Shown here: piece after piece, positions 1 to 63,102 of the stretch
How positions within the stretch are numbered: position 1 is the stretch's first letter
Layout: every line of letters begins with the position of its first letter
NCBI GenBank assembly: GCA_002070095.1
Contig: MWCR01000009.1
Location: forward strand, 1-63,102
Reading direction: 5' to 3'
From: Parcubacteria group bacterium ADurb.Bin192
GTDB taxonomy: Bacteria > Patescibacteriota > Patescibacteriia > 2-12-FULL-60-25
DNA length: 63,102 bases
Made by a program: the position numbers and the translations under genes
The notes under the pieces: generated by a model
Database searches by the model: none
What the model was told of the DNA's origin: nothing
What the model saw: only the letters and a program-made list of their open reading frames with translations

Positions 1-75
1 AGACGCGGCAATCTGCTTATAGCACCGGGTTGATTAGCGAGATTGCCGCACTCGTCGGACTCGCTCGCAATGACA
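1..75. repeat. Palindromic repeat family A, partial copy
   Basis: The stretch runs from a GCGGCAATCT word to a CTCGCAATGAC end and is cut by the window edge. It matches the right halves of three fuller copies at 805-909, 28480-28569 and 28841-28939. Complete copies start with GTCATTGCGAG and end with its complement, so the unit can fold on itself. It is non-coding; the reading frames across it are by-products. Confidence 0.8.
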
Positions 76-87
76 TGGTTGAGTGAT

Positions 88-148
88 GAGATCCTGAAAC
101 CCCACTATGTCTTACGACTTCGAGGGGCACAGCGAGTTCAGGATGACG
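88..148. repeat. Inverted repeat family B (GAGATCCTGA ... TCAGGATGAC)
   Basis: The unit opens with GAGATCCTGAA and closes with TTCAGGATGACG, so its ends are inverted. A close relative lies at 28697-28757, with the same inner words ACTATGTCTTA and GACTTCGAGG. Shorter versions are at 28981-29008 and 30886-31005. I see no gene in it. Confidence 0.75.
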
Positions 149-282
149 AAAGAGACGCTATGTACGTTAGGGACGTGATGGACGCGAGGTACGCTGGATC
201 CGTTTGTTGTATGCTACATGTTATATGTTTCGTGACGTAGGACGTTAAGTACGTTATGGACGTTAATTCTGCTATGCATTAA
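149..282. repeat. ACGT-word repeat tract
   Basis: This is a run of degenerate words built on GACGTAGGACG, GTACGTTATGGACG and GACGCGAGGTACG, with a reversed CTACATG heptamer at 214-220. The same words recur at 29029-29060, 29148-29175, 29231-29256, 30688-30790 and 41370-41402. It fills the space before the DUF2304 gene, and I see no coding potential. Confidence 0.6.
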
Positions 283-294
283 TATGATAACGCT

Positions 295-630
295 ATGTTG
301 ATCCAATTTATTTTGATTTTAGGCTTTATTTTTGCCTTGTGGATAACTTGGCGCCGCTTTAGGCAAAGGGTCGTCAGCCTGGGTGAGGCCTTGGCCTGGT
401 CGGTTTTGTGGCTGGGCGGAGCGGTCGTGTCGGCCATGCCTAAAATAACCGAATACTTGGCTGCTTTTTTTGGTGTGGGCAGAGGCGTAGATTTTATCCT
501 GTACGCGGCCGTAGCCATTCAGTTTTTCCTTATTTTTAAATTGTTCATCAGTCATGAAAAATTGGAACGTTTGCTCACCAAACAGGTGGAGGAGAAAGCA
601 CTTCAAGAACTGACGAATGAGGATGAATAA
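295..630 (+). CDS. DUF2304 family small membrane protein
   Basis: The 111-aa protein has three hydrophobic segments (about residues 2-18, 34-54 and 63-84) and a charged, Glu/Lys-rich C-terminal tail that looks like a short coiled coil. Size, segment layout and the tail after the third segment fit the DUF2304 family, whose members often lie beside glycosyltransferases of surface polysaccharide pathways; the exact role is not established. The next real genes downstream are such glycosyltransferases, although a 480-bp repeat tract intervenes. A TATGAT -10-like box (283-288) ends six bases before the ATG, so the mRNA may be leaderless. The family call rests on pattern and context. Confidence 0.7.
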   Translation: MLIQFILILGFIFALWITWRRFRQRVVSLGEALAWSVLWLGGAVVSAMPKITEYLAAFFGVGRGVDFILYAAVAIQFFLIFKLFISHEKLERLLTKQVEEKALQELTNEDE

Positions 631-646
631 CGTCCTATTCACAAAA

Positions 647-681
647 CATGTAGCATGTAACATGTAACATGTAACATGTAG
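647..681. repeat. CATGTAR heptamer array, five units
   Basis: Five perfect head-to-tail 7-bp units (CATGTAG or CATGTAA) follow the flank ATTCACAAAA. The same flank and heptamer recur at 30719-30739 (three units) and 41415-41470 (eight units). It lies in non-coding DNA after the DUF2304 gene. Confidence 0.9.
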
Positions 682-1111
682 CAAGCATACCCAACGAACC
701 TCGGGTATTCCCTCTCTTAATCCCTTCGGCTGCGCTCAGGGCAGGCTTAAGAGAGGGGTAGGGTGAGTTTAGCAACTGCCATAACGAATTCACCTTGTCA
801 TCCTGTCATTGCGAGCGGGCCGAGCTTAGCTCGACGGAGCGTGGCAATCTCGCTGATTAGCAGACATTCTAAGCAGATTGCCGCACTCGTCGGACTCGCT
901 CGCAATGACAAAGGCCGTGTGCTAATCAATAACGTCCTATGTCTCGCGTCCAAGCTAAAAACCCCCTTGATAAAGGGGGAAACGAAGGGGGATTAACCAT
1001 GTCACTGCAAGGTCGCCCTGTCATCCTGAGTGCTAATGAAGGATCTGGTGCGGGCGACCGTCCCACTTCTACGAATTTGGTAATTGATGATTGGTTATTA
1101 AATATTAAACT
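682..1111. repeat. Non-coding repeat cluster between DUF2304 and GT2 genes
   Basis: I see no gene here. The tract holds an inverted repeat with arms CCCTCTCTTAA (710-720) and TTAAGAGAGGG (747-757); a family A copy (805-909, listed separately); a CCCCCTT/AAGGGGG motif series (961-996), also found at 41503-41575; and a hairpin with arms GGTCGCCC (1011-1018) and GGGCGACC (1052-1059) enclosing a TCATCCTGAG word like family B. A 77-codon frame across it at 763-996 is the translation of these repeats. Confidence 0.75.
805..909. repeat. Palindromic repeat family A, full copy
   Basis: It starts with GTCATTGCGAGC and ends with GCTCGCAATGAC. Inside it has GGCAATCTCGC and AGATTGCCGC as a second inverted pair, so the whole unit could form a long branched hairpin. 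The right part (GCCGCACTCGTCGGACTCG) is nearly identical to the copy at 1-75. Confidence 0.85.
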
Positions 1112-2197
1112 ATGTTAACTCATGTTGATGGTTTAGTGGATGTCATAATCGTCTCGTATGATCACGCGAGGTTTTTTGATAATTTGTTGGAATCCTTGAC
1201 TGCCGTCACTTATCCCAAAAACTTATGGCGTCTGCATGTGGTCATCAATAAAGACGGGGATGGAACTTTGGAGATTGTTAATCGATTTAAACAGGAGCGC
1301 TCGTCTGCTTTGCCCGAGGTGGTGGTGCATGAACCGCATGCTAATTTGGGATTTTCCGCGGGCAACAATTTGGCCATTGATTGGGCCATGCGTCAGGGCG
1401 CGGAATATGTATATTTGCTTAATCCGGATACGCAGGTCAGCCCGGATTTTTTGGAACAAGTTTTGCAGGTGGCGCGTCAAGAACAAAATATCGGATCCGT
1501 GCAATCTTTGTTGCTTCGCGGACAGGAGCCGGATCAGCTCAACTCCCGGGGCAATGCTTTGCATTTTTTGGGTTTCGGTTATTGCTTGGGCGATCACGAT
1601 CCTGTGGACAAGGCTCCAACCGTGGTCACGGACATTGGTTATGCTTCGGGCGCGGGCGTGCTTTATCCGGTGGAGGTTTTGCAAGAAGTGGGTCTGCTGG
1701 ATGAAACTTTGTTTTCTTATCACGAAGACTTGGATTTGGGCTGGAGAATCTGGTTGTCCGGCCGGCGGAATGTGCTGGCGCCCAAAAGCGTGGTCAAGCA
1801 TTTTTATGAATTTTCCCGTTCCATCGCCAAGTGGCAATGGATGGAGCGCAACCGCTTGATTGTGCTGTTGAAGAATTATAATTTTTGGTCTTTGGTGGTT
1901 TTAATGCCCGCCATCATAGCCACTGAAAGCGCGATTTGGGCTTTCGCGGTTAAGGGCGGGTGGCTCAAAGAAAAGTTTAAAGCCATGCTGTGGTTTTTCA
2001 GACCAAGTTCGTGGAAGTATATCCTGAATGGCCGGGACAAGATCAAACGTATCAGGCGCGTACCGGATTGGCTGATCTTGCGCTTCATGGTCTCGGGCAT
2101 TGAGTATCAAGACATGAAAAGCGGCTGGGCCGAAAAAATCGCCAATCCTTTTTGGCGGGCCATGTATGTCAGCGCCCGTTTTATAATCAGATGGTAA
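1112..2197 (+). CDS. Family 2 glycosyltransferase
   Basis: The 361-aa protein is an inverting GT-A transferase likely to add a sugar from a nucleotide-sugar donor to a surface glycan. The N terminus has the family signature VIIVSYD (about 11-17), then NLGFSAGNN (about 78-86) and LNPDT (about 103-107) in the place of the metal-binding DxD motif. The HEDLDLGWR stretch near residue 205 is the acceptor-side motif of the rhamnosyltransferase-like GT2 branch. A hydrophobic stretch near residues 250-280 may tether it to the membrane. It is followed after one base by a GT4 gene, so the three transferases form an operon. Donor and acceptor cannot be read from sequence. Confidence 0.9.
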   Translation: MLTHVDGLVDVIIVSYDHARFFDNLLESLTAVTYPKNLWRLHVVINKDGDGTLEIVNRFKQERSSALPEVVVHEPHANLGFSAGNNLAIDWAMRQGAEYVYLLNPDTQVSPDFLEQVLQVARQEQNIGSVQSLLLRGQEPDQLNSRGNALHFLGFGYCLGDHDPVDKAPTVVTDIGYASGAGVLYPVEVLQEVGLLDETLFSYHEDLDLGWRIWLSGRRNVLAPKSVVKHFYEFSRSIAKWQWMERNRLIVLLKNYNFWSLVVLMPAIIATESAIWAFAVKGGWLKEKFKAMLWFFRPSSWKYILNGRDKIKRIRRVPDWLILRFMVSGIEYQDMKSGWAEKIANPFWRAMYVSARFIIRW

Positions 2198-2198
2198 T

Positions 2199-3308
2199 AT
2201 GAAAATAGTGCACGTTTGTTGCGTAGCCCCGCCGGAAGTAGGCGGGATGGGCTTGGTGGCGGATAAAGAAGTGGCCTATCTGCGGTCTTTGAGCTGGGAT
2301 GCTTGGCTGATTGCGCCGGAAACTCAATTGGATAAAAACCAACAGCCCGAGTATGTGGTTAGATTGCCGGCTTGGCGCATAGGCAATGTGGCTCGTTTGT
2401 TTGGTTTGCAGTCCTTGCTGGCGGACGCGGATGTGGTTCATTTGCACTATCCTTTTTATTTTACAGCCGGCTTGATAGCCCGGTGGCGCCGTCAAAATAA
2501 AATTAAGCGCTTGGTCATTACTTTGCATATGGATGCCACGGACAAAGGCTGGAGGCGCTGGGCCGCGGACGCTCATAGAAAATTTTTGCAGAATCGGGCT
2601 TTGGGATCGGCTGATTTATTACTGGTCTCCACTTTGGATTATGCTCAAAATTCGTCTTACGCGGTTTGGATTAATGACTCGCGATTGCATGAATTGCCTT
2701 TTGGCGTGGAAAGCACGGATTTTAGTCCGGGTCCCTCCGTTAAAACCGAATTTGATATTCCGGCCGGAGCTCGAGTGGTGGGTACGGTCAGCTCCATGGA
2801 CCGGGCGCATCCTTTTAAGGGTATTGATATTTTAATCCGCGCGCTGGTTGATTTGCCGGCTGACGTGCATGCTTTGCTGGTGGGAGAAGGCGACCGCCGG
2901 GCGGATTATCAAGCTTTGGCCAAAGATTTGGGTCTGTCTGAAAGAGTGCATTTTTTTGGCCGGTTGGAACATGAAAAATTAGTGCGCGCTTTGCGCTCCA
3001 TGGATGTGTTTGCTTTTCCGAGCACCAGCGGAGCCGAGGCTTTTGGCTTGGCCATGCTGGAGGCCATGAGTTGCGGAGTGCCCGTGGCGGCCAGTGATTT
3101 GCCGGGCGTTCGCCGGGTAGCTGATCAAGCCGGCTTGTTGATTCCACCCGGGGATCAGACCGCCTTAAGCCGGGCGCTTAATACTTTGCTCGAAGATGAA
3201 AATTTACGGGCTGAACTGGGCCAAACGGCGCGCGCCAAGGCCCTGCTCTACGACTGGCGTGAACATGCTCAAAAATTAGCCGGTTTATATCAAAAAATAT
3301 GCGAATAG
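2199..3308 (+). CDS. Family 4 glycosyltransferase
   Basis: The 369-aa retaining GT-B transferase has an N-terminal acceptor domain beginning KIVHVCCVAPPEVGGMG with the usual glycine-rich loop. The C-terminal Rossmann domain holds GTVSSMDRAHPFKGID (about residues 195-210), FFGRLEHEKL, and the EAFGLAMLE donor site (E-x7-E) with CGVPVAASDLPGVRR after it. The length is normal for the family. It follows the GT2 gene by one base, and its last ten bases overlap the next GT4 gene, indicating translational coupling in a surface-glycan operon. The sugar donor is unknown. Confidence 0.92.
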   Translation: MKIVHVCCVAPPEVGGMGLVADKEVAYLRSLSWDAWLIAPETQLDKNQQPEYVVRLPAWRIGNVARLFGLQSLLADADVVHLHYPFYFTAGLIARWRRQNKIKRLVITLHMDATDKGWRRWAADAHRKFLQNRALGSADLLLVSTLDYAQNSSYAVWINDSRLHELPFGVESTDFSPGPSVKTEFDIPAGARVVGTVSSMDRAHPFKGIDILIRALVDLPADVHALLVGEGDRRADYQALAKDLGLSERVHFFGRLEHEKLVRALRSMDVFAFPSTSGAEAFGLAMLEAMSCGVPVAASDLPGVRRVADQAGLLIPPGDQTALSRALNTLLEDENLRAELGQTARAKALLYDWREHAQKLAGLYQKICE

Positions 3309-4435
3309 CTATTTTGACCAATGATTATCCGCCCGTCTCTCAAGGAGGCGCAGGCCGCATCGCCGAATTGCAGGCCAAGTGGTTGTACGCGCATGGTCAT
3401 ACGGTCAAAGTCTGGCGGCCCGGTCCGGGTTCGGGGCAGACGGCCGGAGATGTGGAGGTCGAATTTTTCCCGCCCCGTACCAGTTTGCCTTTTGCCAAAC
3501 TGACCTCGGCTTCAAGTTTCAGCCGATTGTGGTTTCATCTGGAAGATTTGGCGCCCAACCTGAAAGTGATCGACAGTATCAAAGCCTGGAAACCGGATGT
3601 TTTATTAACGCACAATCTGACAGGCTGCGGCTGGGGTACGCCCGGCTTGTTGCACCAATCTGGTTTGAGATGGGTTCATTATCTGCATGACACGCAAATT
3701 TTTGAGCCGTCGGGTCAGGTGCTGGCCCTGGAATCAAATACCGGTTGGCGCAGAGCATGGAGAAGTTTTTGGGCTGGGCGCCGGGCTAAGGCTCTGGGTG
3801 AGCCTGACGCGGTTATCAGTCCGTCAGCCTGGCTGCTGGGTGAACACGAAAAATTCGGTTTGTTCACTCACAATGAACGTCTGGTTTTGCCCAATCCTTT
3901 GGAAATTTCTTTGGGTTATTGCGAAGCGCGCTTGGAAGATCAGACCAATATTTTATACGTGGGGCGTTTGTCGGAGGATAAAGGACTGCCGGTTTTGCTG
4001 GAAGCCTGGTCATTGATTCAATCTGGTTTCGAAAAATTGCTCATCGCGGGTGACGGACCGTTGCGTCAAAAAGTGATGGATTTACACGACCCTAAAATTC
4101 ATTATTTGGGTCAACTGTCGCACGACGAAGTCATGATTAAAATGTATGAAAATCATATTTTAGCCGTGCCGTCTTTGGTTATGGAAAATCAGCCCACGGT
4201 TATTTTGGAGGGCGTGGCCGCGGGCATGAAGATTGTGGCCGCTGATGTAGGCGGTGTTAAAGAATTATTGGGCCCTTACGGTCAAACAGTCATCCCCGGC
4301 CGGATTGAAGATTTAGCGCAAGCCTTATTGGCGGCCAAAGAACAAACGTCCGAGCCCGCTTTAAGGCAAGAGATCTTGGAGCATCACCATGTGGACAGGG
4401 TGATGTCGATTTTAGTGGCCAAGCTCAAAGCTTGA
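3299..4435 (+). CDS. Family 4 glycosyltransferase
   Basis: The 378-aa GT-B enzyme starts IAILTNDYPPVSQGGAGR, with the glycine loop near residue 18. The C-terminal donor domain shows ILYVGRLSEDKG, GDGPLRQKV, YLGQLSHDEV and the ENQPTVILE acidic pair (E-x7-E), followed by VAADVGGVKELL. It overlaps the preceding transferase by ten bases. The gene ends 12 bases before the convergent membrane protein gene on the other strand. It probably acts in sequence with its two neighbours on one glycan. Confidence 0.92.
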   Translation: MRIAILTNDYPPVSQGGAGRIAELQAKWLYAHGHTVKVWRPGPGSGQTAGDVEVEFFPPRTSLPFAKLTSASSFSRLWFHLEDLAPNLKVIDSIKAWKPDVLLTHNLTGCGWGTPGLLHQSGLRWVHYLHDTQIFEPSGQVLALESNTGWRRAWRSFWAGRRAKALGEPDAVISPSAWLLGEHEKFGLFTHNERLVLPNPLEISLGYCEARLEDQTNILYVGRLSEDKGLPVLLEAWSLIQSGFEKLLIAGDGPLRQKVMDLHDPKIHYLGQLSHDEVMIKMYENHILAVPSLVMENQPTVILEGVAAGMKIVAADVGGVKELLGPYGQTVIPGRIEDLAQALLAAKEQTSEPALRQEILEHHHVDRVMSILVAKLKA

Positions 4436-4447
4436 TTGGTTTGCGGG

Positions 4448-6556
4448 TTACGGCAGATTGAAAACGTAAATTTTAACCTTGTCATTTTCGATGGACCATT
4501 CATGGTCCGCGATCTCGGATAAACTTTCATTCAGTTCCGGAGCTTTCCACCAGTAGTCATTGATGACCACGAAAACCAGATCCGTTCCGCCCAGTTGTCC
4601 GGCGTCTTTAATGGTATCCAAGGATTGATCTTCATAAGTGACTTTTAAATAAACTTCGTATAAAGGTCCGCCCGTGGGAATAGGGTAAAAGAAGATGTCA
4701 TTATTGTATCTTTTAAAACCGAATTCTTTAACCGCGGCCGCGGAGACGCTCTGATTGGCCAGAACCGTATAAGCTTGTCCTTTGGCGTATTGATCTATCC
4801 AACGTACGGCCTGTAGATTGGCTTTGCCTGTGCTCCAGCCTCGGCTGGCTTGCACCGCGTCATGGCGGGGCAGGGCATTATAAGCATTGGCCGCGCCCAC
4901 CGTGCCCAATAAAATGATGACCACCGCCGAAAAGACGGGGACTTGGGCGCGGACTCTTTTGATTAACAGGCCGATGGCCGGCAGACCGGCCAGCAAAATT
5001 ACATAGATGGCGATTTGCCATAAACGATCCGCATAATCTCCTCTTTCGTATTGAATCAAAAAAGTAAAATCCCCGGCATTTCTTAGCAGGATGGAACCCG
5101 CGAATAAGGACAAGGAAGAGATCAATAAGACCAGAGTGGCCAGGCGGTCATTTTTTTTGAGCAGGATAAAACTGAAGATCGAGGCGACCAAGCCGATGGC
5201 CGGCAATGAGAGGTTCACCAAAGACGACCAAGCCGGCCACAAAACGAATTTATTGCCCAGCCACGGCGCGAGCCGGCTTAATTCGTTGATCCAAATATCA
5301 AGATTTAAAATCTGGTTCAGGTTCCAATCTATGCTGATCGTACCCGTGAATCGGCTGGCCAGATAAAAGACAAAGGGTATGGCTAAACCCGAAATAACGG
5401 CCATGGGCCAGGCGATGTGTTTAATCCAGCCCTCCCGGTCGCCCATGATATATAGAGCCGTGGTCAGGATGAGCAGGGGAATGCCGGCTAAAGGATGGAT
5501 GGTCATGCTCCATAATCCCAGCCACAGCGAAGCTCCAAATTGGATGTTTTGTTTACGCGCGCCCATGCCCAAGATGACGGCCGAAATGCCCAAGATAGTG
5601 GCCAGTCCTTGGGGAGTGGTAGCCACAAACATGCCCAACGGAAAAAGAGCCAGGCCTAAAGCCGCTCCGCCTTTCCAATCATCTTCGTTTAAAGAAATCA
5701 AGACGCTGGCCGGTAATGCGAAAGCCGCCACCACGGGCACCAGCCAGCGGTCGATACTGTCCAAAGGCAGTTCGGCCATGCGCGCCAGCCAGGTGGTGAA
5801 TACATATTGGCCCACGTAATAATAAGGTTTGGGATTTAAAAAACCGGTTTTTAAAATTATTTGTTCTCCGGCCTGGTGCAAAAAACCGTCAAAGCCGTAG
5901 CCGATCTTATAAATCAACGGGGCGATGGACAGGGTTGAACCCATAGCCAAAAAAGAATGAACGGCCGTAAAAGCGCCTGATCCGATGAAGATGGCGCTCA
6001 AAGCCGCGCACATCCAGAGCAGGGCAATGGCGATGAGCGTCCCATGAGGCAACAGGGGCCAGGGTGTGCGGATGCTGTCCATGGTTTGTCCGAGATAAGC
6101 GCCATAAACTACAAAGACCGCTCCTCCCAGAGCCGCGGCCAATAAAATGCCGGCCATGATTTTGGTCTGCGGTGTCCATTTGATGGGGGTGGTGGCAGAG
6201 AGCGTGGATTGAAAAGTGACCGAGTGTTCGGTTTTAAGGCCCGTGATGTGTGAGATGGCAATGGCAATAGCCAAAGACCAGGCGTCGGATAGATGTCCCA
6301 AGGCACCGCCCGCGTAAAACCAGATGGTTTGTATGACGCTTTGCGCGGCGACCAGCAACAGCAGTCCGAAGATGAAAGTAATGCCCCAAGAGCGGTTGGG
6401 CGCGATGTGTTTTCCGAACACATGAGCATGGAATAAGATGGCAAAAACCCAAAAAAACGGTTTGGCCAGCCCGATGTCCACGTGCAGATATTCAAGACCC
6501 AAAATGATGATAACAAAGACTATTCCGGCGATGGCGTCCAAAGCTCTTTCTCCCAT
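4448..6556 (-). CDS. Large polytopic membrane protein, possible GT-C-like enzyme
   Basis: The 702-aa protein has about a dozen hydrophobic segments over residues 1-560 and a soluble C-terminal domain of roughly 130 residues, with words such as AVRWIDQYAKG and VFVVINDYWW. That layout, many membrane spans then a small extracytoplasmic domain, is seen in GT-C membrane glycosyltransferases and in uncharacterised CPR membrane proteins. I do not see a clear DD or DE catalytic pair in the first outer loop, so the enzyme idea is weak. It is convergent with the GT operon and divergent from the phosphatidyltransferase gene, which suits envelope assembly. Confidence 0.6.
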   Translation of the reverse strand: MGERALDAIAGIVFVIIILGLEYLHVDIGLAKPFFWVFAILFHAHVFGKHIAPNRSWGITFIFGLLLLVAAQSVIQTIWFYAGGALGHLSDAWSLAIAIAISHITGLKTEHSVTFQSTLSATTPIKWTPQTKIMAGILLAAALGGAVFVVYGAYLGQTMDSIRTPWPLLPHGTLIAIALLWMCAALSAIFIGSGAFTAVHSFLAMGSTLSIAPLIYKIGYGFDGFLHQAGEQIILKTGFLNPKPYYYVGQYVFTTWLARMAELPLDSIDRWLVPVVAAFALPASVLISLNEDDWKGGAALGLALFPLGMFVATTPQGLATILGISAVILGMGARKQNIQFGASLWLGLWSMTIHPLAGIPLLILTTALYIMGDREGWIKHIAWPMAVISGLAIPFVFYLASRFTGTISIDWNLNQILNLDIWINELSRLAPWLGNKFVLWPAWSSLVNLSLPAIGLVASIFSFILLKKNDRLATLVLLISSLSLFAGSILLRNAGDFTFLIQYERGDYADRLWQIAIYVILLAGLPAIGLLIKRVRAQVPVFSAVVIILLGTVGAANAYNALPRHDAVQASRGWSTGKANLQAVRWIDQYAKGQAYTVLANQSVSAAAVKEFGFKRYNNDIFFYPIPTGGPLYEVYLKVTYEDQSLDTIKDAGQLGGTDLVFVVINDYWWKAPELNESLSEIADHEWSIENDKVKIYVFNLP

Positions 6557-6613
6557 AGTGGCAAAGATTTAATGTTTTATGCCCTTATGTTATCATATAT
6601 ACAACATATATGT

Positions 6614-7216
6614 ATGTCCGGATTGACCAGTAAGAAGTTAATGACCAATGAAACGGTTGAGCTGTATTTCCAGGATCGTATTTTGGCCAAAATTTTAATT
6701 CCCATCATACCCCGTTGGCTCAAGCCCAATCATCTGACCGTTTTGCGGTTTTTTTTGATTCCGCCCGTAGTGTATTTCATGTGGCTCGAAAATTGGAGTG
6801 TCATGATTCCTTTGTTTGTTTTCGCGGGCTTTACGGACATGCTGGACGGCAGTCTGGCGCGGGTGCGCAAACAAATCACTTTATGGGGCACGATCGCGGA
6901 TCCGGCGGCTGATAAACTGTTAATCGGCTCAGTGGCGGTTTTTTATATCGCGTATCAAGTTAATTTGTTGCTGGCTTTCACCTTGGTATTTTTAGAGTTT
7001 TTGATCGTTCTGGGAGCTTACTCCAGGCGCCGGCGCGGAGAATATATCAGCGCCAATTGGTCGGGTAAAATCAAAATGCTCTTGCAAGTGCTGGGCATCT
7101 CGGCTTTGCTGTTCGCTAATTTTTTAAATCTGCCCTGGCTCGTACCCTTGGGAGTTATCATGATCATTGTATCTTTGGGTTTTGCCGTGGTTTCGCTGAT
7201 ATCGTACGGACTGTAG
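6614..7216 (+). CDS. CDP-alcohol phosphatidyltransferase family protein
   Basis: The protein carries the complete family signature D-x2-D-G-x2-A-R-x8-G-x3-D-x3-D (DMLDGSLARV ... WGTIADPAADK), which binds the CDP-linked substrate and two metal ions. Several membrane spans follow, and the size (200 aa from this start, 191 from the ATG at 6641) fits phosphatidylglycerophosphate synthase or a relative that moves a CDP-linked lipid head group. An extended -10 box (TGtTATCAT, 6588-6596) lies 17 bases before this ATG. The frame stays open further upstream, but that part overlaps the divergent gene and looks non-coding. The exact alcohol substrate is undetermined. Confidence 0.88.
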   Translation: MSGLTSKKLMTNETVELYFQDRILAKILIPIIPRWLKPNHLTVLRFFLIPPVVYFMWLENWSVMIPLFVFAGFTDMLDGSLARVRKQITLWGTIADPAADKLLIGSVAVFYIAYQVNLLLAFTLVFLEFLIVLGAYSRRRRGEYISANWSGKIKMLLQVLGISALLFANFLNLPWLVPLGVIMIIVSLGFAVVSLISYGL

Positions 7217-7249
7217 AACATATTCGGCTTAGCTTATAATATCAATTAT

Positions 7250-7284
7250 CAAAAAAATCCCCGCAACAGCAGTGGGTCGCGGGG
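7250..7284 (-). terminator. Rho-independent terminator of the lipoprotein gene
   Basis: Read on the minus strand, CCCCGC (7279-7284) pairs with GCGGGG (7259-7264) around a 14-base loop and is followed by a run of seven T. It lies about 40 bases after the stop of the minus-strand lipoprotein gene. Confidence 0.75.
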
Positions 7285-7321
7285 GGTGGTGGAGCGGGCA
7301 GAGCCTGGAGGAGGGGGAGGA

Positions 7322-8020
7322 TTACAAGCTCTGACAGCCCCAAGTTCGGTGCTGGCCGGAGAGGATGACCAGCCGCAGACCGTCGGCGCAGGCGCAGGGC
7401 GGCTGGCTGGTGTCTCTCTGCTGGGCCGGATCGGTGAGGCAGGTGAAGCCCTGTCCCACGCACTGCTGGCTGATAGCCGTGCTGGTGCGTGAGCCGGCAC
7501 GTTCCTCGATGGTCTTGTACTCGCGCGAGGCCACCGGGCCGTTGCAGTTGTACTTGAGATCCGTGACCTGAATTGAGCTGCTGACCGGCGGCGGCACGGG
7601 CGCAGGCGCGGAGCCGCTGGCCGTGACGGCCGGCGGCGGAGCACTGGTGGCGGGCGGCGTTGAACTCGTGCTGGCCGCGGGTGTGCTCACGGTTGCCGTC
7701 ACATTGGACCGGAAGACCAGTCCATTGAACGGCGCGTGGCAGTAGTTGCTCGGGTCGATCTGCGGGTTGACCGTGTTGTACCACTCAGCCAACCGTCCGT
7801 TCTGGTGACAAGAGCACTTGACCATGATCAGCTCTCCGCCGTTCATGATGTTCTCCTGCGTGGGAGCGTTCGCGCACTCGGCCGGCAGGTCGCTGGTAGC
7901 GTAGGCTTCCTGGCCTGTCATGACCACGGCGCTGCTGTATGTGCCTTGATGGCGGTTGCCCGCGCAGCTGGCCAAAATGACCAAGCCGGCGATCCCCGCG
8001 CTCACGATCATGTGCTTCAT
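7322..8020 (-). CDS. Cys-rich lipoprotein with Pro/Ala/Ser linker, unknown function
   Basis: I do not recognise this 232-aa protein. It begins MKHMIVSAGIAGLVILASC, a lipoprotein signal with lipobox LASC and lipidated Cys at residue 19. Two small Cys-containing domains (about residues 40-110 and 160-232) flank a low-complexity linker of Ala, Pro, Ser and Thr. The start at 8020 is fixed by an AAGAGGAGAG Shine-Dalgarno site; the frame extends further upstream but lacks such support. The gene is much richer in G and C, with C- or G-ending codons, than its neighbours, and stands alone between unrelated genes with its own terminator. That suggests acquisition from elsewhere. The long frames on the other strand and in the other minus frame are by-products of the high GC. 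Confidence 0.7.
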   Translation of the reverse strand: MKHMIVSAGIAGLVILASCAGNRHQGTYSSAVVMTGQEAYATSDLPAECANAPTQENIMNGGELIMVKCSCHQNGRLAEWYNTVNPQIDPSNYCHAPFNGLVFRSNVTATVSTPAASTSSTPPATSAPPPAVTASGSAPAPVPPPVSSSIQVTDLKYNCNGPVASREYKTIEERAGSRTSTAISQQCVGQGFTCLTDPAQQRDTSQPPCACADGLRLVILSGQHRTWGCQSL

Positions 8021-8147
8021 GATACTCTCCTCTTCTTGAGGTTGAATGCAAGTTGCGTCGGACCTGATTAGCCCGTGATGTGTCAACCTAGCAGAATTCC
8101 GGTATTTCGTCAAGGTATGTTAAGTCTCTGGCTAAATCGGGTAAATC

Positions 8148-8156
8148 TGGTAATAT
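8148..8156 (+). promoter_or_regulatory. Extended -10 promoter of the MurE-like gene
   Basis: TGgTAATAT is an extended -10 box. It ends 11 bases before the ATG at 8168, so the leader would be only about five bases long. Confidence 0.5.
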
Positions 8157-8167
8157 TCAGGTAATCT

Positions 8168-9517
8168 ATGCTTAATTTGTTGCGCAAAATAACGCCCGGG
8201 TTCGTGCTGGACATATATCATCGTTTTTTGGCTGTGTTAGCGGATTTTTGGTATGGTCATCCCTCGCGCAAGCTGGTGGTTATCGGGGTAACGGGCACCA
8301 ATGGCAAAACTACCACCTCATATATGATAGCCAAGGCCCTGGAAGCCGAGGGGGCTAAAACGGGTTGTGCCACCACGGCGCTGTTTAAGGTGGCGGATAA
8401 GGAGTGGTTGAATGATGCCAAGATGACCATGCTGGGCCGGTTTGCTCTGCAAAAATTATTGAAGCAAATGGTGGACGCGGGGTGTGAATACGCGGTCATC
8501 GAAACATCTTCGCAGGGCATTGTGCAGCACCGTCATGAAAAAATCGCTTACGACATCGGCGTGTTCACCAACCTCACGCCCGAGCACATCGAAGCGCACG
8601 GCGGTTTTGAAAATTATAAACAAGCCAAAATAAAACTATTCAAACATCTGGCTAAACTTCCGGGCAAGGTGGTTGCTTGGCAAAGAGCGCCTAGAGCTTC
8701 GGTTCTGAACGCGGATGATGAGCAGGCCAAAGATTTTGCGGTTCAAGGGATTACGCATATGTTGTGGTATGGCGCGGACAAGCCCGCGGATTTGAACGCA
8801 CGGAATATTCAAGCTGACGCGCGCGGGGTGAGTTTTGATTTGGCGGTGGCCGCTCAAGATCAGAATCCCGAGCAAGCCTATAATCTGCCGGTCAGATTAA
8901 ATGTCTTGGGCCGGGTCAATGTGTACAATGCCTTGGCCGCTTTCTGCGTGGCGCGGATCTGCGGAGTTGATTTGCGTTTGGCCGCTGATAAGCTGGAGGC
9001 TGTTAAAAGCGTGCCCGGCCGGTTTGAAATGATCGATGTTGGTCAGCCGTGGCAGGTTATGGTGGATTACGCGCCCGAACCCGAGTCCTTGAAAAAGTTA
9101 TACGAAACCATTGATGCTTTAAAGGCTGAACGCATTATTCATGCTTTGGGCTCATGCGGAGGAGGGCGGGACGTGGCCCGGCGCGCGGTTTTGGGCGAGA
9201 TGGCCGGCCGTAAAGCTCAAATGGTAATCGTCACCAATGAAGATCCGTATGATGATGATCCCATGTCCATTATCCGCCAGGTGGCCGAAGGAGCGGTGAA
9301 AGCCGGTAAAAGACAGGATGAGAATTTATTTTTGATTTTGAACCGGGCTCAAGCCATTCAGAAAGCCATGGAATTGGCCCGGCCCGGGGATTTGGTCCTG
9401 TTGACCGGCAAGGGCTGTGAGCAGTTCATGTGTGTGGAAAAAGGTCAAAAAATACCCTGGGATGAACGCGAAGAGGCTAAAAAGGCCATCCGGAAACTTA
9501 TTGCCTTAAAATCATAA
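8168..9517 (+). CDS. murE: Mur ligase family protein, MurE-like
   Basis: The 449-aa ATP-dependent ligase probably adds the third amino acid to UDP-MurNAc-dipeptide in peptidoglycan synthesis. It has the Mur P-loop GVTGTNGKTTTSYMI (about residues 40-54), the TSSQGI segment, the lysine-carbamate region after NLTPEHIEAHG, the GRVNVYNALAA central motif and a C-terminal domain with LGSCGGGRDVARR. In the region that reads amino-acid choice, the usual DNPR (diaminopimelate) motif appears as NEDPYDDDP, so the third residue of the peptide is uncertain. It is somewhat shorter than typical MurE. No other mur ligase gene is adjacent. Confidence 0.85.
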   Translation: MLNLLRKITPGFVLDIYHRFLAVLADFWYGHPSRKLVVIGVTGTNGKTTTSYMIAKALEAEGAKTGCATTALFKVADKEWLNDAKMTMLGRFALQKLLKQMVDAGCEYAVIETSSQGIVQHRHEKIAYDIGVFTNLTPEHIEAHGGFENYKQAKIKLFKHLAKLPGKVVAWQRAPRASVLNADDEQAKDFAVQGITHMLWYGADKPADLNARNIQADARGVSFDLAVAAQDQNPEQAYNLPVRLNVLGRVNVYNALAAFCVARICGVDLRLAADKLEAVKSVPGRFEMIDVGQPWQVMVDYAPEPESLKKLYETIDALKAERIIHALGSCGGGRDVARRAVLGEMAGRKAQMVIVTNEDPYDDDPMSIIRQVAEGAVKAGKRQDENLFLILNRAQAIQKAMELARPGDLVLLTGKGCEQFMCVEKGQKIPWDEREEAKKAIRKLIALKS

Positions 9518-9536
9518 ACAGCATAATATATCCCAT

Positions 9537-10202
9537 ATGTTCAGACTTGAATCGGTTTTACAGCTTAAGGATGAGGAGATACTGCAAACCATGGTGCGCC
9601 GGCACATGATAACCGTGGCCGGTCCTTTGTTTTTAGCTCTGTTATTTATCGTGTTGCCGTTTTTCTTCCTGTTTCCCATGTTCAGCTGGGGGACGATCGG
9701 TGTTTTGTTGTTTGGAGCTTGCGTGATTTTTGGCGCGGGTTTGGCTTTCAGAACGATTTTTGTTTGGGATTCGGATGTACTGATAGTGACCAATCTGCGG
9801 GTGATTGATGTGGATCAAAAAGGAATTTTTTCGCGTCATGTGTCCGAATCATCTTTGGGTGCGATTCAGGATGTATCTTGGACCAAGAAGGGATTATGGG
9901 CCACTCTTTTTGGTATGGGTTCGGTTAAGATTCAAACTTCGGGCGCGCAGGCGGTTTTGGAAGCCGAAGACATTCCCGGGCCGGAGCGGGTGCATGAGAT
10001 GATCAATCAACTTAAAGATCAGGCGCCTAAAGCATCGGGCAGGGAAAATTTTGAACCTCAAGACAGACGCGGGCGCATCAAGCGCATGGTTTTATGGCTG
10101 GAAGAGATGGATGATGAGCAATTATCGGAAATGGAAAACACGCTTCGCCGGAAGTCCAAGGAAAAAGCGGTCAGCTCTTTTTTGGCGGATCAAAACAAAT
10201 AG
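9537..10202 (+). CDS. PH-domain (bPH2) membrane protein
   Basis: The 221-aa protein has two adjacent membrane spans (about residues 28-48 and 52-72) followed by a bacterial pleckstrin-homology-like domain: VLIVTNLRVIDVDQKGIF, then SSLGAIQDVSW and GSVKIQTSGA, the typical strand pattern. A charged C-terminal extension carries a short predicted helix. Proteins of this kind are widespread and mostly uncharacterised; the PH-like domain probably faces the cytoplasm and binds lipid or a protein partner. It follows the MurE-like gene by 19 bases and precedes a division-protein gene. Confidence 0.75.
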   Translation: MFRLESVLQLKDEEILQTMVRRHMITVAGPLFLALLFIVLPFFFLFPMFSWGTIGVLLFGACVIFGAGLAFRTIFVWDSDVLIVTNLRVIDVDQKGIFSRHVSESSLGAIQDVSWTKKGLWATLFGMGSVKIQTSGAQAVLEAEDIPGPERVHEMINQLKDQAPKASGRENFEPQDRRGRIKRMVLWLEEMDDEQLSEMENTLRRKSKEKAVSSFLADQNK

Positions 10203-10232
10203 TTTCAAGTATGCTAAACTGATTTATAATCC

Positions 10233-10655
10233 ATGGCACAGTACGAAGGTAAAAAATCTCTGGCAAATAAAGCCAAATGGCCGTTGTTTTTGATGGCTAA
10301 TGTGGCCGTGCTTTTGGTTGTGGGTATGTCCACGGTCAGAGAAACCTATAAGGGCTGGACCGTGGATCATGAAATCAAGGCTTTGGAGATGAAAGCTCAA
10401 GCTTTGGAGGGCAGAAAAATGCAGTTAAGCGAGCTGGCGTCCAAAATGCAGGAGTCTGATTACGCGGAAAGAGAGGCGCGCGCCAAACTGAACATGCAAA
10501 AGCCGGGTGAGAAGGTGGTAATTCTGGAAGGCGTGGCGGCCACGCAAACCACTTGGCAAATAGATGTGGTCACAGCTCCGCCTCCGCCCGTGGTCAATCT
10601 GTCCAATCCCGAACGTTGGTGGCAATATTTTGTGCAAGGAGGAAGGGATGGATGA
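10233..10655 (+). CDS. FtsB/DivIC-type septum formation initiator
   Basis: The 140-aa protein has one N-terminal membrane span (about residues 20-38), a coiled coil with Ala/Glu/Leu heptads (about 48-75), then YAEREARAKLNMQKPGE, which closely follows the FtsB/DivIC signature of an E-AR-L helix ending in a PGE turn. These proteins bridge FtsL and FtsQ/DivIB at the division site outside the membrane. It sits in a cluster with Mur ligase, RlpA-like and FtsEX genes. A TGcTAAACT box (10216 region) could be its promoter. Confidence 0.8.
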   Translation: MAQYEGKKSLANKAKWPLFLMANVAVLLVVGMSTVRETYKGWTVDHEIKALEMKAQALEGRKMQLSELASKMQESDYAEREARAKLNMQKPGEKVVILEGVAATQTTWQIDVVTAPPPPVVNLSNPERWWQYFVQGGRDG

Positions 10656-10712
10656 AATATCAAATTAACAAATATAAAATATAAAATTAAGAATTAAGAA
10701 TTAGAAAATAGG
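10654..10712. repeat. AT-rich repeat words
   Basis: This short tract is made of ATATCAAATT, ACAAATATAAAATATAAAAT and AATTAAGAATTAAGAATT words between two genes. The same words recur at 33927-33956, 38716-38754, 40832-40860 and 48883-48915. Confidence 0.6.
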
Positions 10713-10723
10713 AATTGATTAAT

Positions 10724-11350
10724 ATGATGACCAAACAACAACAGGTTTTATCTATCTTCGCGGGCATGGGTTTATTGCTGGTACTGGTATCGGCCATAGG
10801 TCTGATGCTTTATGGAGTGTATTTCAAAGTTAATGCTTCCGGGCCGGTGCGGGTGATGGCTCGGGTGTTAAATTTGCCGGCGGCCAAGGTCGGCTCGCAG
10901 TCAGTGAGTTATGACCGGTTTTTGATGACCAGGGACGCGGTTGTCATGTTTATCAACAGCGAGGCCGGTCAAGAAGTGGGCGCTTATATGCCTCCGGAAA
11001 AAGAATTGAACGACAACATCTTGGAGAGGTTGATTAGACAGGCCATGATTGCGGATTTGGCCAAGCAAAAAGGTATTATGGTTGACGATGAGCAGGTAAA
11101 CTTGGTGTTTGAAGATGTTAAGTCCGCGGCCGCTTCGTCCACCACGCCCGATGTGGGTGAGTATTTGTGGAAAAATTACGGCTGGCAAGAAGCTGATTTT
11201 AAAGAAGAGGTTTTAAGGCCGGCTTTATTGGAGCAGGATTTGGCCACGGCCATGGCTCAAGAAAGCGAAGGTAATCAGTATGCTCTGGAAGAGGCGCTGG
11301 CTAACAAGCGCGCCGAGCCGGACGTGGTGGTCTATTTAAAGTTTGAGTAA
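10724..11350 (+). CDS. Membrane-anchored SurA N-terminal-like protein
   Basis: The roughly 208-aa protein has one membrane span (about residues 8-35) and then a helical region with VGSQSVSYDRF and LNDNILERLIRQAMIADLAKQKGI, which resembles the SurA/PrsA N-terminal chaperone domain. No parvulin peptidyl-prolyl isomerase domain follows, so it would be a chaperone-only form or a distant relative. A TTG at 10715 could add three residues; the ATG at 10724 is the more ordinary start. The gene ends at a strong terminator. Confidence 0.6.
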   Translation: MMTKQQQVLSIFAGMGLLLVLVSAIGLMLYGVYFKVNASGPVRVMARVLNLPAAKVGSQSVSYDRFLMTRDAVVMFINSEAGQEVGAYMPPEKELNDNILERLIRQAMIADLAKQKGIMVDDEQVNLVFEDVKSAAASSTTPDVGEYLWKNYGWQEADFKEEVLRPALLEQDLATAMAQESEGNQYALEEALANKRAEPDVVVYLKFE

Positions 11351-11354
11351 TACT

Positions 11355-11380
11355 AAAAAACGGGCCCAGGCCCGTTTTTT
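11355..11380. terminator. Bidirectional terminator hairpin
   Basis: AAAAAACGGGC pairs with GCCCGTTTTTT around a CCAG loop. It ends the SurA-N-like gene and, read from the other strand, lies beyond the tRNA-Thr terminator. Confidence 0.85.
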
Positions 11381-11416
11381 AGTCAACCATCCCCTTGTTC
11401 AAATCCCTTTGCTTTA

Positions 11417-11443
11417 ACAAAAAAGCCTCTTGGTTAAGAGGCT
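11417..11443 (-). terminator. Terminator of tRNA-Thr
   Basis: On the minus strand AGCCTCT and AGAGGCT form a perfect seven-base stem with a six-base loop, followed by TTTTTTGTT. It begins two bases after the tRNA CCA end. Confidence 0.85.
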
Positions 11444-11444
11444 G

Positions 11445-11519
11445 TGGAGCCAGCTCCGGGATTTGAACCCGGGACCTCTGCTTTACGAAAGCATTGCTCT
11501 ACCGCTGAGCTAAGCTGGC
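11445..11519 (-). tRNA. tRNA-Thr (anticodon CGU)
   Basis: The cloverleaf is complete. The acceptor arms GCCAGCT and AGCTGGC pair fully, the D stem is GCTC/GAGC, the anticodon loop TTCGTAA gives CGU for ACG codons, and the T arm is CCGGG-TTCAAAT-CCCGG. The CCA end is encoded. The base before CCA is U, whereas many bacterial threonine tRNAs have A there. The first anticodon-stem pair is an A-G mismatch. Confidence 0.95.
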
Positions 11520-11540
11520 CTGTTCGCGGTGAATTTTTTT

Positions 11541-11549
11541 TGCTATACT
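11541..11549 (+). promoter_or_regulatory. Extended -10 promoter of the RlpA-like gene
   Basis: TGcTATACT is a near-consensus extended -10 box. Only six bases separate it from the ATG at 11556, so transcription would begin at or next to the start codon. Confidence 0.65.
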
Positions 11550-11555
11550 GACCGC

Positions 11556-12410
11556 ATGCGTTGGTTGAGATTTTTATTTTTGATGTCTGCCAGTTTACTG
11601 TTTGTGGTCGGCAACGTCAAGGCATGCGAAGCGTCTTCCGTGTCCCAATGGCAATACCGCCAGTATTTTTTGGATCGGGGCTTTTTGGAGCGTGAGGTCA
11701 ACTTAAACATACCTGATTTGGCTCTGGACGTTTCATTCACGGCCACGGACATACCTTATGCCGGAGTATTGCATGTTTTGACCACGCCTGTTGATAAAGA
11801 GGCGTCGGATCTGGGTCATAAGCGGTTTGGGCCGGACTATCAAATTCAGTGGACTACCAATGCCCCGCAAAAACCCGAGCAGGCTTGGGTGCGTTTGAGC
11901 CATGAAGAGTGCGGGCAGGGGACTTGGCATTGCGCGGTTGAGCAGACCTATCAAGGAAAAACCGAATTGCTCAAGCCATCCCAAGTATCGGCCGGCAGTG
12001 CTTTGGTGAGGGTGTCCATGGGCGCTAAACTGCGTTTGGTTCAGGTTGAAGGCTGGATGAGCGAAGGGTATGCTTCTTGGTACGCCTATAAAAATTGTAA
12101 TTGCGCGGCTTCACCTGATTTTCCCAAGGGCAGTTACGTTAAAGTGACGCGCGTCAGCGACCCGTCCAAAACCGTCATTGTCAGGATTAATGATTTTGGT
12201 CCGGAGCGCGATATTTTTCCGGACAGGGTGATAGATTTGGACAAAGTGGCGTTTGCGGCTTTGGGTCCTTTGGGCGCCGGAGTCATGAAAGTTAAAGTTG
12301 AGCCCATGCCCGCGGATTATATTCCGAGCGCCTCGGCGGCGGTGCAAACTCCGGCCGCCAAACCATCGGTTGCCGAGCCGGTAAAATCAGACCCGGGGTG
12401 GGAATTATAA
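11556..12410 (+). CDS. RlpA-like double-psi beta-barrel protein
   Basis: The 284-aa exported protein has a signal peptide (MRWLRFLFLMSASLLFVV, then a short VKAC segment). After a region of about 150 residues without recognised domains comes a double-psi barrel of the RlpA type: GYASWYAY near residue 175, YVKVTRVSD, VIVRINDFGP and DRVIDLDKVAFAAL. RlpA proteins are septal lytic transglycosylases or their relatives; whether the catalytic residues are kept is not clear, so binding to septal peptidoglycan is the safer inference. It precedes ftsE by only four bases, linking it to septal wall remodelling. The start is chosen at 11556 because of the -10 box; the frame is open a little further upstream. 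Confidence 0.78.
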   Translation: MRWLRFLFLMSASLLFVVGNVKACEASSVSQWQYRQYFLDRGFLEREVNLNIPDLALDVSFTATDIPYAGVLHVLTTPVDKEASDLGHKRFGPDYQIQWTTNAPQKPEQAWVRLSHEECGQGTWHCAVEQTYQGKTELLKPSQVSAGSALVRVSMGAKLRLVQVEGWMSEGYASWYAYKNCNCAASPDFPKGSYVKVTRVSDPSKTVIVRINDFGPERDIFPDRVIDLDKVAFAALGPLGAGVMKVKVEPMPADYIPSASAAVQTPAAKPSVAEPVKSDPGWEL

Positions 12411-12414
12411 ACAC

Positions 12415-13098
12415 ATGATTGTCTTAAAAAATATTTCCAAGGTTTATCCTCCGGACGTGCATGGACTGCGCGATGTTTCGCTGCATATCAAACCCGGCGA
12501 ATTTGTGTCTATCGTGGGTACCAGCGGGGCCGGCAAAACCACTTTGGCCAAACTCTTGATCGCCGAAGAAAGGCCGACCAAGGGCACGATAGTTATCGGC
12601 GGTTGGGATATTACCAAAATCAAACGCCGTGAGATTCCGTACTTAAGGCGTCAGATCGGCGTGATTTTTCAGGATTTCAAGTTACTGCAAAAAAAGACGG
12701 TCTGGGAAAACATCGCTTTCGCACTCGAAGTGGCCGGTGAACCGCGCCGCCGGATCCGTGAAGTGGTGCCCCATGTTTTAAAAATCGTGGGTTTGGATCA
12801 AAAGGCTCATCGTTTTCCGCGCCAGCTTTCGGGCGGAGAACAGCAAAGAGTGGTTATCGCCAGAGCCTTGGTGCATCGCCCTAAGGTTTTACTGGCCGAT
12901 GAGCCGACCGGGAACCTGGATACCATGAATACCAATGAAATCATCGATGTCTTAAAAAAAATAAACGCTTTCGGCAGTACCATTGTTTTGGTCACTCATA
13001 ACCGGGAGGTGGTCAATGGTTTGAAACAGCGCGTGATTACCTTGTCTGACGGCCGTGTCATTTCGGATCAAGCTCAAGGTAAATATATTTTGCCCTAA
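12415..13098 (+). CDS. ftsE: Cell division ATP-binding protein FtsE
   Basis: The 227-aa ABC ATPase has Walker [10 protein letters not shown] (about 35-43), Q-loop [10 protein letters not shown], signature LSGGEQQRV and Walker [13 protein letters not shown]. With FtsX it couples ATP hydrolysis at the division ring to activation of wall hydrolases outside. It is placed directly before ftsX and directly after an RlpA-like gene. Confidence 0.95.
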
Positions 13099-13102
13099 TT
13101 TT

Positions 13103-14023
13103 ATGTTTGCAATCACAACCACTGGCAGAATAATTTCTTTCGCCTGGAAAAATTTCACGCGCAACGCTTGGATTGGCCTGGCTACTTTATTGGTGCTCAT
13201 CTTGTCCATTTTGTCGGTCAATATTTTGCTGGGCGTGAACGCGGTTTCGGACGCGGCCATGAAAGCTCTGGAGGACAAGATAGATATCAGTGTTTACTTT
13301 AAGCCGGAAACGCCGGTTTTGGTTTTGGATACGGCGCGGTCTTACATGGCTTCTTTGCCTCAAAGTCAAGAGGTGGATATGCGCTTGCCCGAAGCCGTGC
13401 TCGAGGATTTTAAAACCAGACATAAGGATGATGAAAAAGTTTTAGCGGCTTTGGCCGAGCTGGATCAGAATCCGTTCGGCGCCACCATGACGGTTAAAGC
13501 TCATAATACGGGCGATTATCCTTTTTTGGTTGAAGCTTTGCAAAATCCGCAGTTTGCGTTCGCCATTGAAACCAAAACTTATGATGATAATTCGGTGGCC
13601 ATTTCCAGAGTTCAGCACATTGCCGAGTCCGTGCGTTTGTTCGGTATCATATTGATCGCCATTTTTGCTCTGTTTTCCATTTTGATTGTCTACAATTCCA
13701 TCCGCATAGCGGTTTACACCCAGCGTGAAGAACTGGGAATCATGCGCTTGGTGGGAGCTTCCAATCTTTTTGTTAAAGCGCCTTTGGTTTTAAGCGGAGC
13801 GGTGCAGGCCTTGTTGGCCATGTTTTTGTCCGCGGGCGCGGTGGTGCTCATGGTGGCTTTTTTGGATCCCAAATTGAAAATATTTTTTGACGGTTCTGAT
13901 CCGGGCCTGCAGTCATATTTTATGGATAATTTTGTATTGCTGGCCGGCGTTCAGGCCGGAGCAATTTTGTGCCTGGTCATTTTTTCTTCTTGGGCCGCCA
14001 CGGGCCGTTATTTGAAAAAATAA
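13103..14023 (+). CDS. ftsX: Cell division protein FtsX
   Basis: The 306-aa permease-like protein has one N-terminal span (about 22-48), a large outer domain of about 130 residues (EDKIDISVYFKPET ...) and three further spans in the C-terminal half, including IAVYTQREELGIMRLVGAS, the hallmark cytoplasmic loop of the family. The ATG at 13103 is preferred; an upstream in-frame ATG at 13055 lies inside ftsE. The partner hydrolase activator (an EnvC- or M23-type gene) is not next to it here. Confidence 0.93.
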   Translation: MFAITTTGRIISFAWKNFTRNAWIGLATLLVLILSILSVNILLGVNAVSDAAMKALEDKIDISVYFKPETPVLVLDTARSYMASLPQSQEVDMRLPEAVLEDFKTRHKDDEKVLAALAELDQNPFGATMTVKAHNTGDYPFLVEALQNPQFAFAIETKTYDDNSVAISRVQHIAESVRLFGIILIAIFALFSILIVYNSIRIAVYTQREELGIMRLVGASNLFVKAPLVLSGAVQALLAMFLSAGAVVLMVAFLDPKLKIFFDGSDPGLQSYFMDNFVLLAGVQAGAILCLVIFSSWAATGRYLKK

Positions 14024-14024
14024 T

Positions 14025-14864
14025 ATGGCCTGCCGTTTTCTGGGATTTGAAGCATCACCGGTCACCGCCCAAGAGGCTATGGCCGTGTTTGCTTGCTTGC
14101 CCTCGGATTTCAGGCAGGATATTAAAATCGTTAATTACCGCCAGGCTCAAGATTTTAATCGAAGTTTTAAAGTGCTGGGTTCGGGCAGTTCCAGGCCGTT
14201 GGCGGTCATGACGGGCCAGGCTCCGCAAAAAGTTTGGACTTTGATCGGTCCGGATACAGACTCAAAAGCCGGAGAGCTTTCGTTCGCGTCTCGTTTCACG
14301 CCCAATATGGTCAGGCAGGCTTGCTGTCTGCTGGTAGATAAGATTTTACCCGGTTTGAATTTTAAAAACCGGCCGGCAAACAGCCGTCTTAAGAATGATT
14401 TTAAACACATACGCTCCGGTTTGGTGGATGCTTTGTTCGGCGCTTTAACAGTGAATATTTCACAGCCTGATCAGCATGAATGGCGCGGAGCTTTGGCTTT
14501 GAGATTATTGGCGCATAACCATGATTATACTTGGGTGGATTGGGTTTTGAAGTCCGGTTTAAAGGCATTGGGCGAAAGTGAAGAGAGTTACGCGGCATCG
14601 GCTTATCAAATCCGGCAGTTGCAAAAACGGATTATCAAACGGTGCGCTTCCGCCGGTGTTAAGCGGATTATCAAAAATAAATTCGATCAACCCTATCAAA
14701 GATCTCTCTGGCTGAATGATATATTGGCCGATCAATCGGTTGGTGTTGGGTCCTTGAGCTTACCCGGCTCCGTGGCCGTCAGTTTGAGGGTTTTGGTGCG
14801 GGAAGGAGAGCCGGCGCAGGCCAGCTCCATGCAGCACTTGATCAACACGCTTAGAGTTTTATGA
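14025..14864 (+). CDS. Unknown protein in the ftsEX operon
   Basis: I do not recognise this 279-aa protein. It has no membrane span or signal peptide. The C-terminal half is basic and helical, with IRQLQKRIIKRCAS and VKRIIKNKFDQPYQR. It starts one base after ftsX, and its end overlaps the next gene by four bases (ATGA), so it belongs to the same transcript. Confidence 0.6.
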   Translation: MACRFLGFEASPVTAQEAMAVFACLPSDFRQDIKIVNYRQAQDFNRSFKVLGSGSSRPLAVMTGQAPQKVWTLIGPDTDSKAGELSFASRFTPNMVRQACCLLVDKILPGLNFKNRPANSRLKNDFKHIRSGLVDALFGALTVNISQPDQHEWRGALALRLLAHNHDYTWVDWVLKSGLKALGESEESYAASAYQIRQLQKRIIKRCASAGVKRIIKNKFDQPYQRSLWLNDILADQSVGVGSLSLPGSVAVSLRVLVREGEPAQASSMQHLINTLRVL

Positions 14865-15280
14865 TTCACACGGAAAACTGTTTGATTATCATGGATCCCG
14901 GCTACGAGGTTTTGGGGGAGGTGTATTTGGCGCAGGGCATGTGCCGGAGTATCAGTTTAAATCAAAGAGGAGATCAATTGCTCGGCGTATTTATTGAAGA
15001 CTGGCAAGTCCATGGTTTGGAGCGCATGCAACAGTCTTTAGTGCAGACCAAAGAAGGGCCTATGGACATGTTTAGCGCGGAAAAAGTCAGTTTGCAATCA
15101 CAGGATTTTGCTTCGGCTTTGCGGGGCTGGCTGGATGATCATGGTTTTTTGCACCATACTTTGCCTTTGGGCGCCATGGCCGCCTGGAGCGAGATTCAAA
15201 AAAAAGATTTGGATAATCGTCAAAAATTGGAGCTGGCTTTGATGTTAGCCAGTTTGCCCGTGGAAAAATTGGAGCTTTAA
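14861..15280 (+). CDS. Unknown small protein coupled to the preceding gene
   Basis: I do not recognise this 139-aa soluble protein. Its sequence mixes strands in the first half (LIIMDPGYEVLGEVYL) with helices in the second. Translation is probably coupled to the upstream gene through the ATGA overlap. Its last 36 bases overlap the 3' end of znuB on the other strand, so the two transcripts converge. The pair may be a CPR-specific unit attached to FtsEX; no function can be inferred. Confidence 0.6.
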   Translation: MIHTENCLIIMDPGYEVLGEVYLAQGMCRSISLNQRGDQLLGVFIEDWQVHGLERMQQSLVQTKEGPMDMFSAEKVSLQSQDFASALRGWLDDHGFLHHTLPLGAMAAWSEIQKKDLDNRQKLELALMLASLPVEKLEL

Positions 15281-16072
15281 GCGTTGCCCGGCCATGGTCA
15301 GGCCGAAAATAGCTATGCCTGTCAGCACGATAACGGCGCCGGTGGGCAGGTTTAGAATGATGGACAAAATCAATCCCAGCACGATGGATATTTCAGAGAT
15401 GATCACGCTGTAAGCCATGAGCTGGTGAAAAGACTGGGAGAATATCTTAGCGGTTGAAACCGGAATGATTAACAAGGCGCTGACCAGAACCACACCCAGC
15501 ATTTTCATGCCCAAAACCACAGACAAGGCAATGATGACATAGAGAATGGTTTGGTGCAGGGATACTTTGATGTTATTGGCATGAGCAATGTCCGGATTCA
15601 AAATCATGAGCGCCAATTGTTTGTGGCGGAACATCAAATAGATGATGATCAGCAGACCAAGTCCGGCCATGATGTATAACTCGCTCCATTGCAAAGATAA
15701 AATATTACCGAACAAGAAACTGACCAGCTCCGGCTGGTAGCCTTTTTTTAAGGACAGTAAAACCACGCCCGTGGCCATGCCGGCTGTAAAAATAAGCCCA
15801 ATGATGGCGTCGGACGCGATTTTTGTTTTGCGTTCAAACCAGGAGATGAGGACCGCGAAGATGGAAGACGCGCCCAGAGCCACGTATAAAGGATTGGCGT
15901 TGGTCAGAACGCCCAGGGCCACTCCGGCCAGCGAGGCGTGGGCGATGCCGTCGCTGAAAAAAGCCATGCGTTTCAAGACCACAAAAATGCCCAGCAAAGA
16001 CAAAAGCGCGCCCAGTATGAGACCGGCCATGATGGCTCTTTGCATGAAAGGCAGGGCTAGATATTCAAGCAT
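15245..16072 (-). CDS. znuB: Zinc/manganese ABC transporter permease
   Basis: The 275-aa protein has about eight membrane spans in the ABC-3 metal permease pattern, including the DGIAHASLAGVALGVL motif near residues 41-56 and LVSALLIIPVSTAKIF in the C-terminal half. It forms the membrane channel of the import system with the adjacent ATPase and binding protein. It lies three bases downstream of znuC and is the last gene of the zur-led operon. Confidence 0.93.
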   Translation of the reverse strand: MLEYLALPFMQRAIMAGLILGALLSLLGIFVVLKRMAFFSDGIAHASLAGVALGVLTNANPLYVALGASSIFAVLISWFERKTKIASDAIIGLIFTAGMATGVVLLSLKKGYQPELVSFLFGNILSLQWSELYIMAGLGLLIIIYLMFRHKQLALMILNPDIAHANNIKVSLHQTILYVIIALSVVLGMKMLGVVLVSALLIIPVSTAKIFSQSFHQLMAYSVIISEISIVLGLILSIILNLPTGAVIVLTGIAIFGLTMAGQRLKLQFFHGQTG

Positions 16073-16075
16073 AAA

Positions 16076-16786
16076 TCAGGTTTTGTGTTGGTGATTATGC
16101 CGGTGGATTTCGTGATTTGGTCCGTAGAGTTGATGCATGACCTTTTCGGTCAGCGCGTAGCGGGGAGGGCCGTTGCATATCAAGTCTGTGTTCAGACAAA
16201 TTATCTGGTCCGCGATTTTATAAACCACGTTGACTTCGTGGCTGATGAGTAGAATAGTCACTCCGTGCTCTTTGTTTAAATGTTCGATGACTTCGTAAAA
16301 TGTTTTAGCGCCCGCGATGTCAATACCGGTTGACGGTTCGTCCAAGAGCAAGAGGTCTGGGTTTTTGTATAAGGCTTGGGCTATCAAGACTCTTTGCAGT
16401 TGTCCGCCGGAAAGTTCGCCTATCAGCTTATTTGATAGATTGTCTATTTTGACTTCACGGCAAATTTGCGTAGCTTGTTGGCTTTGGACCGGCGAAATAA
16501 AACTCAAAAATTCACGCACCGTGATGGGCATGGTTCGGTCAAAATCAAAATATTGGGGCACATAACCTATGCGGTTTAGAGCCAGGCTTGGTTTTTGGTT
16601 GAATATTTTGATGCGGCCTTGATAAGGGATCAGATCCAGTAAGGCTTTGATTAAAGTGCTTTTACCCGATCCATTGGGTCCGATGACGGCCGTTAAACTG
16701 CCTTTAGGCACCTCAAAGCTGATGTTATTTAAAACAATCCGCCTGTCATAGGCTACGGTTAAGTTTTTGACGTGGACGGCGTTCAT
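16076..16786 (-). CDS. znuC: Zinc/manganese ABC transporter ATP-binding protein
   Basis: The 236-aa ATPase has Walker A VIGPNGSGKSTL (about 33-44), Q-loop GYVPQYFDFD, signature ELSGGQLQRVLI, Walker B LLLLDEPSTGID and the switch His in LLISHEVN. The C terminus ends in a short His-rich tail (HEIHRHNHQHKT), possibly a metal-sensing or binding tail. Its ATG overlaps the znuA stop by four bases. Confidence 0.94.
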   Translation of the reverse strand: MNAVHVKNLTVAYDRRIVLNNISFEVPKGSLTAVIGPNGSGKSTLIKALLDLIPYQGRIKIFNQKPSLALNRIGYVPQYFDFDRTMPITVREFLSFISPVQSQQATQICREVKIDNLSNKLIGELSGGQLQRVLIAQALYKNPDLLLLDEPSTGIDIAGAKTFYEVIEHLNKEHGVTILLISHEVNVVYKIADQIICLNTDLICNGPPRYALTEKVMHQLYGPNHEIHRHNHQHKT

Positions 16787-17709
16787 TGTTCAAAGAGTGA
16801 TTGAGCTATGGCATTGGCATTATACAGCATGAGCGTGGTATATCCCATGTCGCTTCCGCCCAGCGGATCCAAAACCGCGGTTTTGAGTCCCAGATCTTGA
16901 GAGAAAGGTTTGATAACCTGTTCAGATAATTGAGGTTCGATAAATATGGTGTGCAGTCCGTGGTTTTTTATCTTGGTTTGCAATTCAGCCAGTTGGTCGA
17001 TGGTGGGTTCTTGCCCGGGGTTGGCTTCAAAGGCGCCGATCACGTTTAAATCATAGTCATCCGCGAAATAGCCCCAGGCATTGTGATAAGTTAAAATATC
17101 ACGCTTCTCAAAATCCCTGAATTTATGCTTGATGGCTTCATCCGTGTAATTGAGTTCATCCATATAATCGGCCAAGTTTTCGGCATACAGTTTTTCATTG
17201 GCCGGATCCAAAGTTATTAAGGCTTGAGTAATATTGCCGGCCATGATTTTGGCGTTTTTTACGGACAGCCAATAATGAGGATCTTTGTTCTCTTCGTGAT
17301 CTTCTTTTTTGAGCTCATCTTCTTCATGTCCGTGATCATGCTCTCTTAAATTCAAGCCTTGATCCATGGTTATGATTTCAACTTGCGGTATATTGGCGGT
17401 CAGCGATACAGCCCAATCATCCAGACCATGGCCGATGGTAAATATCAGACGCGCGTTTTGCAGATCCCGCATGTCTTCCGGGGTGGGCTCATAAGTATGC
17501 GGGCTGGCTCCGGGGGGCAGGATGGTCATAACCATTAGGCCTGAATCAGCGCCCGCGATTTGCCAAACCATATCGCCTACCGGGGGAATGGTGGCGGCCA
17601 CTAAAATTTGGTTGGTTGGAGCTTGTGGTTTTTGTTTAAAATTAAGCAGCAACAGAGCCCCGGTCAAACCGGCCAGTGCTATCAGAGCGATCAAAATGGT
17701 TTTTTTCAT
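16783..17709 (-). CDS. znuA: Zinc-binding protein of the ABC transporter
   Basis: The roughly 308-aa protein starts with a membrane anchor (MKKTILIALIALAGLTGALL). The mature fold shows cluster A-1 features: SPHTYEPTPEDM with a metal His, GHGLDDW, and later HNAWGYFADDY and the DPLGGSDMG C-terminal motif. Between the first and second metal ligands is an acidic His-rich loop (REHDHGHEEDELKKEDHEEN), typical of zinc rather than manganese binders. It is 14 bases downstream of zur in one operon. Confidence 0.94.
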   Translation of the reverse strand: MKKTILIALIALAGLTGALLLLNFKQKPQAPTNQILVAATIPPVGDMVWQIAGADSGLMVMTILPPGASPHTYEPTPEDMRDLQNARLIFTIGHGLDDWAVSLTANIPQVEIITMDQGLNLREHDHGHEEDELKKEDHEENKDPHYWLSVKNAKIMAGNITQALITLDPANEKLYAENLADYMDELNYTDEAIKHKFRDFEKRDILTYHNAWGYFADDYDLNVIGAFEANPGQEPTIDQLAELQTKIKNHGLHTIFIEPQLSEQVIKPFSQDLGLKTAVLDPLGGSDMGYTTLMLYNANAIAQSLFEQ

Positions 17710-17723
17710 AATCAAGTTAAGAC

Positions 17724-18137
17724 TTAATTGCATTTTTGGCAGTAACCGAAAAACTCCAAACTGTGTTTGGTGACGGTAAAGCCTTGTTTTTTAGCTGACT
17801 TAGAGACGTCTTTTTCCAAGTCATGTTGCATAAATATGGGATGGACCCAGCCGCATTTCAGACAGATTAAGTGATGATGATGCCGGTTGTCCGCCAGCTC
17901 GTATGTTTTTCGTCCGTCTCCGAAATTCAGTTCGTGAATCAGTCCGTTGTCGAGCAAACAGACGATCTCGCGGTAGATGGTGGTTTTGTGCGGACGTTTG
18001 TTTTTGGGAAAACCGGCCATCAGCTGTTCGGCGGTCTGGCAGTGATTGGTGGTCAGGCTTTTCAGCATGGCCGAACGCACGGCGCTCGTCCGGCAGCCCG
18101 GTGGCTTATGAGTCGGTTTTTTGGCGCAAGGGGTCAT
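17724..18137 (-). CDS. zur: Fur-family regulator, probably Zur
   Basis: The 137-aa regulator has an N-terminal winged helix, with HKTTIYREIVCLLDNG as the recognition region. The C-terminal dimerisation domain has the HHHHLICLKCG metal region and a second CxxC near the end (CQKC), which together form the structural zinc site. Placement in front of znuA-znuC-znuB indicates zinc-responsive repression. The start at 18137 is chosen because a perfect TATAAT box ends six bases before it; a possible ATG at 18155 lies inside the operator. Confidence 0.9.
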   Translation of the reverse strand: MTPCAKKPTHKPPGCRTSAVRSAMLKSLTTNHCQTAEQLMAGFPKNKRPHKTTIYREIVCLLDNGLIHELNFGDGRKTYELADNRHHHHLICLKCGWVHPIFMQHDLEKDVSKSAKKQGFTVTKHSLEFFGYCQKCN

Positions 18138-18173
18138 GGTGCAATTATAATGCAACTAAGTTGCATTTGTCAA
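18138..18173 (-). promoter_or_regulatory. Consensus promoter with palindromic Zur operator
   Basis: On the minus strand TTGACA (18168-18173) and TATAAT (18144-18149) are separated by 18 bases. The spacer is filled by a perfect 19-bp palindrome, AATGCAACTAAGTTGCATT (18149-18167), which shares one base with the -10 box. A regulator bound there would block RNA polymerase. The -10 lies six bases before the zur ATG, so the message is probably leaderless. Confidence 0.85.
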
Positions 18174-18189
18174 AAGATGAAGAGGGTAT

Positions 18190-18221
18190 AAAAAATCCCC
18201 CGCGGCTTTTGGCAGAGGGGG
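18190..18221 (-). terminator. Terminator of tRNA-Gln
   Basis: On the minus strand CCCCC (18217-18221) and GGGGG (18197-18201) close a loop of about 15 bases, followed by TTTTTT. It begins three bases after the tRNA CCA. Confidence 0.65.
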
Positions 18222-18223
18222 AG

Positions 18224-18297
18224 TGGCTCCGGGACAGGGATTCGAACCCCGATAAACGGCTTCAAAGGCCGCTGTCCTACCATTAGACGATCCCGGA
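18224..18297 (-). tRNA. tRNA-Gln (anticodon UUG)
   Basis: The cloverleaf is complete. The acceptor arms TCCGGGA and TCCCGGA pair fully, the anticodon arm is GCGGC-CTTTGAA-GCCGT giving UUG, the T arm is CGGGG-TTCGAAT-CCCTG, the discriminator base is G as usual for glutamine tRNAs, and CCA is encoded. Confidence 0.95.
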
Positions 18298-18344
18298 AAG
18301 GTGCGAACAGTATATGTTTATGAGCTTCAATAGTCAAGATTGGG

Positions 18345-18725
18345 TCATCGGGCGTTGGGCGCCAGCCTGACATAAGTGACTCCGCCGGTCTCTCCGGGGC
18401 GGGTGCTGTCGCGCCAGTCTAAAATATAAGACTCCTTTTCTTGGCGCATGGAGTTAAGCAGATCGTGAGTTTTGTTTTTTAAGCGGCCATACCCTCGGCC
18501 GTGGATAATGCGCACGACTTTGTCTTCGATGCGCCGCCCTTGAGCTTGTTCGTGTTCCAGGAAAGATCTGACGGCCTGCATGGCTGATGCGTCATCTGTG
18601 CAATGCTCTTGATGCAAATCTATTGCCGGTGTTTGCGGGCTCTGCTCGGCCGCCGTGTAAATGGGCCATTGCGGATCAGATAATGTCTCGGGTGTGTTAT
18701 ATGGGTTGTGTTTCCATGGTTTCAT
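18345..18725 (-). CDS. Smr-domain protein
   Basis: The 126-aa protein is almost entirely a stand-alone Smr domain. It has the IDLHQEH motif (about residues 35-41), a helix DASAMQAVRSFL, then VVRIIHGRGYGRLK with the HGRG loop. Smr domains of MutS2 and related proteins are endonucleases or nucleic-acid binders; small versions like this may act in RNA quality control or DNA processing. It has an N-terminal extension of about 30 residues of no recognised type. It lies between tRNA-Gln and a divergent small-gene unit. Confidence 0.85.
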   Translation of the reverse strand: MKPWKHNPYNTPETLSDPQWPIYTAAEQSPQTPAIDLHQEHCTDDASAMQAVRSFLEHEQAQGRRIEDKVVRIIHGRGYGRLKNKTHDLLNSMRQEKESYILDWRDSTRPGETGGVTYVRLAPNAR

Positions 18726-18774
18726 AGCATGTGGATATTGTCAGCCGATATAATATATCTTGAAATATCAGGAC

Positions 18775-18803
18775 TTGACAAAAAACAAATTTTTTGGTAT
18801 CTT
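18775..18803 (+). promoter_or_regulatory. Strong promoter of the small gene
   Basis: A perfect TTGACA (18775-18780), a 17-bp AT-rich spacer and TATCTT (18798-18803) form a near-ideal housekeeping promoter. The expected start, near 18810, leaves a leader of about 26 bases before the small ORF. Confidence 0.75.
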
Positions 18804-18835
18804 GTATTCACTAATTATTAATCCGTATATAGCAT

Positions 18836-18940
18836 ATGATGTTTGATGGAGAAGACACACAAATGACGCCTCCAACGGATACTCCTGAGGAGACCGCAGC
18901 TCCGGCTGAAGAAACTCCCGCAGGTGAAGAGAACGCCTAA
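18836..18940 (+). CDS. Small acidic Pro/Glu/Thr-rich peptide gene
   Basis: The 34-codon frame begins with two ATGs and encodes a peptide rich in Glu, Pro, Thr and Ala with no hydrophobic stretch, so it would be soluble and probably unstructured. A second possible start at 18863 has a GGAGAA site before it and gives 25 residues. It is flanked by a near-consensus promoter and a good terminator, so it is a self-contained unit that is probably well transcribed. It could also be a small RNA, but the frame is clean and biased. I do not know its function. Confidence 0.55.
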   Translation: MMFDGEDTQMTPPTDTPEETAAPAEETPAGEENA

Positions 18941-18954
18941 TACAGGCAAAAAAC

Positions 18955-18981
18955 AATCCGCACTAGTTGCGGATTTTGTTT
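18955..18981 (+). terminator. Terminator of the small gene
   Basis: AATCCGCA (18955-18962) pairs with TGCGGATT (18968-18975) around CTAGT, followed by TTGTTT. It lies 14 bases after the small ORF stop. Confidence 0.8.
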
Positions 18982-18983
18982 AC

Positions 18984-19012
18984 TTTACTAACCGTGTTTA
19001 TGACGGTATTAT
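18984..19012 (+). promoter_or_regulatory. Promoter of the nuclease gene
   Basis: TTTACT (18984-18989), a 17-bp spacer and TATTAT (19007-19012). The -10 ends six bases before the ATG at 19019, again placing transcription start at the start codon. Confidence 0.55.
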
Positions 19013-19018
19013 TTTTTT

Positions 19019-19630
19019 ATGAATAAGCAGTTTAAATTTTTATTGGCCGTGCTGGCGGCTTTGGCCGTGCTGTATTTCGGCGGGCAGTTGGCGGACAACG
19101 GTTCAGCTGATCAAACCCCGATTACGTCCGAGATCAGTGCGGATGAGCTTTTGAATGACGGAGAAAAAATCGTGGATCAGGCCTTAGCTCATCAAGCCAA
19201 TGCCTTGGTGGTCAGGGTGGTTGACGGCGATACCATAGTGGTCAAATTGGATGCTGACCCGGACCGGGAGCAAAAGGTGCGCCTGCTGGGAGTCAACACG
19301 CCGGAAACCGTGGATCCGAGAAGGGCGGTTGAATGTTTTGGTCAAGAAGCCTCGAGTTTCGCTAAAACCGTGTTAACCGGCCGGCGGGTATTTTTGCAAG
19401 CTGATCCTGAAGCCGACGAGATGGATAAGTACGGCCGTTTGTTAAGAAATTTATACCTGGAAGATGGTTTGGATTTTAATGCCACTTTGGTGGTCAGGGG
19501 TTTTGCCAACGCGTACCTGTCTTTTCCTTTGAACGAAGAACGCAAGGTTCAATTAAGACGCTTGGAAAAACAAGCTGAACAGGCCGGAGCCGGATTATGG
19601 TCGGACCAAGCTTGTATAGGCGGTGAATAA
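19019..19630 (+). CDS. Secreted thermonuclease-like (SNase) protein
   Basis: The 203-aa protein has an N-terminal membrane anchor or signal (FKFLLAVLAALAVLYFGG) and a complete staphylococcal-nuclease fold from about residue 60. Catalytic landmarks are VRVVDGDTIVV, VRLLGVNTPETVDP (first Arg and Glu) and DKYGRLLRNLY (second Arg). It cuts DNA and RNA with calcium outside the cytoplasmic membrane, so it may scavenge nucleic acid for a cell with limited nucleotide synthesis; that use is an inference. It starts the rightward run that includes the VKOR-DsbA gene. Confidence 0.9.
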   Translation: MNKQFKFLLAVLAALAVLYFGGQLADNGSADQTPITSEISADELLNDGEKIVDQALAHQANALVVRVVDGDTIVVKLDADPDREQKVRLLGVNTPETVDPRRAVECFGQEASSFAKTVLTGRRVFLQADPEADEMDKYGRLLRNLYLEDGLDFNATLVVRGFANAYLSFPLNEERKVQLRRLEKQAEQAGAGLWSDQACIGGE

Positions 19631-19634
19631 AAAT

Positions 19635-20843
19635 ATGTTTCAAAAAATCGACAGAGTAATATGGGCCCGCCGGATTATTTTTTGGGGCGCGCTGGCCGGC
19701 CTGTTCGCGGCTTCTTATTTATTATATACCTATTCATCGGGCGCTGAACTCAAGTGCGGCCCCTTAAGCGGGTGCGACGTGGTCAGGGCTTCCAAGTGGT
19801 CGTCTTTGTTCGGTATTCCCACGCCCGCTTTTGGCGTGTTTTTTTACGTCTGTGTTTTGTCGATCAGCTTGTTTAGGGTTTATGTTCCGGATCAGCGCTT
19901 AAAGATGGGCCGAGGTTTGATGATGTTATTCGCCTGGGCCGGATTTTTGGAATCGTTTTATCTCACTTTGATACAAAGATTCGCGCTTAATACTTTCTGC
20001 TTTTGGTGCTTGGTTTCCGCGGCCGCGGCCACCGGTATTTTTGTTTTTGTGTGGCTGGATAAACCCAAGGAGCTTAACCGGACGCAAACAGATCGAGAGA
20101 TGATGGTTTATTTTATATCTTTATTATTGGGAGCCGCGGCCGGGCTGATTGGTTTTTACATATTGTTAAAACCGGCGCCGGTTAAAACCATGGATTTGAA
20201 TTTAGATCAGGGAGCCCCTGGTAAATTTATTTTGCCTGAAGGACAAGCAACAAGTTCCATGGGAGAGGTCCCGGTCTTGAGCGATGAGCCGGTTAATCAG
20301 CAACAGGATCCGGCAGATCAGGAAGAATTTTATTCGGTTTTGGACAATCAGACGCCGGTCGAAGGTCCCATGACGGCCAAGGTTACTGTGGTTGAGTTTA
20401 TGGATTTTGAATGCCCGGCCTGCGGCGTATATCACAAGCTGGTCATTAATCCCATACGCGAAAAATACCGGGGAAAAATCAGATTCGCGGTCAGGCACAT
20501 GCCTTTGACGCAAATTCATCCCCGGGCCTTGGACGCGTCAGTGGCCGCGGTTTGCGCGCAAAGGCAAAACAAATTTTTCCCTTATTACGATTTATTGTTT
20601 GATAATCAAAAGGCTTTGTCCAAACAGGATCTGATCGGATACGCGCTTCAATTGGGTTTGAATCAAGCGGATTTTGAAAAGTGTTTGGAGGATAAACAAG
20701 CCCTGGATCAGGTTCAGAGAGATTACCGGGCCGGAATGTGGTTTGGAGTCATCGGCACCCCCACCTTGATTATTAATGATGCTTTGATAGACGGTACTCC
20801 GAACTTGGACAGTCTAAGCAAATTGATTGAAGAACGTTTATAA
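19635..20843 (+). CDS. VKOR-DsbA disulfide-forming fusion protein
   Basis: The 402-aa protein (from the ATG at 19635; a GTG at 19623 would add four residues and overlap the nuclease gene) joins two oxidative-folding parts. Residues about 10-180 form a vitamin K epoxide reductase-type domain with five hydrophobic segments, the loop cysteines in LKCGPLSGCDVV and the quinone-reducing pair in FCFWC. After a linker, residues about 235-400 are a DsbA/thioredoxin domain with the CPAC active site in FMDFECPACGVYH and a cis-Pro in GTPTLII. Fused forms oxidise exported proteins and pass electrons to quinone. Cys-bearing exported proteins in this window are plausible clients. Confidence 0.92.
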   Translation: MFQKIDRVIWARRIIFWGALAGLFAASYLLYTYSSGAELKCGPLSGCDVVRASKWSSLFGIPTPAFGVFFYVCVLSISLFRVYVPDQRLKMGRGLMMLFAWAGFLESFYLTLIQRFALNTFCFWCLVSAAAATGIFVFVWLDKPKELNRTQTDREMMVYFISLLLGAAAGLIGFYILLKPAPVKTMDLNLDQGAPGKFILPEGQATSSMGEVPVLSDEPVNQQQDPADQEEFYSVLDNQTPVEGPMTAKVTVVEFMDFECPACGVYHKLVINPIREKYRGKIRFAVRHMPLTQIHPRALDASVAAVCAQRQNKFFPYYDLLFDNQKALSKQDLIGYALQLGLNQADFEKCLEDKQALDQVQRDYRAGMWFGVIGTPTLIINDALIDGTPNLDSLSKLIEERL

Positions 20844-20851
20844 ATTTTTTT

Positions 20852-22135
20852 ATGCACAAGATGGAGGGGGATCCTTTCGCGGGTTCTGATTCGGCTCTAA
20901 AGCAGGAGCTTGTCCGGCGTGTCTCAAAAACCGTTTTGCGGAGCGCAGAGCGCGGACGGCGCGGGCTTTTTGAAAAATTGACGGTCAAGAATGCCGAAAA
21001 GCTGGCTCGTTTGCTGGAGGAGAGGCCTGTTTTTTATCAAAATCAAGAAGATGCTCCGCGGGAAATATTATTGGAGGCGGAATTGGCCGAGCGTTTGCCG
21101 GCTGAATTTTTTGATCATCCGACGCAATGGATAGAACAACAGCCCAATGTCAGCCGTGGTTACGAAAAAGAAGATTTGTTGCCCACCGGAGAAACTATTG
21201 AAGAGCTGTGGTTCATGCCCTATGACGTGTCCAAAGTAAAATTGATTGACTTGTCTGACGGAGAAAACGATTTACGCTTGGTTTCCAAACGTTTGGATCC
21301 TAAAGATGCACGCGAAATAGTTTTGGCTCGTCGAGCGTATGACGCGGGCATCCCCACGCCTAAAGTCATGGGCGAAATTATGGATCGCGGCAATCTGTAT
21401 GCTTGGTTTGAATATGTTCAGGGGATTAACTATGACGCGTTTTTGAGAAAAAAGATTTTTCGTGATTTGGATTTGATCAGGGTTTCCGCGGTATCGGCCG
21501 ATGACTTCAAGGCTTGTTTTTCCGAAAAGTCGGTTTTTGGGGATTTGCCGGAGTCGGTTAAGCGGGAATTGGAAAATATGTACCATGACGCGGAGATGTT
21601 GCGATTGAAAAATGAGTTTGCTTATTCGATACCGCACATTAAGGAATTGTTTAATAGCAAACAATCGTCTAGAGGTTGGGCTTTTCTGCAGTATGTTTTT
21701 GAGCGGGTGCCCATACTGGCCGGGGATCCATCCAAACTGCAGGCCGTGCTTAAATATTTTGGTTTTAAAAACACGGAGGACCTGATCAGCCGTATAGATT
21801 CTTTGGCCGGTTATGACAGGCAGCTTAATCTTGACAGTGCTTCGCGTGATTTTTTCAGAGCTATAGATGTCCGTGGAGCGCGGTTGTCCGGTGAGTTGAA
21901 TAGTGTTAATAATGCGATAAGAAAAAAGATTTTAGATTACTATTTTGGTCATGATCCAAGATTGAAAAAACAAGAGATTTTGGAGCTGTGCCAATCACGC
22001 GGTATCGCGCATAAAGATTTCAATAATCGCAATTTTGTAATTGAATGGGACGTGGAAAAAGATCGCCCGCTAAAGAGCGCGGACGGTCAGGCGCGCATGT
22101 TGTTGGTCGACTGGGAAACAGATGACAAGGATTGA
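20852..22135 (+). CDS. Protein-kinase-like fold protein, unusual architecture
   Basis: The 427-aa soluble protein carries scattered kinase signatures. LRLVSKRLDP (Lys146) matches the ATP-anchoring lysine strand, and REIVLARRAYDAGIPTPKV the C-helix and following strand of small-molecule or ABC1-type kinases. After it, GNLYAWFEYVQGINY looks like the hinge. GIAHKDFNNRNFVI (about 384-397) matches the catalytic loop H-x-D-x4-N, and LLVDWETDD (about 418-426) sits where the DFG-type metal-binding Asp belongs. About 190 residues separate the hinge and the catalytic loop, and the protein ends right after the metal-binding motif, so there is no activation segment or usual C-lobe end. I infer a kinase-like enzyme of unknown substrate. 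Confidence 0.6.
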   Translation: MHKMEGDPFAGSDSALKQELVRRVSKTVLRSAERGRRGLFEKLTVKNAEKLARLLEERPVFYQNQEDAPREILLEAELAERLPAEFFDHPTQWIEQQPNVSRGYEKEDLLPTGETIEELWFMPYDVSKVKLIDLSDGENDLRLVSKRLDPKDAREIVLARRAYDAGIPTPKVMGEIMDRGNLYAWFEYVQGINYDAFLRKKIFRDLDLIRVSAVSADDFKACFSEKSVFGDLPESVKRELENMYHDAEMLRLKNEFAYSIPHIKELFNSKQSSRGWAFLQYVFERVPILAGDPSKLQAVLKYFGFKNTEDLISRIDSLAGYDRQLNLDSASRDFFRAIDVRGARLSGELNSVNNAIRKKILDYYFGHDPRLKKQEILELCQSRGIAHKDFNNRNFVIEWDVEKDRPLKSADGQARMLLVDWETDDKD

Positions 22136-22192
22136 GAGATGGGTATGATTATGGTTTGACGTATCCGGTTGAGCTGGTAAGCTATGCGCCAT

Positions 22193-23704
22193 ATGCGTAT
22201 TTCAGTCCAATTATTATCTCAAAATGATTTCAGCACGGAGGCCTATGCCGTGGGTGTGTTTAACGGGCAGGGCTTGGAAAACGAGCTGTTTTTTTTATCG
22301 CCGGATTTGGCGTCCGCTGTTTCCGCGGAATTAAAAAGACGGGAGTTTCAGGGCAAAGAAGGTGAGTCCTGTGTTCTTCCATTGTTTCAAAATAAACAGG
22401 TCAAACATTTAATTTTTATCGGCTTGGGTAAAAAACGTCTTTTGGAAAGCCAGAGCGTCCGGTCTTTTACGGCCCGGGCCATCAAGGCGGCCAACGGCGT
22501 ACAGGCCGGGGAGTTGAGTTTCGATCCTGGTTTGATGGATGATTTGGAGGATTTTTCTGCCGGTCTGCAGGCCGCGGCCGAGGGCTTGGAATTGGCCGCT
22601 TACCATTTTTCGGTTTATAAAAAACGGACCGCCAAAGAAGCCGTTAAAAAATACAAAGTTGAGTCAGCGGTTTTTTATACTCGTGATAAAAAAAACACGC
22701 TCAAATCTCAAAAGGTTTTGGAATGGGCCAAGGTATATTCGGAAGCTGTTTTTTTGGGGCGTGATTTGGTCAACACGCCTTCCATGCACATGCATCCCGC
22801 GGAAATGGTCAAGGTGGCTCAAAGTTTGGCGGTTAGAGGTTCCGGTATCTCATGCAAAGTATTTGATAAAGAAGCCATGGCCAAGCTGGGCATGCACGCG
22901 TCTTTGGCCGTGGGCCAGGGGTCGGTGCATGAACCCAAGTTTGTTCATTTGATTTATAAACCTAAAATCTCCCGCAAAGCCAAGAAGCTTGTCTTGGTCG
23001 GCAAGGCCGTGACTTTTGATTCGGGCGGTCTGTCCATCAAGCCGGCGGACGGTATGATTGACATGAAGATAGACATGGCCGGAGCGGCTTCGGTGCTGGG
23101 GGTGTTTAAAGCTTTGGCCAAAATAAAACCCAAGGCCGAAGTGCATGGTTTGTTTGCGGCCGTGGAAAATATACCCAGCGGTTCGGCTTATAGGCCGGGG
23201 GATGTGGTGGCGGCCATGGACGGTACGACCATTGAAGTGGAAAATACGGATGCCGAAGGCAGAATCACTTTGGCTGATGCTTTGGCCTATGGCACGCAAA
23301 AGATCAAACCCGATTACATGATTGATTTGGCCACTTTGACGGGCGCGGTCATCATTGCTTTGGGCAGTGACATAACGGGCATGTTTTGCTCGAATCAGGA
23401 TTTGAAAAATAAATTACAGCAGGCTTCGGACGCGGCCGGTGAATTGATGTGGGAACTGCCTTTGCACGCGCCGTACCGTGAATTGATTAAGTCAAAAATC
23501 GCGGATGTTAAAAATGTCGGCGGCCGGCCGGCCGGTACCATCACCGCGGCTTTGTTTTTGGAAAAATTCGTGGGACAAACACCCTGGGCGCATTTGGATA
23601 TCGCGGGGCCGTCTTATGCTGAAAAAGAAAATAAGCCAGAATTGCCTGTTGGAGGCACGGGTTGGGGAATCAGAACCTTGTTGCATTTGATACGCGGCTT
23701 GTAA
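22193..23704 (+). CDS. pepA: Leucyl aminopeptidase (M17)
   Basis: The 503-aa cytosolic peptidase releases N-terminal residues from peptides. The C-terminal catalytic domain shows the metal and substrate motifs GKAVTFDSGGLSIKP, DMKIDMAGAASVLG and NTDAEGRITLADAL, the family signature, then GGRPAGTITAALFL. The N-terminal macro-like domain (residues 1-160) is present. The ATG at 22193 is chosen because a TTGACG/TAAGCT promoter-like pair (22156-22183) ends nine bases before it; an ATG at 22184 adds three residues. It may recycle peptides for an organism poor in amino-acid synthesis. Confidence 0.95.
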   Translation: MRISVQLLSQNDFSTEAYAVGVFNGQGLENELFFLSPDLASAVSAELKRREFQGKEGESCVLPLFQNKQVKHLIFIGLGKKRLLESQSVRSFTARAIKAANGVQAGELSFDPGLMDDLEDFSAGLQAAAEGLELAAYHFSVYKKRTAKEAVKKYKVESAVFYTRDKKNTLKSQKVLEWAKVYSEAVFLGRDLVNTPSMHMHPAEMVKVAQSLAVRGSGISCKVFDKEAMAKLGMHASLAVGQGSVHEPKFVHLIYKPKISRKAKKLVLVGKAVTFDSGGLSIKPADGMIDMKIDMAGAASVLGVFKALAKIKPKAEVHGLFAAVENIPSGSAYRPGDVVAAMDGTTIEVENTDAEGRITLADALAYGTQKIKPDYMIDLATLTGAVIIALGSDITGMFCSNQDLKNKLQQASDAAGELMWELPLHAPYRELIKSKIADVKNVGGRPAGTITAALFLEKFVGQTPWAHLDIAGPSYAEKENKPELPVGGTGWGIRTLLHLIRGL

Positions 23705-23741
23705 TCTGAAATTGAATGTGGATAAAGATGGCGCGCGGTTG

Positions 23742-23750
23742 TGATATACT
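23742..23750 (+). promoter_or_regulatory. Extended -10 promoter of the glutaredoxin gene
   Basis: TGaTATACT is an extended -10 box 18 bases before the ATG at 23769. It resembles the boxes in front of rlpA-like, era and pilA. Confidence 0.5.
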
Positions 23751-23768
23751 GTAGCCATCAGTTTAGTT

Positions 23769-24029
23769 ATGCACGTAACCATTTATTCGACGCCTACTTG
23801 TCCTTATTGCAAATTGGCAAAAGATTTTTTTAAGGATAAAGGTATTTCTTTCACCGAGGTGGACGTGGCCGCCGATCCGGCCGCGGCCAATGAAATGGTT
23901 AAAAAGTCCGGTCAGATGGGAGTCCCGGTCATCGAGATTGACGGGCAAATCGTAGTGGGTTGGAATCAGGCGGCTCTAAATGATATAATAGAGCAAGGTT
24001 CCAAAAAGAAAGTTAAAAGTGCGGCTTAA
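23769..24029 (+). CDS. Glutaredoxin
   Basis: The 86-aa thioredoxin-fold protein has the CPYC active site at residues 11-14 (STPTCPYCKLAKDFF), the cis-Pro loop MGVPVIEIDG and a C-terminal Gly-rich turn. It reduces protein disulfides or mixed thiols in the cytoplasm. It probably works with the peroxiredoxins encoded about 600 bases away. Confidence 0.92.
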   Translation: MHVTIYSTPTCPYCKLAKDFFKDKGISFTEVDVAADPAAANEMVKKSGQMGVPVIEIDGQIVVGWNQAALNDIIEQGSKKKVKSAA

Positions 24030-24062
24030 TTAATAAAAATGAACCTTATTTAATAAACAAAT

Positions 24063-24263
24063 ATGCCAACTGTTAAAAAAGCGCGAAAGTGCGCCACTAA
24101 AAAGGCTTGCAAAACCCGCAAAGCCGCCTGCAATAATCTGACCGAAGGAATGTTGCATGAGTTTGTAGAGCACAAGTCCAGTGTCTTGGCCATCATGGCC
24201 GGAGCCTTGAGCTTGGGAGCCTTGTTTGCCATGATGCTCGGAGTGAGCGCGGCCGGCTTCTAG
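24063..24263 (+). CDS. Small Lys/Cys-rich single-span membrane protein
   Basis: I do not recognise this 66-aa protein. The first 24 residues are very basic and carry three Cys spaced within ARKCATKKACKTRKAACNN. A single hydrophobic segment (about residues 41-62) follows. The positive charge suggests an N-in topology with a cytoplasmic, perhaps nucleic-acid or metal-binding, head. It ends before a strong bidirectional terminator. Confidence 0.6.
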   Translation: MPTVKKARKCATKKACKTRKAACNNLTEGMLHEFVEHKSSVLAIMAGALSLGALFAMMLGVSAAGF

Positions 24264-24285
24264 AATACTTGATTTAAATCAGAAA

Positions 24286-24316
24286 TAAAAACGGCTCGTT
24301 AAACGAGCCGTCTTTT
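24286..24316. terminator. Bidirectional terminator
   Basis: ACGGCTCGTT (24291-24300) and AACGAGCCGT (24302-24311) form a stem flanked by A-rich and T-rich runs. It separates the rightward small gene from the converging oxidative-stress operon. Confidence 0.85.
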
Positions 24317-24329
24317 GGTGTTTGAATAA

Positions 24330-24854
24330 TCAAGCGTGCCCCAGAGTGGCGTCTCCGCTTTTCCAGTCAGCCGGGCAAAGTTCCCCGGTTTGCAGAGCTT
24401 GCAAAACGCGCAGGGTTTCTCCCACGGACCTGCCGACCGAGCCTTCGCTGATGAGCGAGTAGCGAATGTTTTGTTCCGGGTCAATGATGAACAGACCGCG
24501 GTTGGCTGATCCGTCGTTTTCATTTAGTACGTCATAGTCTCTGGCCATGTTTTGCGTGGTGTCGGCCAGTATGGGGTAGAGCACGCCCGGTAATTCTTTT
24601 TCAAACCAAGCCTTATGGCTCCATTCGGAGTCGGTGGAGGCGGCCAGTATGTCCGCGTTCAATTTTTTGAAAGTGTCTTCGTATTCGGCGAAACTTTTGA
24701 TTTCGGTCGGACAGACAAAGGTGAAATCTCTGGGGTAAAAGAACAAGATGAGCCACTTGCCTTTAAAGTCTGACAGGCTTAATTTTTTGAATTCTCCTTT
24801 TTGGTAGGCGGAAACGGCCGTAAATTGAGGGGCCGGTTGATTGATTTTGATCAT
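24330..24854 (-). CDS. ahpC: AhpC-type 2-Cys peroxiredoxin
   Basis: The 174-aa peroxidase has the peroxidatic motif FFYPRDFTFVCPTE (about residues 34-47) with the reactive Cys, and a later Cys in TGELCPADWKSGD as the resolving residue. It reduces hydroperoxides with electrons from a thiol partner. No AhpF gene is near, but a glutaredoxin lies just beyond the terminator. It is the last gene of the perR-like operon, 36 bases after sod. Confidence 0.92.
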   Translation of the reverse strand: MIKINQPAPQFTAVSAYQKGEFKKLSLSDFKGKWLILFFYPRDFTFVCPTEIKSFAEYEDTFKKLNADILAASTDSEWSHKAWFEKELPGVLYPILADTTQNMARDYDVLNENDGSANRGLFIIDPEQNIRYSLISEGSVGRSVGETLRVLQALQTGELCPADWKSGDATLGHA

Positions 24855-24890
24855 ATGTTTAATGAAGATTAATTGCCAATGATTTTTTAA

Positions 24891-25505
24891 TTAGTTGACG
24901 GACGACATGTTTTGAATTTTCGAGTATCTGTCTTCGACCTTTGACCAGTTGATATTGGTCATAAAATTTTTGATGTAGGTTTTTCTATCAGAGCCGAAAT
25001 CCATGAAATAGGCGTGTTCATAGACATCCATGACCAGCAGTGGAATCGCGCCCCAGACACCGCCTTGATTATGAGCGTCTCCGGTGTAGACCCGCAAGGC
25101 TTGGTCGTGAGTGTCCCAGGCCAGCACGGTCCAGCCTCTGGCGGCCAGTCCGCAAGCCGAGAAATAGCTGATGAAATTTTCCAGAGATCCGTATTCTTGA
25201 GTTAAGGCTTGGGCCAGAGGTCCTTGCATTTGTCCATCTCCGCCCATGTTTTCAAAATACCATTCATGCAGATACACGCCGTTAACCGCGAAGGTTTCTC
25301 CGTCTTTGAGCGCGCGCAATTCCGAATAGGTTTGATTGGCCGAGGCCACGTCACCGCCCCGCGATAAGCCGTTTAGCTTTTCTTGAATTTCGTCTTTTTT
25401 GTCGACATAACCGTAGTACAGTTTGTCGTGATGTATGTTTAACGTCTGTTCACTTAGCCCGGCCGGGTTTCCGCTGAAGGGCAAAGGGATTTTTGGGGTG
25501 CTCAT
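24891..25505 (-). CDS. Superoxide dismutase (Fe/Mn family)
   Basis: The 204-aa enzyme converts superoxide to peroxide and oxygen. Metal ligands are visible: NIHHDKLYYGYV (about 24-35), VYLHEWYFEN, and DVYEHAYF (Asp and His), with GWTVLAWDTHD before them. Fe or Mn preference cannot be decided from these motifs. Its product is handled by the flanking peroxiredoxins in the same operon. Confidence 0.93.
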   Translation of the reverse strand: MSTPKIPLPFSGNPAGLSEQTLNIHHDKLYYGYVDKKDEIQEKLNGLSRGGDVASANQTYSELRALKDGETFAVNGVYLHEWYFENMGGDGQMQGPLAQALTQEYGSLENFISYFSACGLAARGWTVLAWDTHDQALRVYTGDAHNQGGVWGAIPLLVMDVYEHAYFMDFGSDRKTYIKNFMTNINWSKVEDRYSKIQNMSSVN

Positions 25506-25524
25506 ATTTAGATTGATTTAGCGG

Positions 25525-25983
25525 TTACTTTTTGGATAAGGCTTTGAGGATGTCGGCGTTTTTTGGCATGCCGTGTTTATGGAAAATAATTTTTCCGTTT
25601 TTGTCGATTGCTACCACGGTGCGTTTGATAACAGTGGCTGAAAATAGTTTTTTAACGGCGCCGTATTTTTTGGCGATTTTTTTATCCGGATCGATCAATA
25701 AAGGGAAGGGGAACCTGAATTTGGCGGAGAATCTTTGATGACTATCCGCGTCAGCGTGGTTGACGCCGAAGACTTGAGCGTCCAGTTGTTCAAATTTGGA
25801 CCATTCATCTCTGATGTTGCACAGCTGTATGGTGCAGCCGGGCGTCATATCTCCCGGATAAAAGATGAGTACCACGGGTTTTTGTCCGATTATTTTGGAC
25901 AGGGATATTTCTTGGCCGGTTTGAGTTTTGAGAGTGAAGAGGGGCGCTTTGTCGCCGATCTGCAATTCAGTATTCTCAGGCAT
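25525..25983 (-). CDS. bcp: Bcp-type peroxiredoxin
   Basis: The 152-aa thiol peroxidase has the YPGDMTPGCTIQLCNIRD motif: peroxidatic Cys in TPGC and a second Cys five residues on, as in atypical 2-Cys Bcp/PrxQ. It is the first structural gene after the regulator, with a 30-base gap, and is followed after 19 bases by sod. Confidence 0.92.
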   Translation of the reverse strand: MPENTELQIGDKAPLFTLKTQTGQEISLSKIIGQKPVVLIFYPGDMTPGCTIQLCNIRDEWSKFEQLDAQVFGVNHADADSHQRFSAKFRFPFPLLIDPDKKIAKKYGAVKKLFSATVIKRTVVAIDKNGKIIFHKHGMPKNADILKALSKK

Positions 25984-26013
25984 AAGTATTTATCAATGTT
26001 AAAGATTGAAATT

Positions 26014-26409
26014 CTATTTTTTCAAACAAGCGTGACAAGTGCCTTTGGCCAAAAAAACAAAAGACCGGATTTGGCCCGGGTAATCCGCTTTGACGGTGAT
26101 GGGCATGAGATCCGTCAGACGGCCGCAGGCGGTGCACATAAAATGTCCGTGGCTTTGGACGGCCGCGTCATAACGAGCCGGTCCGTCATCGGTTTTGATT
26201 TCATTGATTAAGCCATTGTCAACCAGGGCGGCCAGATGGCGGTAGACGGTTGATAGTCCGATGTTGGGCACTTCTTTCTGGATTAAACGGTGGCATGTTT
26301 GCGCGTCCGGATGATCATGCCGGGCTCTCAACAATTCCAATAATATAAGCAGACGGTCGCAGTCTCTTCGGCGCAAAATGTTTTTTGAGGCGGCTTTCAG
26401 CTTTTCCAT
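26014..26409 (-). CDS. perR: Fur-family regulator, probably PerR
   Basis: The 131-aa regulator has a winged-helix domain (LSTVYRHLAALVDNGL) and a metal-binding C-terminal half, RYDAAVQSHGHFMCTACG, with the Asp and two His expected of the PerR regulatory site. A second CxxC lies near the end (CHAC). Heading an operon of two peroxiredoxins and a superoxide dismutase points to peroxide or iron sensing. The ATG directly touches the palindromic operator, leaving no room for a Shine-Dalgarno site. Confidence 0.85.
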   Translation of the reverse strand: MEKLKAASKNILRRRDCDRLLILLELLRARHDHPDAQTCHRLIQKEVPNIGLSTVYRHLAALVDNGLINEIKTDDGPARYDAAVQSHGHFMCTACGRLTDLMPITVKADYPGQIRSFVFLAKGTCHACLKK

Positions 26410-26455
26410 AAGTGAGAATTATTCTCACTTTAAAATATTAGACGCAGCATGTCAA
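26410..26455 (-). promoter_or_regulatory. Promoter and operator of the oxidative-stress operon
   Basis: On the minus strand TTGACA (26450-26455), a 17-bp spacer and TAAAGT (26427-26432) form a promoter. A perfect inverted repeat, arms AAGTGAGAAT and ATTCTCACTT around one central base (26410-26430), covers the end of the -10 box and the transcription start and runs up to the regulator's ATG. The inner 7-1-7 part (TGAGAAT-T-ATTCTCA) has the geometry of Fur-family boxes. Confidence 0.8.
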
Positions 26456-26512
26456 GATCTGTCTGTGGATAAAATTAGACTAATTCAAAACAATTCCGTA
26501 ATATGATGGCGT

Positions 26513-27487
26513 ATGAAAATAAAAATACTGGTTTTGTTTTTATTGACTGTTTTTTTGGGAGCGGGCTGCATCTGGTTTAAGGATAAGGTGGCTGATATGC
26601 CAAAGATGATACCTTCGGGCCCCAGGCTGGCCGATTTTGACGGATTGACGCCTGAACAGGCCTCTAAAAATATAAATTTTGTTCCGGGCAGTCAGATTGA
26701 GTTAAGACAAACCTACCTGGGCATGGGCGCCAAGCTGGCCGATAGTTTGGCGGGTGATGATAAAGAGGGTGTTAGGATCATTACGCTGGAAAGATTCGCG
26801 CCTTTTAATTACGCCAATTTGAGTTGGAAATTGAGCCGCCGAGTTGAAACTCAGGCCTCGATCAGCGCGCGCGAAGAGTATGAAAGCCGAAACAAGAATC
26901 AGCCCATCGGACAGGTAATTAAAACCAATCCTCCGGAAACTGAAACGGAAATAGTGGCGGTTCAGGGCGGTTTGGAAAATATTAACCTGGAAAACACGCA
27001 TGCTTTGTATTTGCCGGCCTATTGGCCCAGCGAAAGAGCACAGGCACAGAGTACCAGCGCCATTTGGTTGTCCGAAGAGGTTTACAAAGAGCTGACCACC
27101 ACCAGAAATTCCACGATCTACTATGGAATTTTGGATGAAAATTTATTCGGAGCCATGAAGCTGGCCAAGCAATTCGCGGATTCGGTAGCGGCTTTTAAAA
27201 ACAAGGCGCAACAAGAGTCCAAGAATACGGAAGTGGATTTGGTCAGGGCAGATGAAGATTTTTCGGACTGGACATTGAAAGTCAACGGACAGGACATCAC
27301 GGTGCAGGTTTTTAAAGCTCGCAATTGGTTTGGAGAGATGGTGGTGTTAAACAATCCGCAGAATCCTTTGATATTAAAAGTAACGCTTAATCCTTTGGCT
27401 TTAGGCGCTTTGGACTTATTGGACGGAGGGGTGTTTTTGCAGTCTTTGCTGGGTTACGAAGTAACGCGTCTGGAAGGGGTTCAGTAA
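26513..27487 (+). CDS. Lipoprotein of unknown function
   Basis: I do not recognise this 324-aa protein. It has a lipoprotein signal with lipobox GAGC (Cys at residue 19) and an exported, mostly polar body with IELRQTYLGMGAKL and a C-terminal LKVTLNPLALGALDLL region. A TAATAT box (26499-26504) ends eight bases before the ATG, so the transcript is nearly leaderless. It is divergent from the perR-like operon, and its stop abuts the era stop on the other strand with no gap. The C-terminal half could be a small alpha/beta domain. Confidence 0.65.
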   Translation: MKIKILVLFLLTVFLGAGCIWFKDKVADMPKMIPSGPRLADFDGLTPEQASKNINFVPGSQIELRQTYLGMGAKLADSLAGDDKEGVRIITLERFAPFNYANLSWKLSRRVETQASISAREEYESRNKNQPIGQVIKTNPPETETEIVAVQGGLENINLENTHALYLPAYWPSERAQAQSTSAIWLSEEVYKELTTTRNSTIYYGILDENLFGAMKLAKQFADSVAAFKNKAQQESKNTEVDLVRADEDFSDWTLKVNGQDITVQVFKARNWFGEMVVLNNPQNPLILKVTLNPLALGALDLLDGGVFLQSLLGYEVTRLEGVQ

Positions 27488-28342
27488 TCAACGGCGGCCG
27501 AAAGAATCTTGCCATTTGGCGTCAACCCGCACCTGCAGATCCAGGTGCACATTGGTGTTCAAGGCGCCTTCCAGTTCTTTGCGCGCGGCCATGCCGATCT
27601 GTTTTAAGTTTGCAGCGCCGGATCCGATGATCATGCGTTTATAGCGATCATTGGTGGTCAGTATTTCCGCTTCTATATAACGTCCGCCGTTAGCCCTGAA
27701 TTTAATATCCAATACAGCCACATCAACCGAATAGGGCAGTTCCTGTTCCAGGTTAAGAAAGATTTTTTCGCGGATCACCTCTTCTATCCATTGTTGGTGA
27801 CCCAAGTCCGTTATTTGCAGATCCGGATAAAACTTTTCACCTTCGGGCAAAAGTTCAAATAAAGCATCCACCAATCTGTTTAAGTTGGTGTGTTTAGCGG
27901 CCGATATTTTGAAAGTGGCCAATTGGCCGATATTTATGTTCTCGTAGACTTGGTTGGCTTTGGCGTCTGTGATATCAATTTTATTGATAGCCAATATCAG
28001 TGGTTTGTTGACTGAATTCAGCAGTCTTTGCATGTGCTCTTCCTCCGGGCCGGGGCGGCGCGTTGGGTCGGTGACATAGACGATGATGTCTATCCCCTCC
28101 AAGGTTTCTAAAATCGATTTATTCAAACGTAAAGACAAGGCGTCTTTTTTGCCTAAAAATATACCTGGGGTATCCACGAAAACAATCTGACCTCGTTCGT
28201 CATGCAGAATGCCTCTGATGGGCAGTCTGGTGGTTTGAGGCTTGGGTGTGACAATGGCCACTTTATTGCCGATAATCGCGTTTAACAGCGTGGATTTGCC
28301 GACATTGGACCGTCCGGCCAGCATTACAAAACCTGATTTCAT
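27488..28342 (-). CDS. era: GTPase Era
   Basis: The 284-aa ribosome-assembly GTPase binds the 16S rRNA 3' end during 30S maturation. G motifs: GRSNVGKST (G1), TPKPQTTR (G2), VDTPGI (G3), NKID (G4) and SAAK (G5). The C-terminal KH domain has KRMIIGSGAANLKQIG. The ATG at 28342 is chosen because an extended -10 box (TGtTATACT, minus strand, 28350-28358) ends seven bases before it; the ATG at 28348 lies almost against that box and adds only two residues. Confidence 0.96.
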   Translation of the reverse strand: MKSGFVMLAGRSNVGKSTLLNAIIGNKVAIVTPKPQTTRLPIRGILHDERGQIVFVDTPGIFLGKKDALSLRLNKSILETLEGIDIIVYVTDPTRRPGPEEEHMQRLLNSVNKPLILAINKIDITDAKANQVYENINIGQLATFKISAAKHTNLNRLVDALFELLPEGEKFYPDLQITDLGHQQWIEEVIREKIFLNLEQELPYSVDVAVLDIKFRANGGRYIEAEILTTNDRYKRMIIGSGAANLKQIGMAARKELEGALNTNVHLDLQVRVDAKWQDSFGRR

Positions 28343-28349
28343 ATTCATT

Positions 28350-28358
28350 AGTATAACA
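28350..28358 (-). promoter_or_regulatory. Extended -10 promoter of era
   Basis: TGtTATACT on the minus strand, seven bases before the era ATG at 28342. It is consistent with a leaderless era message. Confidence 0.6.
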
Positions 28359-28479
28359 GAGGTTGGCTTAAGCGACTAACTTATTCACTTGGATGACGGA
28401 CTTAATGGCTATAACGTACAACGTGCAACGTATAATGTGTCCATCATGTTTTAGCGTCCTGCGTCAAAATTATAATCAT

Positions 28480-28569
28480 GTCATTGCGAGTGGAGCGAAT
28501 GCGCAACGCGGCAATCTGCTTAGATTGCTAGGTTGATCGGCGAGATTGCCGCGCTCCGCTCGCAATGAC
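28480..28569. repeat. Palindromic repeat family A, full copy
   Basis: The ends GTCATTGCGAG and CTCGCAATGAC are inverted, and the inner pair GCGGCAATCT and AGATTGCCGCG is inverted too. The right end reads GCTCCGCTCGC rather than the GTCGGACTCGC of other copies. Confidence 0.85.
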
Positions 28570-28840
28570 AATACAGCAATCATGTCATTTCGACTGGAAC
28601 GAAGGTGGAACGGAGAAATCGCTTTACCCTATATTAAGGGATCTCTCGACTTCGCTCGAGATGACATGAAAGACGGTTTGATAATGAGTTAGTCACGAGA
28701 TCCTGAACCCCTACTATGTCTTAAGACTTCGAGGAGCACTGTAAATTCAGGATGACGTCCCTCTTTTGTCATCCTCGCGTCTTGTCCTACGAAGCCATAG
28801 CGAAGTGAGGAACGCGGGGATCCAGTTCCTAAAACTATCG

Positions 28841-28939
28841 GTCATTGCGAGGATGAACGAATGAGAAGCCGCGGCAATCTCGCTTATAAGCTTGTCGACC
28901 ATGTAGATTGCCGCGCTCGTCGGACTCGCTCGCAATGAC
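28841..28939. repeat. Palindromic repeat family A, full copy
   Basis: Ends GTCATTGCGAGG and GCTCGCAATGAC. The right part CCGCGCTCGTCGGACTCGC matches the copies at 1-75 and 805-909 closely. Confidence 0.85.
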
Positions 28940-29216
28940 AATATTGGTTTTGAATTAGGATGTTTTATTGATTTAGTGTCGAGATCCTGAACTGAATTCA
29001 GGATGACGATGATGCGCATGTATGATGGTTGTGGTCGTGACGTAGGACGCAATGTAAGTTATTAATTGTTATTTAAGGTGGATTCCCGATTAAATTATTT
29101 TGCTCTTTAAGCCTATCAGCTACTTTGCCGGGAATGACAATGGGGGGTGACGTAGGATGTGATGTACGTTATGTCCCGACACTCGCAAAAAATTATACGC
29201 TCGGTCGGGATCCCGA

Positions 29217-30644
29217 TCACAGCATCGGGAGACGTGAGGTACGCAAGGTACGCCTCATGGTCACCACCACTTCCACGTGCGGGGTTTGCGGAAAAAGATC
29301 CAGCGGCTGGATGGATTCGACGGAGTAATGTTTTAGAAATTGGGGGAGTTCCTGTTCCAGGCGATGGTAGTTACAGCTGACATAAACAATGGAAGAAGCC
29401 TGTTGTTTTGAAGTGTCCTCTAATAAGGCGTTCAGTACGCGCGGGTGCAGGCCGGAGCGGGGCGGGTCGAGAATTATGGTGTCCGGCTCCAGGTTTTGCC
29501 ACGACAGATTTTCGGCTTTGCCCGAAAAAAAGTGACACCTGTCCCCCACTTGGTTTATTTCAGCATTTTGCGACGCAAGTTTTATGGCTTGTTCGTCCAG
29601 TTCAAAGCCGTGCACTTCAAGTTCAGGATAAGCCTTAGCGGCCGCTAAGCCAAAAAAACCCAAGCCGCAATACAGGTCCAATAGCCGGCTCCCCTCTTTT
29701 GATTTAGACTTTGATGAAGATGCCGGTTGAGCGGCTTTTATAGCTTTTAGAACAATGGTTTGGAGTTGAGCGGCCATGGAGGAGTTGGTTTGGAAAAATG
29801 AGTTGGGGTGAATCAAATAAGTGAGGCCGTTTATTTTTTCTGATAAAAAGTCCTGGCCAAAAACCGTTTCGTAAGTTTGCGCGAACGACAGGTCGGCCGG
29901 CAAATTTTGCTGGCCGATTAGCAGGTGGGTGATGCCGCCTGCAGATCGCAGACTGTGCTTTAAGTCATCTTTGGCAATTTCTTGAATGCGTGATTGATCA
30001 AAAACTATGATGGCAACCATTCTTTGTCCGGTGCCGTGTCCGTCTCGGATAACCACATAGCGGATATCTCCGGAGTGAAACTTAGCATCCCAGGGCTGAA
30101 GATCGTGTTTTTTCATCCATTCACGCACGGTTTGCAAAACATCGGCCACGCCGGACGGTAACAATAAGCATTCATTGATATCAACGTAACGATTCCATGA
30201 GCCGTATTCTTTTAAACCTAGCTCGCCGTTCCAGCCGATGGCGAAATCCATGCGGTTGCGGTAACCCAGAGCTTGTTCGGCCGGGATTATTTTTTGGATT
30301 TTATCTTGGAGCTCCAAGCGGGTGAAAAGTTCGGTGATACCGCGCATTTTTTCTTGGAGTTGAGCTTGATAGTTCAGATGTTGCCATAAACAGCCGCCGC
30401 AAACGCCGGCATGCGGGCAGGGAGCTTGGATTCTATCAGGACTCGCTTCTATGACTTTATCCAGCTTGCAGATTTTGGTGCCGTACTCGCGTTTTATAAA
30501 AGTTGTTTCCAAAAGATCGCCTTTGGCGGAAAAGGGGACGGTAACCGGCCGGATTTCTCCGGGTACGATTTCAATCTCTCCGAACCCGCGTCCTTTTTGG
30601 TCGTAATTCAGGATTTGTAAATTGATTTTATGGCCATATTTCAT
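29217..30644 (-). CDS. rlmD: 23S rRNA (uracil-C5) methyltransferase, RlmD/TrmA family
   Basis: The 475-aa SAM-dependent RNA methyltransferase has an N-terminal TRAM-like domain (residues 1-60), iron-sulfur Cys in CPHAGVCGGCLWQHL (about 75-90), SAM motif LDLYCGLGFFGLAAA, the catalytic region ILDPPRSGLHP and IVYVSCN with the nucleophile Cys. RlmD or RlmCD is likely but the target uracil is not certain. The last eleven codons after VVTMR are encoded by ACGT-word and TCGGGATCCCGA repeat sequence from the neighbouring island, so the natural C terminus has been replaced or extended. Confidence 0.88.
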   Translation of the reverse strand: MKYGHKINLQILNYDQKGRGFGEIEIVPGEIRPVTVPFSAKGDLLETTFIKREYGTKICKLDKVIEASPDRIQAPCPHAGVCGGCLWQHLNYQAQLQEKMRGITELFTRLELQDKIQKIIPAEQALGYRNRMDFAIGWNGELGLKEYGSWNRYVDINECLLLPSGVADVLQTVREWMKKHDLQPWDAKFHSGDIRYVVIRDGHGTGQRMVAIIVFDQSRIQEIAKDDLKHSLRSAGGITHLLIGQQNLPADLSFAQTYETVFGQDFLSEKINGLTYLIHPNSFFQTNSSMAAQLQTIVLKAIKAAQPASSSKSKSKEGSRLLDLYCGLGFFGLAAAKAYPELEVHGFELDEQAIKLASQNAEINQVGDRCHFFSGKAENLSWQNLEPDTIILDPPRSGLHPRVLNALLEDTSKQQASSIVYVSCNYHRLEQELPQFLKHYSVESIQPLDLFPQTPHVEVVVTMRRTLRTSRLPML

Positions 30645-31009
30645 AACCGCCCTATCTTAACCCAGGCTGATGGAAATGCCTAGCGGGCATAACGTATTTA
30701 ACGTCGCACGTCACAAAACATGTAACATGTAGCATGTAACAAACAACCCAATTTCCCGCGTCCTACGTCACGTAGCATGTCCCGACACCATGATCGGGAT
30801 CCCGATCAATATATATTTGATTATTCTATCGGGATAGCATATAGCATGTAACAAACAACCCAATGTCCCGTTCAACCACCACCTTCGTCATCCTGAATTC
30901 AGTTCAGGATCTCAACACTCAATAGCCACTGTTATTCAGTATGATGAGAAGCGAGATGCTGAACTAAATTCAGCATGACGGAAGAGTTCAGGATCTCATC
31001 ACTCATAAA
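30645..31009. repeat. Second repeat island
   Basis: No gene seen. It holds ACGT words (30688-30711), a three-unit CATGTAR array (30719-30739), a TCGGGATCCCGATCA element like that at 29206-29220 (30797-30811), TATCGGGATAGCATATAGCATGTAAC (30829-30854, shown here for its two words TATCGGGATAG and GCATGTAAC only in part), and three family B hairpins (30889-31005) with GATGCTGAACTAAATTCAGC and TCATCCTGAATTCAG arms. Confidence 0.75.
30719..30739. repeat. CATGTAR heptamer array, three units
   Basis: Three 7-bp units (CATGTAA, CATGTAG, CATGTAA) follow the flank GTCACAAAA, the same arrangement as at 647 and 41415. Confidence 0.85.
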
Positions 31010-31035
31010 AAAGCGAGCAGCTAGCGGCTGCCCGG
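31010..31035 (-). terminator. Terminator overlapping the stop of the orphan gene
   Basis: On the minus strand GCAGC and GCTGC pair around CGCTA, which contains the TAG stop codon, followed by TCGC and TTTTTT. The hairpin would form right at the end of the coding sequence. Confidence 0.55.
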
Positions 31036-31617
31036 GGAGAGGGTGAACTGATAGCGGCTGCTATCAATTTCTGTTTGGCTGAAGCCATTTTGGATTCTGC
31101 GTTCCAGATCCGTGAATCTCGAGCATGCGAATTCAGGAGAGGTGCAGTTTCGCGGGATGACCAAGTATTCAAGATCGTAGGCGTCACGCCAGATTGGAGC
31201 CGGGCTTTCCATATCATCCAACTCGCCCAGTCTGGGATCGTCGAGGTTATTTAACAGGAAAGGGTTTTCAGCCTGATCAGCGAAGATGATCCAGACACCC
31301 GTACGCAGTACGGGCAAGGATCTGGCCATCTGACGGCGAGTTTGCATAATGGCCATGACCGGCGGGTTGGTCTTGGTGAAGACTATCATGGCCCGCGCCA
31401 GATCCGAGGTGTTGAGCTGGGTGCGGGTGAGATAGCTGATATATCTTTCCAGACCGGTTTCCCGGCCGGTGGACGGGAAGCAAGTGTCTATGAGCCTGGA
31501 ATGATCCGCTCCACACCGGATTAAGATTCCGGTCAAGGTCTGTTGAGCCGCGGGTGTCAGCGCCGGTCCGTGCGGGAACAGCGTGATTCTGCGCGGTGCA
31601 TTGGAAATGTCACCCAT
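31021..31617 (-). CDS. Orphan protein of unknown function
   Basis: I do not recognise this 198-aa soluble protein. It has no signal peptide or membrane span. Sequence features include a Pro/Arg-rich start, a central hydrophobic strand (TGVWIIFADQ) and an acidic loop (LDDPRLGELDDMESP). The ATG is set by an AAGGAGG Shine-Dalgarno eight bases before it, which is rare in this window. Codon use favours C and G at third positions, like the lipoprotein at 7322-8020 and unlike the neighbours. It stands alone between a repeat island and a divergent methyltransferase gene, suggesting horizontal origin. Confidence 0.6.
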   Translation of the reverse strand: MGDISNAPRRITLFPHGPALTPAAQQTLTGILIRCGADHSRLIDTCFPSTGRETGLERYISYLTRTQLNTSDLARAMIVFTKTNPPVMAIMQTRRQMARSLPVLRTGVWIIFADQAENPFLLNNLDDPRLGELDDMESPAPIWRDAYDLEYLVIPRNCTSPEFACSRFTDLERRIQNGFSQTEIDSSRYQFTLSPGSR

Positions 31618-31739
31618 TCATACTGCCTCCTTGAGCATGATTCAAGCGTATAATTGCTTAACACTCACCGTATGAGGTTGTCAATCCGAGGTCCTGAATT
31701 CGGCTTTATTATTAGGTGATTTTAAGCTAAGGTTAAGCC

Positions 31740-32195
31740 ATGCCTGTACTGCATATCATCGCCCACAATATCAGATCCCGGGAGAATGTCGGATCTTTGT
31801 TCAGAATAGCCGATGCTTTGGGTGTGGCCAAAATTTGGATTACGGGCTATACGCCCGCGCCCGGGCATAACAAGCTGGCCAAGACCGCTTTGGGAGCGGA
31901 AAAATTCGTGCCTTTTGAGGTTGCTTTGAATGTGGAGGAAGTTATTCGAGACTTGAAAAAACGTGAATTCAGGTTATTGGGCTTGGAGCTGGATCCCAGA
32001 GCTGTGCCCCTGGCCGAATATCGCCGTCCGTCCGAGCACATCGGGCTGTTGCTGGGCAATGAAGTCGAAGGTATTTTGCCTTATTTGAGAGATGCGTGTG
32101 ATGATATGGTTTATATCCCCCAAAAAGGGATTAAGGAATCGCTTAACGTATCCGTGGCGGCCGGTATCGCGTGTTACGCCCTCATGTTAAAATGA
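31740..32195 (+). CDS. TrmH/SpoU-type RNA 2'-O-methyltransferase
   Basis: The 151-aa protein is a minimal SPOUT methyltransferase. Motif 1 is IRSRENVGSLFRIADALG (Asn and Arg of the active site, about residues 12-27), motif 2 LLLGNEVEGI and motif 3 IPQKGIKESLNVSVAAGIA, which form the knot that binds SAM. It lacks an N-terminal RNA-binding extension, as in TrmL-like or other short forms. The tRNA or rRNA target cannot be named. Confidence 0.9.
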   Translation: MPVLHIIAHNIRSRENVGSLFRIADALGVAKIWITGYTPAPGHNKLAKTALGAEKFVPFEVALNVEEVIRDLKKREFRLLGLELDPRAVPLAEYRRPSEHIGLLLGNEVEGILPYLRDACDDMVYIPQKGIKESLNVSVAAGIACYALMLK

Positions 32196-32202
32196 AAAAA
32201 AT

Positions 32203-32336
32203 TATCAATTATCAAATGATCAATTATAAAATAATGAGGAGGACTTCGTCATTGACTGAATAAATCAAGATCGGGCTCTGCTCGATGCCTGATTTGATAT
32301 TTTATATTTGAATATTTGAAATTTAATCCGTAATTT
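32203..32336. repeat. AT-rich bracketed element, copy 1
   Basis: Words ATCAATTATCAAATGATCAATT (listed as two overlapping words ATCAATTATC and AAATGATCAATT) lie on the left and TTTGATATTTTATATTTG on the right. They enclose a core with GGAGGACTTCGTCATT and CCTGATTTG. It is similar in plan to 38716-38844 and 40833-40965. It lies just before the GT2 ATG. Confidence 0.5.
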
Positions 32337-33206
32337 ATGCCTGAATTGTCCATTGTCATTCCCGCGAAAAACGAAGAAAAAACTTTACCGGGTTTGTTGA
32401 AAAGCATTAAAAAGCAAACTTTTAAAGATTATGAAATCATAGTCTCTGACGCGGATTCAAAAGATAAAACCAAAGAAGCGGCTGAAAGTTACGGCGCCCG
32501 CGTGGTTAAAGGCGGCTTGCCCGGGCCGGGCCGGAACCGGGGAGCGGAGGCGGCGAATGGGCGTTATTATTTGTTTTTGGACGCGGACGGAGAATTGCCG
32601 AGCGACAAGTTTTTGGAAGAGAATTTGGCCGAAATGAAAAGGCGCGGTATTTGCGCGGCCACCACCTATATCAAGCCTTTGAGTTCCAAGCCCATTGATC
32701 ATGCTTTGCTGGAGATTTGCAATGCTTATAATTTGATTATGGAAAAGCTTAAGCCGCACGCGCCCGGATGTTGTATTTTTGTCAAAAAACACGTGCATGA
32801 TGAGTTGGGAGGTTTTGATGAATCTTTGACTTTGGCGGAAGATCACGATTATGTGCAACGCGCGGAAAAAGCCGGCTATCGTTTTCGTATTTTACGTTCA
32901 CAGCCGGTCGGTGTGTCGGTCCGCCGTTTGGAAAAAGACGGAAGATGGGGTTTGGCCATCAAGTATCTTAAAAGCGAGTTGCATCAAATGCTGTATGGCA
33001 AACACGAGACCTTGCCCTATGATTATGTGATGGGCGGAGATTTGGAACAGAGTATCAAGCCCAGGACTTTGGAGAAATCATTGAACGACTTGGTGCAACA
33101 GGTGCTGGAAGCTCTGGATAAAGAAATTTCTTTGGAAAAAATTTCCGTCAAAACCAAAGAGAAATTGATTAAAATTAAAGATTTGATTCAATATGAGCTC
33201 AAATAA
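32337..33206 (+). CDS. Family 2 glycosyltransferase, duplicated pair member 1
   Basis: The 289-aa GT-A enzyme has the N-terminal signature LSIVIPAKNEEKTLPGLL, DADSKDKT in the nucleotide-binding area, GPGRNRGAEAANG, the LFLDADGELP metal motif (DxD) and FDESLTLAEDHDYVQRA on the acceptor side. The C-terminal 70 residues form a Lys/Glu-rich helical tail absent from the next gene. It overlaps the next, closely similar gene by 14 bases. The fold resembles TagA-free, soluble GT2 enzymes that add sugars to lipids or glycans. Confidence 0.9.
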   Translation: MPELSIVIPAKNEEKTLPGLLKSIKKQTFKDYEIIVSDADSKDKTKEAAESYGARVVKGGLPGPGRNRGAEAANGRYYLFLDADGELPSDKFLEENLAEMKRRGICAATTYIKPLSSKPIDHALLEICNAYNLIMEKLKPHAPGCCIFVKKHVHDELGGFDESLTLAEDHDYVQRAEKAGYRFRILRSQPVGVSVRRLEKDGRWGLAIKYLKSELHQMLYGKHETLPYDYVMGGDLEQSIKPRTLEKSLNDLVQQVLEALDKEISLEKISVKTKEKLIKIKDLIQYELK

Positions 33207-33939
33207 TCATCAACCGTTATTAACGATTGTTATTCCGGCTAAAAACGAAGAAAAGAATTTGCCAAAACTGCTGTCCAGTATCCGTGATCAGTCGTTTGAA
33301 GATTATGAGGTGGTGGTGGCTGAAGCGGGTTCGACCGACAAGACGCGCGACATAGCTTTGTCCTTTGGAGCCAAGGTGGTTGAAGGGGGCATGCCCGGGC
33401 CGGGCCGGAACCGGGGAGCGGCTGTAGCCCGTGGCAAGTACGTTCTTTTTTTGGATGCGGATGTTATTTTGGCCAGCCCCAAGTTTTTGGCCGACAATCT
33501 TAAGGAGATGCAGAAAAAAGGCGCGTGTGTGGCCACGGTTAAGGTTAAGCCTTTAAGCCGGAATCCCGTGGATAAAGCTTTGCACGAGCTGTATAATGCT
33601 TTTGCTTTGGCCACCGAAAAAATTCGTCCGCATGCTCCGGGTTTTTGCATTTTTGTTAAAAAACATGTGCACGATGAAATCGGCGGTTTTGATGAATCCG
33701 TGGTTTTCGCGGAAGATCATGATTACGTGCAGCGCGCGGAAAAAGCCGGTTATCGTTTTCGTATATTGCGGTCACATCCCATAGCCGTGTCGGTCCGGCG
33801 TTTGGAAAAGGACGGCCGTTTAAGCATTGCCATGAAATACGTGATGGGGGAATTGCACATGGTGGTTAAAGGACCTTATAAGGAAATGCCGTATGAGTAT
33901 GATATGGGAGGAGATGACAAGGCATCAAATATAAAATAA
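33193..33939 (+). CDS. Family 2 glycosyltransferase, duplicated pair member 2
   Basis: The 248-aa enzyme is a tandem paralog of the preceding gene. It shares TIVIPAKNEEKNLPKLL, GPGRNRGA, LFLDADVILA and an almost identical HDYVQRAEKAGYRFRILRS block. The two differ in the segment after the DxD motif and the second lacks the charged tail, so they may use different acceptors. It ends before AT-rich repeat words and murJ. Confidence 0.9.
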   Translation: MSSNNHQPLLTIVIPAKNEEKNLPKLLSSIRDQSFEDYEVVVAEAGSTDKTRDIALSFGAKVVEGGMPGPGRNRGAAVARGKYVLFLDADVILASPKFLADNLKEMQKKGACVATVKVKPLSRNPVDKALHELYNAFALATEKIRPHAPGFCIFVKKHVHDEIGGFDESVVFAEDHDYVQRAEKAGYRFRILRSHPIAVSVRRLEKDGRLSIAMKYVMGELHMVVKGPYKEMPYEYDMGGDDKASNIK

Positions 33940-33975
33940 CAAATATAAAATATAACGAGCATTGTGTAAAAGAGC

Positions 33976-35598
33976 ATGTTGAAGTTTTTAACCGGTTTAT
34001 GGAGCAAGGAAACGCCTAATGTGACGGCGGCCGCTATTTTGATTGGAGGGGCGTCTTTGGCTTCGCGCGCTATCGGGCTGGTCAGGGACAGATTATTGGC
34101 CGGGCATTTTGGCGCCGGGCCCGAATTGGATGCTTATTACGCGGCTTTTCGTCTGCCGGATTTTTTTTATCAGTTGATTATTTTGGGCGCCTTATCCGCC
34201 GGCTTTATACCCATCTTTACCGAATACCTGGAAAAGCGCGGTCAGTCCGAGGCTTGGAAATTGGCTGAAAGAGTTTTGACTACCATTGCCTTGGTTTTTG
34301 GCATGGTCTGTTTAGGGCTTTTTATATCAGCTCATAAGCTGGTGCCTTACATGGTGCCCGGCTTTTCGGGTGAGCAATTGCAAACCACCATCGCCTTGTC
34401 CAGAATTTTGTTGCTTTCCACATTCATCATGGGTCTGTCCGCGGTCATGGGAGGCATATTGCAGGCCACCAGAAGATTTTTGGCTTTTTCTTTGGCTCCG
34501 GTTTTGTATAACGCGGGCATAATTATCGGTGTTTTGGGTTTCGCGCCTTCGTTTGGAGTCAACGGAGTGGCCTATGGTGTGGTTTTGGGCGCGGGTCTGC
34601 ATTTCTTGGTTCAAGCTTTGGTGGCCATGCCGCTGGGCTTAAAAAGATTCGGACGGCCGTCTTTTAAAGATCCGGGCGTGAGACAGATTTTGAGGTTAAT
34701 GCTGCCGCGCATTGGGGGCTTGGCCGCTTCGCAGGTCAACATGACCATCTTACTGGTTTTGGCCTCGACTTTATCAGCCGGCTCAATCGCGGTTTTTAAT
34801 TTCGCCAACAACCTGCAATATGTGCCCATTGGCTTGATCGGTATCTCTTTCGCGGTAGCCGCTTTCCCGTCTTTTTCCAAGTTGGCCGCGGCCGGTGACA
34901 TCAAAGGTTTGAAAGATTCATTTTTAACCACCACGCACAAGATATTGTTTTTAATTGTACCGGCCACGGCTTTGATGCTTTTGTTGAGAGCGCAGATTGT
35001 GCGTTTGGTGCTGGGGGCCGGTGTTTTTGACTGGGATGCGACCATTAGAACCGCAGATGTGCTGGCGATTTTTGTTTTCGCGCTTATGGCTCACGCCATG
35101 ATTCCTTTGTTGGCGCGCGCTTTTTACGCCTTAAAAGATACCCGGACTCCTCTGCTGGTCAGCTTATTTTCCATGCTGGATGTGGTTTTTTTGGCGCTTC
35201 TGCTCAAAGAACCTTACGGTTTGCTTGGTTTGGCTGCGGCTTTTGCTTTGGACGGCTTTGCGCAATTTATTTTACTGTGGTTTTTACTGCGCCGGCGTTT
35301 CGGGCATTTGGAAGGTAAGTATTTGTCCAAGTCACTTGGCAAGATTATATTGGCTTCCATTGCCTTGTTTGGCTTTGGCTGGCTGGCCAGGCAGGCCGTG
35401 GGCACGGTTTTTCCTTTAAGAACTTTTTGGCAAGTGGCCTTGCAGGCCGGGGCGGCTTGCGTATTGGGAGGCGGCGCTTTTTATGTCGTAGCCCGTTTAT
35501 TACGCGTGGCTGAACTTGATGATTGGGTGCGTACCCTGAAGCATAAACTTTACAGACAGGCTAAAATCACCGAAGGCGCGGAAAAAGCCGGTTTGTAA
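33976..35598 (+). CDS. murJ: Lipid II flippase MurJ
   Basis: The 540-aa MOP-superfamily flippase moves lipid II across the membrane. About 14 membrane spans are visible. Typical MurJ stretches are ASRAIGLVRDRLLAGHFG (about 28-45), ELDAYYAAFRLPDFFYQLI, PIFTEYLEKRG, and LARAFYALKDTRTPL in the second half. The C terminus has a short basic cytoplasmic tail. Confidence 0.95.
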   Translation: MLKFLTGLWSKETPNVTAAAILIGGASLASRAIGLVRDRLLAGHFGAGPELDAYYAAFRLPDFFYQLIILGALSAGFIPIFTEYLEKRGQSEAWKLAERVLTTIALVFGMVCLGLFISAHKLVPYMVPGFSGEQLQTTIALSRILLLSTFIMGLSAVMGGILQATRRFLAFSLAPVLYNAGIIIGVLGFAPSFGVNGVAYGVVLGAGLHFLVQALVAMPLGLKRFGRPSFKDPGVRQILRLMLPRIGGLAASQVNMTILLVLASTLSAGSIAVFNFANNLQYVPIGLIGISFAVAAFPSFSKLAAAGDIKGLKDSFLTTTHKILFLIVPATALMLLLRAQIVRLVLGAGVFDWDATIRTADVLAIFVFALMAHAMIPLLARAFYALKDTRTPLLVSLFSMLDVVFLALLLKEPYGLLGLAAAFALDGFAQFILLWFLLRRRFGHLEGKYLSKSLGKIILASIALFGFGWLARQAVGTVFPLRTFWQVALQAGAACVLGGGAFYVVARLLRVAELDDWVRTLKHKLYRQAKITEGAEKAGL

Positions 35599-35637
35599 CG
35601 CGTTTTGAGTTGGTCGATTTATTCTGTACGCGAGTTT

Positions 35638-35680
35638 TGGTAATTGGTTATTGGTAATTGGTAATTGACGATCAGTATTT
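35638..35680. repeat. TTGGTAATTGG repeat words
   Basis: Four consecutive imperfect copies of GGTAATTGGTTATT-type words lie between murJ and the FecR gene. They are related to the AT-rich words elsewhere and show no gene. Confidence 0.5.
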
Positions 35681-35721
35681 GGTTATTGTTAATTTTACGC
35701 ATTCTGTTATATCCTATGTTT

Positions 35722-36816
35722 ATGAAAAAATTATCTTTAAATTTGGTTTTGAGCTTGGGTATTTTAAGTTTGGTATTTTTTGGCTGGGGTTGCAACAAAC
35801 GTACAGCTGAAAAAAATGTGCCCAATCAGCCGGTTAACGGCGTCCAGCAGGAAATGGTTGCAGTCAATGATTCTTCGTCCGATGATCCCTCGTCCGGCAT
35901 GGATGATTTGTTGACGGACATGGAGCCGCAGGCTCTGGCTTATTTGCAGATGACGCAGGGAGCTCAAATTATTGTCAGCCGCGGCACACAGCAGACGGAC
36001 GGATTACCGGACATGGCCTTGTTCGCGGGCGATCAGTTGGAAGTGAAATCCGGTGAAGCTTGGTTGCTTTATCCGGAGACGGGCATGTCTGTTTTGGAGA
36101 CAGGTACCAAGGTCACGCTTATTCCGGACGGTAATCCGGGGGAGGAGGGCTTGGGTGTGCGCCTGTTGATGGAGGCGGGCAAGATTTGGACCAGGCTGGA
36201 GAGACTGCTGGGAGTTAACGAAGATTTTTCAGTTGAAGCCAATAATGTGGTGGCCACGGTGCGAGGCACGGCTTTTGGTATTCAGTTCGTCAATGGGGAT
36301 TTGGATATCGTGGTAGCTGATCATCAAATTAAAGTGTCTACCAAAGCGGTTTTGAATACCGGAAAAACGACTAGCGATTATATTATTTTGGCCGCGGGCA
36401 ATGGTGTTCGCGTTAATCCGGAGGAAATAAGCAAGATGACGGATCAACGGGCGTTGCTGTTAAAAAAGATGCGGGTTTTAACCGATGTCGAGAAAAAACA
36501 GCCGGGCTATGTTTTTGGCTTGAGAAAGCTGAATCCTGAAGCTCTGAAAAAACCGGTTAAACCTATTATTTGGAGCGCACCTTTGTTTTTGAAGCCTGAA
36601 TTCAGAGACAGGCTGACGCCGGATGTGCTGCGCAGGTGGGAAGCTTACGTGGATTGGTATCGCCGGCATCAAGCCGAGCTGTTGGAGGCTGAACGGTTAA
36701 GAATGGCTGACAGCGCTTTGCAGATTAAGTTTCAACCGCCTCTCCGGGATATTACCTTGCTGGAAATGACGGCTCCTACGAGCGCACCCGTTATCAATGG
36801 ACCGGAGTATAAGTAA
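35722..36816 (+). CDS. FecR-domain lipoprotein
   Basis: The 364-aa protein begins with a lipoprotein signal ending in the lipobox GWGC (about residue 25). A FecR-type beta domain follows: VKSGEAWLLYPETGMSVLE, then GKIWTRLERLLG and VEANNVVATVRGTAFGIQF, the strongest family motif. The C-terminal part is helical and Pro-rich with DRLTPDVLRRWEAYVDWYRR. In CPR such proteins are probably extracytoplasmic scaffolds rather than iron-citrate sensors, as no sigma factor or TonB gene is near. An extended -10 (TGtTATATC, 35705-35713) ends eight bases before the ATG. Confidence 0.82.
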   Translation: MKKLSLNLVLSLGILSLVFFGWGCNKRTAEKNVPNQPVNGVQQEMVAVNDSSSDDPSSGMDDLLTDMEPQALAYLQMTQGAQIIVSRGTQQTDGLPDMALFAGDQLEVKSGEAWLLYPETGMSVLETGTKVTLIPDGNPGEEGLGVRLLMEAGKIWTRLERLLGVNEDFSVEANNVVATVRGTAFGIQFVNGDLDIVVADHQIKVSTKAVLNTGKTTSDYIILAAGNGVRVNPEEISKMTDQRALLLKKMRVLTDVEKKQPGYVFGLRKLNPEALKKPVKPIIWSAPLFLKPEFRDRLTPDVLRRWEAYVDWYRRHQAELLEAERLRMADSALQIKFQPPLRDITLLEMTAPTSAPVINGPEYK

Positions 36817-36901
36817 CTTGTATTTGAGCTAAAATACTTGATTTTTTTGCTCTTGTCAGGCAGAATTGTCCAACACCCCGGAGTTGTTTTGGGGTTTGGG
36901 T

Positions 36902-38710
36902 ATGGATCAGTCACGCATTAGAAATTTTTGTATTATCGCGCACATAGATCACGGCAAGTCCACGCTGTCAGATCGTCTTTTGGAAATGACGGGCACCATA
37001 GAAAGAAGAAAGATGAAGGAGCAGTTGCTGGACACCATGGATTTGGAAAGGGAGCGCGGCATCACCATTAAGCTTCAGCCGGCGCGCATGAGTTATCGGG
37101 CCGGCGACGGGGTGGAATATCAATTGAACTTGATTGATACGCCCGGACACGTTGATTTTAATTACGAAGTCTCCCGCTCTCTGGCCGCGGTTGAAGGGGC
37201 GGTGTTGCTGGTGGATTCCACTCAAGGTGTGCAGGCCCAGACCATTGCCAACTTGTATTTGGCCATTGAGCAGGACTTGATCATAATTCCGGTTTTAAAC
37301 AAAATAGATTTACCCAATTCCGAAGTGGAGAGGCGGGCCGAAGAATTAATGAAATTAATAGGCTGCCAACGCGAAGATATTTTGTGTGTCTCCGGTAAAA
37401 CCGGCCAGGGAGTGCCTGAATTGCTGGAGAAAATTGTTCAGGAAGTTCCTTGTCCCAAGGGGAGGCATGACCGGCCGTTCAGAGCTTTGATTTTTGATTC
37501 CAAGTATGATGAGTATAAGGGCGTGGTGGCTTACATGCGCGTGGTGGACGGCGTGGTTAAAAAAGATGAGGCGGTTAAGTTTATGGCCACGGGCCACGTT
37601 GGTCAGGCGCTCGAGGTCGGTTATTTGAAGCCGGGTTATGTCAGTACACAGGAATTGGATACCGGCGAAATCGGTTATCTGGTTTCGGGTTTGAAAAATA
37701 TTGAAGCTGTCAGGGTGGGCGACACGGTGACCGGTCAGGCCGATGAAACCTCCGTAGCTGAACCACTGCAGGGTTACCGCGAAGTCAGACCCATGGTGTA
37801 CGCGGGCATCTTTCCCAACGAAGGCAATGAATACGAACGACTGCGTGAGGCCTTGATGAAGCTCAAGTTGTCGGACGCGGCTTTGCAGTTTGAGCCCGAA
37901 CACTCGACGGCTTTGGGTTTTGGTTTCAGGTGCGGATTTTTGGGTATTTTACACCTGGAAATCGTCAAAGAAAGATTGGAACGGGAGCATGACATGCAGA
38001 TAGTGGCCACCGTGCCGTCCGTGGCTTATGAAGTCACGCTGACCGACGGCAGTTCCAAAACCATCAAATCACCCTTGGATTTTCCGGACGCTTCCCATCT
38101 TAAAGAGTCCAGAGAACCGTGGGTTAAAGTCGATATCGTGACGCCGTCCAATTATTTGGGCAATGTCATGTCTTTGGTGCAGGATCGCCGGGGAGTTTAC
38201 AAGAATACCGAGTATTTTGATGCCGAGAGAGCGGTTTTGCATTATGACATGCCCCTGTCTTCGGTGATTGTTGATTTTCATGATAAATTAAAAAGCGCCA
38301 CTTCGGGTTACGGATCTTTAAATTATGAGTTTTTGGATTTTAAGCCATCCAAGATTGTGCGTTTGGATATTTTGGTGTCCGAAGAAGTGGTGCCGGCGCT
38401 GGCCTCTTTGATTCATGAGTCCGAAGCCTACCGTTACGGTAAGTATGTAGTCGAGACCCTAAAAGAAACTCTGCCCAGGCAAATGTTTGTGATAAAATTA
38501 CAAGCGGCCATAGGCAGCAAGGTATTGGCCAGCGAGCGTTTATCAGCCTATCGCAAAGACGTATTAGCTAAATTATACGGAGGAGACAGGACGCGTAAAG
38601 ACAAGCTCTTGAAAAAGCAGAAAAAAGGCAAAGCGCGCATGATGGCCATGGGCAAGGGTAAAGTCGAAATACCGAGCGATGCTTTTATCAGAGTACTTAA
38701 AAGAAACTAG
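36902..38710 (+). CDS. lepA: Elongation factor 4 (LepA)
   Basis: The 602-aa ribosomal GTPase has G1 AHIDHGKST (about 12-20), G2 ERERGITIKLQ, G3 DTPGHVDFNYE, G4 LNKIDLPNSE and the C-terminal LepA domain ending KGKARMMAMGKGKVEIP, which contacts the peptidyl transferase centre. It resets wrongly translocated ribosomes or aids initiation. The ATG at 36902 gives the normal length; an upstream in-frame ATG at 36866 adds 12 unconserved residues. Confidence 0.97.
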   Translation: MDQSRIRNFCIIAHIDHGKSTLSDRLLEMTGTIERRKMKEQLLDTMDLERERGITIKLQPARMSYRAGDGVEYQLNLIDTPGHVDFNYEVSRSLAAVEGAVLLVDSTQGVQAQTIANLYLAIEQDLIIIPVLNKIDLPNSEVERRAEELMKLIGCQREDILCVSGKTGQGVPELLEKIVQEVPCPKGRHDRPFRALIFDSKYDEYKGVVAYMRVVDGVVKKDEAVKFMATGHVGQALEVGYLKPGYVSTQELDTGEIGYLVSGLKNIEAVRVGDTVTGQADETSVAEPLQGYREVRPMVYAGIFPNEGNEYERLREALMKLKLSDAALQFEPEHSTALGFGFRCGFLGILHLEIVKERLEREHDMQIVATVPSVAYEVTLTDGSSKTIKSPLDFPDASHLKESREPWVKVDIVTPSNYLGNVMSLVQDRRGVYKNTEYFDAERAVLHYDMPLSSVIVDFHDKLKSATSGYGSLNYEFLDFKPSKIVRLDILVSEEVVPALASLIHESEAYRYGKYVVETLKETLPRQMFVIKLQAAIGSKVLASERLSAYRKDVLAKLYGGDRTRKDKLLKKQKKGKARMMAMGKGKVEIPSDAFIRVLKRN

Positions 38711-38733
38711 ATATCCTTATAAATATCAAATTT

Positions 38734-38841
38734 CAATTATCAATTATCAAATATGGAGACACTTCGTGATATTATAAATAAAATTCGCAGAGCGACACCT
38801 GTCATGATTTCTTATTTTAATATTTGATAATTGATAAATTG
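38734..38841. repeat. AT-rich inverted-repeat element, copy 2
   Basis: A 21-bp left arm (38734-38754) and a 22-bp right arm (38820-38841) are inverted copies with about one mismatch. They enclose a 65-bp core containing GGAGACACTTCGTGAT and CACCTGTCATGATTT. It ends three bases before the start of the small membrane peptide gene, so it may form its leader or promoter. Confidence 0.75.
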
Positions 38842-38844
38842 TTT

Positions 38845-38943
38845 ATGCAGCCTAAGACAGCAAAAAAATTTTGGAAAGCTTTCGTGGTTTTTGTGGCTTT
38901 AGCCATGATTGTGGCCATGATTTTGCCTTTTGCCAGCCTGTAA
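38845..38943 (+). CDS. Small single-span membrane peptide
   Basis: The 32-codon frame encodes MQPKTAKKFWKAFVVFVALA and then a hydrophobic stretch to a short polar end. It has a basic head (three Lys and one Trp), one membrane span of about 20 residues and almost no C-terminal tail. It sits between lepA and recJ, 47 bases before recJ, and is long enough and ordered enough to be a real small membrane protein. Function unknown. Confidence 0.6.
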   Translation: MQPKTAKKFWKAFVVFVALAMIVAMILPFASL

Positions 38944-38990
38944 TTTTTCCACAAGATTCTTTTAGGCCCGCGTGTTAGGCTGATTTGATT

Positions 38991-40835
38991 ATGAACAAGT
39001 TATGGCAGAGCGCGCAGATTGAAGATCAGAAGGTGGAGGCCGGCCGGTATGCCGCGGAACTGCATCCCATGGCTTTAAGCATGTTGGCGCGCCGAGGTTT
39101 GCTGACAGCCGAACATATTGAGGATTTTTTAAATCCATCCTGGGAAAAAGGGGTGCATGATCCTTTTTTGTTTAACAACATGGCCGTGGCCACCGATAGA
39201 ATTTTGAGAGCCGTGGAAAATCAAGAACATATAGTAATTCATGGTGATTATGACGCGGACGGGGTTACGGGTTCCGCGGTTTTAGCCGCCACTTTAAAGA
39301 TGTTGCTGGAAAATAAAAACCTTCAGACCGGGGATCAGAAACAAGAAATAGTTTATACGCAGGCGGTTTCCGGGGTTGATCCGGAGGCGGGGGCCAGGTT
39401 TTTCAATGTTGTTAAAGACGCAGGCAGGTGTTTGGTGGATGTGTATATTCCGCACCGCGAAAAAGAGGGTTATGGCTTGAATCAAGAGAGTGTAGACCTT
39501 ATTCATCAGCACGGCTGTGATTTGTTGATGACGGTTGACTGTGGTATCGCCAATGTTAAAGAAATAGAAAAGGCGGTTGCTTTGGGCATGGACGTGATCG
39601 TGGTTGATCATCATCAGCATGGTGAAGTTTTGCCTCCGGCCATGCTTATCCATCCCAAGGTGGACGGAGAGAATTATCCTTTTAAAGATCTGGCGGCCGT
39701 GGGCGTGGCTTGGAAATTAGCCACCGGTTTGACTAAAGAAGCCGAAAAAAGGGGTTATCAAGTGCCGGCAGGGTGGGATAAATGGTTATTGGATCTGGTT
39801 TCCATTGCCACGATTACGGACATCGTGCCTTTGATCGGGGAGAACAGGGTTTTGGAAAAATACGGTTTGCTGGTTTTAAATAAACAACGCCGGCCCGGCA
39901 TCCGGGCTTTGGTGGAGTCGGCCAATTGGCGTAAAGGTGAGTTGGATTCGGAGACCGTGGGTTTTGTTTTGGGGCCGCGCATCAATGCCGCCGGCCGTAT
40001 GGAGCACGCACATATCGCTTTGGATCTTTTGATGGAAGAAGATTTGGATAAAGCCCGTTTAAAAGCATCTGAATTGGACACGATTAATCGCAGCCGGCAA
40101 AAAGCCACGGAGAATTTGATGCAAAACGCGGACAAGATCATGGAAGAGCATGCTTCTCATTCTTTGATTTTTGCCTGGTCGCCGGATTGGTCGCCTTCAT
40201 TGGTGGGTTTGGCGGCCGGTAAATACGCGGACAAATGGGGCAAGCCCGCGGTTTTTGTGGGCAATTATGGCGGTGTCTGGATTGGTTCCGGGCGGTCGGT
40301 GCAAAATTATGATATTACGGCCGCGGTGCGCGAAGCGGGTGAGGGCTTGCTTTTGCGTCATGGAGGCCATGCTCAAGCTTGCGGCTTCAGCTTGGATGAT
40401 CAAGCAAAAGTTATTAGGTTTGGCGAGTTATTGCGCCAACACGCGGCCGCTCACCTGGTTTTGGAAGAACTGCAGCCGGTTTTGCAATACGAGGCGCGGC
40501 TGGAGCTTAAAGACATAAACGATGATTTGTTGTCGACCTTGAAGAGGTTTGAGCCTTTTGGAGAAAAAAATCCCAAGCCCGTTTTCATGTCCGGCGGCTT
40601 GGAGGTAGTGGATGTCTCTTTGGTGGGAGCCGCTCAAAATCATATTCGTTGTTTGCTCAAGTCGTCTGACGGCCGGACTCAAAAATTTATCGGTTTTTAT
40701 CGGGCGGACTTAAAAGAAGTGATTTATCGGGGTATGATGGTGGACGTGGTGTATGAAGTGGGTGAATCCGAGTGGAATGGCAAAAAGGAGATACAATGCA
40801 AGCTGGTTGACGCTCGCGCTGCGACATTGAATTAA
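38991..40835 (+). CDS. recJ: Single-stranded-DNA exonuclease RecJ
   Basis: The 614-aa DHH-family 5'-3' exonuclease acts in recombination and mismatch repair. Motifs: IHGDYDADGVTGSA (about 83-96), MTVDCGIA, VVDHHQ (DHH), GPRINAAGRMEHA and, in the DHHA1 part, RHGGHAQACGFSL. Compared with the usual spacing there is an extra stretch of about 30 residues between the first two motifs (around NLQTGDQKQEIVYTQ). A TTG at 38985 would add two residues; the ATG is preferred. Confidence 0.95.
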   Translation: MNKLWQSAQIEDQKVEAGRYAAELHPMALSMLARRGLLTAEHIEDFLNPSWEKGVHDPFLFNNMAVATDRILRAVENQEHIVIHGDYDADGVTGSAVLAATLKMLLENKNLQTGDQKQEIVYTQAVSGVDPEAGARFFNVVKDAGRCLVDVYIPHREKEGYGLNQESVDLIHQHGCDLLMTVDCGIANVKEIEKAVALGMDVIVVDHHQHGEVLPPAMLIHPKVDGENYPFKDLAAVGVAWKLATGLTKEAEKRGYQVPAGWDKWLLDLVSIATITDIVPLIGENRVLEKYGLLVLNKQRRPGIRALVESANWRKGELDSETVGFVLGPRINAAGRMEHAHIALDLLMEEDLDKARLKASELDTINRSRQKATENLMQNADKIMEEHASHSLIFAWSPDWSPSLVGLAAGKYADKWGKPAVFVGNYGGVWIGSGRSVQNYDITAAVREAGEGLLLRHGGHAQACGFSLDDQAKVIRFGELLRQHAAAHLVLEELQPVLQYEARLELKDINDDLLSTLKRFEPFGEKNPKPVFMSGGLEVVDVSLVGAAQNHIRCLLKSSDGRTQKFIGFYRADLKEVIYRGMMVDVVYEVGESEWNGKKEIQCKLVDARAATLN

Positions 40836-40965
40836 AAATTACGAATTAAAAATTAAAAATGCCGGTGAAACTTCATTGTTTAATATATTATAATATCGCA
40901 ACGCAATTCCTGAATTGATATTTTATATTTTGAAATTTGATATTTATTTAATTGGTAATTAAATT
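40833..40965. repeat. AT-rich bracketed element, copy 3
   Basis: AATTAAAAATTACGAATTAA words on the left and TTGATATTTTATATTTTG on the right enclose a core with GTGAAACTTCATTG and TTCCTGAATTG. The overall plan matches 32203-32336. It lies directly before the RNase H gene. Confidence 0.5.
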
Positions 40966-41379
40966 ATGAATTTGCAGATCTACACAGACGGCGGCGCCAG
41001 AGGTAATCCGGGTCCGGCCGGTATCGGAGCGGTGGTGGTGGATAAAGACACGGGTCGTGTTTTGGAAGAGGTGGCGGTTTACCTGGGCGAGACTACCAAT
41101 AATCAAGCGGAATATAGAGCGGCTATTGCGGCCTTGCAAAAAGCTGTGGATTTGGGAGCGAAGACCGTTGAATTGATTTCTGACAGCGAGTTAATGATTA
41201 AGCAGGCCAGGGGTGTGTATAAAGTCAAAAACGCGGATTTGGCCAAACGTTATTTGGAATTGAAAAATTTGGAAACTCAATTGGGAGGCCGGGTTCAGTA
41301 TCGCCACGTGAAGCGTGAGCACAATACAAGGGCTGATGCTTTAGCTAATCAGGCGATGGATGTCGGCCGACGCGCCTAA
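40966..41379 (+). CDS. rnhA: Ribonuclease H family protein
   Basis: The 137-aa RNase HI-like enzyme has the catalytic acids in YTDGGARGNPGPAG (first Asp), NNQAEYRAAIAAL (Glu), LISDSELMIKQ (second Asp) and EHNTRADALANQA (fourth Asp). It lacks the basic handle helix, as in ypdQ-like or archaeal-type forms. It removes RNA from RNA-DNA hybrids. The last codons (GRRA) fall in ACGT-word repeat sequence. Confidence 0.93.
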   Translation: MNLQIYTDGGARGNPGPAGIGAVVVDKDTGRVLEEVAVYLGETTNNQAEYRAAIAALQKAVDLGAKTVELISDSELMIKQARGVYKVKNADLAKRYLELKNLETQLGGRVQYRHVKREHNTRADALANQAMDVGRRA

Positions 41380-41644
41380 CGTACCTCGCGTCCATAACGT
41401 ACTAATTCACAAAGCATGTAGCATGTAGCATGTAGCATGTAACATGTAGCATGTAACATGTAGCATGTAGCAGAAGGACCAGGTGGCCCACGTTAAATGC
41501 TAAAGACCCCCTTGCGGTGCCCTCCGTAGCTTCAGAACGAAGGGGGGATAAAGGGGGAGCCGAAGGGGGATTAAGCATAATGATGGGTCGTAGCGCAATG
41601 TTCGGGGTTGCCTATAGTGTCCACAGCCGATTATAGCCAAAATA
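41380..41644. repeat. Repeat tract before the pilus locus
   Basis: No gene seen. ACGT words (41380-41402) are followed by the eight-unit heptamer array (41415-41470) and a CCCCCTTG/AAGGGGG motif series (41503-41575) similar to 961-996. The pilus promoter lies at its right end. Confidence 0.7.
41415..41470. repeat. CATGTAR heptamer array, eight units
   Basis: Eight perfect 7-bp units in the order G,G,G,A,G,A,G,G at the seventh base, preceded by ATTCACAAAG. It is the longest array of this heptamer in the window. Confidence 0.92.
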
Positions 41645-41653
41645 TGCTATAGT
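41645..41653 (+). promoter_or_regulatory. Extended -10 promoter of the pilus operon
   Basis: TGcTATAGT is an extended -10 box. The expected start near 41660 gives a leader of about 22 bases containing an AAGGAGG Shine-Dalgarno site before the ATG at 41683. Confidence 0.6.
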
Positions 41654-41682
41654 ATAACGGAATGGAAAGGAGGCAAAAACCC

Positions 41683-43812
41683 ATGAGAATAAAGAAAAAA
41701 AAGGCATTTCATGATTACATGACGCCGGGTTTTTGGCGGTCGCATCATGTTATTCCGGCGTTTATCGCCTTGGTTGGTTTGGGCGTGGCTCTGGGCATAG
41801 CTCATTTTTCGTCCTTCGATCCCAATAAGGTGTCAGCTACCACGGCTGACAATGTTTACGGTTGGGCCTGGTCTGATGCTATCGGTTGGATTTCCATGAA
41901 TGATCAGCCTCCAATTTGCGCCACGGCTCCGAGTTGTGGTTCTTATGGTGCTCGTTTGGCTTCGACTGTGACCGTTCAACCTCATCCTGCAGGCGCTCAA
42001 GGGCATGCTTTAACCGGCTATGTTTGGTCTGATAACTTGGGTTTTATCTGTTTTGGAACCAGCTGTAATATTGCCGCCTGCCGAGGAAGTTTTTTGCCTT
42101 CTCCGCCCGGGACGGGTTTTTACGCTTATGTTGATCCGATCACCGATCAATCCGTAAAAAAAGTTCATGGTTGGGCGGTTATTTGTAATCTGAAGGATGA
42201 GGGCTGGATTTCTTTAAACTGTGAAGATACCGGAACCTGCAGTGATCCCACGGTGGCCGGAGACCGTAATTATAAATTGGTTTACAATCCGGTGGATAAA
42301 AAGTTTCATAATGCCGGCACTCCGGGGTCGCCTTTTGGCTGGAACGGCAACAATGACGGTTCGGGCATAGGTTATGTGAATTTTTATCCTTGGGCCGCTT
42401 CTCCCGACGGCATGCATTTGGTGACTCCGGCTGAAAACTGTTCGGTGACGGGTGACGAAGATTTAAACGGTTTAGCTGATTGTTCGGATCCCGCCTGTTC
42501 AGCCGCTCCTCAATGCCAAGAAATCAATGCCATCAATGGAGGTGCGACTTTAGCTGATAAGTATCAAGCTTGTCATGATAACTTGGATAATGATGGCAAT
42601 GCTCAAGCTGACTGTACGGGTTTTGGGGTTTGGCCGGCTGATGCTTCCTGTGTCGGGTCAGTAGTCTGTAACCCGGAAGCAAATTGCAGTGATGGTGTAG
42701 ATAATGACGGCGACAGTTTTATAGATTGTGCTGACTCTGATTGTTCTGCCGCGCCCAATTGCCAGCCCGAGAGTATTTGCGATGATGGTGTGGATAATGA
42801 CGGTGATGGATTGACGGACTGTGCTGATTCTGATTGCTCGAGCGATCCCAGTTGTACGCCTCAACCGGCATGCAACGACAATCCTGTCTGTAATGCTTTG
42901 TCCGGTCAGGACAAGATAGACTGCTGTTGTAACGACAACAGTACCAATGGTCCGCATCCTTTGGATTGTTTGGATCCATTATGCATCGCGCAAGCCCCGA
43001 GAGTGTGCTCGGCTTGGTCAAGCGTAGTAACCGGTAATATTTACGCGGGCGGTGGCGTGGCCGGTACGCAGGCGCCCAAGGCCGTGGGTACCAACGTGAA
43101 GTATTGTTTGCGCAGTACGGGTGTCATCGAATGGACCAGTGAGGCCAGTTGCAAGGAGGAGAGCGCGGGAGCCATCAGCCTGCCGGTTTATCCTTATTAC
43201 CGCAATAAATTGGGCTTTTTGGATTTGGCCGGCATCAGAAGCGGCCGCTATGGTACGGTTCAGCCGGTCGTCAATTCAGCCGACATACCGGTTGTCTTGG
43301 GGGGTAGGGTTTATAGATATACGGGCGGTGGAACCTTTGTTTTGTCCGCCAAAACTTTTAATAATGGTGTTGGAGCTACAGGCCGGGGCAATGGTCTTTT
43401 GTTTATAGATGGAGGCAATCTTCAGATCGATGCCAATATTGCATATACCGCGGATCCGGTTCAAACCAGCCTGCGTAATTTGGCTTCTTTTGGAATCATT
43501 GTGGTCAAGGATGCTTTTGGTAATGGCGGCAACATAACTGTTAATCATACAGTTGACAGTGTTTCGGGCACTTTGTTTGCCGAGGGTTTTATTTCCACGG
43601 GCACGGTTAAAACATCCAATCCGGCCGCTTCTGACGTGAGTTTGAAATTTTACGGACTTTTGGTGGCTGAACAGTTTAATCTTTTGAGAAATAACGACAA
43701 TCCGCAGGTGCCGGCTGAAGAGATTATTTTTGACGGCCGGGCCGTGGTTAATCCGCCGCCGGGCATGCAAGATATCAGCAAGTCCCTGCCTAATCCTGAA
43801 GCAGTCTTTTAA
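41683..43812 (+). CDS. Large pilus-associated surface protein (GWxS and Ca-binding repeats)
   Basis: The 709-aa protein is anchored by an N-terminal span (about residues 17-40). It then has several GWAWSDxIGWIS-like repeats: NVYGWAWSDAIGWIS, TGYVWSDNLGFICFG, HGWAVICNLKDEGWISL. Next come four Cys-bracketed acidic repeats of the type CDDGVDNDGDGLTDCADSD, which resemble calcium-binding thrombospondin type 3 motifs. A C-terminal domain (about 440-709) is rich in Gly and strands. The locus position two bases before pilM suggests a PilY1-like pilus tip or surface adhesin; that is inference. The ATG is set by an AAGGAGG site. Confidence 0.65.
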   Translation: MRIKKKKAFHDYMTPGFWRSHHVIPAFIALVGLGVALGIAHFSSFDPNKVSATTADNVYGWAWSDAIGWISMNDQPPICATAPSCGSYGARLASTVTVQPHPAGAQGHALTGYVWSDNLGFICFGTSCNIAACRGSFLPSPPGTGFYAYVDPITDQSVKKVHGWAVICNLKDEGWISLNCEDTGTCSDPTVAGDRNYKLVYNPVDKKFHNAGTPGSPFGWNGNNDGSGIGYVNFYPWAASPDGMHLVTPAENCSVTGDEDLNGLADCSDPACSAAPQCQEINAINGGATLADKYQACHDNLDNDGNAQADCTGFGVWPADASCVGSVVCNPEANCSDGVDNDGDSFIDCADSDCSAAPNCQPESICDDGVDNDGDGLTDCADSDCSSDPSCTPQPACNDNPVCNALSGQDKIDCCCNDNSTNGPHPLDCLDPLCIAQAPRVCSAWSSVVTGNIYAGGGVAGTQAPKAVGTNVKYCLRSTGVIEWTSEASCKEESAGAISLPVYPYYRNKLGFLDLAGIRSGRYGTVQPVVNSADIPVVLGGRVYRYTGGGTFVLSAKTFNNGVGATGRGNGLLFIDGGNLQIDANIAYTADPVQTSLRNLASFGIIVVKDAFGNGGNITVNHTVDSVSGTLFAEGFISTGTVKTSNPAASDVSLKFYGLLVAEQFNLLRNNDNPQVPAEEIIFDGRAVVNPPPGMQDISKSLPNPEAVF

Positions 43813-43814
43813 AT

Positions 43815-44888
43815 ATGTCTTGGCTTTTTAAAGAGAAAACAAAAAATTTTATCGGCATAGACATCGGTCTGTCCGGTATTAAATTGGTTGAACTGGCCAA
43901 TGACGGCGGGCACGCGCGATTGGTGACTTATGCCTATATTGATTATCCGGTAGATAATTTTGACGTCCTGTTTAATGAGCGGATAGAGGATGTAGCTCGT
44001 ATCGTTAAAAAGATGCTGGCTCAAGCCAGGTGCACCACTAAAAACGCGGTGGCGGCCGTGCCTGTTTCTTCGGTTTTTTCTTTAATCATCAATGTGCCGG
44101 CCACCAATGATAAAGAGTTGAAAGCGGCTATTAATTGGGAGGCTAAAAAACTGATTCCCATTCCTTTGGACGAGATTCAATTGGACAGCAAGATCATCGA
44201 GGGTTCGTCAAAAATGGAAGGCGGCAAAAAAGTGTCGCGTGTATTGCTGACGGGCGCGCCCAAAACCTTGGTTAACCGGTATTTAGACTTGTTGAATCGG
44301 CGTTGCGGTTTGAATTTATTGTCTCTGGAAACCGAAGCTTTTGCTCAAATCAGATCTTTGGTCGGCCGCGACCGGGCCAGTATCATGATTATTGATACGG
44401 GCTTTCAACGGACAAATATCACGGTGGTGGAAAACGGTATACCTTTTTTGAACAGATCCATAGCCATCGGCGGTGATTTTATCACACGTTCCATCTCGCA
44501 GATGCTGGGCATCACTTACGAACAAGCGGAAAGCATGAAACGAGACATCCGTTCCATGGAAACATTTGCGCCGAGCGGAGATTTGACGCCCATTCTGACC
44601 AATTTATTAAAACCCATTATTAATGAGATTAAATACTCTTTTTCCTTGTATCAGGGTCAAGGAGGTCCCGGAGAACAGCGCAATGTGGATAAGATAATTT
44701 TAACCGGCGGTTCGGCTATGTTGCCCAGTTTGTCTGATTTTATCACCCAACTCATGAATGTTAACGCTTATTTGGGCGATCCTTGGGCCAGAGTGGTTTA
44801 TCCTATGGATTTAAGGCCGATTCTGGATGATATTGGTTCGAGGTTTGGTGTGAGTATAGGCTGTGCCATGCGCGATATCATGGATTAA
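43815..44888 (+). CDS. pilM: Type IV pilus assembly protein PilM
   Basis: The 357-aa actin-like cytoplasmic protein has FIGIDIGLSGIKLVEL (phosphate 1 loop, about 12-27), IMIIDTGFQRTNITVV (phosphate 2) and KIILTGGSAMLPSL (adenosine loop). It binds the N terminus of PilN and links the inner-membrane platform to the motor. It starts two bases after the surface protein gene. Confidence 0.92.
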   Translation: MSWLFKEKTKNFIGIDIGLSGIKLVELANDGGHARLVTYAYIDYPVDNFDVLFNERIEDVARIVKKMLAQARCTTKNAVAAVPVSSVFSLIINVPATNDKELKAAINWEAKKLIPIPLDEIQLDSKIIEGSSKMEGGKKVSRVLLTGAPKTLVNRYLDLLNRRCGLNLLSLETEAFAQIRSLVGRDRASIMIIDTGFQRTNITVVENGIPFLNRSIAIGGDFITRSISQMLGITYEQAESMKRDIRSMETFAPSGDLTPILTNLLKPIINEIKYSFSLYQGQGGPGEQRNVDKIILTGGSAMLPSLSDFITQLMNVNAYLGDPWARVVYPMDLRPILDDIGSRFGVSIGCAMRDIMD

Positions 44889-44890
44889 AT

Positions 44891-45949
44891 ATGTCGGATA
44901 TCTCGCTCCTTCCCGAATCAATCCGGGCCAAAGAGGAGCAACTCAAGAAAGAGCAGGCTTCCGAGCAACCGCCCGCAAGCGAGTCTTTGATGCATGTGCC
45001 CAAAGATGAGTTTGAGGACGTGGAAATTATTGAGGTTGAAGAGGGCGAGGTGGACCAGGTTTTAAGCAATGAGCCTTTCATGACCCGGTTTTTGTACAAG
45101 GCCGGTATCTGGTTGGACGAAAAGAAAGATGAGTTATTCAAACCCAGGGCGGCCGAACCGCCCCCCAAGCTCCCGCCTCAGTTTTTTGAGCCGTCCAAGC
45201 CTCAAAAAGCCGGTGAGCCGGCCGTTGTTCAGCCGGCTACATCCGAAGTGGTGATAAGGCCGGAGGGAAAAGCGCCTATAGTCAGCCCGGCCGCGCAAAT
45301 TAAAAAAGATAAAGCCAGAATCATCCCCTCGGGCACCAAGCGCCGGGTCAGGATTATCAAAAAAGTCCGCAAGCCGGTGCATGTCAGTCTTTTGGATGAA
45401 GGCGTGGTGCGTCAACTGCAGGTTAACGTGCCCAAGAGAAAATTCACTTTGGCTTTTTTGACTTTGTTTTTCGCGGCTGTTTTCGCGGCCTCGTTTTTTT
45501 TGTTGAACCAACAGCAGGCCAGTGCTTTGGCCGCGCAAACCTCGGCTGACAGCGAGTTAAAGGATTTGCGCGTCAAGATTCAGGAATTGCAAAAAAAATG
45601 GGCTGTGTTTCAGGATCTGGAGCCGCGTTTGATCAGCTTGAGTGATTTGCTGGACAAACATGTGTCGACTTTACATGTCTTTAAATTTTTAGAGCAAAAC
45701 ACTTTGTCCAATATTCATTATGGAGGTTTTTTAATGGATAATGAGGGCCGGGTGGCTTTGACCGTTTCAGCGCCTTCTTATGAAGCGGCCGCCAAGCAGT
45801 TGACGGTTTTTCAATCTTCACCCGAAGTCAAAGAAGTGAGTGCCAGCGCTTTTACCGCCATGGTGAATGAATTGGACAACAAGCTGACCGTCAGTTTTCA
45901 ATTGATTGTCGTTTTTCATACTCAAGCTTTATTATTTGAATCAATTTAG
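44891..45949 (+). CDS. pilN: Type IV pilus assembly protein PilN
   Basis: The 352-aa protein starts with ISLLPESIR, the PilM-docking motif of PilN. A long, charged, Pro-rich cytoplasmic region of about 180 residues, unusual for PilN, then leads to one span (TLAFLTLFFAAVFAASFFLL) and a coiled-coil periplasmic domain. It pairs with PilO in the inner-membrane ring. The extended linker may reflect a thick or unusual envelope. Confidence 0.85.
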   Translation: MSDISLLPESIRAKEEQLKKEQASEQPPASESLMHVPKDEFEDVEIIEVEEGEVDQVLSNEPFMTRFLYKAGIWLDEKKDELFKPRAAEPPPKLPPQFFEPSKPQKAGEPAVVQPATSEVVIRPEGKAPIVSPAAQIKKDKARIIPSGTKRRVRIIKKVRKPVHVSLLDEGVVRQLQVNVPKRKFTLAFLTLFFAAVFAASFFLLNQQQASALAAQTSADSELKDLRVKIQELQKKWAVFQDLEPRLISLSDLLDKHVSTLHVFKFLEQNTLSNIHYGGFLMDNEGRVALTVSAPSYEAAAKQLTVFQSSPEVKEVSASAFTAMVNELDNKLTVSFQLIVVFHTQALLFESI

Positions 45950-46013
45950 CCGGGTTAATCTTCTTTTTTCACGGTGGTTGGCATAACGACCGTGGCAAGC
46001 AGGGAGAATTAAC

Positions 46014-46658
46014 ATGACCGAGATCAAAGAAGAAGCGTCTCAACAACCTTCTCCACAAACAGAAGATAAAAAAACACCGGCCGTAAAAACGCCGTCCAAG
46101 TTGTTTACGGATTATTATGGTACGATTTTTTTGCTCTTGATCGCCCTGTATGTGGCGGCCGGATTTTTTGTCATCAAGCCTAAAATTGATTATAACAAGC
46201 AGGTGGAAGTGGATACTTTGGCTTTAAGACAAGAAATTGAAAATGAAAGATTTTATTTCGACGGTCTAAGCCGTTCGGTGGCGGCCGCGCAGGCCATTTC
46301 GCCGGAGGTTTTGGACAGGGTGGATAAAGCTTTGCCCCGTGAGGTGAGCGTCCCGGAGCTGCTGGTTATTTTAAGCGGAGCTGCCAGAATAAGTCAGGTT
46401 GAGCTGAATAATTTGATTTTTGAAAACTCTTCGGCCGCGGTGCCGGGCACCAAAGGTCCTTTGCCTTTGAACATAACCATGTCGGTGGGCGCCAATAATT
46501 ATCTTGAAGTGAAGAATTTTTTACGGGTCTTGGAAAACAGCTTGCGTATTTTTGATGTGCAAAATATCAATGTTACGGGATTGGATCAGGAAAAGACCAA
46601 TTTTTCTTTGCAGTTAAAGACTTACTATTACCCCGCCGTTAAGGAAGATGTTAAATGA
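46014..46658 (+). CDS. pilO: Type IV pilus assembly protein PilO
   Basis: The 214-aa protein has a Pro/Glu/Lys-rich N-terminal tail, one span (about 35-57), a coiled coil and a ferredoxin-like C-terminal domain. It partners PilN in the alignment ring. The gene follows a GGGAG ribosome site and overlaps the next gene by 11 bases. Confidence 0.82.
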   Translation: MTEIKEEASQQPSPQTEDKKTPAVKTPSKLFTDYYGTIFLLLIALYVAAGFFVIKPKIDYNKQVEVDTLALRQEIENERFYFDGLSRSVAAAQAISPEVLDRVDKALPREVSVPELLVILSGAARISQVELNNLIFENSSAAVPGTKGPLPLNITMSVGANNYLEVKNFLRVLENSLRIFDVQNINVTGLDQEKTNFSLQLKTYYYPAVKEDVK

Positions 46659-47124
46659 TATGTCAATGAAAAGCGCTCCGCCGATTTTTGCCCGCATAAC
46701 TTTGGGCGTATCCGCACTGGTCATGGTGGGGGTGGTTTATTATTATGTTTCTCAAGCCATCAAAGAAGCGCCTTTGCCGCCGGTTTCGCCTTTGCGTCAA
46801 GCTCAAGGTTTTAATGTTAAGGCCGACGTGACCAAGAATACGGTTTTTAATCAACTGAATGAAACCATTCTTCAGCCCATTCCGGATTATCCCATGGGGC
46901 GCAGCAACCCTTTTGTGCCATTGTCTCTTGAAAGCGCGGGCACCTCTACTGTGCCGGCAGGAGGTTTGGCCGTGCCTGATTCCAGTTTAAAGATTGTGCC
47001 GGTTCAGGCGCCTGAATTTTCAATTCAACCCATACCGCCGGATTTTTTGGTGAACGGCCAAGGAATGTCCGCCGTTCTGGAGGGGGCGTTGCCCGATTCG
47101 GCTGCCACCGGAACTCAATTATAA
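46648..47124 (+). CDS. PilP-like small pilus protein
   Basis: The 158-aa protein has one N-terminal span (about 17-38) and a Pro-rich exported region. The short motif PMGRSNPFVPL resembles the linker motif of PilP and GspC, which connects the inner ring to the secretin. It could instead be a short lineage-specific pilus protein; a lipobox is absent. Overlap with pilO and the six-base gap to pilB place it in the assembly operon. The ATG at 46660 is an equally good start. Confidence 0.6.
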   Translation: MLNDMSMKSAPPIFARITLGVSALVMVGVVYYYVSQAIKEAPLPPVSPLRQAQGFNVKADVTKNTVFNQLNETILQPIPDYPMGRSNPFVPLSLESAGTSTVPAGGLAVPDSSLKIVPVQAPEFSIQPIPPDFLVNGQGMSAVLEGALPDSAATGTQL

Positions 47125-47129
47125 AGCTT

Positions 47130-48872
47130 ATGAATGAACAGATTTTGGATTTACTGCAGTCTAAAAATTTAATTGATGCCAAGGCCAGAGCCATAGCCGA
47201 AGATTTGGTGACCAGAGGCAAAACCTTGGAGCAGGCCTTGGTGGGCGGCAAATATGTGTCAGAAGTGGATTTCACCAAAGCTCAAGCCGAATCTCTGGGC
47301 ATAGCTTATGAGGATCTGACGGATTTTGTGATAGATCCGGATGTGGTATCTTTGCTGCCCAAACAGACTTTGGATACTTTTCAGGTTCTGCCTTTGCGTT
47401 TTGATGGCAAGGTTTTGGAGGTCGTTTTACGGGACGCGCAAGATTATCGGGCCGTGGAGGCTTTGGAATTTTTAACCACGGAAAACGGTTGGAAGTTGAA
47501 AATCGTTAATGCTCCGGCCTCTCAAGTCGCGCGTATCATGAAGAGCTTGAAAGGGCTGGAAACGGAAGTTGAAGCGGCTTTGGAGCAGGCCAAGGGCAAG
47601 TTTGAAAAATCCAAAAGCGATGAAGAAGCTTTGTCCGGCAACATTGAAGAGATTATCAAGGGTGCGCCGGTTTCGCGCATGATTTCGGTTATTATGCGGC
47701 ACGCGGTGGAAGGGGGAGCATCCGATATTCATATCGAACCCGTGGAAAATGAATCGCGTATCAGATATCGTATAGACGGCGTGTTGAGAACTTCTTTGGC
47801 TTTGCCTATTTACGTGCATCCGGCTTTAATCTCGCGCGTCAAAGTCATGGCCAATCTCAAAATTGATGAAACGCGTATTCCGCAGGACGGTCGTATCACG
47901 CAAACTATTAACGGTAAAAAAATAGATTTTCGTATTTCAACTTTACCGGTTGTGGATCATGAAAAAGTGGTGATGCGTATTTTAGATACCACTACCGGGG
48001 CTCCGACTTTGGAGTCTTTGGGTTTCCGGATGCAGTATATAGATATCATGAAAGAACAGATCAAACAGCCGCATGGCATGTTCTTGATAACCGGTCCCAC
48101 CGGTTCGGGTAAATCAACCACCTTGTTCGCGGCCTTGAGCATGCTGAACGCGGACGGCGTCAACATCTCAACCCTGGAAGATCCGGTCGAGTACTTTATT
48201 TCCGGTGTTAATCAATCTCAAATCAGACCGGAAATCGGTTTTACTTTTGCCACGGGTTTACGTGCTCTGTTGCGTCAGGATCCGAACGTTATCATGGTGG
48301 GTGAAATCCGCGACAAAGAAACAGCCGAACTGGGCATCCATGCTTCTTTAACGGGCCACTTGATTTTTTCTACTTTGCACACCAACGATGTTTACGGCCT
48401 GGTCCCACGTTTGGTGGACATCGGAGTTCAGCCTTTCTTGCTGGCCGCCACTTTGAATTTGGGTATATCCCAGCGCTTGGCCAGAAAGATTTGTAATTTT
48501 TGCAAAGCCGAGCAGGAAATCCCCGCAGAAACCCGTCAGCGTTTGACCGATGAACTGGCCAAGGTGCCGAAAAAATATTTGCCGGCCGATTTGGATCTTT
48601 CCCAACCGCTCAAAGTCTATCACGGGGTAGGCTGCGTTAAATGCGGGAATACGGGTTATGCCGGACGAACCGCGGCCGCCGAACTGTTTCAGTTTACGGC
48701 TCAAGCTCAAAGAGCTATTGAAGCGGGTTTTCCTTTTGAGCAATTCAAACAAGAGTTTGATCGTCAGGAGATGATGACTTTAAGGCAGGATTTGATATTA
48801 AAAGCCGCGGAGGGAGTGACTACGGTCGAAGAAGTGATGAGGCTGGGACAGGAGGCCACGGAAACGGAATAG
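47130..48872 (+). CDS. pilB: Pilus extension ATPase PilB
   Basis: The 580-aa hexameric motor has an N-terminal GspE domain (about 1-140), Walker A TGPTGSGKST (about 321-330), Asp box STLEDPVEYF, Walker B NVIMVGEIRD, the His box GHLIFSTLHTND and a tetra-Cys zinc site (CNFC and CVKC). It drives pilin polymerisation through PilC. No pilT-type retraction ATPase is in the window. Confidence 0.95.
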   Translation: MNEQILDLLQSKNLIDAKARAIAEDLVTRGKTLEQALVGGKYVSEVDFTKAQAESLGIAYEDLTDFVIDPDVVSLLPKQTLDTFQVLPLRFDGKVLEVVLRDAQDYRAVEALEFLTTENGWKLKIVNAPASQVARIMKSLKGLETEVEAALEQAKGKFEKSKSDEEALSGNIEEIIKGAPVSRMISVIMRHAVEGGASDIHIEPVENESRIRYRIDGVLRTSLALPIYVHPALISRVKVMANLKIDETRIPQDGRITQTINGKKIDFRISTLPVVDHEKVVMRILDTTTGAPTLESLGFRMQYIDIMKEQIKQPHGMFLITGPTGSGKSTTLFAALSMLNADGVNISTLEDPVEYFISGVNQSQIRPEIGFTFATGLRALLRQDPNVIMVGEIRDKETAELGIHASLTGHLIFSTLHTNDVYGLVPRLVDIGVQPFLLAATLNLGISQRLARKICNFCKAEQEIPAETRQRLTDELAKVPKKYLPADLDLSQPLKVYHGVGCVKCGNTGYAGRTAAAELFQFTAQAQRAIEAGFPFEQFKQEFDRQEMMTLRQDLILKAAEGVTTVEEVMRLGQEATETE

Positions 48873-48882
48873 GGAGCTGATT

Positions 48883-48950
48883 ATAATTATCAAATATAAA
48901 ATATAAAATTTAGGAATAAAAAATATTGATGGTGGCAGTTTGATATAAAT
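48883..48950. repeat. AT-rich repeat words between pilB and the regulator
   Basis: Words TATCAAATATAAAATATAAA and TTTAGGAATAAAAAATATTG fill the 91-base gap. No gene is seen; a TATAAA box at 48942-48947 could be a secondary promoter. Confidence 0.5.
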
Positions 48951-48963
48951 TTAATAACAAGTT

Positions 48964-49341
48964 ATGGAAAAAATACCGGTGCTGTTAATTGAAGATGATG
49001 CGTTTTTGGCCAAGATTTACGCGCAAAAGCTGGAAGATGAAGGTTTTGATGTCAGCTTGGCGAGCAATGGGGAGGATGGATTGAAATTGGCTTTGCGCGA
49101 ACCGCCGGCCTGTGTCTTGCTGGACATTTTATTGCCCGGAGCCGACGGCTTTGAGATCTTACAAAAAATGAAAGCCGAGCAGGCCTTGGTCAAGGTGCCC
49201 GTGGTTATCATATCCAATCTTGGACAAAGGGAGGATGTACAAAAAGCCATGAGCGCCGGAGCCGCGGGTTATCTGATCAAAGCGCATTCTTTGCCGCAAG
49301 ATGTGGCCCGCAAGGTTAAAGAGATACTAAAAATGGGTTAA
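48964..49341 (+). CDS. CheY-like response regulator in the pilus locus
   Basis: The 125-aa receiver domain alone. It has the acidic pair (LIEDDAFLAK), the phospho-acceptor Asp in VLLDILLPGADG (about residue 54), the switch Ser in IISNLGQ and the Lys in YLIKAHS. No DNA-binding or output domain follows. Lying between pilB and pilC, two bases before pilC, it probably modulates the motor by protein contact. No histidine kinase is in the window. Confidence 0.9.
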   Translation: MEKIPVLLIEDDAFLAKIYAQKLEDEGFDVSLASNGEDGLKLALREPPACVLLDILLPGADGFEILQKMKAEQALVKVPVVIISNLGQREDVQKAMSAGAAGYLIKAHSLPQDVARKVKEILKMG

Positions 49342-49343
49342 AT

Positions 49344-50555
49344 ATGCCGGCTTATCGTTATCAAGTCAGAACTCAAGACGGGCGTTTGCAAAACGGCATT
49401 GTTGAGGCACCCACCCAAGAGGCCGCGTCCCAGGCCTTGGAAGAAAGAAATTACGAAATTTTGTCTTTGGACGTGCATAGCGGGGTTGAAGCCAAGGCTC
49501 AATCCTTGATTCAGTTTTTGAATCGTATTTCAGCTAAAGAGATGGTAGGTACGGTTCGTATGCTGGCGGTTATGATATCGGCGTCCGTGCCCATTCCGGA
49601 CGCGGTGCGCAATATTTCTCATCAAACCAAAAATCCCAGGTTTAAAGTTATTTTGGCGGACATTGCCAATGAGATCGAAGGCGGTTCACGTTTATCCGAG
49701 GCTCTGGACCGGTATCCCAATGTGTTCTCGCAGTTTTTTATCAACATGGTGCGTTCCGGAGAAACCACGGGTCAATTGTCTGATGTTTTAAATTATCTGG
49801 CCGACCAGCAAGAGCGGGATTATGACATGATGTCCAAATTGCGCGGCGCGTTAATGTATCCGGCGGTTATCGTGGTAGGCATGAGCATCGTGGGTTTTAT
49901 CATGATGGTTTATGTGGTGCCCAAGCTGACCGAGGTTTTAATCGAAGCGCAAGTGGAACTCCCGTTGGCCACCAAGATATTGATTGGAGCTTCCAATATC
50001 ATGGCCGCTTTTTGGTGGTTGATCATTATCGGAGTGATAGCTTTGGTGGTCGGCTTTACTTATTGGATTAAAACGGATTACGGCTCGTACGTGTGGGATT
50101 CTTTAAAATTACGTCTGCCTATTTTTGGCAGATTGTTCAGAGATATGTATGTGGTCCGGTTTTGCCAGTCCATGCAAACCCTGATGAAAGGCGGAGTTAC
50201 TTTGATTCAAGCTTTGGAGATCGCGTCCGCGGTTATGGGCAACGCGGTTTGGAAAAAGATGATTGTGGAAACCATTCAAGAAGTGAATGACGGCAATTCT
50301 TTGGTCACGGTTATGCAACGTGAAAAGATAGTGCCCTCCATGGTGGTGCAAATGTTAACCATCGGTGAAGAAACCGGGCGCCTGGATGATGTTTTGCGCC
50401 GGGTGGGTGATTTTTACGCGCGCAGTGTGGCTAATATGACGGCCAACATGATGACTTTGATAGAGCCCATCATTATGATTATTTTGGGTTTAGCCGTGGG
50501 CGGTATGGTCTCGGCCATTATGCTGCCCATGTATAAATTATCGTCAGCCACTTGA
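49344..50555 (+). CDS. pilC: Pilus platform protein PilC
   Basis: The 403-aa membrane protein is made of two T2SSF domains, each with a cytoplasmic helical part followed by hydrophobic segments (about 170-245 and 372-400). Landmarks include GGSRLSEALDRYPNVFSQF, MVRSGETTGQLSDVL and the second-half equivalents MLTIGEETGRLDDVL. It is the membrane rotor that PilB turns. Confidence 0.95.
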   Translation: MPAYRYQVRTQDGRLQNGIVEAPTQEAASQALEERNYEILSLDVHSGVEAKAQSLIQFLNRISAKEMVGTVRMLAVMISASVPIPDAVRNISHQTKNPRFKVILADIANEIEGGSRLSEALDRYPNVFSQFFINMVRSGETTGQLSDVLNYLADQQERDYDMMSKLRGALMYPAVIVVGMSIVGFIMMVYVVPKLTEVLIEAQVELPLATKILIGASNIMAAFWWLIIIGVIALVVGFTYWIKTDYGSYVWDSLKLRLPIFGRLFRDMYVVRFCQSMQTLMKGGVTLIQALEIASAVMGNAVWKKMIVETIQEVNDGNSLVTVMQREKIVPSMVVQMLTIGEETGRLDDVLRRVGDFYARSVANMTANMMTLIEPIIMIILGLAVGGMVSAIMLPMYKLSSAT

Positions 50556-50560
50556 TAGTG

Positions 50561-50691
50561 TGCTATAATTATCAACAACTAATTTATTTAATTTATTTTA
50601 TTATTTGAATCCATTGCCAGGTTGGTTTTAAGGAGCCTCATCTTAAGAGCCTTACAAACCAAGCCGAAGCGATTGATTCCATGTACGTTTT
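50561..50691 (+). promoter_or_regulatory. Promoter and structured leader of the major pilin gene
   Basis: An ideal extended -10 box TGcTATAAT lies at 50561-50569. The leader of about 115 bases holds a hairpin with arms TTGGTTTTAAGG (50622-50633) and CCTTACAAACCAA (50650-50662), loop of 16 bases. No clear Shine-Dalgarno site stands before the ATG. Confidence 0.65.
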
Positions 50692-51216
50692 ATGCAAACC
50701 AAAAAAGGTTTTACCTTAATTGAGCTCTTGGTGGTGGTGGCTATCATCGGCTTGCTGGCCACTTTGGGCGTCATCGCTTTCCGCGATGCTCAACGCAAGG
50801 CCCGTGATTCCAAGCGTGTAGCTGATATCAGCGCGGTTGTTCAGGCTCTAGCCGCTGCTAACCAGGAAGGAAGGGTTTTTTGTACTTCAGACTGTGCGGC
50901 TATTGCTGCGGATACTTTGCTGACCGGTGTAGCTATTTGTAATGATGTGGATGGGAATCGTGCCTGTTCAGTAGGTGACACGGTTGATTCCACTTTTATT
51001 AATTTTGCTACCTTAAAAGATCCTTTGCCGGCTTATGCTACAGATGCGACTTGCGGCTTTGCCTCGCATATTCCAACTCAGACTTGCGGTTATGTGGTTG
51101 AAACGAACTCAACCATTGGTAATTACTATATCGGCTTTACCACCGAACAAGATAATGTGACTGGTTTGGTGGCCGGTACGGCTCATGCCGCTAACTCCAA
51201 TGGCATTTTTAACTAA
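50692..51216 (+). CDS. pilA: Major type IV pilin
   Basis: The 174-aa prepilin has the short leader MQTKKG, cleaved before FTLIELLVVVAIIGLL, with Glu at mature position 5. The globular part contains several Cys pairs, including VFCTSDCAA, suggesting disulfide bonds made by the VKOR-DsbA enzyme. It has its own promoter and terminator, consistent with high expression. Confidence 0.9.
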   Translation: MQTKKGFTLIELLVVVAIIGLLATLGVIAFRDAQRKARDSKRVADISAVVQALAAANQEGRVFCTSDCAAIAADTLLTGVAICNDVDGNRACSVGDTVDSTFINFATLKDPLPAYATDATCGFASHIPTQTCGYVVETNSTIGNYYIGFTTEQDNVTGLVAGTAHAANSNGIFN

Positions 51217-51233
51217 AAAAATCTGAATATTAA

Positions 51234-51266
51234 AATCACCCCGCAAGTTTGCGGGGTGATTTGTTT
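51234..51266 (+). terminator. Terminator of the major pilin gene
   Basis: ATCACCCCGCAA and TTGCGGGGTGAT form a 12-bp stem with a tight loop, followed by TTGTTTT. Confidence 0.85.
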
Positions 51267-51301
51267 TAGGCCGGGCTCAAATAAGGTATAATACCCGTAT
51301 T

Positions 51302-51766
51302 ATGAAAATGAGTATCAAAAACGGTTTTACCATCCCTGAATTATTAATCGCTTTGCTGATCGTGGGTATTTTGGGCGCTTTGGCTGTTTATGCCATTAAT
51401 GTTCAGCGGGCGACCACGCGCGATGCCAAACGTATTTCCGATATCAGTGTGATGCGTGCGGCTCTAAGCCAATATTGGCTGCAAAAGGCCAGCTATCCTT
51501 TGTCCGAAGGTGTGGAGCTGGGGCGTCCCGGAGCAGGCGCCGAGAGGTTGACCGGCAATGGCTTAAGTTCTTTGGATCAGGGAGCGCAGCCCATTTTTTT
51601 GGAACGTTTTCCGGTGGGTCCTAAAAACAATGAGTATTATGCTTACCGTGCCACGGATAATGGCTATGCTTTACGTTTCATTACCGAGCGAGAGACGGCC
51701 TACGGGCCGCCCGGGGTTTATTACGCGCATTCAACCGGTGTGGATAATTCAGATAACCTGAAATAA
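51302..51766 (+). CDS. Minor pilin
   Basis: The 154-aa prepilin has a leader MKMSIKNG, then FTIPELLIALLIVGILG with the Glu5. The helix continues AVYAINVQRATTRDAKR, like GspG/PilA-type pilins. A TATAAT box (51287-51292) ends nine bases before the ATG, so the gene may start a near-leaderless transcript. It precedes pilD by 11 bases. Confidence 0.85.
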   Translation: MKMSIKNGFTIPELLIALLIVGILGALAVYAINVQRATTRDAKRISDISVMRAALSQYWLQKASYPLSEGVELGRPGAGAERLTGNGLSSLDQGAQPIFLERFPVGPKNNEYYAYRATDNGYALRFITERETAYGPPGVYYAHSTGVDNSDNLK

Positions 51767-51777
51767 TCAAAGATCAC

Positions 51778-52575
51778 ATGTTTATTACCACTTTACTTAT
51801 ATTGGTTTTGGCCGGAGTGATTGGGGCGGTTTTTGGTTCATTCGCCAATGTGGTGGCCATCAGAACACATGATTCTTCCAGTCTTTGGGGTCGTTCCGAG
51901 TGCGTGCACTGCAAAGCTAAATTACACGTTCGTCACCTGGTGCCGATTATTTCTTGGTTGTGGCAAAAAGGCAGGTGTACGGATTGCGGCAAAAAAATTC
52001 ACATTCAGTATCCTCTGGTGGAGGTGGGCGGAGCTTTGCTGGCTGTGATTTCCATGGCCAGGCACATGCCTTTTGACGGTCAATGGCCGATTATTTTGTT
52101 TGAATTCTTTTTTGGCATAGCTTTGTTGATTTTTTTGGTTATGGACGCGCGTTGGTTTGAACTGCCGGTTGAGATGATGGTGGGCGCGGGCGTGATTTTT
52201 TCTTTGTGGAACATGCTGTTGCGGGTAGCGGCCGGGGAAAGCGTGAGTGTTATCGCTTGGTCGCATGTCATTGGTTTTGCCGTGGCCACCTCTTTTTTCT
52301 TGTTGCAATGGATCGTATCAGGCAAGCGCTGGGTGGGTTCCGGGGATGTGTGGCTGGCGGCCGTCTTGGGCGCGGTTTTGGGCTGGCCGGCGGTCGGTTT
52401 TGCGGTCTATTTTGCTTATATTTTAGGCGGTACAGTGGCAGTTTGGCTGTTGCTTAGCCATAAAATAAAGACCGGAGCCAGAGTTCCGTTCGCGCCCGCT
52501 TTAACGGTTGGGGCTTTGGCCGCCATGTGGTGGGCGCCTTGGATCATGGCTTGGTTAAACTATGCTTTCACGTAA
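51778..52575 (+). CDS. pilD: Prepilin peptidase PilD
   Basis: The 265-aa aspartic membrane protease cleaves and methylates prepilins. It has the two-CxxC zinc loop (CVHC and CTDC, about 42-70), the first catalytic Asp in VMDARWFELP and the second in GSGDVWLAAVLG, with about eight spans. It overlaps the next pilin gene by 14 bases. Confidence 0.94.
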   Translation: MFITTLLILVLAGVIGAVFGSFANVVAIRTHDSSSLWGRSECVHCKAKLHVRHLVPIISWLWQKGRCTDCGKKIHIQYPLVEVGGALLAVISMARHMPFDGQWPIILFEFFFGIALLIFLVMDARWFELPVEMMVGAGVIFSLWNMLLRVAAGESVSVIAWSHVIGFAVATSFFLLQWIVSGKRWVGSGDVWLAAVLGAVLGWPAVGFAVYFAYILGGTVAVWLLLSHKIKTGARVPFAPALTVGALAAMWWAPWIMAWLNYAFT

Positions 52576-53227
52576 AAAACCGGGTTTTACTTTGGCGGAA
52601 ATGCTGGTCAGTGTGGCTGTCATAGGTATTTTGGCTGTTATCATGGTGGTTAATTTAAATTCGGGCAAAAGAACGGAACAGTTAAGCGGAGCCGCGCGTC
52701 AGCTGGCGGCTGACATCCGGGGGATGCAGTCCAGAGCCTTGTCCGCGGGAGACATCAAAGCTTGTTTGAATGCGAGCGCCGATCTTATAGTCTGTGAAAA
52801 CAGCACGGCCGATTGCGCGGATCCGGCCCAATGTTTGGGTATGGTCCCGGATCATTACGGTTTGATGGTTACGACTACGGCGGCCGGCTATTCCATGTTT
52901 GTGGAGTACTCGCTGTCCGGCTTGGTTAATCAATATATGGATTATCCGGATGAACAGCTGGCGCGGAAACGGTTATTGCCGATCGGCAGTCAGGATATTG
53001 AAATCAGTCAAATAGAATTATGGAGCGGAACATCAGGCTGGGTGAATCCGGATCCGACCACCGGCTCCGTGGTTTTCAGCCGTCAGAGCGGCCAGGCCAA
53101 AATATTTGATGCCGCGGCCACCGGTGCCGTGATGGGGATACTTAAGATTACCTTGCGCCATAAAATTTCAAACGAAACTTTGGTGATAGAGGTTAATAGA
53201 GAGACTGGCAGGGTGTCTATTTTGTAA
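52562..53227 (+). CDS. Minor pilin (GspH-like)
   Basis: The 221-aa prepilin has the leader MLSRKKPG followed by FTLAEMLVSVAVIGILAV with Glu5. A beta-rich domain with SGAARQLAADIRGMQSRAL resembles GspH/FimT pilins. It has several Cys (CENSTADC, CADPAQC). Confidence 0.85.
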   Translation: MLSRKKPGFTLAEMLVSVAVIGILAVIMVVNLNSGKRTEQLSGAARQLAADIRGMQSRALSAGDIKACLNASADLIVCENSTADCADPAQCLGMVPDHYGLMVTTTAAGYSMFVEYSLSGLVNQYMDYPDEQLARKRLLPIGSQDIEISQIELWSGTSGWVNPDPTTGSVVFSRQSGQAKIFDAAATGAVMGILKITLRHKISNETLVIEVNRETGRVSIL

Positions 53228-53229
53228 TT

Positions 53230-53865
53230 ATGAAAAGGCCAATATTTTTACCGGGGCAGAGCTTGATAGAGATGTTGATTGTCTTGTTCATCATCGCTTT
53301 GGGTTTGTTTGCGGTGGTCAGTTTGATTTTTTCCAATGTGGCTTTACAGGAGCAGGACGCAGATCAGATAGTGGCCACCAATCTGGCGCGTGAAGCTTTG
53401 GAAATGGTCCAGAACATGCGCGACACCAATTGGTTATTGGGCGACAGGCCTTTTGATTACGGTATGCTGGTTGAAGGCGCGGTTTCGGCTCCGACTCCGG
53501 TGGTTGATTGCACGGTAGTCCCTGTTTGGGATGGCGGCGCCATACCGGCCCCGTTTTTTGACGCCACACCCAATGATCTGAGTCAGGCGCGGGTTTATAA
53601 ACAAGGAGTGGAAGGTTATTTTACCAATACGGTCACGGCCACCAGCACCGAGTATCAGCGCTTGTTGACCTTGGCGCCCATTTGCGAGGATCCCAACAAC
53701 AGCGCCAATAAAGCCGTGGCCGAAGGCGCGTGCGCCTGCCCGCCCGCCGGTTTTCCAACTTATACCAAAAGAATCGGTTTGCGCGCCAAGGCTGATGTTC
53801 GCTGGCTGCGGAAAAACAGACAGCGCAATTTAACCATTTACGGAGATTTTTATGACTGGCGATAA
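53230..53865 (+). CDS. Minor pilin (PilV-like)
   Basis: The 211-aa protein starts MKRPIFLPGQSLIEMLIVLF: the cleavage site is Gly before Gln rather than Phe, followed by the hydrophobic helix with Glu. The stretch ATNLAREALEMVQNMRDTNWL is typical of PilV/GspI-type proteins. It follows its neighbour by two bases and overlaps the next gene by 14 bases. Confidence 0.82.
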   Translation: MKRPIFLPGQSLIEMLIVLFIIALGLFAVVSLIFSNVALQEQDADQIVATNLAREALEMVQNMRDTNWLLGDRPFDYGMLVEGAVSAPTPVVDCTVVPVWDGGAIPAPFFDATPNDLSQARVYKQGVEGYFTNTVTATSTEYQRLLTLAPICEDPNNSANKAVAEGACACPPAGFPTYTKRIGLRAKADVRWLRKNRQRNLTIYGDFYDWR

Positions 53866-54457
53866 AAAGTCAAAAACAAGATTACCGGGTTTTTCCATTA
53901 TTGAAATGCTGGTGGTGGTGGCGGTTTTTTCTTTTTCCATTTTGATTTTATCTCAAACGTATTTGTCGTTTATCCGTTTATCGCATAGAACGGCTAATTC
54001 CGCGGTGGTCCAACAGGATATGCGTTTCGTGCTGGAGTATATTACGCGTATGGCCAGACATACGGCCATTGCGTATCCGGTTCCGCCCGGGTCTTTGGAG
54101 GCGGCCACTTCAACCTTAACGCTTAGCGGCAAAGATCAGCTGGACTGGATTATTAAGCTGTCTGAAGCCGGAGATGCTTTGTGCGGGGATTCATCCGGGG
54201 TTAAGTGCTTGTTGGTGAGCGGAGATGCCGGGGTCAATTGGGCGCCTATCACCTCCAAAAAAGTAAACGTGGAAAAATTTCAGATCTTGGTTCGGCCGTC
54301 ACAAACTCCCTTTATGCTGCAGGGCAATGCTTATCTTAACAATCAACAGCCCTATGTCACACTTTTAATTAAAATGACCTACATGGCGCCCAACGACAGG
54401 GAAACGGTCAGTCTGGAAGCGCAAACTTCCATTTCTTCACGCGTCTATGTCAGATAA
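53852..54457 (+). CDS. Minor pilin (PilW/GspJ-like)
   Basis: The 201-aa prepilin has the leader MTGDKKSKTRLPG then FSIIEMLVVVAVFSFSILI with Glu5. The following helix QQDMRFVLEYITRMARHT is like PilW and GspJ. It overlaps both neighbours, so the minor pilins are translated as a set. Confidence 0.83.
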   Translation: MTGDKKSKTRLPGFSIIEMLVVVAVFSFSILILSQTYLSFIRLSHRTANSAVVQQDMRFVLEYITRMARHTAIAYPVPPGSLEAATSTLTLSGKDQLDWIIKLSEAGDALCGDSSGVKCLLVSGDAGVNWAPITSKKVNVEKFQILVRPSQTPFMLQGNAYLNNQQPYVTLLIKMTYMAPNDRETVSLEAQTSISSRVYVR

Positions 54458-55262
54458 ACGGAAACTTCCGGGCAACATCATTGCCTTGGCTGTAATTTTG
54501 GTGGCCATGCTGTTGTTGGCCGGTTTTGCCATCGGAGCCGTGGTTTTGGAAGGGTCGCGCCGGGCACAAGAAACGGACAAGGCTATCGGCGCTTTCTATA
54601 TGGCCAATTCGGGTATTGAAATGCAATTATACGAGTTCAGAAAAAACCGTCGCAGTTTGGTTGACGTGGCTTCGGCCGTTAATCTGTATCCGGGTGGATC
54701 CGGCTGGATTTCAACTACGGGCTATGAAACCTCGACTCAAAAAGTCATCGACTTTTTGCCGGAAGAAGAACTGGCTTTCGTGGATTTGTTTGATCCGGAT
54801 GCCATAGATGTGCCGGCCGGAGTGGCTTCGGTGGACATTGTTTGGGCAGGGGACGGTGTGGGTTGTGAGCCTGATTTGGAGATAGGCTATACGGAATGGA
54901 GTGTCAGTTCGGCCATTGTCTGGCCGACGGGCGGTGAATATCTGATTGCCATTGCGCCGTATGCCAGCCACTTGAGTTACAGTCTGGGACCGTTGAATAC
55001 TTTGAAAGCCTATCGTTTGCGCATCAGACCGTTTAAATGCGGAGCTCGTGACATCAGAGTGGTCTTAAAAGACTCTTCCGGCACGGTTTTGCCTTATCCC
55101 GGAGAAATTATTTTGGGCTCGGAAGGGACTTATCAAAAAGCCACTCAACGCCTTAAGGTCAGTCTGCCCAGGCAAGATATTTTGTCCGGCATTTTCAGTT
55201 ATATCGTATTTTCTCAAGAACAGCTGTGTAAACGCGTGGGAGGGGCCGGGGTGTGCCCGTAG
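54447..55262 (+). CDS. PilX/GspK-like pilus protein
   Basis: The 271-aa protein has a short basic leader and a hydrophobic helix (IIALAVILVAMLLLAGFAI) without the Glu5 and classical Gly-Phe site, as in many PilX-type proteins. Then comes FYMANSGIEMQLYEFRK, the helical motif of the family, and a beta-rich C-terminal domain with CGARDIRVVLKD. It ends four bases before the convergent ATPase gene. Confidence 0.75.
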   Translation: MSDKRKLPGNIIALAVILVAMLLLAGFAIGAVVLEGSRRAQETDKAIGAFYMANSGIEMQLYEFRKNRRSLVDVASAVNLYPGGSGWISTTGYETSTQKVIDFLPEEELAFVDLFDPDAIDVPAGVASVDIVWAGDGVGCEPDLEIGYTEWSVSSAIVWPTGGEYLIAIAPYASHLSYSLGPLNTLKAYRLRIRPFKCGARDIRVVLKDSSGTVLPYPGEIILGSEGTYQKATQRLKVSLPRQDILSGIFSYIVFSQEQLCKRVGGAGVCP

Positions 55263-55266
55263 TTTT

Positions 55267-57909
55267 TTAAGCCGTTTCCAGATTGACGATTTTCAACCGC
55301 CGGTTGAGGTATTTGAGGGAATCGAATATTACGGCAAAAATCACGCACATGAGCAAGGCCAAGATAAAACCTTCGGTGCCCAGGGGTACGGTTTCGAATA
55401 CCTTGTTAAGCGGAGTATAAATTATGATAAAAGTGGCGGCCAGAGAAATCAGGGAGGCGAAAAAAAGATAGGGATTGATGAAAGGACTGCGGAAAAGCAG
55501 GCCTTTTCTGAAAGATCTGAAGTTGAAGGCGGAAACCACTTCCAGACAAATCAGGGTGAACAGAGCGGCTGTGCGGGCGTATTCGGTTGATTCGCCAAGC
55601 AGATTGAATGAAACATAGAAAACCGACAAGACCATCAAGGCCAAAAGACTGCCGGTTGAGACCAGTAAGATGATGAGTTTTTTATTCAGGATGTTGGAAT
55701 TGCGGCGCGGCGGATCGATCATGGAGTCTTGGGAGGATGGATTTAAGCCCAGAGTAATGGCCGGCAGATTGTCGGTCACCAGGTTCATGAAGAGAATTTG
55801 CAAAGCCAGTAACAATGGAATTTGCCAGCCCAGCCAGGGAGATAAAAGCACGCCGAAAAACAGTATAGTCAATTCCGCGAAATTGCAGGTAAGTTGATAG
55901 GTGGCGAATTTACGGATGTTTTTAAAAATGTTCCGCCCTTCCCGGACAGCGCCCACGATGGTGGCAAAATTATCATCCTTAATGGTCATGTCAGCCACCG
56001 AACGCGAGACATCGGTGCCGTTTTTGCCCATGGCAATGCCGATATGAGCTTCTTTAAGAGCCGGAGCGTCATTAACTCCGTCTCCGGTCATGGTAACTAT
56101 TTCTCCATTGGCTTTGAGTATGTTGACCAGTCTAAGCTTGTGTTCGGGTTTTACCCGGGCAAAAATGGAGATGTGATTGATGTTTTTCGCCAGTTCTTCG
56201 TCCGTCATATTCTCCAGTTCGTCGCCGTCAATCAAACCGCCTCTTAAGCCGATTTCTTTGGCGATGGAACGGGCCGTTTCTTGGTTGCCGCCGGTGATCA
56301 TTTTAACTTTGATGCCCGCGGCCCGGCATTGTTTGAGCGTGTCTTTAACTTCTTCGCGCGCCGGATCTTCCATGCCGGTCAGGCCCAAAAAAATCAAATT
56401 TTCTTCGAAGTGATTTTTATCGAAATCGTCCACTTTTTTATAAGCCAGGGCAATGGTTCTTAGGGCCGAAGAATTCAGGTTTTTGTTAGCCTCCAGTATT
56501 TTCTTTTGTTCTTTGTCCGACAATTTTAGGATTTTGCCGTTTTTTTGCACGAAAGCGCAATGTTTTAAAATATATTCAGGCGCGCCTTTGGAAAAGACAA
56601 TGCTTTCACGGTTAAGCCGGCACAAAACCGTCATCATTTTTCGGGTTGAGTTGAAGGGCATTTCTTGGATTCTTTCGTGCTCCACATCTTCCTTGAACAA
56701 GCCGGCCTTGGCGCCCAAAACCATTAGAGCTGATTCGGTGGGGGACCCGCTGGTTTTGAATTCCATATCCGTTCCGATTCTTTCTATGATCGCGTCGTTG
56801 CACAGCACGGCCGCGTGGAGCATTTTTTCCAGAACAGGTTCTTTGACCGGCTCTATCTTTTTATTATTCAGTAAAAAGTCTCCCCGTCCGGTAAAGCCCG
56901 TACCCGTGACGTCATAGTATTCATCATTGGCAAAAATTCGATTAATGGTCATTTCTCCTTTGGTAATGGTGCCGGTTTTGTCCGAACAAATAACGGTTGT
57001 TTCACCCAGGGTTTCGATGATGGACATGCGGTTGACAATGGCGTTCTGTTTGGCCATGCGGCGCGCGCCCGCGGCCAGCGTGGTGATTAAAACTACCGGG
57101 AAACCTTCAGGGAAGGCGGAGACGGACAGGGCAATGATTAAAATAAGAGTGGTGATAATAATCTCTTGATCGATTATCGGGGCGCGCCAAAAAATGAGAG
57201 CGCCCGTCATGACAGATACGATGATGGCCGCCGTCACCATGTATTTGACGATGCTGTTAACCTTGATCTGCAACGGCATGTCTTTTTCCGCGCTTGATAT
57301 CAAACCGGCTATTTGGCCGAACTTGGTATTCATGCCCGTGTGCACGGCTTTGGCCAGACAGCGTCCGTTGACCACGAAGGTGCCCATAAACAGCATGTTT
57401 TCATCTTTATGTTTGCCGTTGGACGAGATTTTTTTGCCCACCTCACCGGACTCGCCGGTCAGCACGGCTTCGTTGACTTTCAGCTCTTGTTCTTCCAGCA
57501 ACAGGCAGTCAGCCGGTACTTTTTCGCCCGTGCGCAGGATCAGAATATCTCCGGGCACTATTTGATTGGAGGGTATTTCTTTTTCTTTGCCGTCGCGCAC
57601 CGCCATGGAATTGGCCACCAGCATGCCCTTTAAAGCGTGAATGGCTTTTTCAGCTTTGTATTCTTGGATAAAACCGATTATCACGACCATCAGGATGACG
57701 GCCAGAATAGCGTAGGCCGTAATTGATTTGCCTACGATAAAAGAAAAAAATACGGCCACGGACAACAGGTAAATCAGAAAATTGCTTTTTATCTGACGAA
57801 TCAATATCTTCAGCGGAGTTGTTTGGGAGGTGTCCCGGATTTCGTTCAAGCCGTATTTTTTTAATTTAACGACCGCTTCTTTATTGGATAAACCTGTGTG
57901 TGAGCGCAT
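55267..57909 (-). CDS. P-type cation ATPase, calcium-pump-like
   Basis: The 880-aa pump has the N-terminal cation-ATPase domain (GLSNKEAVVKLKKYGLNEI), actuator TGES (151-154), the ion-site motif PEGFP (267-271), phosphorylation DKTGT (Asp310), KGAPEYIL in the nucleotide domain, the hinge TGDGVNDAPALK and NLVTDNLPAITLG in a late span, fitting P2-type Ca2+ ATPases. It has about ten spans. Calcium export could serve the calcium-repeat surface protein, an inference only. Confidence 0.9.
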   Translation of the reverse strand: MRSHTGLSNKEAVVKLKKYGLNEIRDTSQTTPLKILIRQIKSNFLIYLLSVAVFFSFIVGKSITAYAILAVILMVVIIGFIQEYKAEKAIHALKGMLVANSMAVRDGKEKEIPSNQIVPGDILILRTGEKVPADCLLLEEQELKVNEAVLTGESGEVGKKISSNGKHKDENMLFMGTFVVNGRCLAKAVHTGMNTKFGQIAGLISSAEKDMPLQIKVNSIVKYMVTAAIIVSVMTGALIFWRAPIIDQEIIITTLILIIALSVSAFPEGFPVVLITTLAAGARRMAKQNAIVNRMSIIETLGETTVICSDKTGTITKGEMTINRIFANDEYYDVTGTGFTGRGDFLLNNKKIEPVKEPVLEKMLHAAVLCNDAIIERIGTDMEFKTSGSPTESALMVLGAKAGLFKEDVEHERIQEMPFNSTRKMMTVLCRLNRESIVFSKGAPEYILKHCAFVQKNGKILKLSDKEQKKILEANKNLNSSALRTIALAYKKVDDFDKNHFEENLIFLGLTGMEDPAREEVKDTLKQCRAAGIKVKMITGGNQETARSIAKEIGLRGGLIDGDELENMTDEELAKNINHISIFARVKPEHKLRLVNILKANGEIVTMTGDGVNDAPALKEAHIGIAMGKNGTDVSRSVADMTIKDDNFATIVGAVREGRNIFKNIRKFATYQLTCNFAELTILFFGVLLSPWLGWQIPLLLALQILFMNLVTDNLPAITLGLNPSSQDSMIDPPRRNSNILNKKLIILLVSTGSLLALMVLSVFYVSFNLLGESTEYARTAALFTLICLEVVSAFNFRSFRKGLLFRSPFINPYLFFASLISLAATFIIIYTPLNKVFETVPLGTEGFILALLMCVIFAVIFDSLKYLNRRLKIVNLETA

Positions 57910-57990
57910 AAGTTACCTATAAATATAACATAAAATAATAATCAGCGCCCGATTTTTTGAGCTCTGATTGAAAGGGTTGATCTTATGAAT

Positions 57991-59031
57991 TTAGGCGGTT
58001 TTACGCGGCCAGCGTCCGCTGGTTTTTAATGATAAATAAATATCTATCAGAGCCAGACACAAGCTGATGGCCAACGGCCCGAGCAGAAAACCCAGAGGAC
58101 CGAAAAAGGATAAGCCTCCCAGCACAGCTAAAAAAACTATCAAGGGATGCAGATGCATGCCACGTCCAATGAGCTTGGGGCCCAGTAAATTATCGATTAA
58201 GCCCACGGCCGTTAAGCCCCAAGCCAAAAGTCCCAATCCGGCCAGGGTGTGACCGGTCAATAGCAGGTAGAAAATCGCGGGCACAAGGATCAAAGAAGTG
58301 CCTACGCCCGGTATCAGAGCCGCGATGGCGGCCGTACTGCCCCAAAGAGCCGGATTGGGTACTCCGAACAGAGCAAAGCCGATACCTGATAAAGCGCCTT
58401 GGATTAATCCGATGGTCAGACTGCCTTTAACCGTGGCCAGCACGGCCGACTCCAGCCGTTTGACGATCATCTCGTCATCTTTGTCGTCCAGCGGGCTAAG
58501 GATGACAAAATAATTTTTCAGGCGTCCGCCGTCTTTCAGCAAGAAGAAAAATGAGATCAGAAAAACCAGAGTGTTGATCAGGATTTTAGCAAAGCTGGAA
58601 AAAATATCCCCCAGATTCAAGATGAGTGATTCCAAGCCTTGTTTGGCGTATTGATTGATATCCAGGTCAAAATTAACCGGCAAAATATTACGCAGATTTT
58701 CGGCCGCCAGTCTGATGGTGCTGATTAATCCTCCGTTTTCGCCTTTAATCAGTGTTTGATACAATTCGGTTAATTCTTTGAGTACCAGTGTTCCCAGGAT
58801 GGCCATGGGCACGATGGCGATGATGATAGCGATAAAAGTTGTGATCAGAGCGGACAGACTTTCGCGGTTTTTGGTAATGGTCAGCAATTTTCTGAAAACC
58901 GGTTGGAAAATAAAAGCAAAAATAGAAGCCAGGACCAAACTGGCCAGAAAAGGCCGGAAAATGTAATAGACCACTATTAAAGAAACAGCCAAGCACAGAA
59001 ACAGAAAATAGTTGGGTTGTTGATTTTTCAT
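57991..59031 (-). CDS. AI-2E family transporter
   Basis: The 346-aa protein has about eight spans in the UPF0118/AI-2E pattern: two N-terminal hairpins, a middle helical domain of about 90 residues (KGENGGLISTIRLAAENL) and a C-terminal block with LIPGVGTSLILVPAIFYLL and LGPKLIGRGMHLHPL. Members export autoinducer-2 or ions; the substrate here is unknown. The ATG at 59031 gives MKNQQPNYF. Confidence 0.85.
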   Translation of the reverse strand: MKNQQPNYFLFLCLAVSLIVVYYIFRPFLASLVLASIFAFIFQPVFRKLLTITKNRESLSALITTFIAIIIAIVPMAILGTLVLKELTELYQTLIKGENGGLISTIRLAAENLRNILPVNFDLDINQYAKQGLESLILNLGDIFSSFAKILINTLVFLISFFFLLKDGGRLKNYFVILSPLDDKDDEMIVKRLESAVLATVKGSLTIGLIQGALSGIGFALFGVPNPALWGSTAAIAALIPGVGTSLILVPAIFYLLLTGHTLAGLGLLAWGLTAVGLIDNLLGPKLIGRGMHLHPLIVFLAVLGGLSFFGPLGFLLGPLAISLCLALIDIYLSLKTSGRWPRKTA

Positions 59032-59063
59032 ATTGGTCGGCAAAATATGCCTTCATTTTAGCC

Positions 59064-59762
59064 TTAATGGCGCTTTTTGTCTAAAGTTTCACGTATTTCT
59101 TGATAGCCGGTATGTTCCAGCTGTTTTTTGGTCAGGCGCGGACCGCGTTTATGCTTGATGTATTCAATAATCATGGGTATCAGAGACAGAAAGATGATGG
59201 CAATAATGACAAATTCAAAGTTTTGTTTGATAAACGGCATCCCGCCAAAGAAATAACCGGCTAAAGTAAACAGAGTGACCCAGATAAAGGCTCCAATGAC
59301 GTTGTACATGAGAAAAGAGGTGTAGTGCATCCGGCCGATGCCGGCCACGAAAGGCGCGAAAGTGCGGATAATGGGCATGAAGCGAGCCAGGATGATGGTT
59401 TTACCCCCGTGTTTTTCGTAAAAACCCCGGGTTTTTTCCAAATAGGCTTTGTTAAATAAGCGGGAATTGTTTTTGGAAAAGACCTTGGGCCCTATTCGAT
59501 GCCCGATCCAGTAATTGACCGTGTCGCCCAAGATGGCGGCTGACAGCAAAACCAGGTAGGCGATAGTGATGTCTAAAAAGCCTCCGCCCGCCAGCGCGCC
59601 TACGGCAAACAATAATGAATCTCCGGGCAGGAAGGGCGTGACCACCAGCCCGGTTTCCGCGAAAACGATTAAAAATAAAATAACATAGGTCCAGGCTCCA
59701 AAAGCATCCAGCATGACAGCCAGGTATTGATCAATGTGTAAGATGAATCCGATAATGTCCAT
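59064..59762 (-). CDS. DedA family membrane protein
   Basis: The 232-aa protein has the family motifs FAETGLVVTPFLPGDSLLF (about 36-54), GDTVNYWIGHRIG, the FYEKHGGKTIILARFMPIIRT conserved loop and the span after it. DedA proteins are undecaprenyl-phosphate or phospholipid flippases. It is 32 bases upstream of the AI-2E gene on the same strand. Confidence 0.92.
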   Translation of the reverse strand: MDIIGFILHIDQYLAVMLDAFGAWTYVILFLIVFAETGLVVTPFLPGDSLLFAVGALAGGGFLDITIAYLVLLSAAILGDTVNYWIGHRIGPKVFSKNNSRLFNKAYLEKTRGFYEKHGGKTIILARFMPIIRTFAPFVAGIGRMHYTSFLMYNVIGAFIWVTLFTLAGYFFGGMPFIKQNFEFVIIAIIFLSLIPMIIEYIKHKRGPRLTKKQLEHTGYQEIRETLDKKRH

Positions 59763-59851
59763 ATTTGGGGTTATTGGTCTTTATAAAAGCTGTCAGCCTA
59801 AAGGATTTTAAAGTTAAAGTTCGCAGAAGTAAAGTTGAGCATGTTCGATAT

Positions 59852-60226
59852 TTATTGTGTCTGGCCGTTCAAACTGTTCGTGATGGTTTGTTGAACATCG
59901 ACGCCGTACATTTTTAACCCTGTCAAAACAAATTGCTTGATCAGCATGAGGGTTAAAACAAAAGCGACGATGATGATCACTTCTTTGATGGGCGGATTCA
60001 GTTTTGAGAGAACAGGAAATTTTTGGTTTAAATAATGATCAAATTTTTTGTATAGTTTACCTTTGAGTAAAATGAGCAATAAAAAAAGCAGGCCTATCAA
60101 AGCAATGGTCGGCCAGGGGAGTCCCAGCTGATACAAGACAATCAGCAAAAGCCCGACTGTCAGAATTTGAAAGTATTTTCTCCAGCTGGATATTTTTGAT
60201 GGCGGGTCGTGGCTTATTTGGTTCAT
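59852..60226 (-). CDS. Small membrane protein of unknown function
   Basis: I do not recognise this 124-aa protein. It has two closely spaced spans (about 22-55) after a short polar start and a third near residues 83-105. The gap to the upstream Cys protein gene is 15 bases, so they are co-transcribed. Confidence 0.6.
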   Translation of the reverse strand: MNQISHDPPSKISSWRKYFQILTVGLLLIVLYQLGLPWPTIALIGLLFLLLILLKGKLYKKFDHYLNQKFPVLSKLNPPIKEVIIIVAFVLTLMLIKQFVLTGLKMYGVDVQQTITNSLNGQTQ

Positions 60227-60241
60227 GCGGCGGTTGATTGT

Positions 60242-60604
60242 TTATAGTATTTTACCAATGGCGATTTGGGCGGGTGTGCAATCGGTTTTGCCCTGCCTGT
60301 TTCGCGCCCGGCTTCTAAGATTTTCCAAATCCAGTTCAGCTTTATCATAAGATATCTCGCCCACGGTCTGATTGGTTTTGGCGGCATAGCGCACCACCAC
60401 TCGTTCTCCCTCAAGTTCCTTGTCCGGCAAGCCAAAGATGCCGGGCTGTACGTGGCTTGAGCAGGAATAAACGTCCATTTTTTGAGTTGTACCTTGCTCG
60501 GTAAAGGTTGTTGATCCTTCAAGCTGGCAGGCCTGGCACGGATGTTCCCAGTACCCGGTTTTTTCTTTGTTTTCCGGCGCTTTTTGGCTTTCAAATTTCT
60601 CCAT
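60242..60604 (-). CDS. Small Cys-rich protein of unknown function
   Basis: I do not recognise this 120-aa soluble protein. It has a CQAC motif (about residues 23-26) and a CSSH pair about 25 residues on, possibly a metal site, then LPDKELEGERVVVRYAAK strands and a C-terminal helix with another Cys. The longer overlapping frame 60223-60618 is very Lys/Arg/Pro-rich and looks like a shadow. Confidence 0.55.
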   Translation of the reverse strand: MEKFESQKAPENKEKTGYWEHPCQACQLEGSTTFTEQGTTQKMDVYSCSSHVQPGIFGLPDKELEGERVVVRYAAKTNQTVGEISYDKAELDLENLRSRARNRQGKTDCTPAQIAIGKIL

Positions 60605-60746
60605 ATTTTTTTAAGCAAAAATAATAGTCATCGGTTATATTATTACTCATTTTCGGCTTTTCGCCTATGTATTTGTTATTTAAAGCAAAAAAAGTAGAAT
60701 TTTCATCATTAAAGTCAGCTCATATGTTTTTTTTGCGAGCCTTAAA

Positions 60747-61079
60747 TCAAATAAAGTCATGCTGTATGAATTTATCATCAACAGCTACGCGCATATTATT
60801 GTTTAAAAAAGATTTAAGATAGATTTTTATTTTTCGGCCGTTGGATTCTAGTTCAGCCAGCGGTTTCCTTGGGTTAAGATGAAGCAGCTTTTTTTCTTCC
60901 AAAATAAGTTGGTTGTTTTTGTAAAGAAAAAAACCCTGTCTCCAGCTGTTAACTGCCTCGTAGAGGTCGTGATCTATTTCGAATTCCCAAATATCCTGCG
61001 AGTCTTCTCCTTTGAAATAATTATAAAAATCCATGAATCCCGGTTTTTTTGTTCGTCTGATCATATTATTTGAAGTCAT
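60747..61079 (-). CDS. Small protein of unknown function
   Basis: I do not recognise this roughly 110-aa protein. It is polar, with alternating strand-like stretches: YEAVNSWRQGFFLYKNNQLI and GRKIKIYLKSFLNNNMRV. An ATG at 61103 would add eight residues. It lies between two unknown genes on the same strand. Confidence 0.5.
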   Translation of the reverse strand: MTSNNMIRRTKKPGFMDFYNYFKGEDSQDIWEFEIDHDLYEAVNSWRQGFFLYKNNQLILEEKKLLHLNPRKPLAELESNGRKIKIYLKSFLNNNMRVAVDDKFIQHDFI

Positions 61080-61136
61080 AGGTGGATTTATAAAGTATAA
61101 CACCTGCCATGACCATGAGAAGATTGGCGCTCCGGT

Positions 61137-62690
61137 TTACTTTTGCGCGCTCCAGCCATAAGAAGCAAAGGTGACGCCCATCATGGTAAATTTCATGGTT
61201 CCGCTGATTGTAACGTTGTTGCCGTTGGCGGCGGCCCTGCCTTTGAATGTGCAATATACTGTGGCGCCGCTATCTTTCATGGTTACGGAGAAATTAACGT
61301 TATTGCCCGCTAAACTGGCTTCACCGGTATAGCCGTTTACATTCACCGTGCCGGTACCGCTTTCATTCAGCTGTAAGGTGACAGGCATGCTGTCCGGAGT
61401 TTCCACATCCTCTTCGACGTGCTGCAAGATGGCGCTTCCGCTATAAGTGCCGGCCATGGTTTGTGTCGTGATGGAGCCGGTGTTTGTTTCCGTCAACTGT
61501 TCAACATCGGAGGATTCAGCTTCCGGTGATTTTAGTTCCTCATTCGCTTTTGCGGGGTCTTTTGTTTCTTCCAAAACCGCTTTTTCTTCAACCAAATTTT
61601 CTTTCGGTTCATTGTCTTTGGTTTGGTTTGATAAAAAATCCATTATTTCGGTTTGAGTCATGGGTTCGGGTTTTTTATTGAGACTTTTCAGCCAGTCTTC
61701 AACTTCGGCTTTCTCCATTTCCGCGACGGTTACCGTGCCCGGGTATTTGGTTTTGCGTATAACTTGAAAAGATCTGTGGGATTCGAAATTTGTCAGATCC
61801 ACGCCCACGACTTTTCCTTCCTGGGCCGATTCTCTGAATTGTTCCAGGCCAATAAAGACCGCGTCAATTTTGCCATACGCTGTGCCGAGGTTGCTGGGAA
61901 TGTTGGTTATGCTTAAAACGCTGGCCACGGGTTCGGTAACGGTTCTGATATCTTTTACGAAAGAGGAGACCTTGTTTTTGTCGCCCAGCGCTATTTGAGC
62001 TCCGTCTTCGGTTATTTCAAGCGCCAAATCGGCTCCGGCTACCACCACGGTCACTTGGGTCAGGGTGCCGGCCGCGGCCAAGCCGGCGGCGCCCCCTGTC
62101 AACACCACTCCGCCCACGAAACCGGCCACTTTGCACCCGTCTTTGACCACTATGGCCGTATTTTCCAGATTTTCAAACGCGTCTCCCTCTTCGGTAAAAA
62201 CTTCAGAGCTCATTTCGGCTTGAGCCTGATCCAAAATAACTTGAGCCCTTTTGGCATCCACGCCCAAATGTTTGGCCAAGGTGGCTATACCTTTGAATTT
62301 TGGCGCTTTATCGTAAATGGCCGTGACTTCTTTGGCGGAATAAGCTTGGGCCGCTTTGATAAATTGAAAATCAATTGAAGCCACTTCAGTGGTTTTGGAG
62401 GCCGAGCTTTCCAGTGCCTGCGATTCATCGGCCAGCTTTTCCCAGTCCTGGACCAGCATCGTCATAGCTTCATCCCAAGCCGAATATTCGGCGTATTCCT
62501 CGGCCTTGACTAAAATATCATCAGTTCGGACGCGCAATAAGAGATACTTTTTAGACAAGTTATAAGTTTCCTGCAAGATTTTTTCCTCGTGACTCAAGCT
62601 GTCAGTTGTGTTTTGTTTCAATAAAAACCAAGTCCCGATGATCAGCGGTACGAGCAGTGCTCCGGCTAAAATAATGGATGTTTTTTTCAT
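61137..62690 (-). CDS. Large membrane-anchored protein of unknown function
   Basis: I do not recognise this 517-aa protein. It starts with an uncleaved anchor or signal (IILAGALLVPLIIGTWFLL). The N-terminal helical region (about 35-190) is followed by a Gly/Ala-rich hydrophobic hairpin (AGFVGGVVLTGGAAGLAAAG) that could insert in a membrane. After an acidic Glu/Lys linker (about 345-410) comes a beta-rich C-terminal domain of about 105 residues with SGSAILQHVEED and GTVNVNGYTGEASLAG. This layout suggests an exported protein with a lipocalin-like or calycin-like end domain. Confidence 0.6.
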   Translation of the reverse strand: MKKTSIILAGALLVPLIIGTWFLLKQNTTDSLSHEEKILQETYNLSKKYLLLRVRTDDILVKAEEYAEYSAWDEAMTMLVQDWEKLADESQALESSASKTTEVASIDFQFIKAAQAYSAKEVTAIYDKAPKFKGIATLAKHLGVDAKRAQVILDQAQAEMSSEVFTEEGDAFENLENTAIVVKDGCKVAGFVGGVVLTGGAAGLAAAGTLTQVTVVVAGADLALEITEDGAQIALGDKNKVSSFVKDIRTVTEPVASVLSITNIPSNLGTAYGKIDAVFIGLEQFRESAQEGKVVGVDLTNFESHRSFQVIRKTKYPGTVTVAEMEKAEVEDWLKSLNKKPEPMTQTEIMDFLSNQTKDNEPKENLVEEKAVLEETKDPAKANEELKSPEAESSDVEQLTETNTGSITTQTMAGTYSGSAILQHVEEDVETPDSMPVTLQLNESGTGTVNVNGYTGEASLAGNNVNFSVTMKDSGATVYCTFKGRAAANGNNVTISGTMKFTMMGVTFASYGWSAQK

Positions 62691-63054
62691 ATTTGGATAA
62701 GTGTAAAAAATACAATAATGTGGTTTTAGCGTAATTATTTTGGATTATTGAATTTTTGTCTAAAAAAGGTCTCAATCGAAACACCGCTTGGGATGTTCAT
62801 TTCATGGGCGAGTTTGTGACATTCCGCGCATTATACGAAGTGTCCTGAACCAAGTTTACTTGGTGAAGGGCGTTTCGGATAGGCGCTGTTGGACGAAGCC
62901 GCGATGCTGGGCGAGCGTAGCGAGCCGAAGTAGAGCGGCAAGGACGACGGCGACGTAAGGCGCGGCACATTGGCCTAAGGCTCGGTCCGCAGGATTGCGC
63001 AGCGAGCGAAGCGAAGCGGTTTAGGCCAACGTTTCGGGCTATTTGAAGTTTGAC
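62691..63054. other. GC-rich inverted-repeat region, no clear gene
   Basis: It contains a small hairpin CCAAG-TTTA-CTTGG (near 62850), words such as GCGAGCGTAGCGAGCC and GCAGCGAGCGAAGCG, and inverted arms TTGGCCTAA (62971-62979) and TTAGGCCAA (63021-63029) enclosing about 41 bases. No long frame fits a gene, and the style differs from the other repeat islands. Confidence 0.5.
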
Positions 63055-63102
63055 TTATTTTTTCCTTTTTAAAAAATCATCTTCTTTCAATTTAGCTTGG
63101 CG
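63055..63102 (-). CDS. Possible C-terminal end of a gene running in from the right
   Basis: On the minus strand the frame reads RQAKLKEDDFLKRKK and then stops (TAA, 63055-63057). The basic, charged tail is protein-like, but only 15 codons are in the window, so it may be chance. Confidence 0.3.
   Translation of the reverse strand, partial: RQAKLKEDDFLKRKK

Follow-up and report, generated by a model that had tools for sequence, protein, structure and literature searches.

A predicted Zur-type operator in the promoter spacer of a zinc-uptake operon from Patescibacteria

In E. coli, Bacillus and actinobacteria, dimers of the Fur-family regulator Zur bind palindromes that overlap the promoter elements of znu genes, as proposed for the locus described here, although the E. 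coli site is longer and is bound as two dimers (PMC6103462, PMC4219657). The closest described sequence comes from Rodionov et al. 2004, who predicted ATGCAACNNNGTTGCAT as the ZUR box (Zur_D) upstream of znuABC-zur in Desulfovibrio vulgaris and D. desulfuricans (PMC545781). A third relative is the Nur box of Streptomyces coelicolor, tTGCaa-N5-ttGCAA, which shares its outer half-sites and spacing with the general TGCAA-N5-TTGCA box of Patescibacteria; Nur, however, is a nickel regulator of sod genes and its consensus lacks the inner C...G seen here (PMC3919588).

We analysed a window of 63,102 nucleotides (the whole stretch of DNA considered, from Parcubacteria group bacterium ADurb.Bin192), in which the minus strand upstream of a Fur-family gene reads TTGACA-AATGCAACTTAGTTGCAT-TATAAT-TGCACC-ATG (table 1). 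Both hexamers match the consensus (12 of 12 bases) across an 18-bp spacer, and the −10 element ends 6 nt before the zur ATG (18137), all as the initial annotation of this DNA had reported. The same annotation equated the spacer with a perfect 19-bp palindrome. Its perfection stands, AATGCAACTTAGTTGCATT being a flawless 9-1-9 repeat, while its extent needs a trivial correction: the palindrome comprises the 18-bp spacer plus one base of the −10 element, whose first T is also the last base of the repeat. The box had been considered unlike those of E. coli and Gram-positive bacteria, which is borne out by comparison with the E. coli, Bacillus and actinobacterial sequences (PMC6103462, PMC4219657). 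It had also been suggested that this may be a new Zur site; as the window sequence ATGCAACTTAGTTGCAT fits the 17-bp Zur_D consensus exactly, that is incorrect for the sequence. In the forms of the motif string that we searched, the 2004 study was the sole match among 5.39 million open papers.

The two systems thus have in common an identical 17-bp consensus, located in each case before an operon that encodes a zinc ABC transporter and includes a Fur-family gene. They differ in gene order (znuABC-zur in Desulfovibrio versus zur-znuACB in the window), in host (Desulfobacterota versus Patescibacteria) and in the position of the site, which in Desulfovibrio is −216 and −47 relative to the start codon and here falls between the −35 and −10 elements; in the accessible part of the 2004 paper we found no description of a site between these elements with a near-zero leader (PMC545781). 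In the literature searched, we found no Patescibacteria operator described for any metal regulator. The box type is therefore known, while the lineage and the fixed architecture are new.

Table 1. Features of the zur operon and its upstream region in the window.
Feature	Position	Strand	Evidence
znuB-like ABC-3 permease	15245..16072	-	PF00950, 223.8 bits
znuC-like ABC ATPase	16076..16786	-	best NCBIfam match ZnuC, 180 bits, below equivalog cut-off
znuA-like zinc-binding protein with His/acid-rich loop	16783..17733	-	PF01297, 249.8 bits
zur, Fur-family regulator, 137 aa	17724..18137	-	PF01475, 75.3 bits
−10 hexamer TATAAT	18144..18149	-	read from sequence; consensus match
Predicted Zur operator, 19-bp perfect palindrome	18149..18167	-	sequence; kept in relatives
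−35 hexamer TTGACA	18168..18173	-	read from sequence; consensus match
Terminator-like hairpin between tRNA-Gln and zur promoter	18197..18218	-	weak; shuffles mean 1.4
tRNA-Gln, upstream of zur promoter	18224..18297	-	

We consider it highly probable that the product of the adjoining gene, Zur, uses the palindrome as its operator, and that zur-znuA-znuC-znuB is subject to zinc-dependent repression from this spacer site, probably with leaderless initiation. When zinc is sufficient, a metal-loaded Zur dimer would occupy TGCAAC-NNN-GTTGCA between the −35 and −10 elements and block access of RNA polymerase to the consensus promoter; under zinc scarcity, the repressor would dissociate and the four genes would be transcribed as one operon, so that zinc import would be negatively autoregulated. 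Transcription would probably start at the zur AUG or a few bases away. The presence of a terminator-like hairpin and a same-strand tRNA-Gln gene upstream suggests that the zur promoter is the operon's own. Within the window, a scan of both strands allowing up to three mismatches matched the palindrome only to itself (shuffles mean 0.01), and the site is likewise single in the 1.44-Mb genome, where a search for further copies at the same tolerance found none, which argues against a wider regulon of the strong box.

Patescibacteria are very small, mostly uncultured bacteria. A search of related genomes recovered the same box between the −35 and −10 elements of orthologous operons in many of them. 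The composite −35/box/−10 pattern TTGACANATGCAACNNNGTTGCATNATNNT gave 11 matches in 84,980 species genomes, although the closest relatives of the window's genome may be missing from this search. Nine of these records were named as Patescibacteria, Parcubacteria, Daviesbacteria, Moranbacteria, Uhrbacteria, Gottesmanbacteria or Harrisonbacteria and two as ‘uncultured bacterium’; a Fur-family gene lay directly downstream in all 11, and znuA, znuC and znuB were identified downstream by tblastn in seven. At the level of the class, the exact 15-mer TGCAACTNAGTTGCA was present in 17 of 381 genomes, compared with one for a reversed-pattern control, and adjoined zur or znuA in 12 of the 17. Across the phylum, ATGCAACNNNGTTGCAT was found in 9 of 380 genomes, in six of them close to zur or znuA; in one of these six the regulator begins approximately 400 bp further downstream. 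Exact boxes elsewhere in these two scans fall mostly within coding genes and probably reflect chance. One genome in the set (G063) has the order box-znuA-znuC-znuB-zur, the arrangement described for Desulfovibrio. Two pairs of loci match at 100% identity: L003, from a congeneric genome, with part of L053, and L010, from the same class, with part of L056. The general box across the phylum is TGCAA-N5-TTGCA, and more than half of the regulators that bear it have no znu gene within approximately 1.5 kb.

Boxes at three loci of relatives may also be noted. Locus L042 carries tandem TGCAAC-type boxes around position 1501, one between the −35 and −10 elements and the other between the −10 element and the start codon. 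In L037, again around 1501, a box TGCAACTAAGTTGCA lies 38 nt before a gene whose collagen-like product is exported and contains a His-rich stretch; it may be a surface protein under zinc control. L048 has an exact box 74 nt before the gene for ribosomal protein S20.

Promoter geometry is also shared among relatives. A perfect TTGACA occupies exactly the window's position in 18 of 28 box-bearing regulators, and in several of the remainder either the TTGACA or the −10 element has moved by one base to give a 17-bp spacer. The distance from the −10 element to the start codon, the other half of the compact layout originally noted, recurs as well, at exactly 6 nt in 10 of the 28 and 5–9 nt in 18, a spacing that fits leaderless initiation. 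The published in silico sign of a leaderless gene is a −10 element about 10–12 bp before the start codon; judged by a −10 element about 6–7 nt before it and no Shine-Dalgarno sequence, the form used here after PMC3160421, zur in the window shows both features. In 463 kb of the window's genome, where each long open reading frame was assumed, as an approximation, to begin at its first possible start codon, TATAAT peaks 6–11 nt ahead of start codons and Shine-Dalgarno-like tetramers are not enriched (6.7% versus 9.4% at a control position). Leaderless initiation at zur is thus likely on sequence grounds. The principal alternative, which would leave the operator as predicted, is that the true zur start lies downstream or that transcription begins upstream, giving a leadered mRNA. 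Some relatives do have their first start codon 18–39 nt past the −10 element, but the recurrence of the 6-nt spacing, the lack of Shine-Dalgarno enrichment and the need for the regulator's N-terminal residues to complete the fit to the Fur winged helix make this unlikely.

The identity of the regulator deserves closer scrutiny. The gene heads a zinc-type ABC operon of order zur-znuA-znuC-znuB, with the znuA start overlapping the zur stop, and its product passes the Fur superfamily profile PF01475, which covers the winged-helix and dimerization domains, scoring 75.3 bits where 23.1 are required. Its best match of solved structure is Mycobacterium tuberculosis FurB/Zur (2o03, E = 2.3e-15). The structural zinc site has both of its CxxC motifs (C92/C95 and C133/C136) and invariant in 46 of 46 relatives, and linkage to znuABC, used as a test for the Zur branch, is found for the window regulator. 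On the other hand, where M. tuberculosis and S. coelicolor Zur have a sensory-site Cys, the window regulator has Ala82, and only a few other box-bearing relatives carry the Cys; Glu80 is Fur-like. We take these two positions to be metal-ligand sites of the Fur family. The curated Zur equivalog PRK11639 scored 33.5 bits where 167 are needed, no Fur-family equivalog was passed by the regulator, and all four operon proteins fall below their NCBIfam equivalog cut-offs. Since the sensory Cys is replaced and the Fur-like Glu is kept, the regulator sequence does not fix the metal; the zinc assignment leans instead on the operon, the His/acid-rich loop and the Desulfovibrio parallel. The original naming of the gene as zur therefore holds as regards a Fur-family regulator heading a zinc-type operon but not as regards the Zur sensory signature, and its support comes more from the neighbouring genes than from the regulator itself.

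The regulator could conceivably sense manganese, iron or nickel, with the ABC transporter carrying that metal and the site and mechanism unchanged. Besides Glu80 and the missing Cys, the binding protein has its best NCBIfam score with Deinococcus MntC (below cut-off), and TGCAA-N5-TTGCA resembles the nickel Nur box. Against this, the ZnuA-like protein contains a zinc-type His/acid-rich loop (HDHGHEEDELKKEDHEE), the ATPase is nearest to ZnuC and the permease to AztB/ZnuB, the nearest solved relative of the regulator is a Zur, and an identical box precedes znuABC-zur in Desulfovibrio (PMC545781). We regard a metal other than zinc as improbable.

Box sequence and recognition helix also vary together. 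In the window regulator the recognition helix HKTTIYRE begins at K51, and for each regulator we scored the position five residues ahead of the conserved T-x-Y-R Arg (K51 and Arg56 in the window). By alignment, the scored residue would be the first of recognition helix α4, and the conserved Arg would correspond to Arg65 of E. coli Zur, which reads bases. In a first set, Lys or Arg was present in 30 of 30 box-bearing regulators versus 1 of 16 others, with L004 entered as box-bearing since the box heads its operon. A larger sample comprised 94 regulators picked by protein search alone. TGCAA-N5-TTGCA, with at most one mismatch, lay upstream of 61 of these, compared with 0–2 for four control patterns. 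The inner C...G was present in both half-sites for 24 of 31 regulators with Lys/Arg and for 1 of the 30 others (Fisher p = 1e-9, with the caveats that the sequences are related and that the motif was refined after part of the box and residue data had been seen). The remaining boxes mostly have A, G or T at the inner base, TGCAAATNATTTGCA and TGCAAGTNATTTGCA being common. An earlier formulation, that regulators without Lys/Arg have no box, proved wrong, as many have TGCAA-N5-TTGCA with a different inner base. In six loci (L091, L094, L097, L106, L107 and L115), all with NKTT(I/V)YRE helices, CGCAAC-NNN-GTTGCG takes the place of TGCAAC-NNN-GTTGCA, a change at the outer base that leaves the inner C...G intact.

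At the level of sequence, the correlation between Lys/Arg and the inner C...G is strong. A znuA gene lies within approximately 1.5 kb of 13 of 31 Lys/Arg regulators and 10 of 30 others; as these proportions are about equal, the pattern looks like one of DNA specificity rather than a difference in metal. On a tree, approximately six Lys/Arg changes provide five supported independent contrasts, of which a mean of 3.4 are concordant and none opposite, too few for significance. We therefore advance, with only a little more belief than doubt, a code for Zur-type regulators of Patescibacteria in which the first recognition-helix residue would set the inner half-site base: Lys or Arg would specify C·G (TGCAAC...GTTGCA), and Leu, Gln, Thr, Tyr and others TGCAA[A/G/T], all within one TGCAA-N5-TTGCA family that would include Desulfovibrio Zur and Streptomyces Nur. 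A purely structural role for the palindrome as a hairpin, terminator or RNA element, which a 9-bp inverted repeat could form, is scarcely credible, given that it lies upstream of the predicted transcript start and so would be absent from the RNA, that relatives retain the base sequence itself, not only its ability to pair, at a constant position between the −35 and −10 elements, and that the box covaries with the recognition helix.

A consensus promoter whose spacer holds a Zur-type operator is an ordinary kind of arrangement, and the mechanism proposed for it is very likely right; the useful part is the extension to Patescibacteria together with the residue–base rule. The former provides a bioinformatic regulator–operator pair of fixed architecture on which in vitro work is possible without culturing the organism. 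Under the latter, operator sequences of Patescibacteria Zur-type regulators would become predictable from the protein, and the Nur box would belong with the box predicted for Desulfovibrio in 2004 to one TGCAA-N5-TTGCA site family.

Two other features of the window may be mentioned. A second Fur-family gene (26020–26460, minus strand, ATG 26409) is preceded by a perfect palindrome, AAGTGAGAATAATTCTCACTT, that ends right at the start codon, and has a peroxiredoxin-like gene downstream; a locus from the same genus, L030, carries this second box type as GAGAATNATTCTC. On the plus strand, a very short acidic open reading frame, MMFDGEDTQMTPPTDTPEETAAPAEETPAGEENA (18838–18942), follows a promoter-like region containing TTGACA and precedes a nuclease-like gene at 19019.
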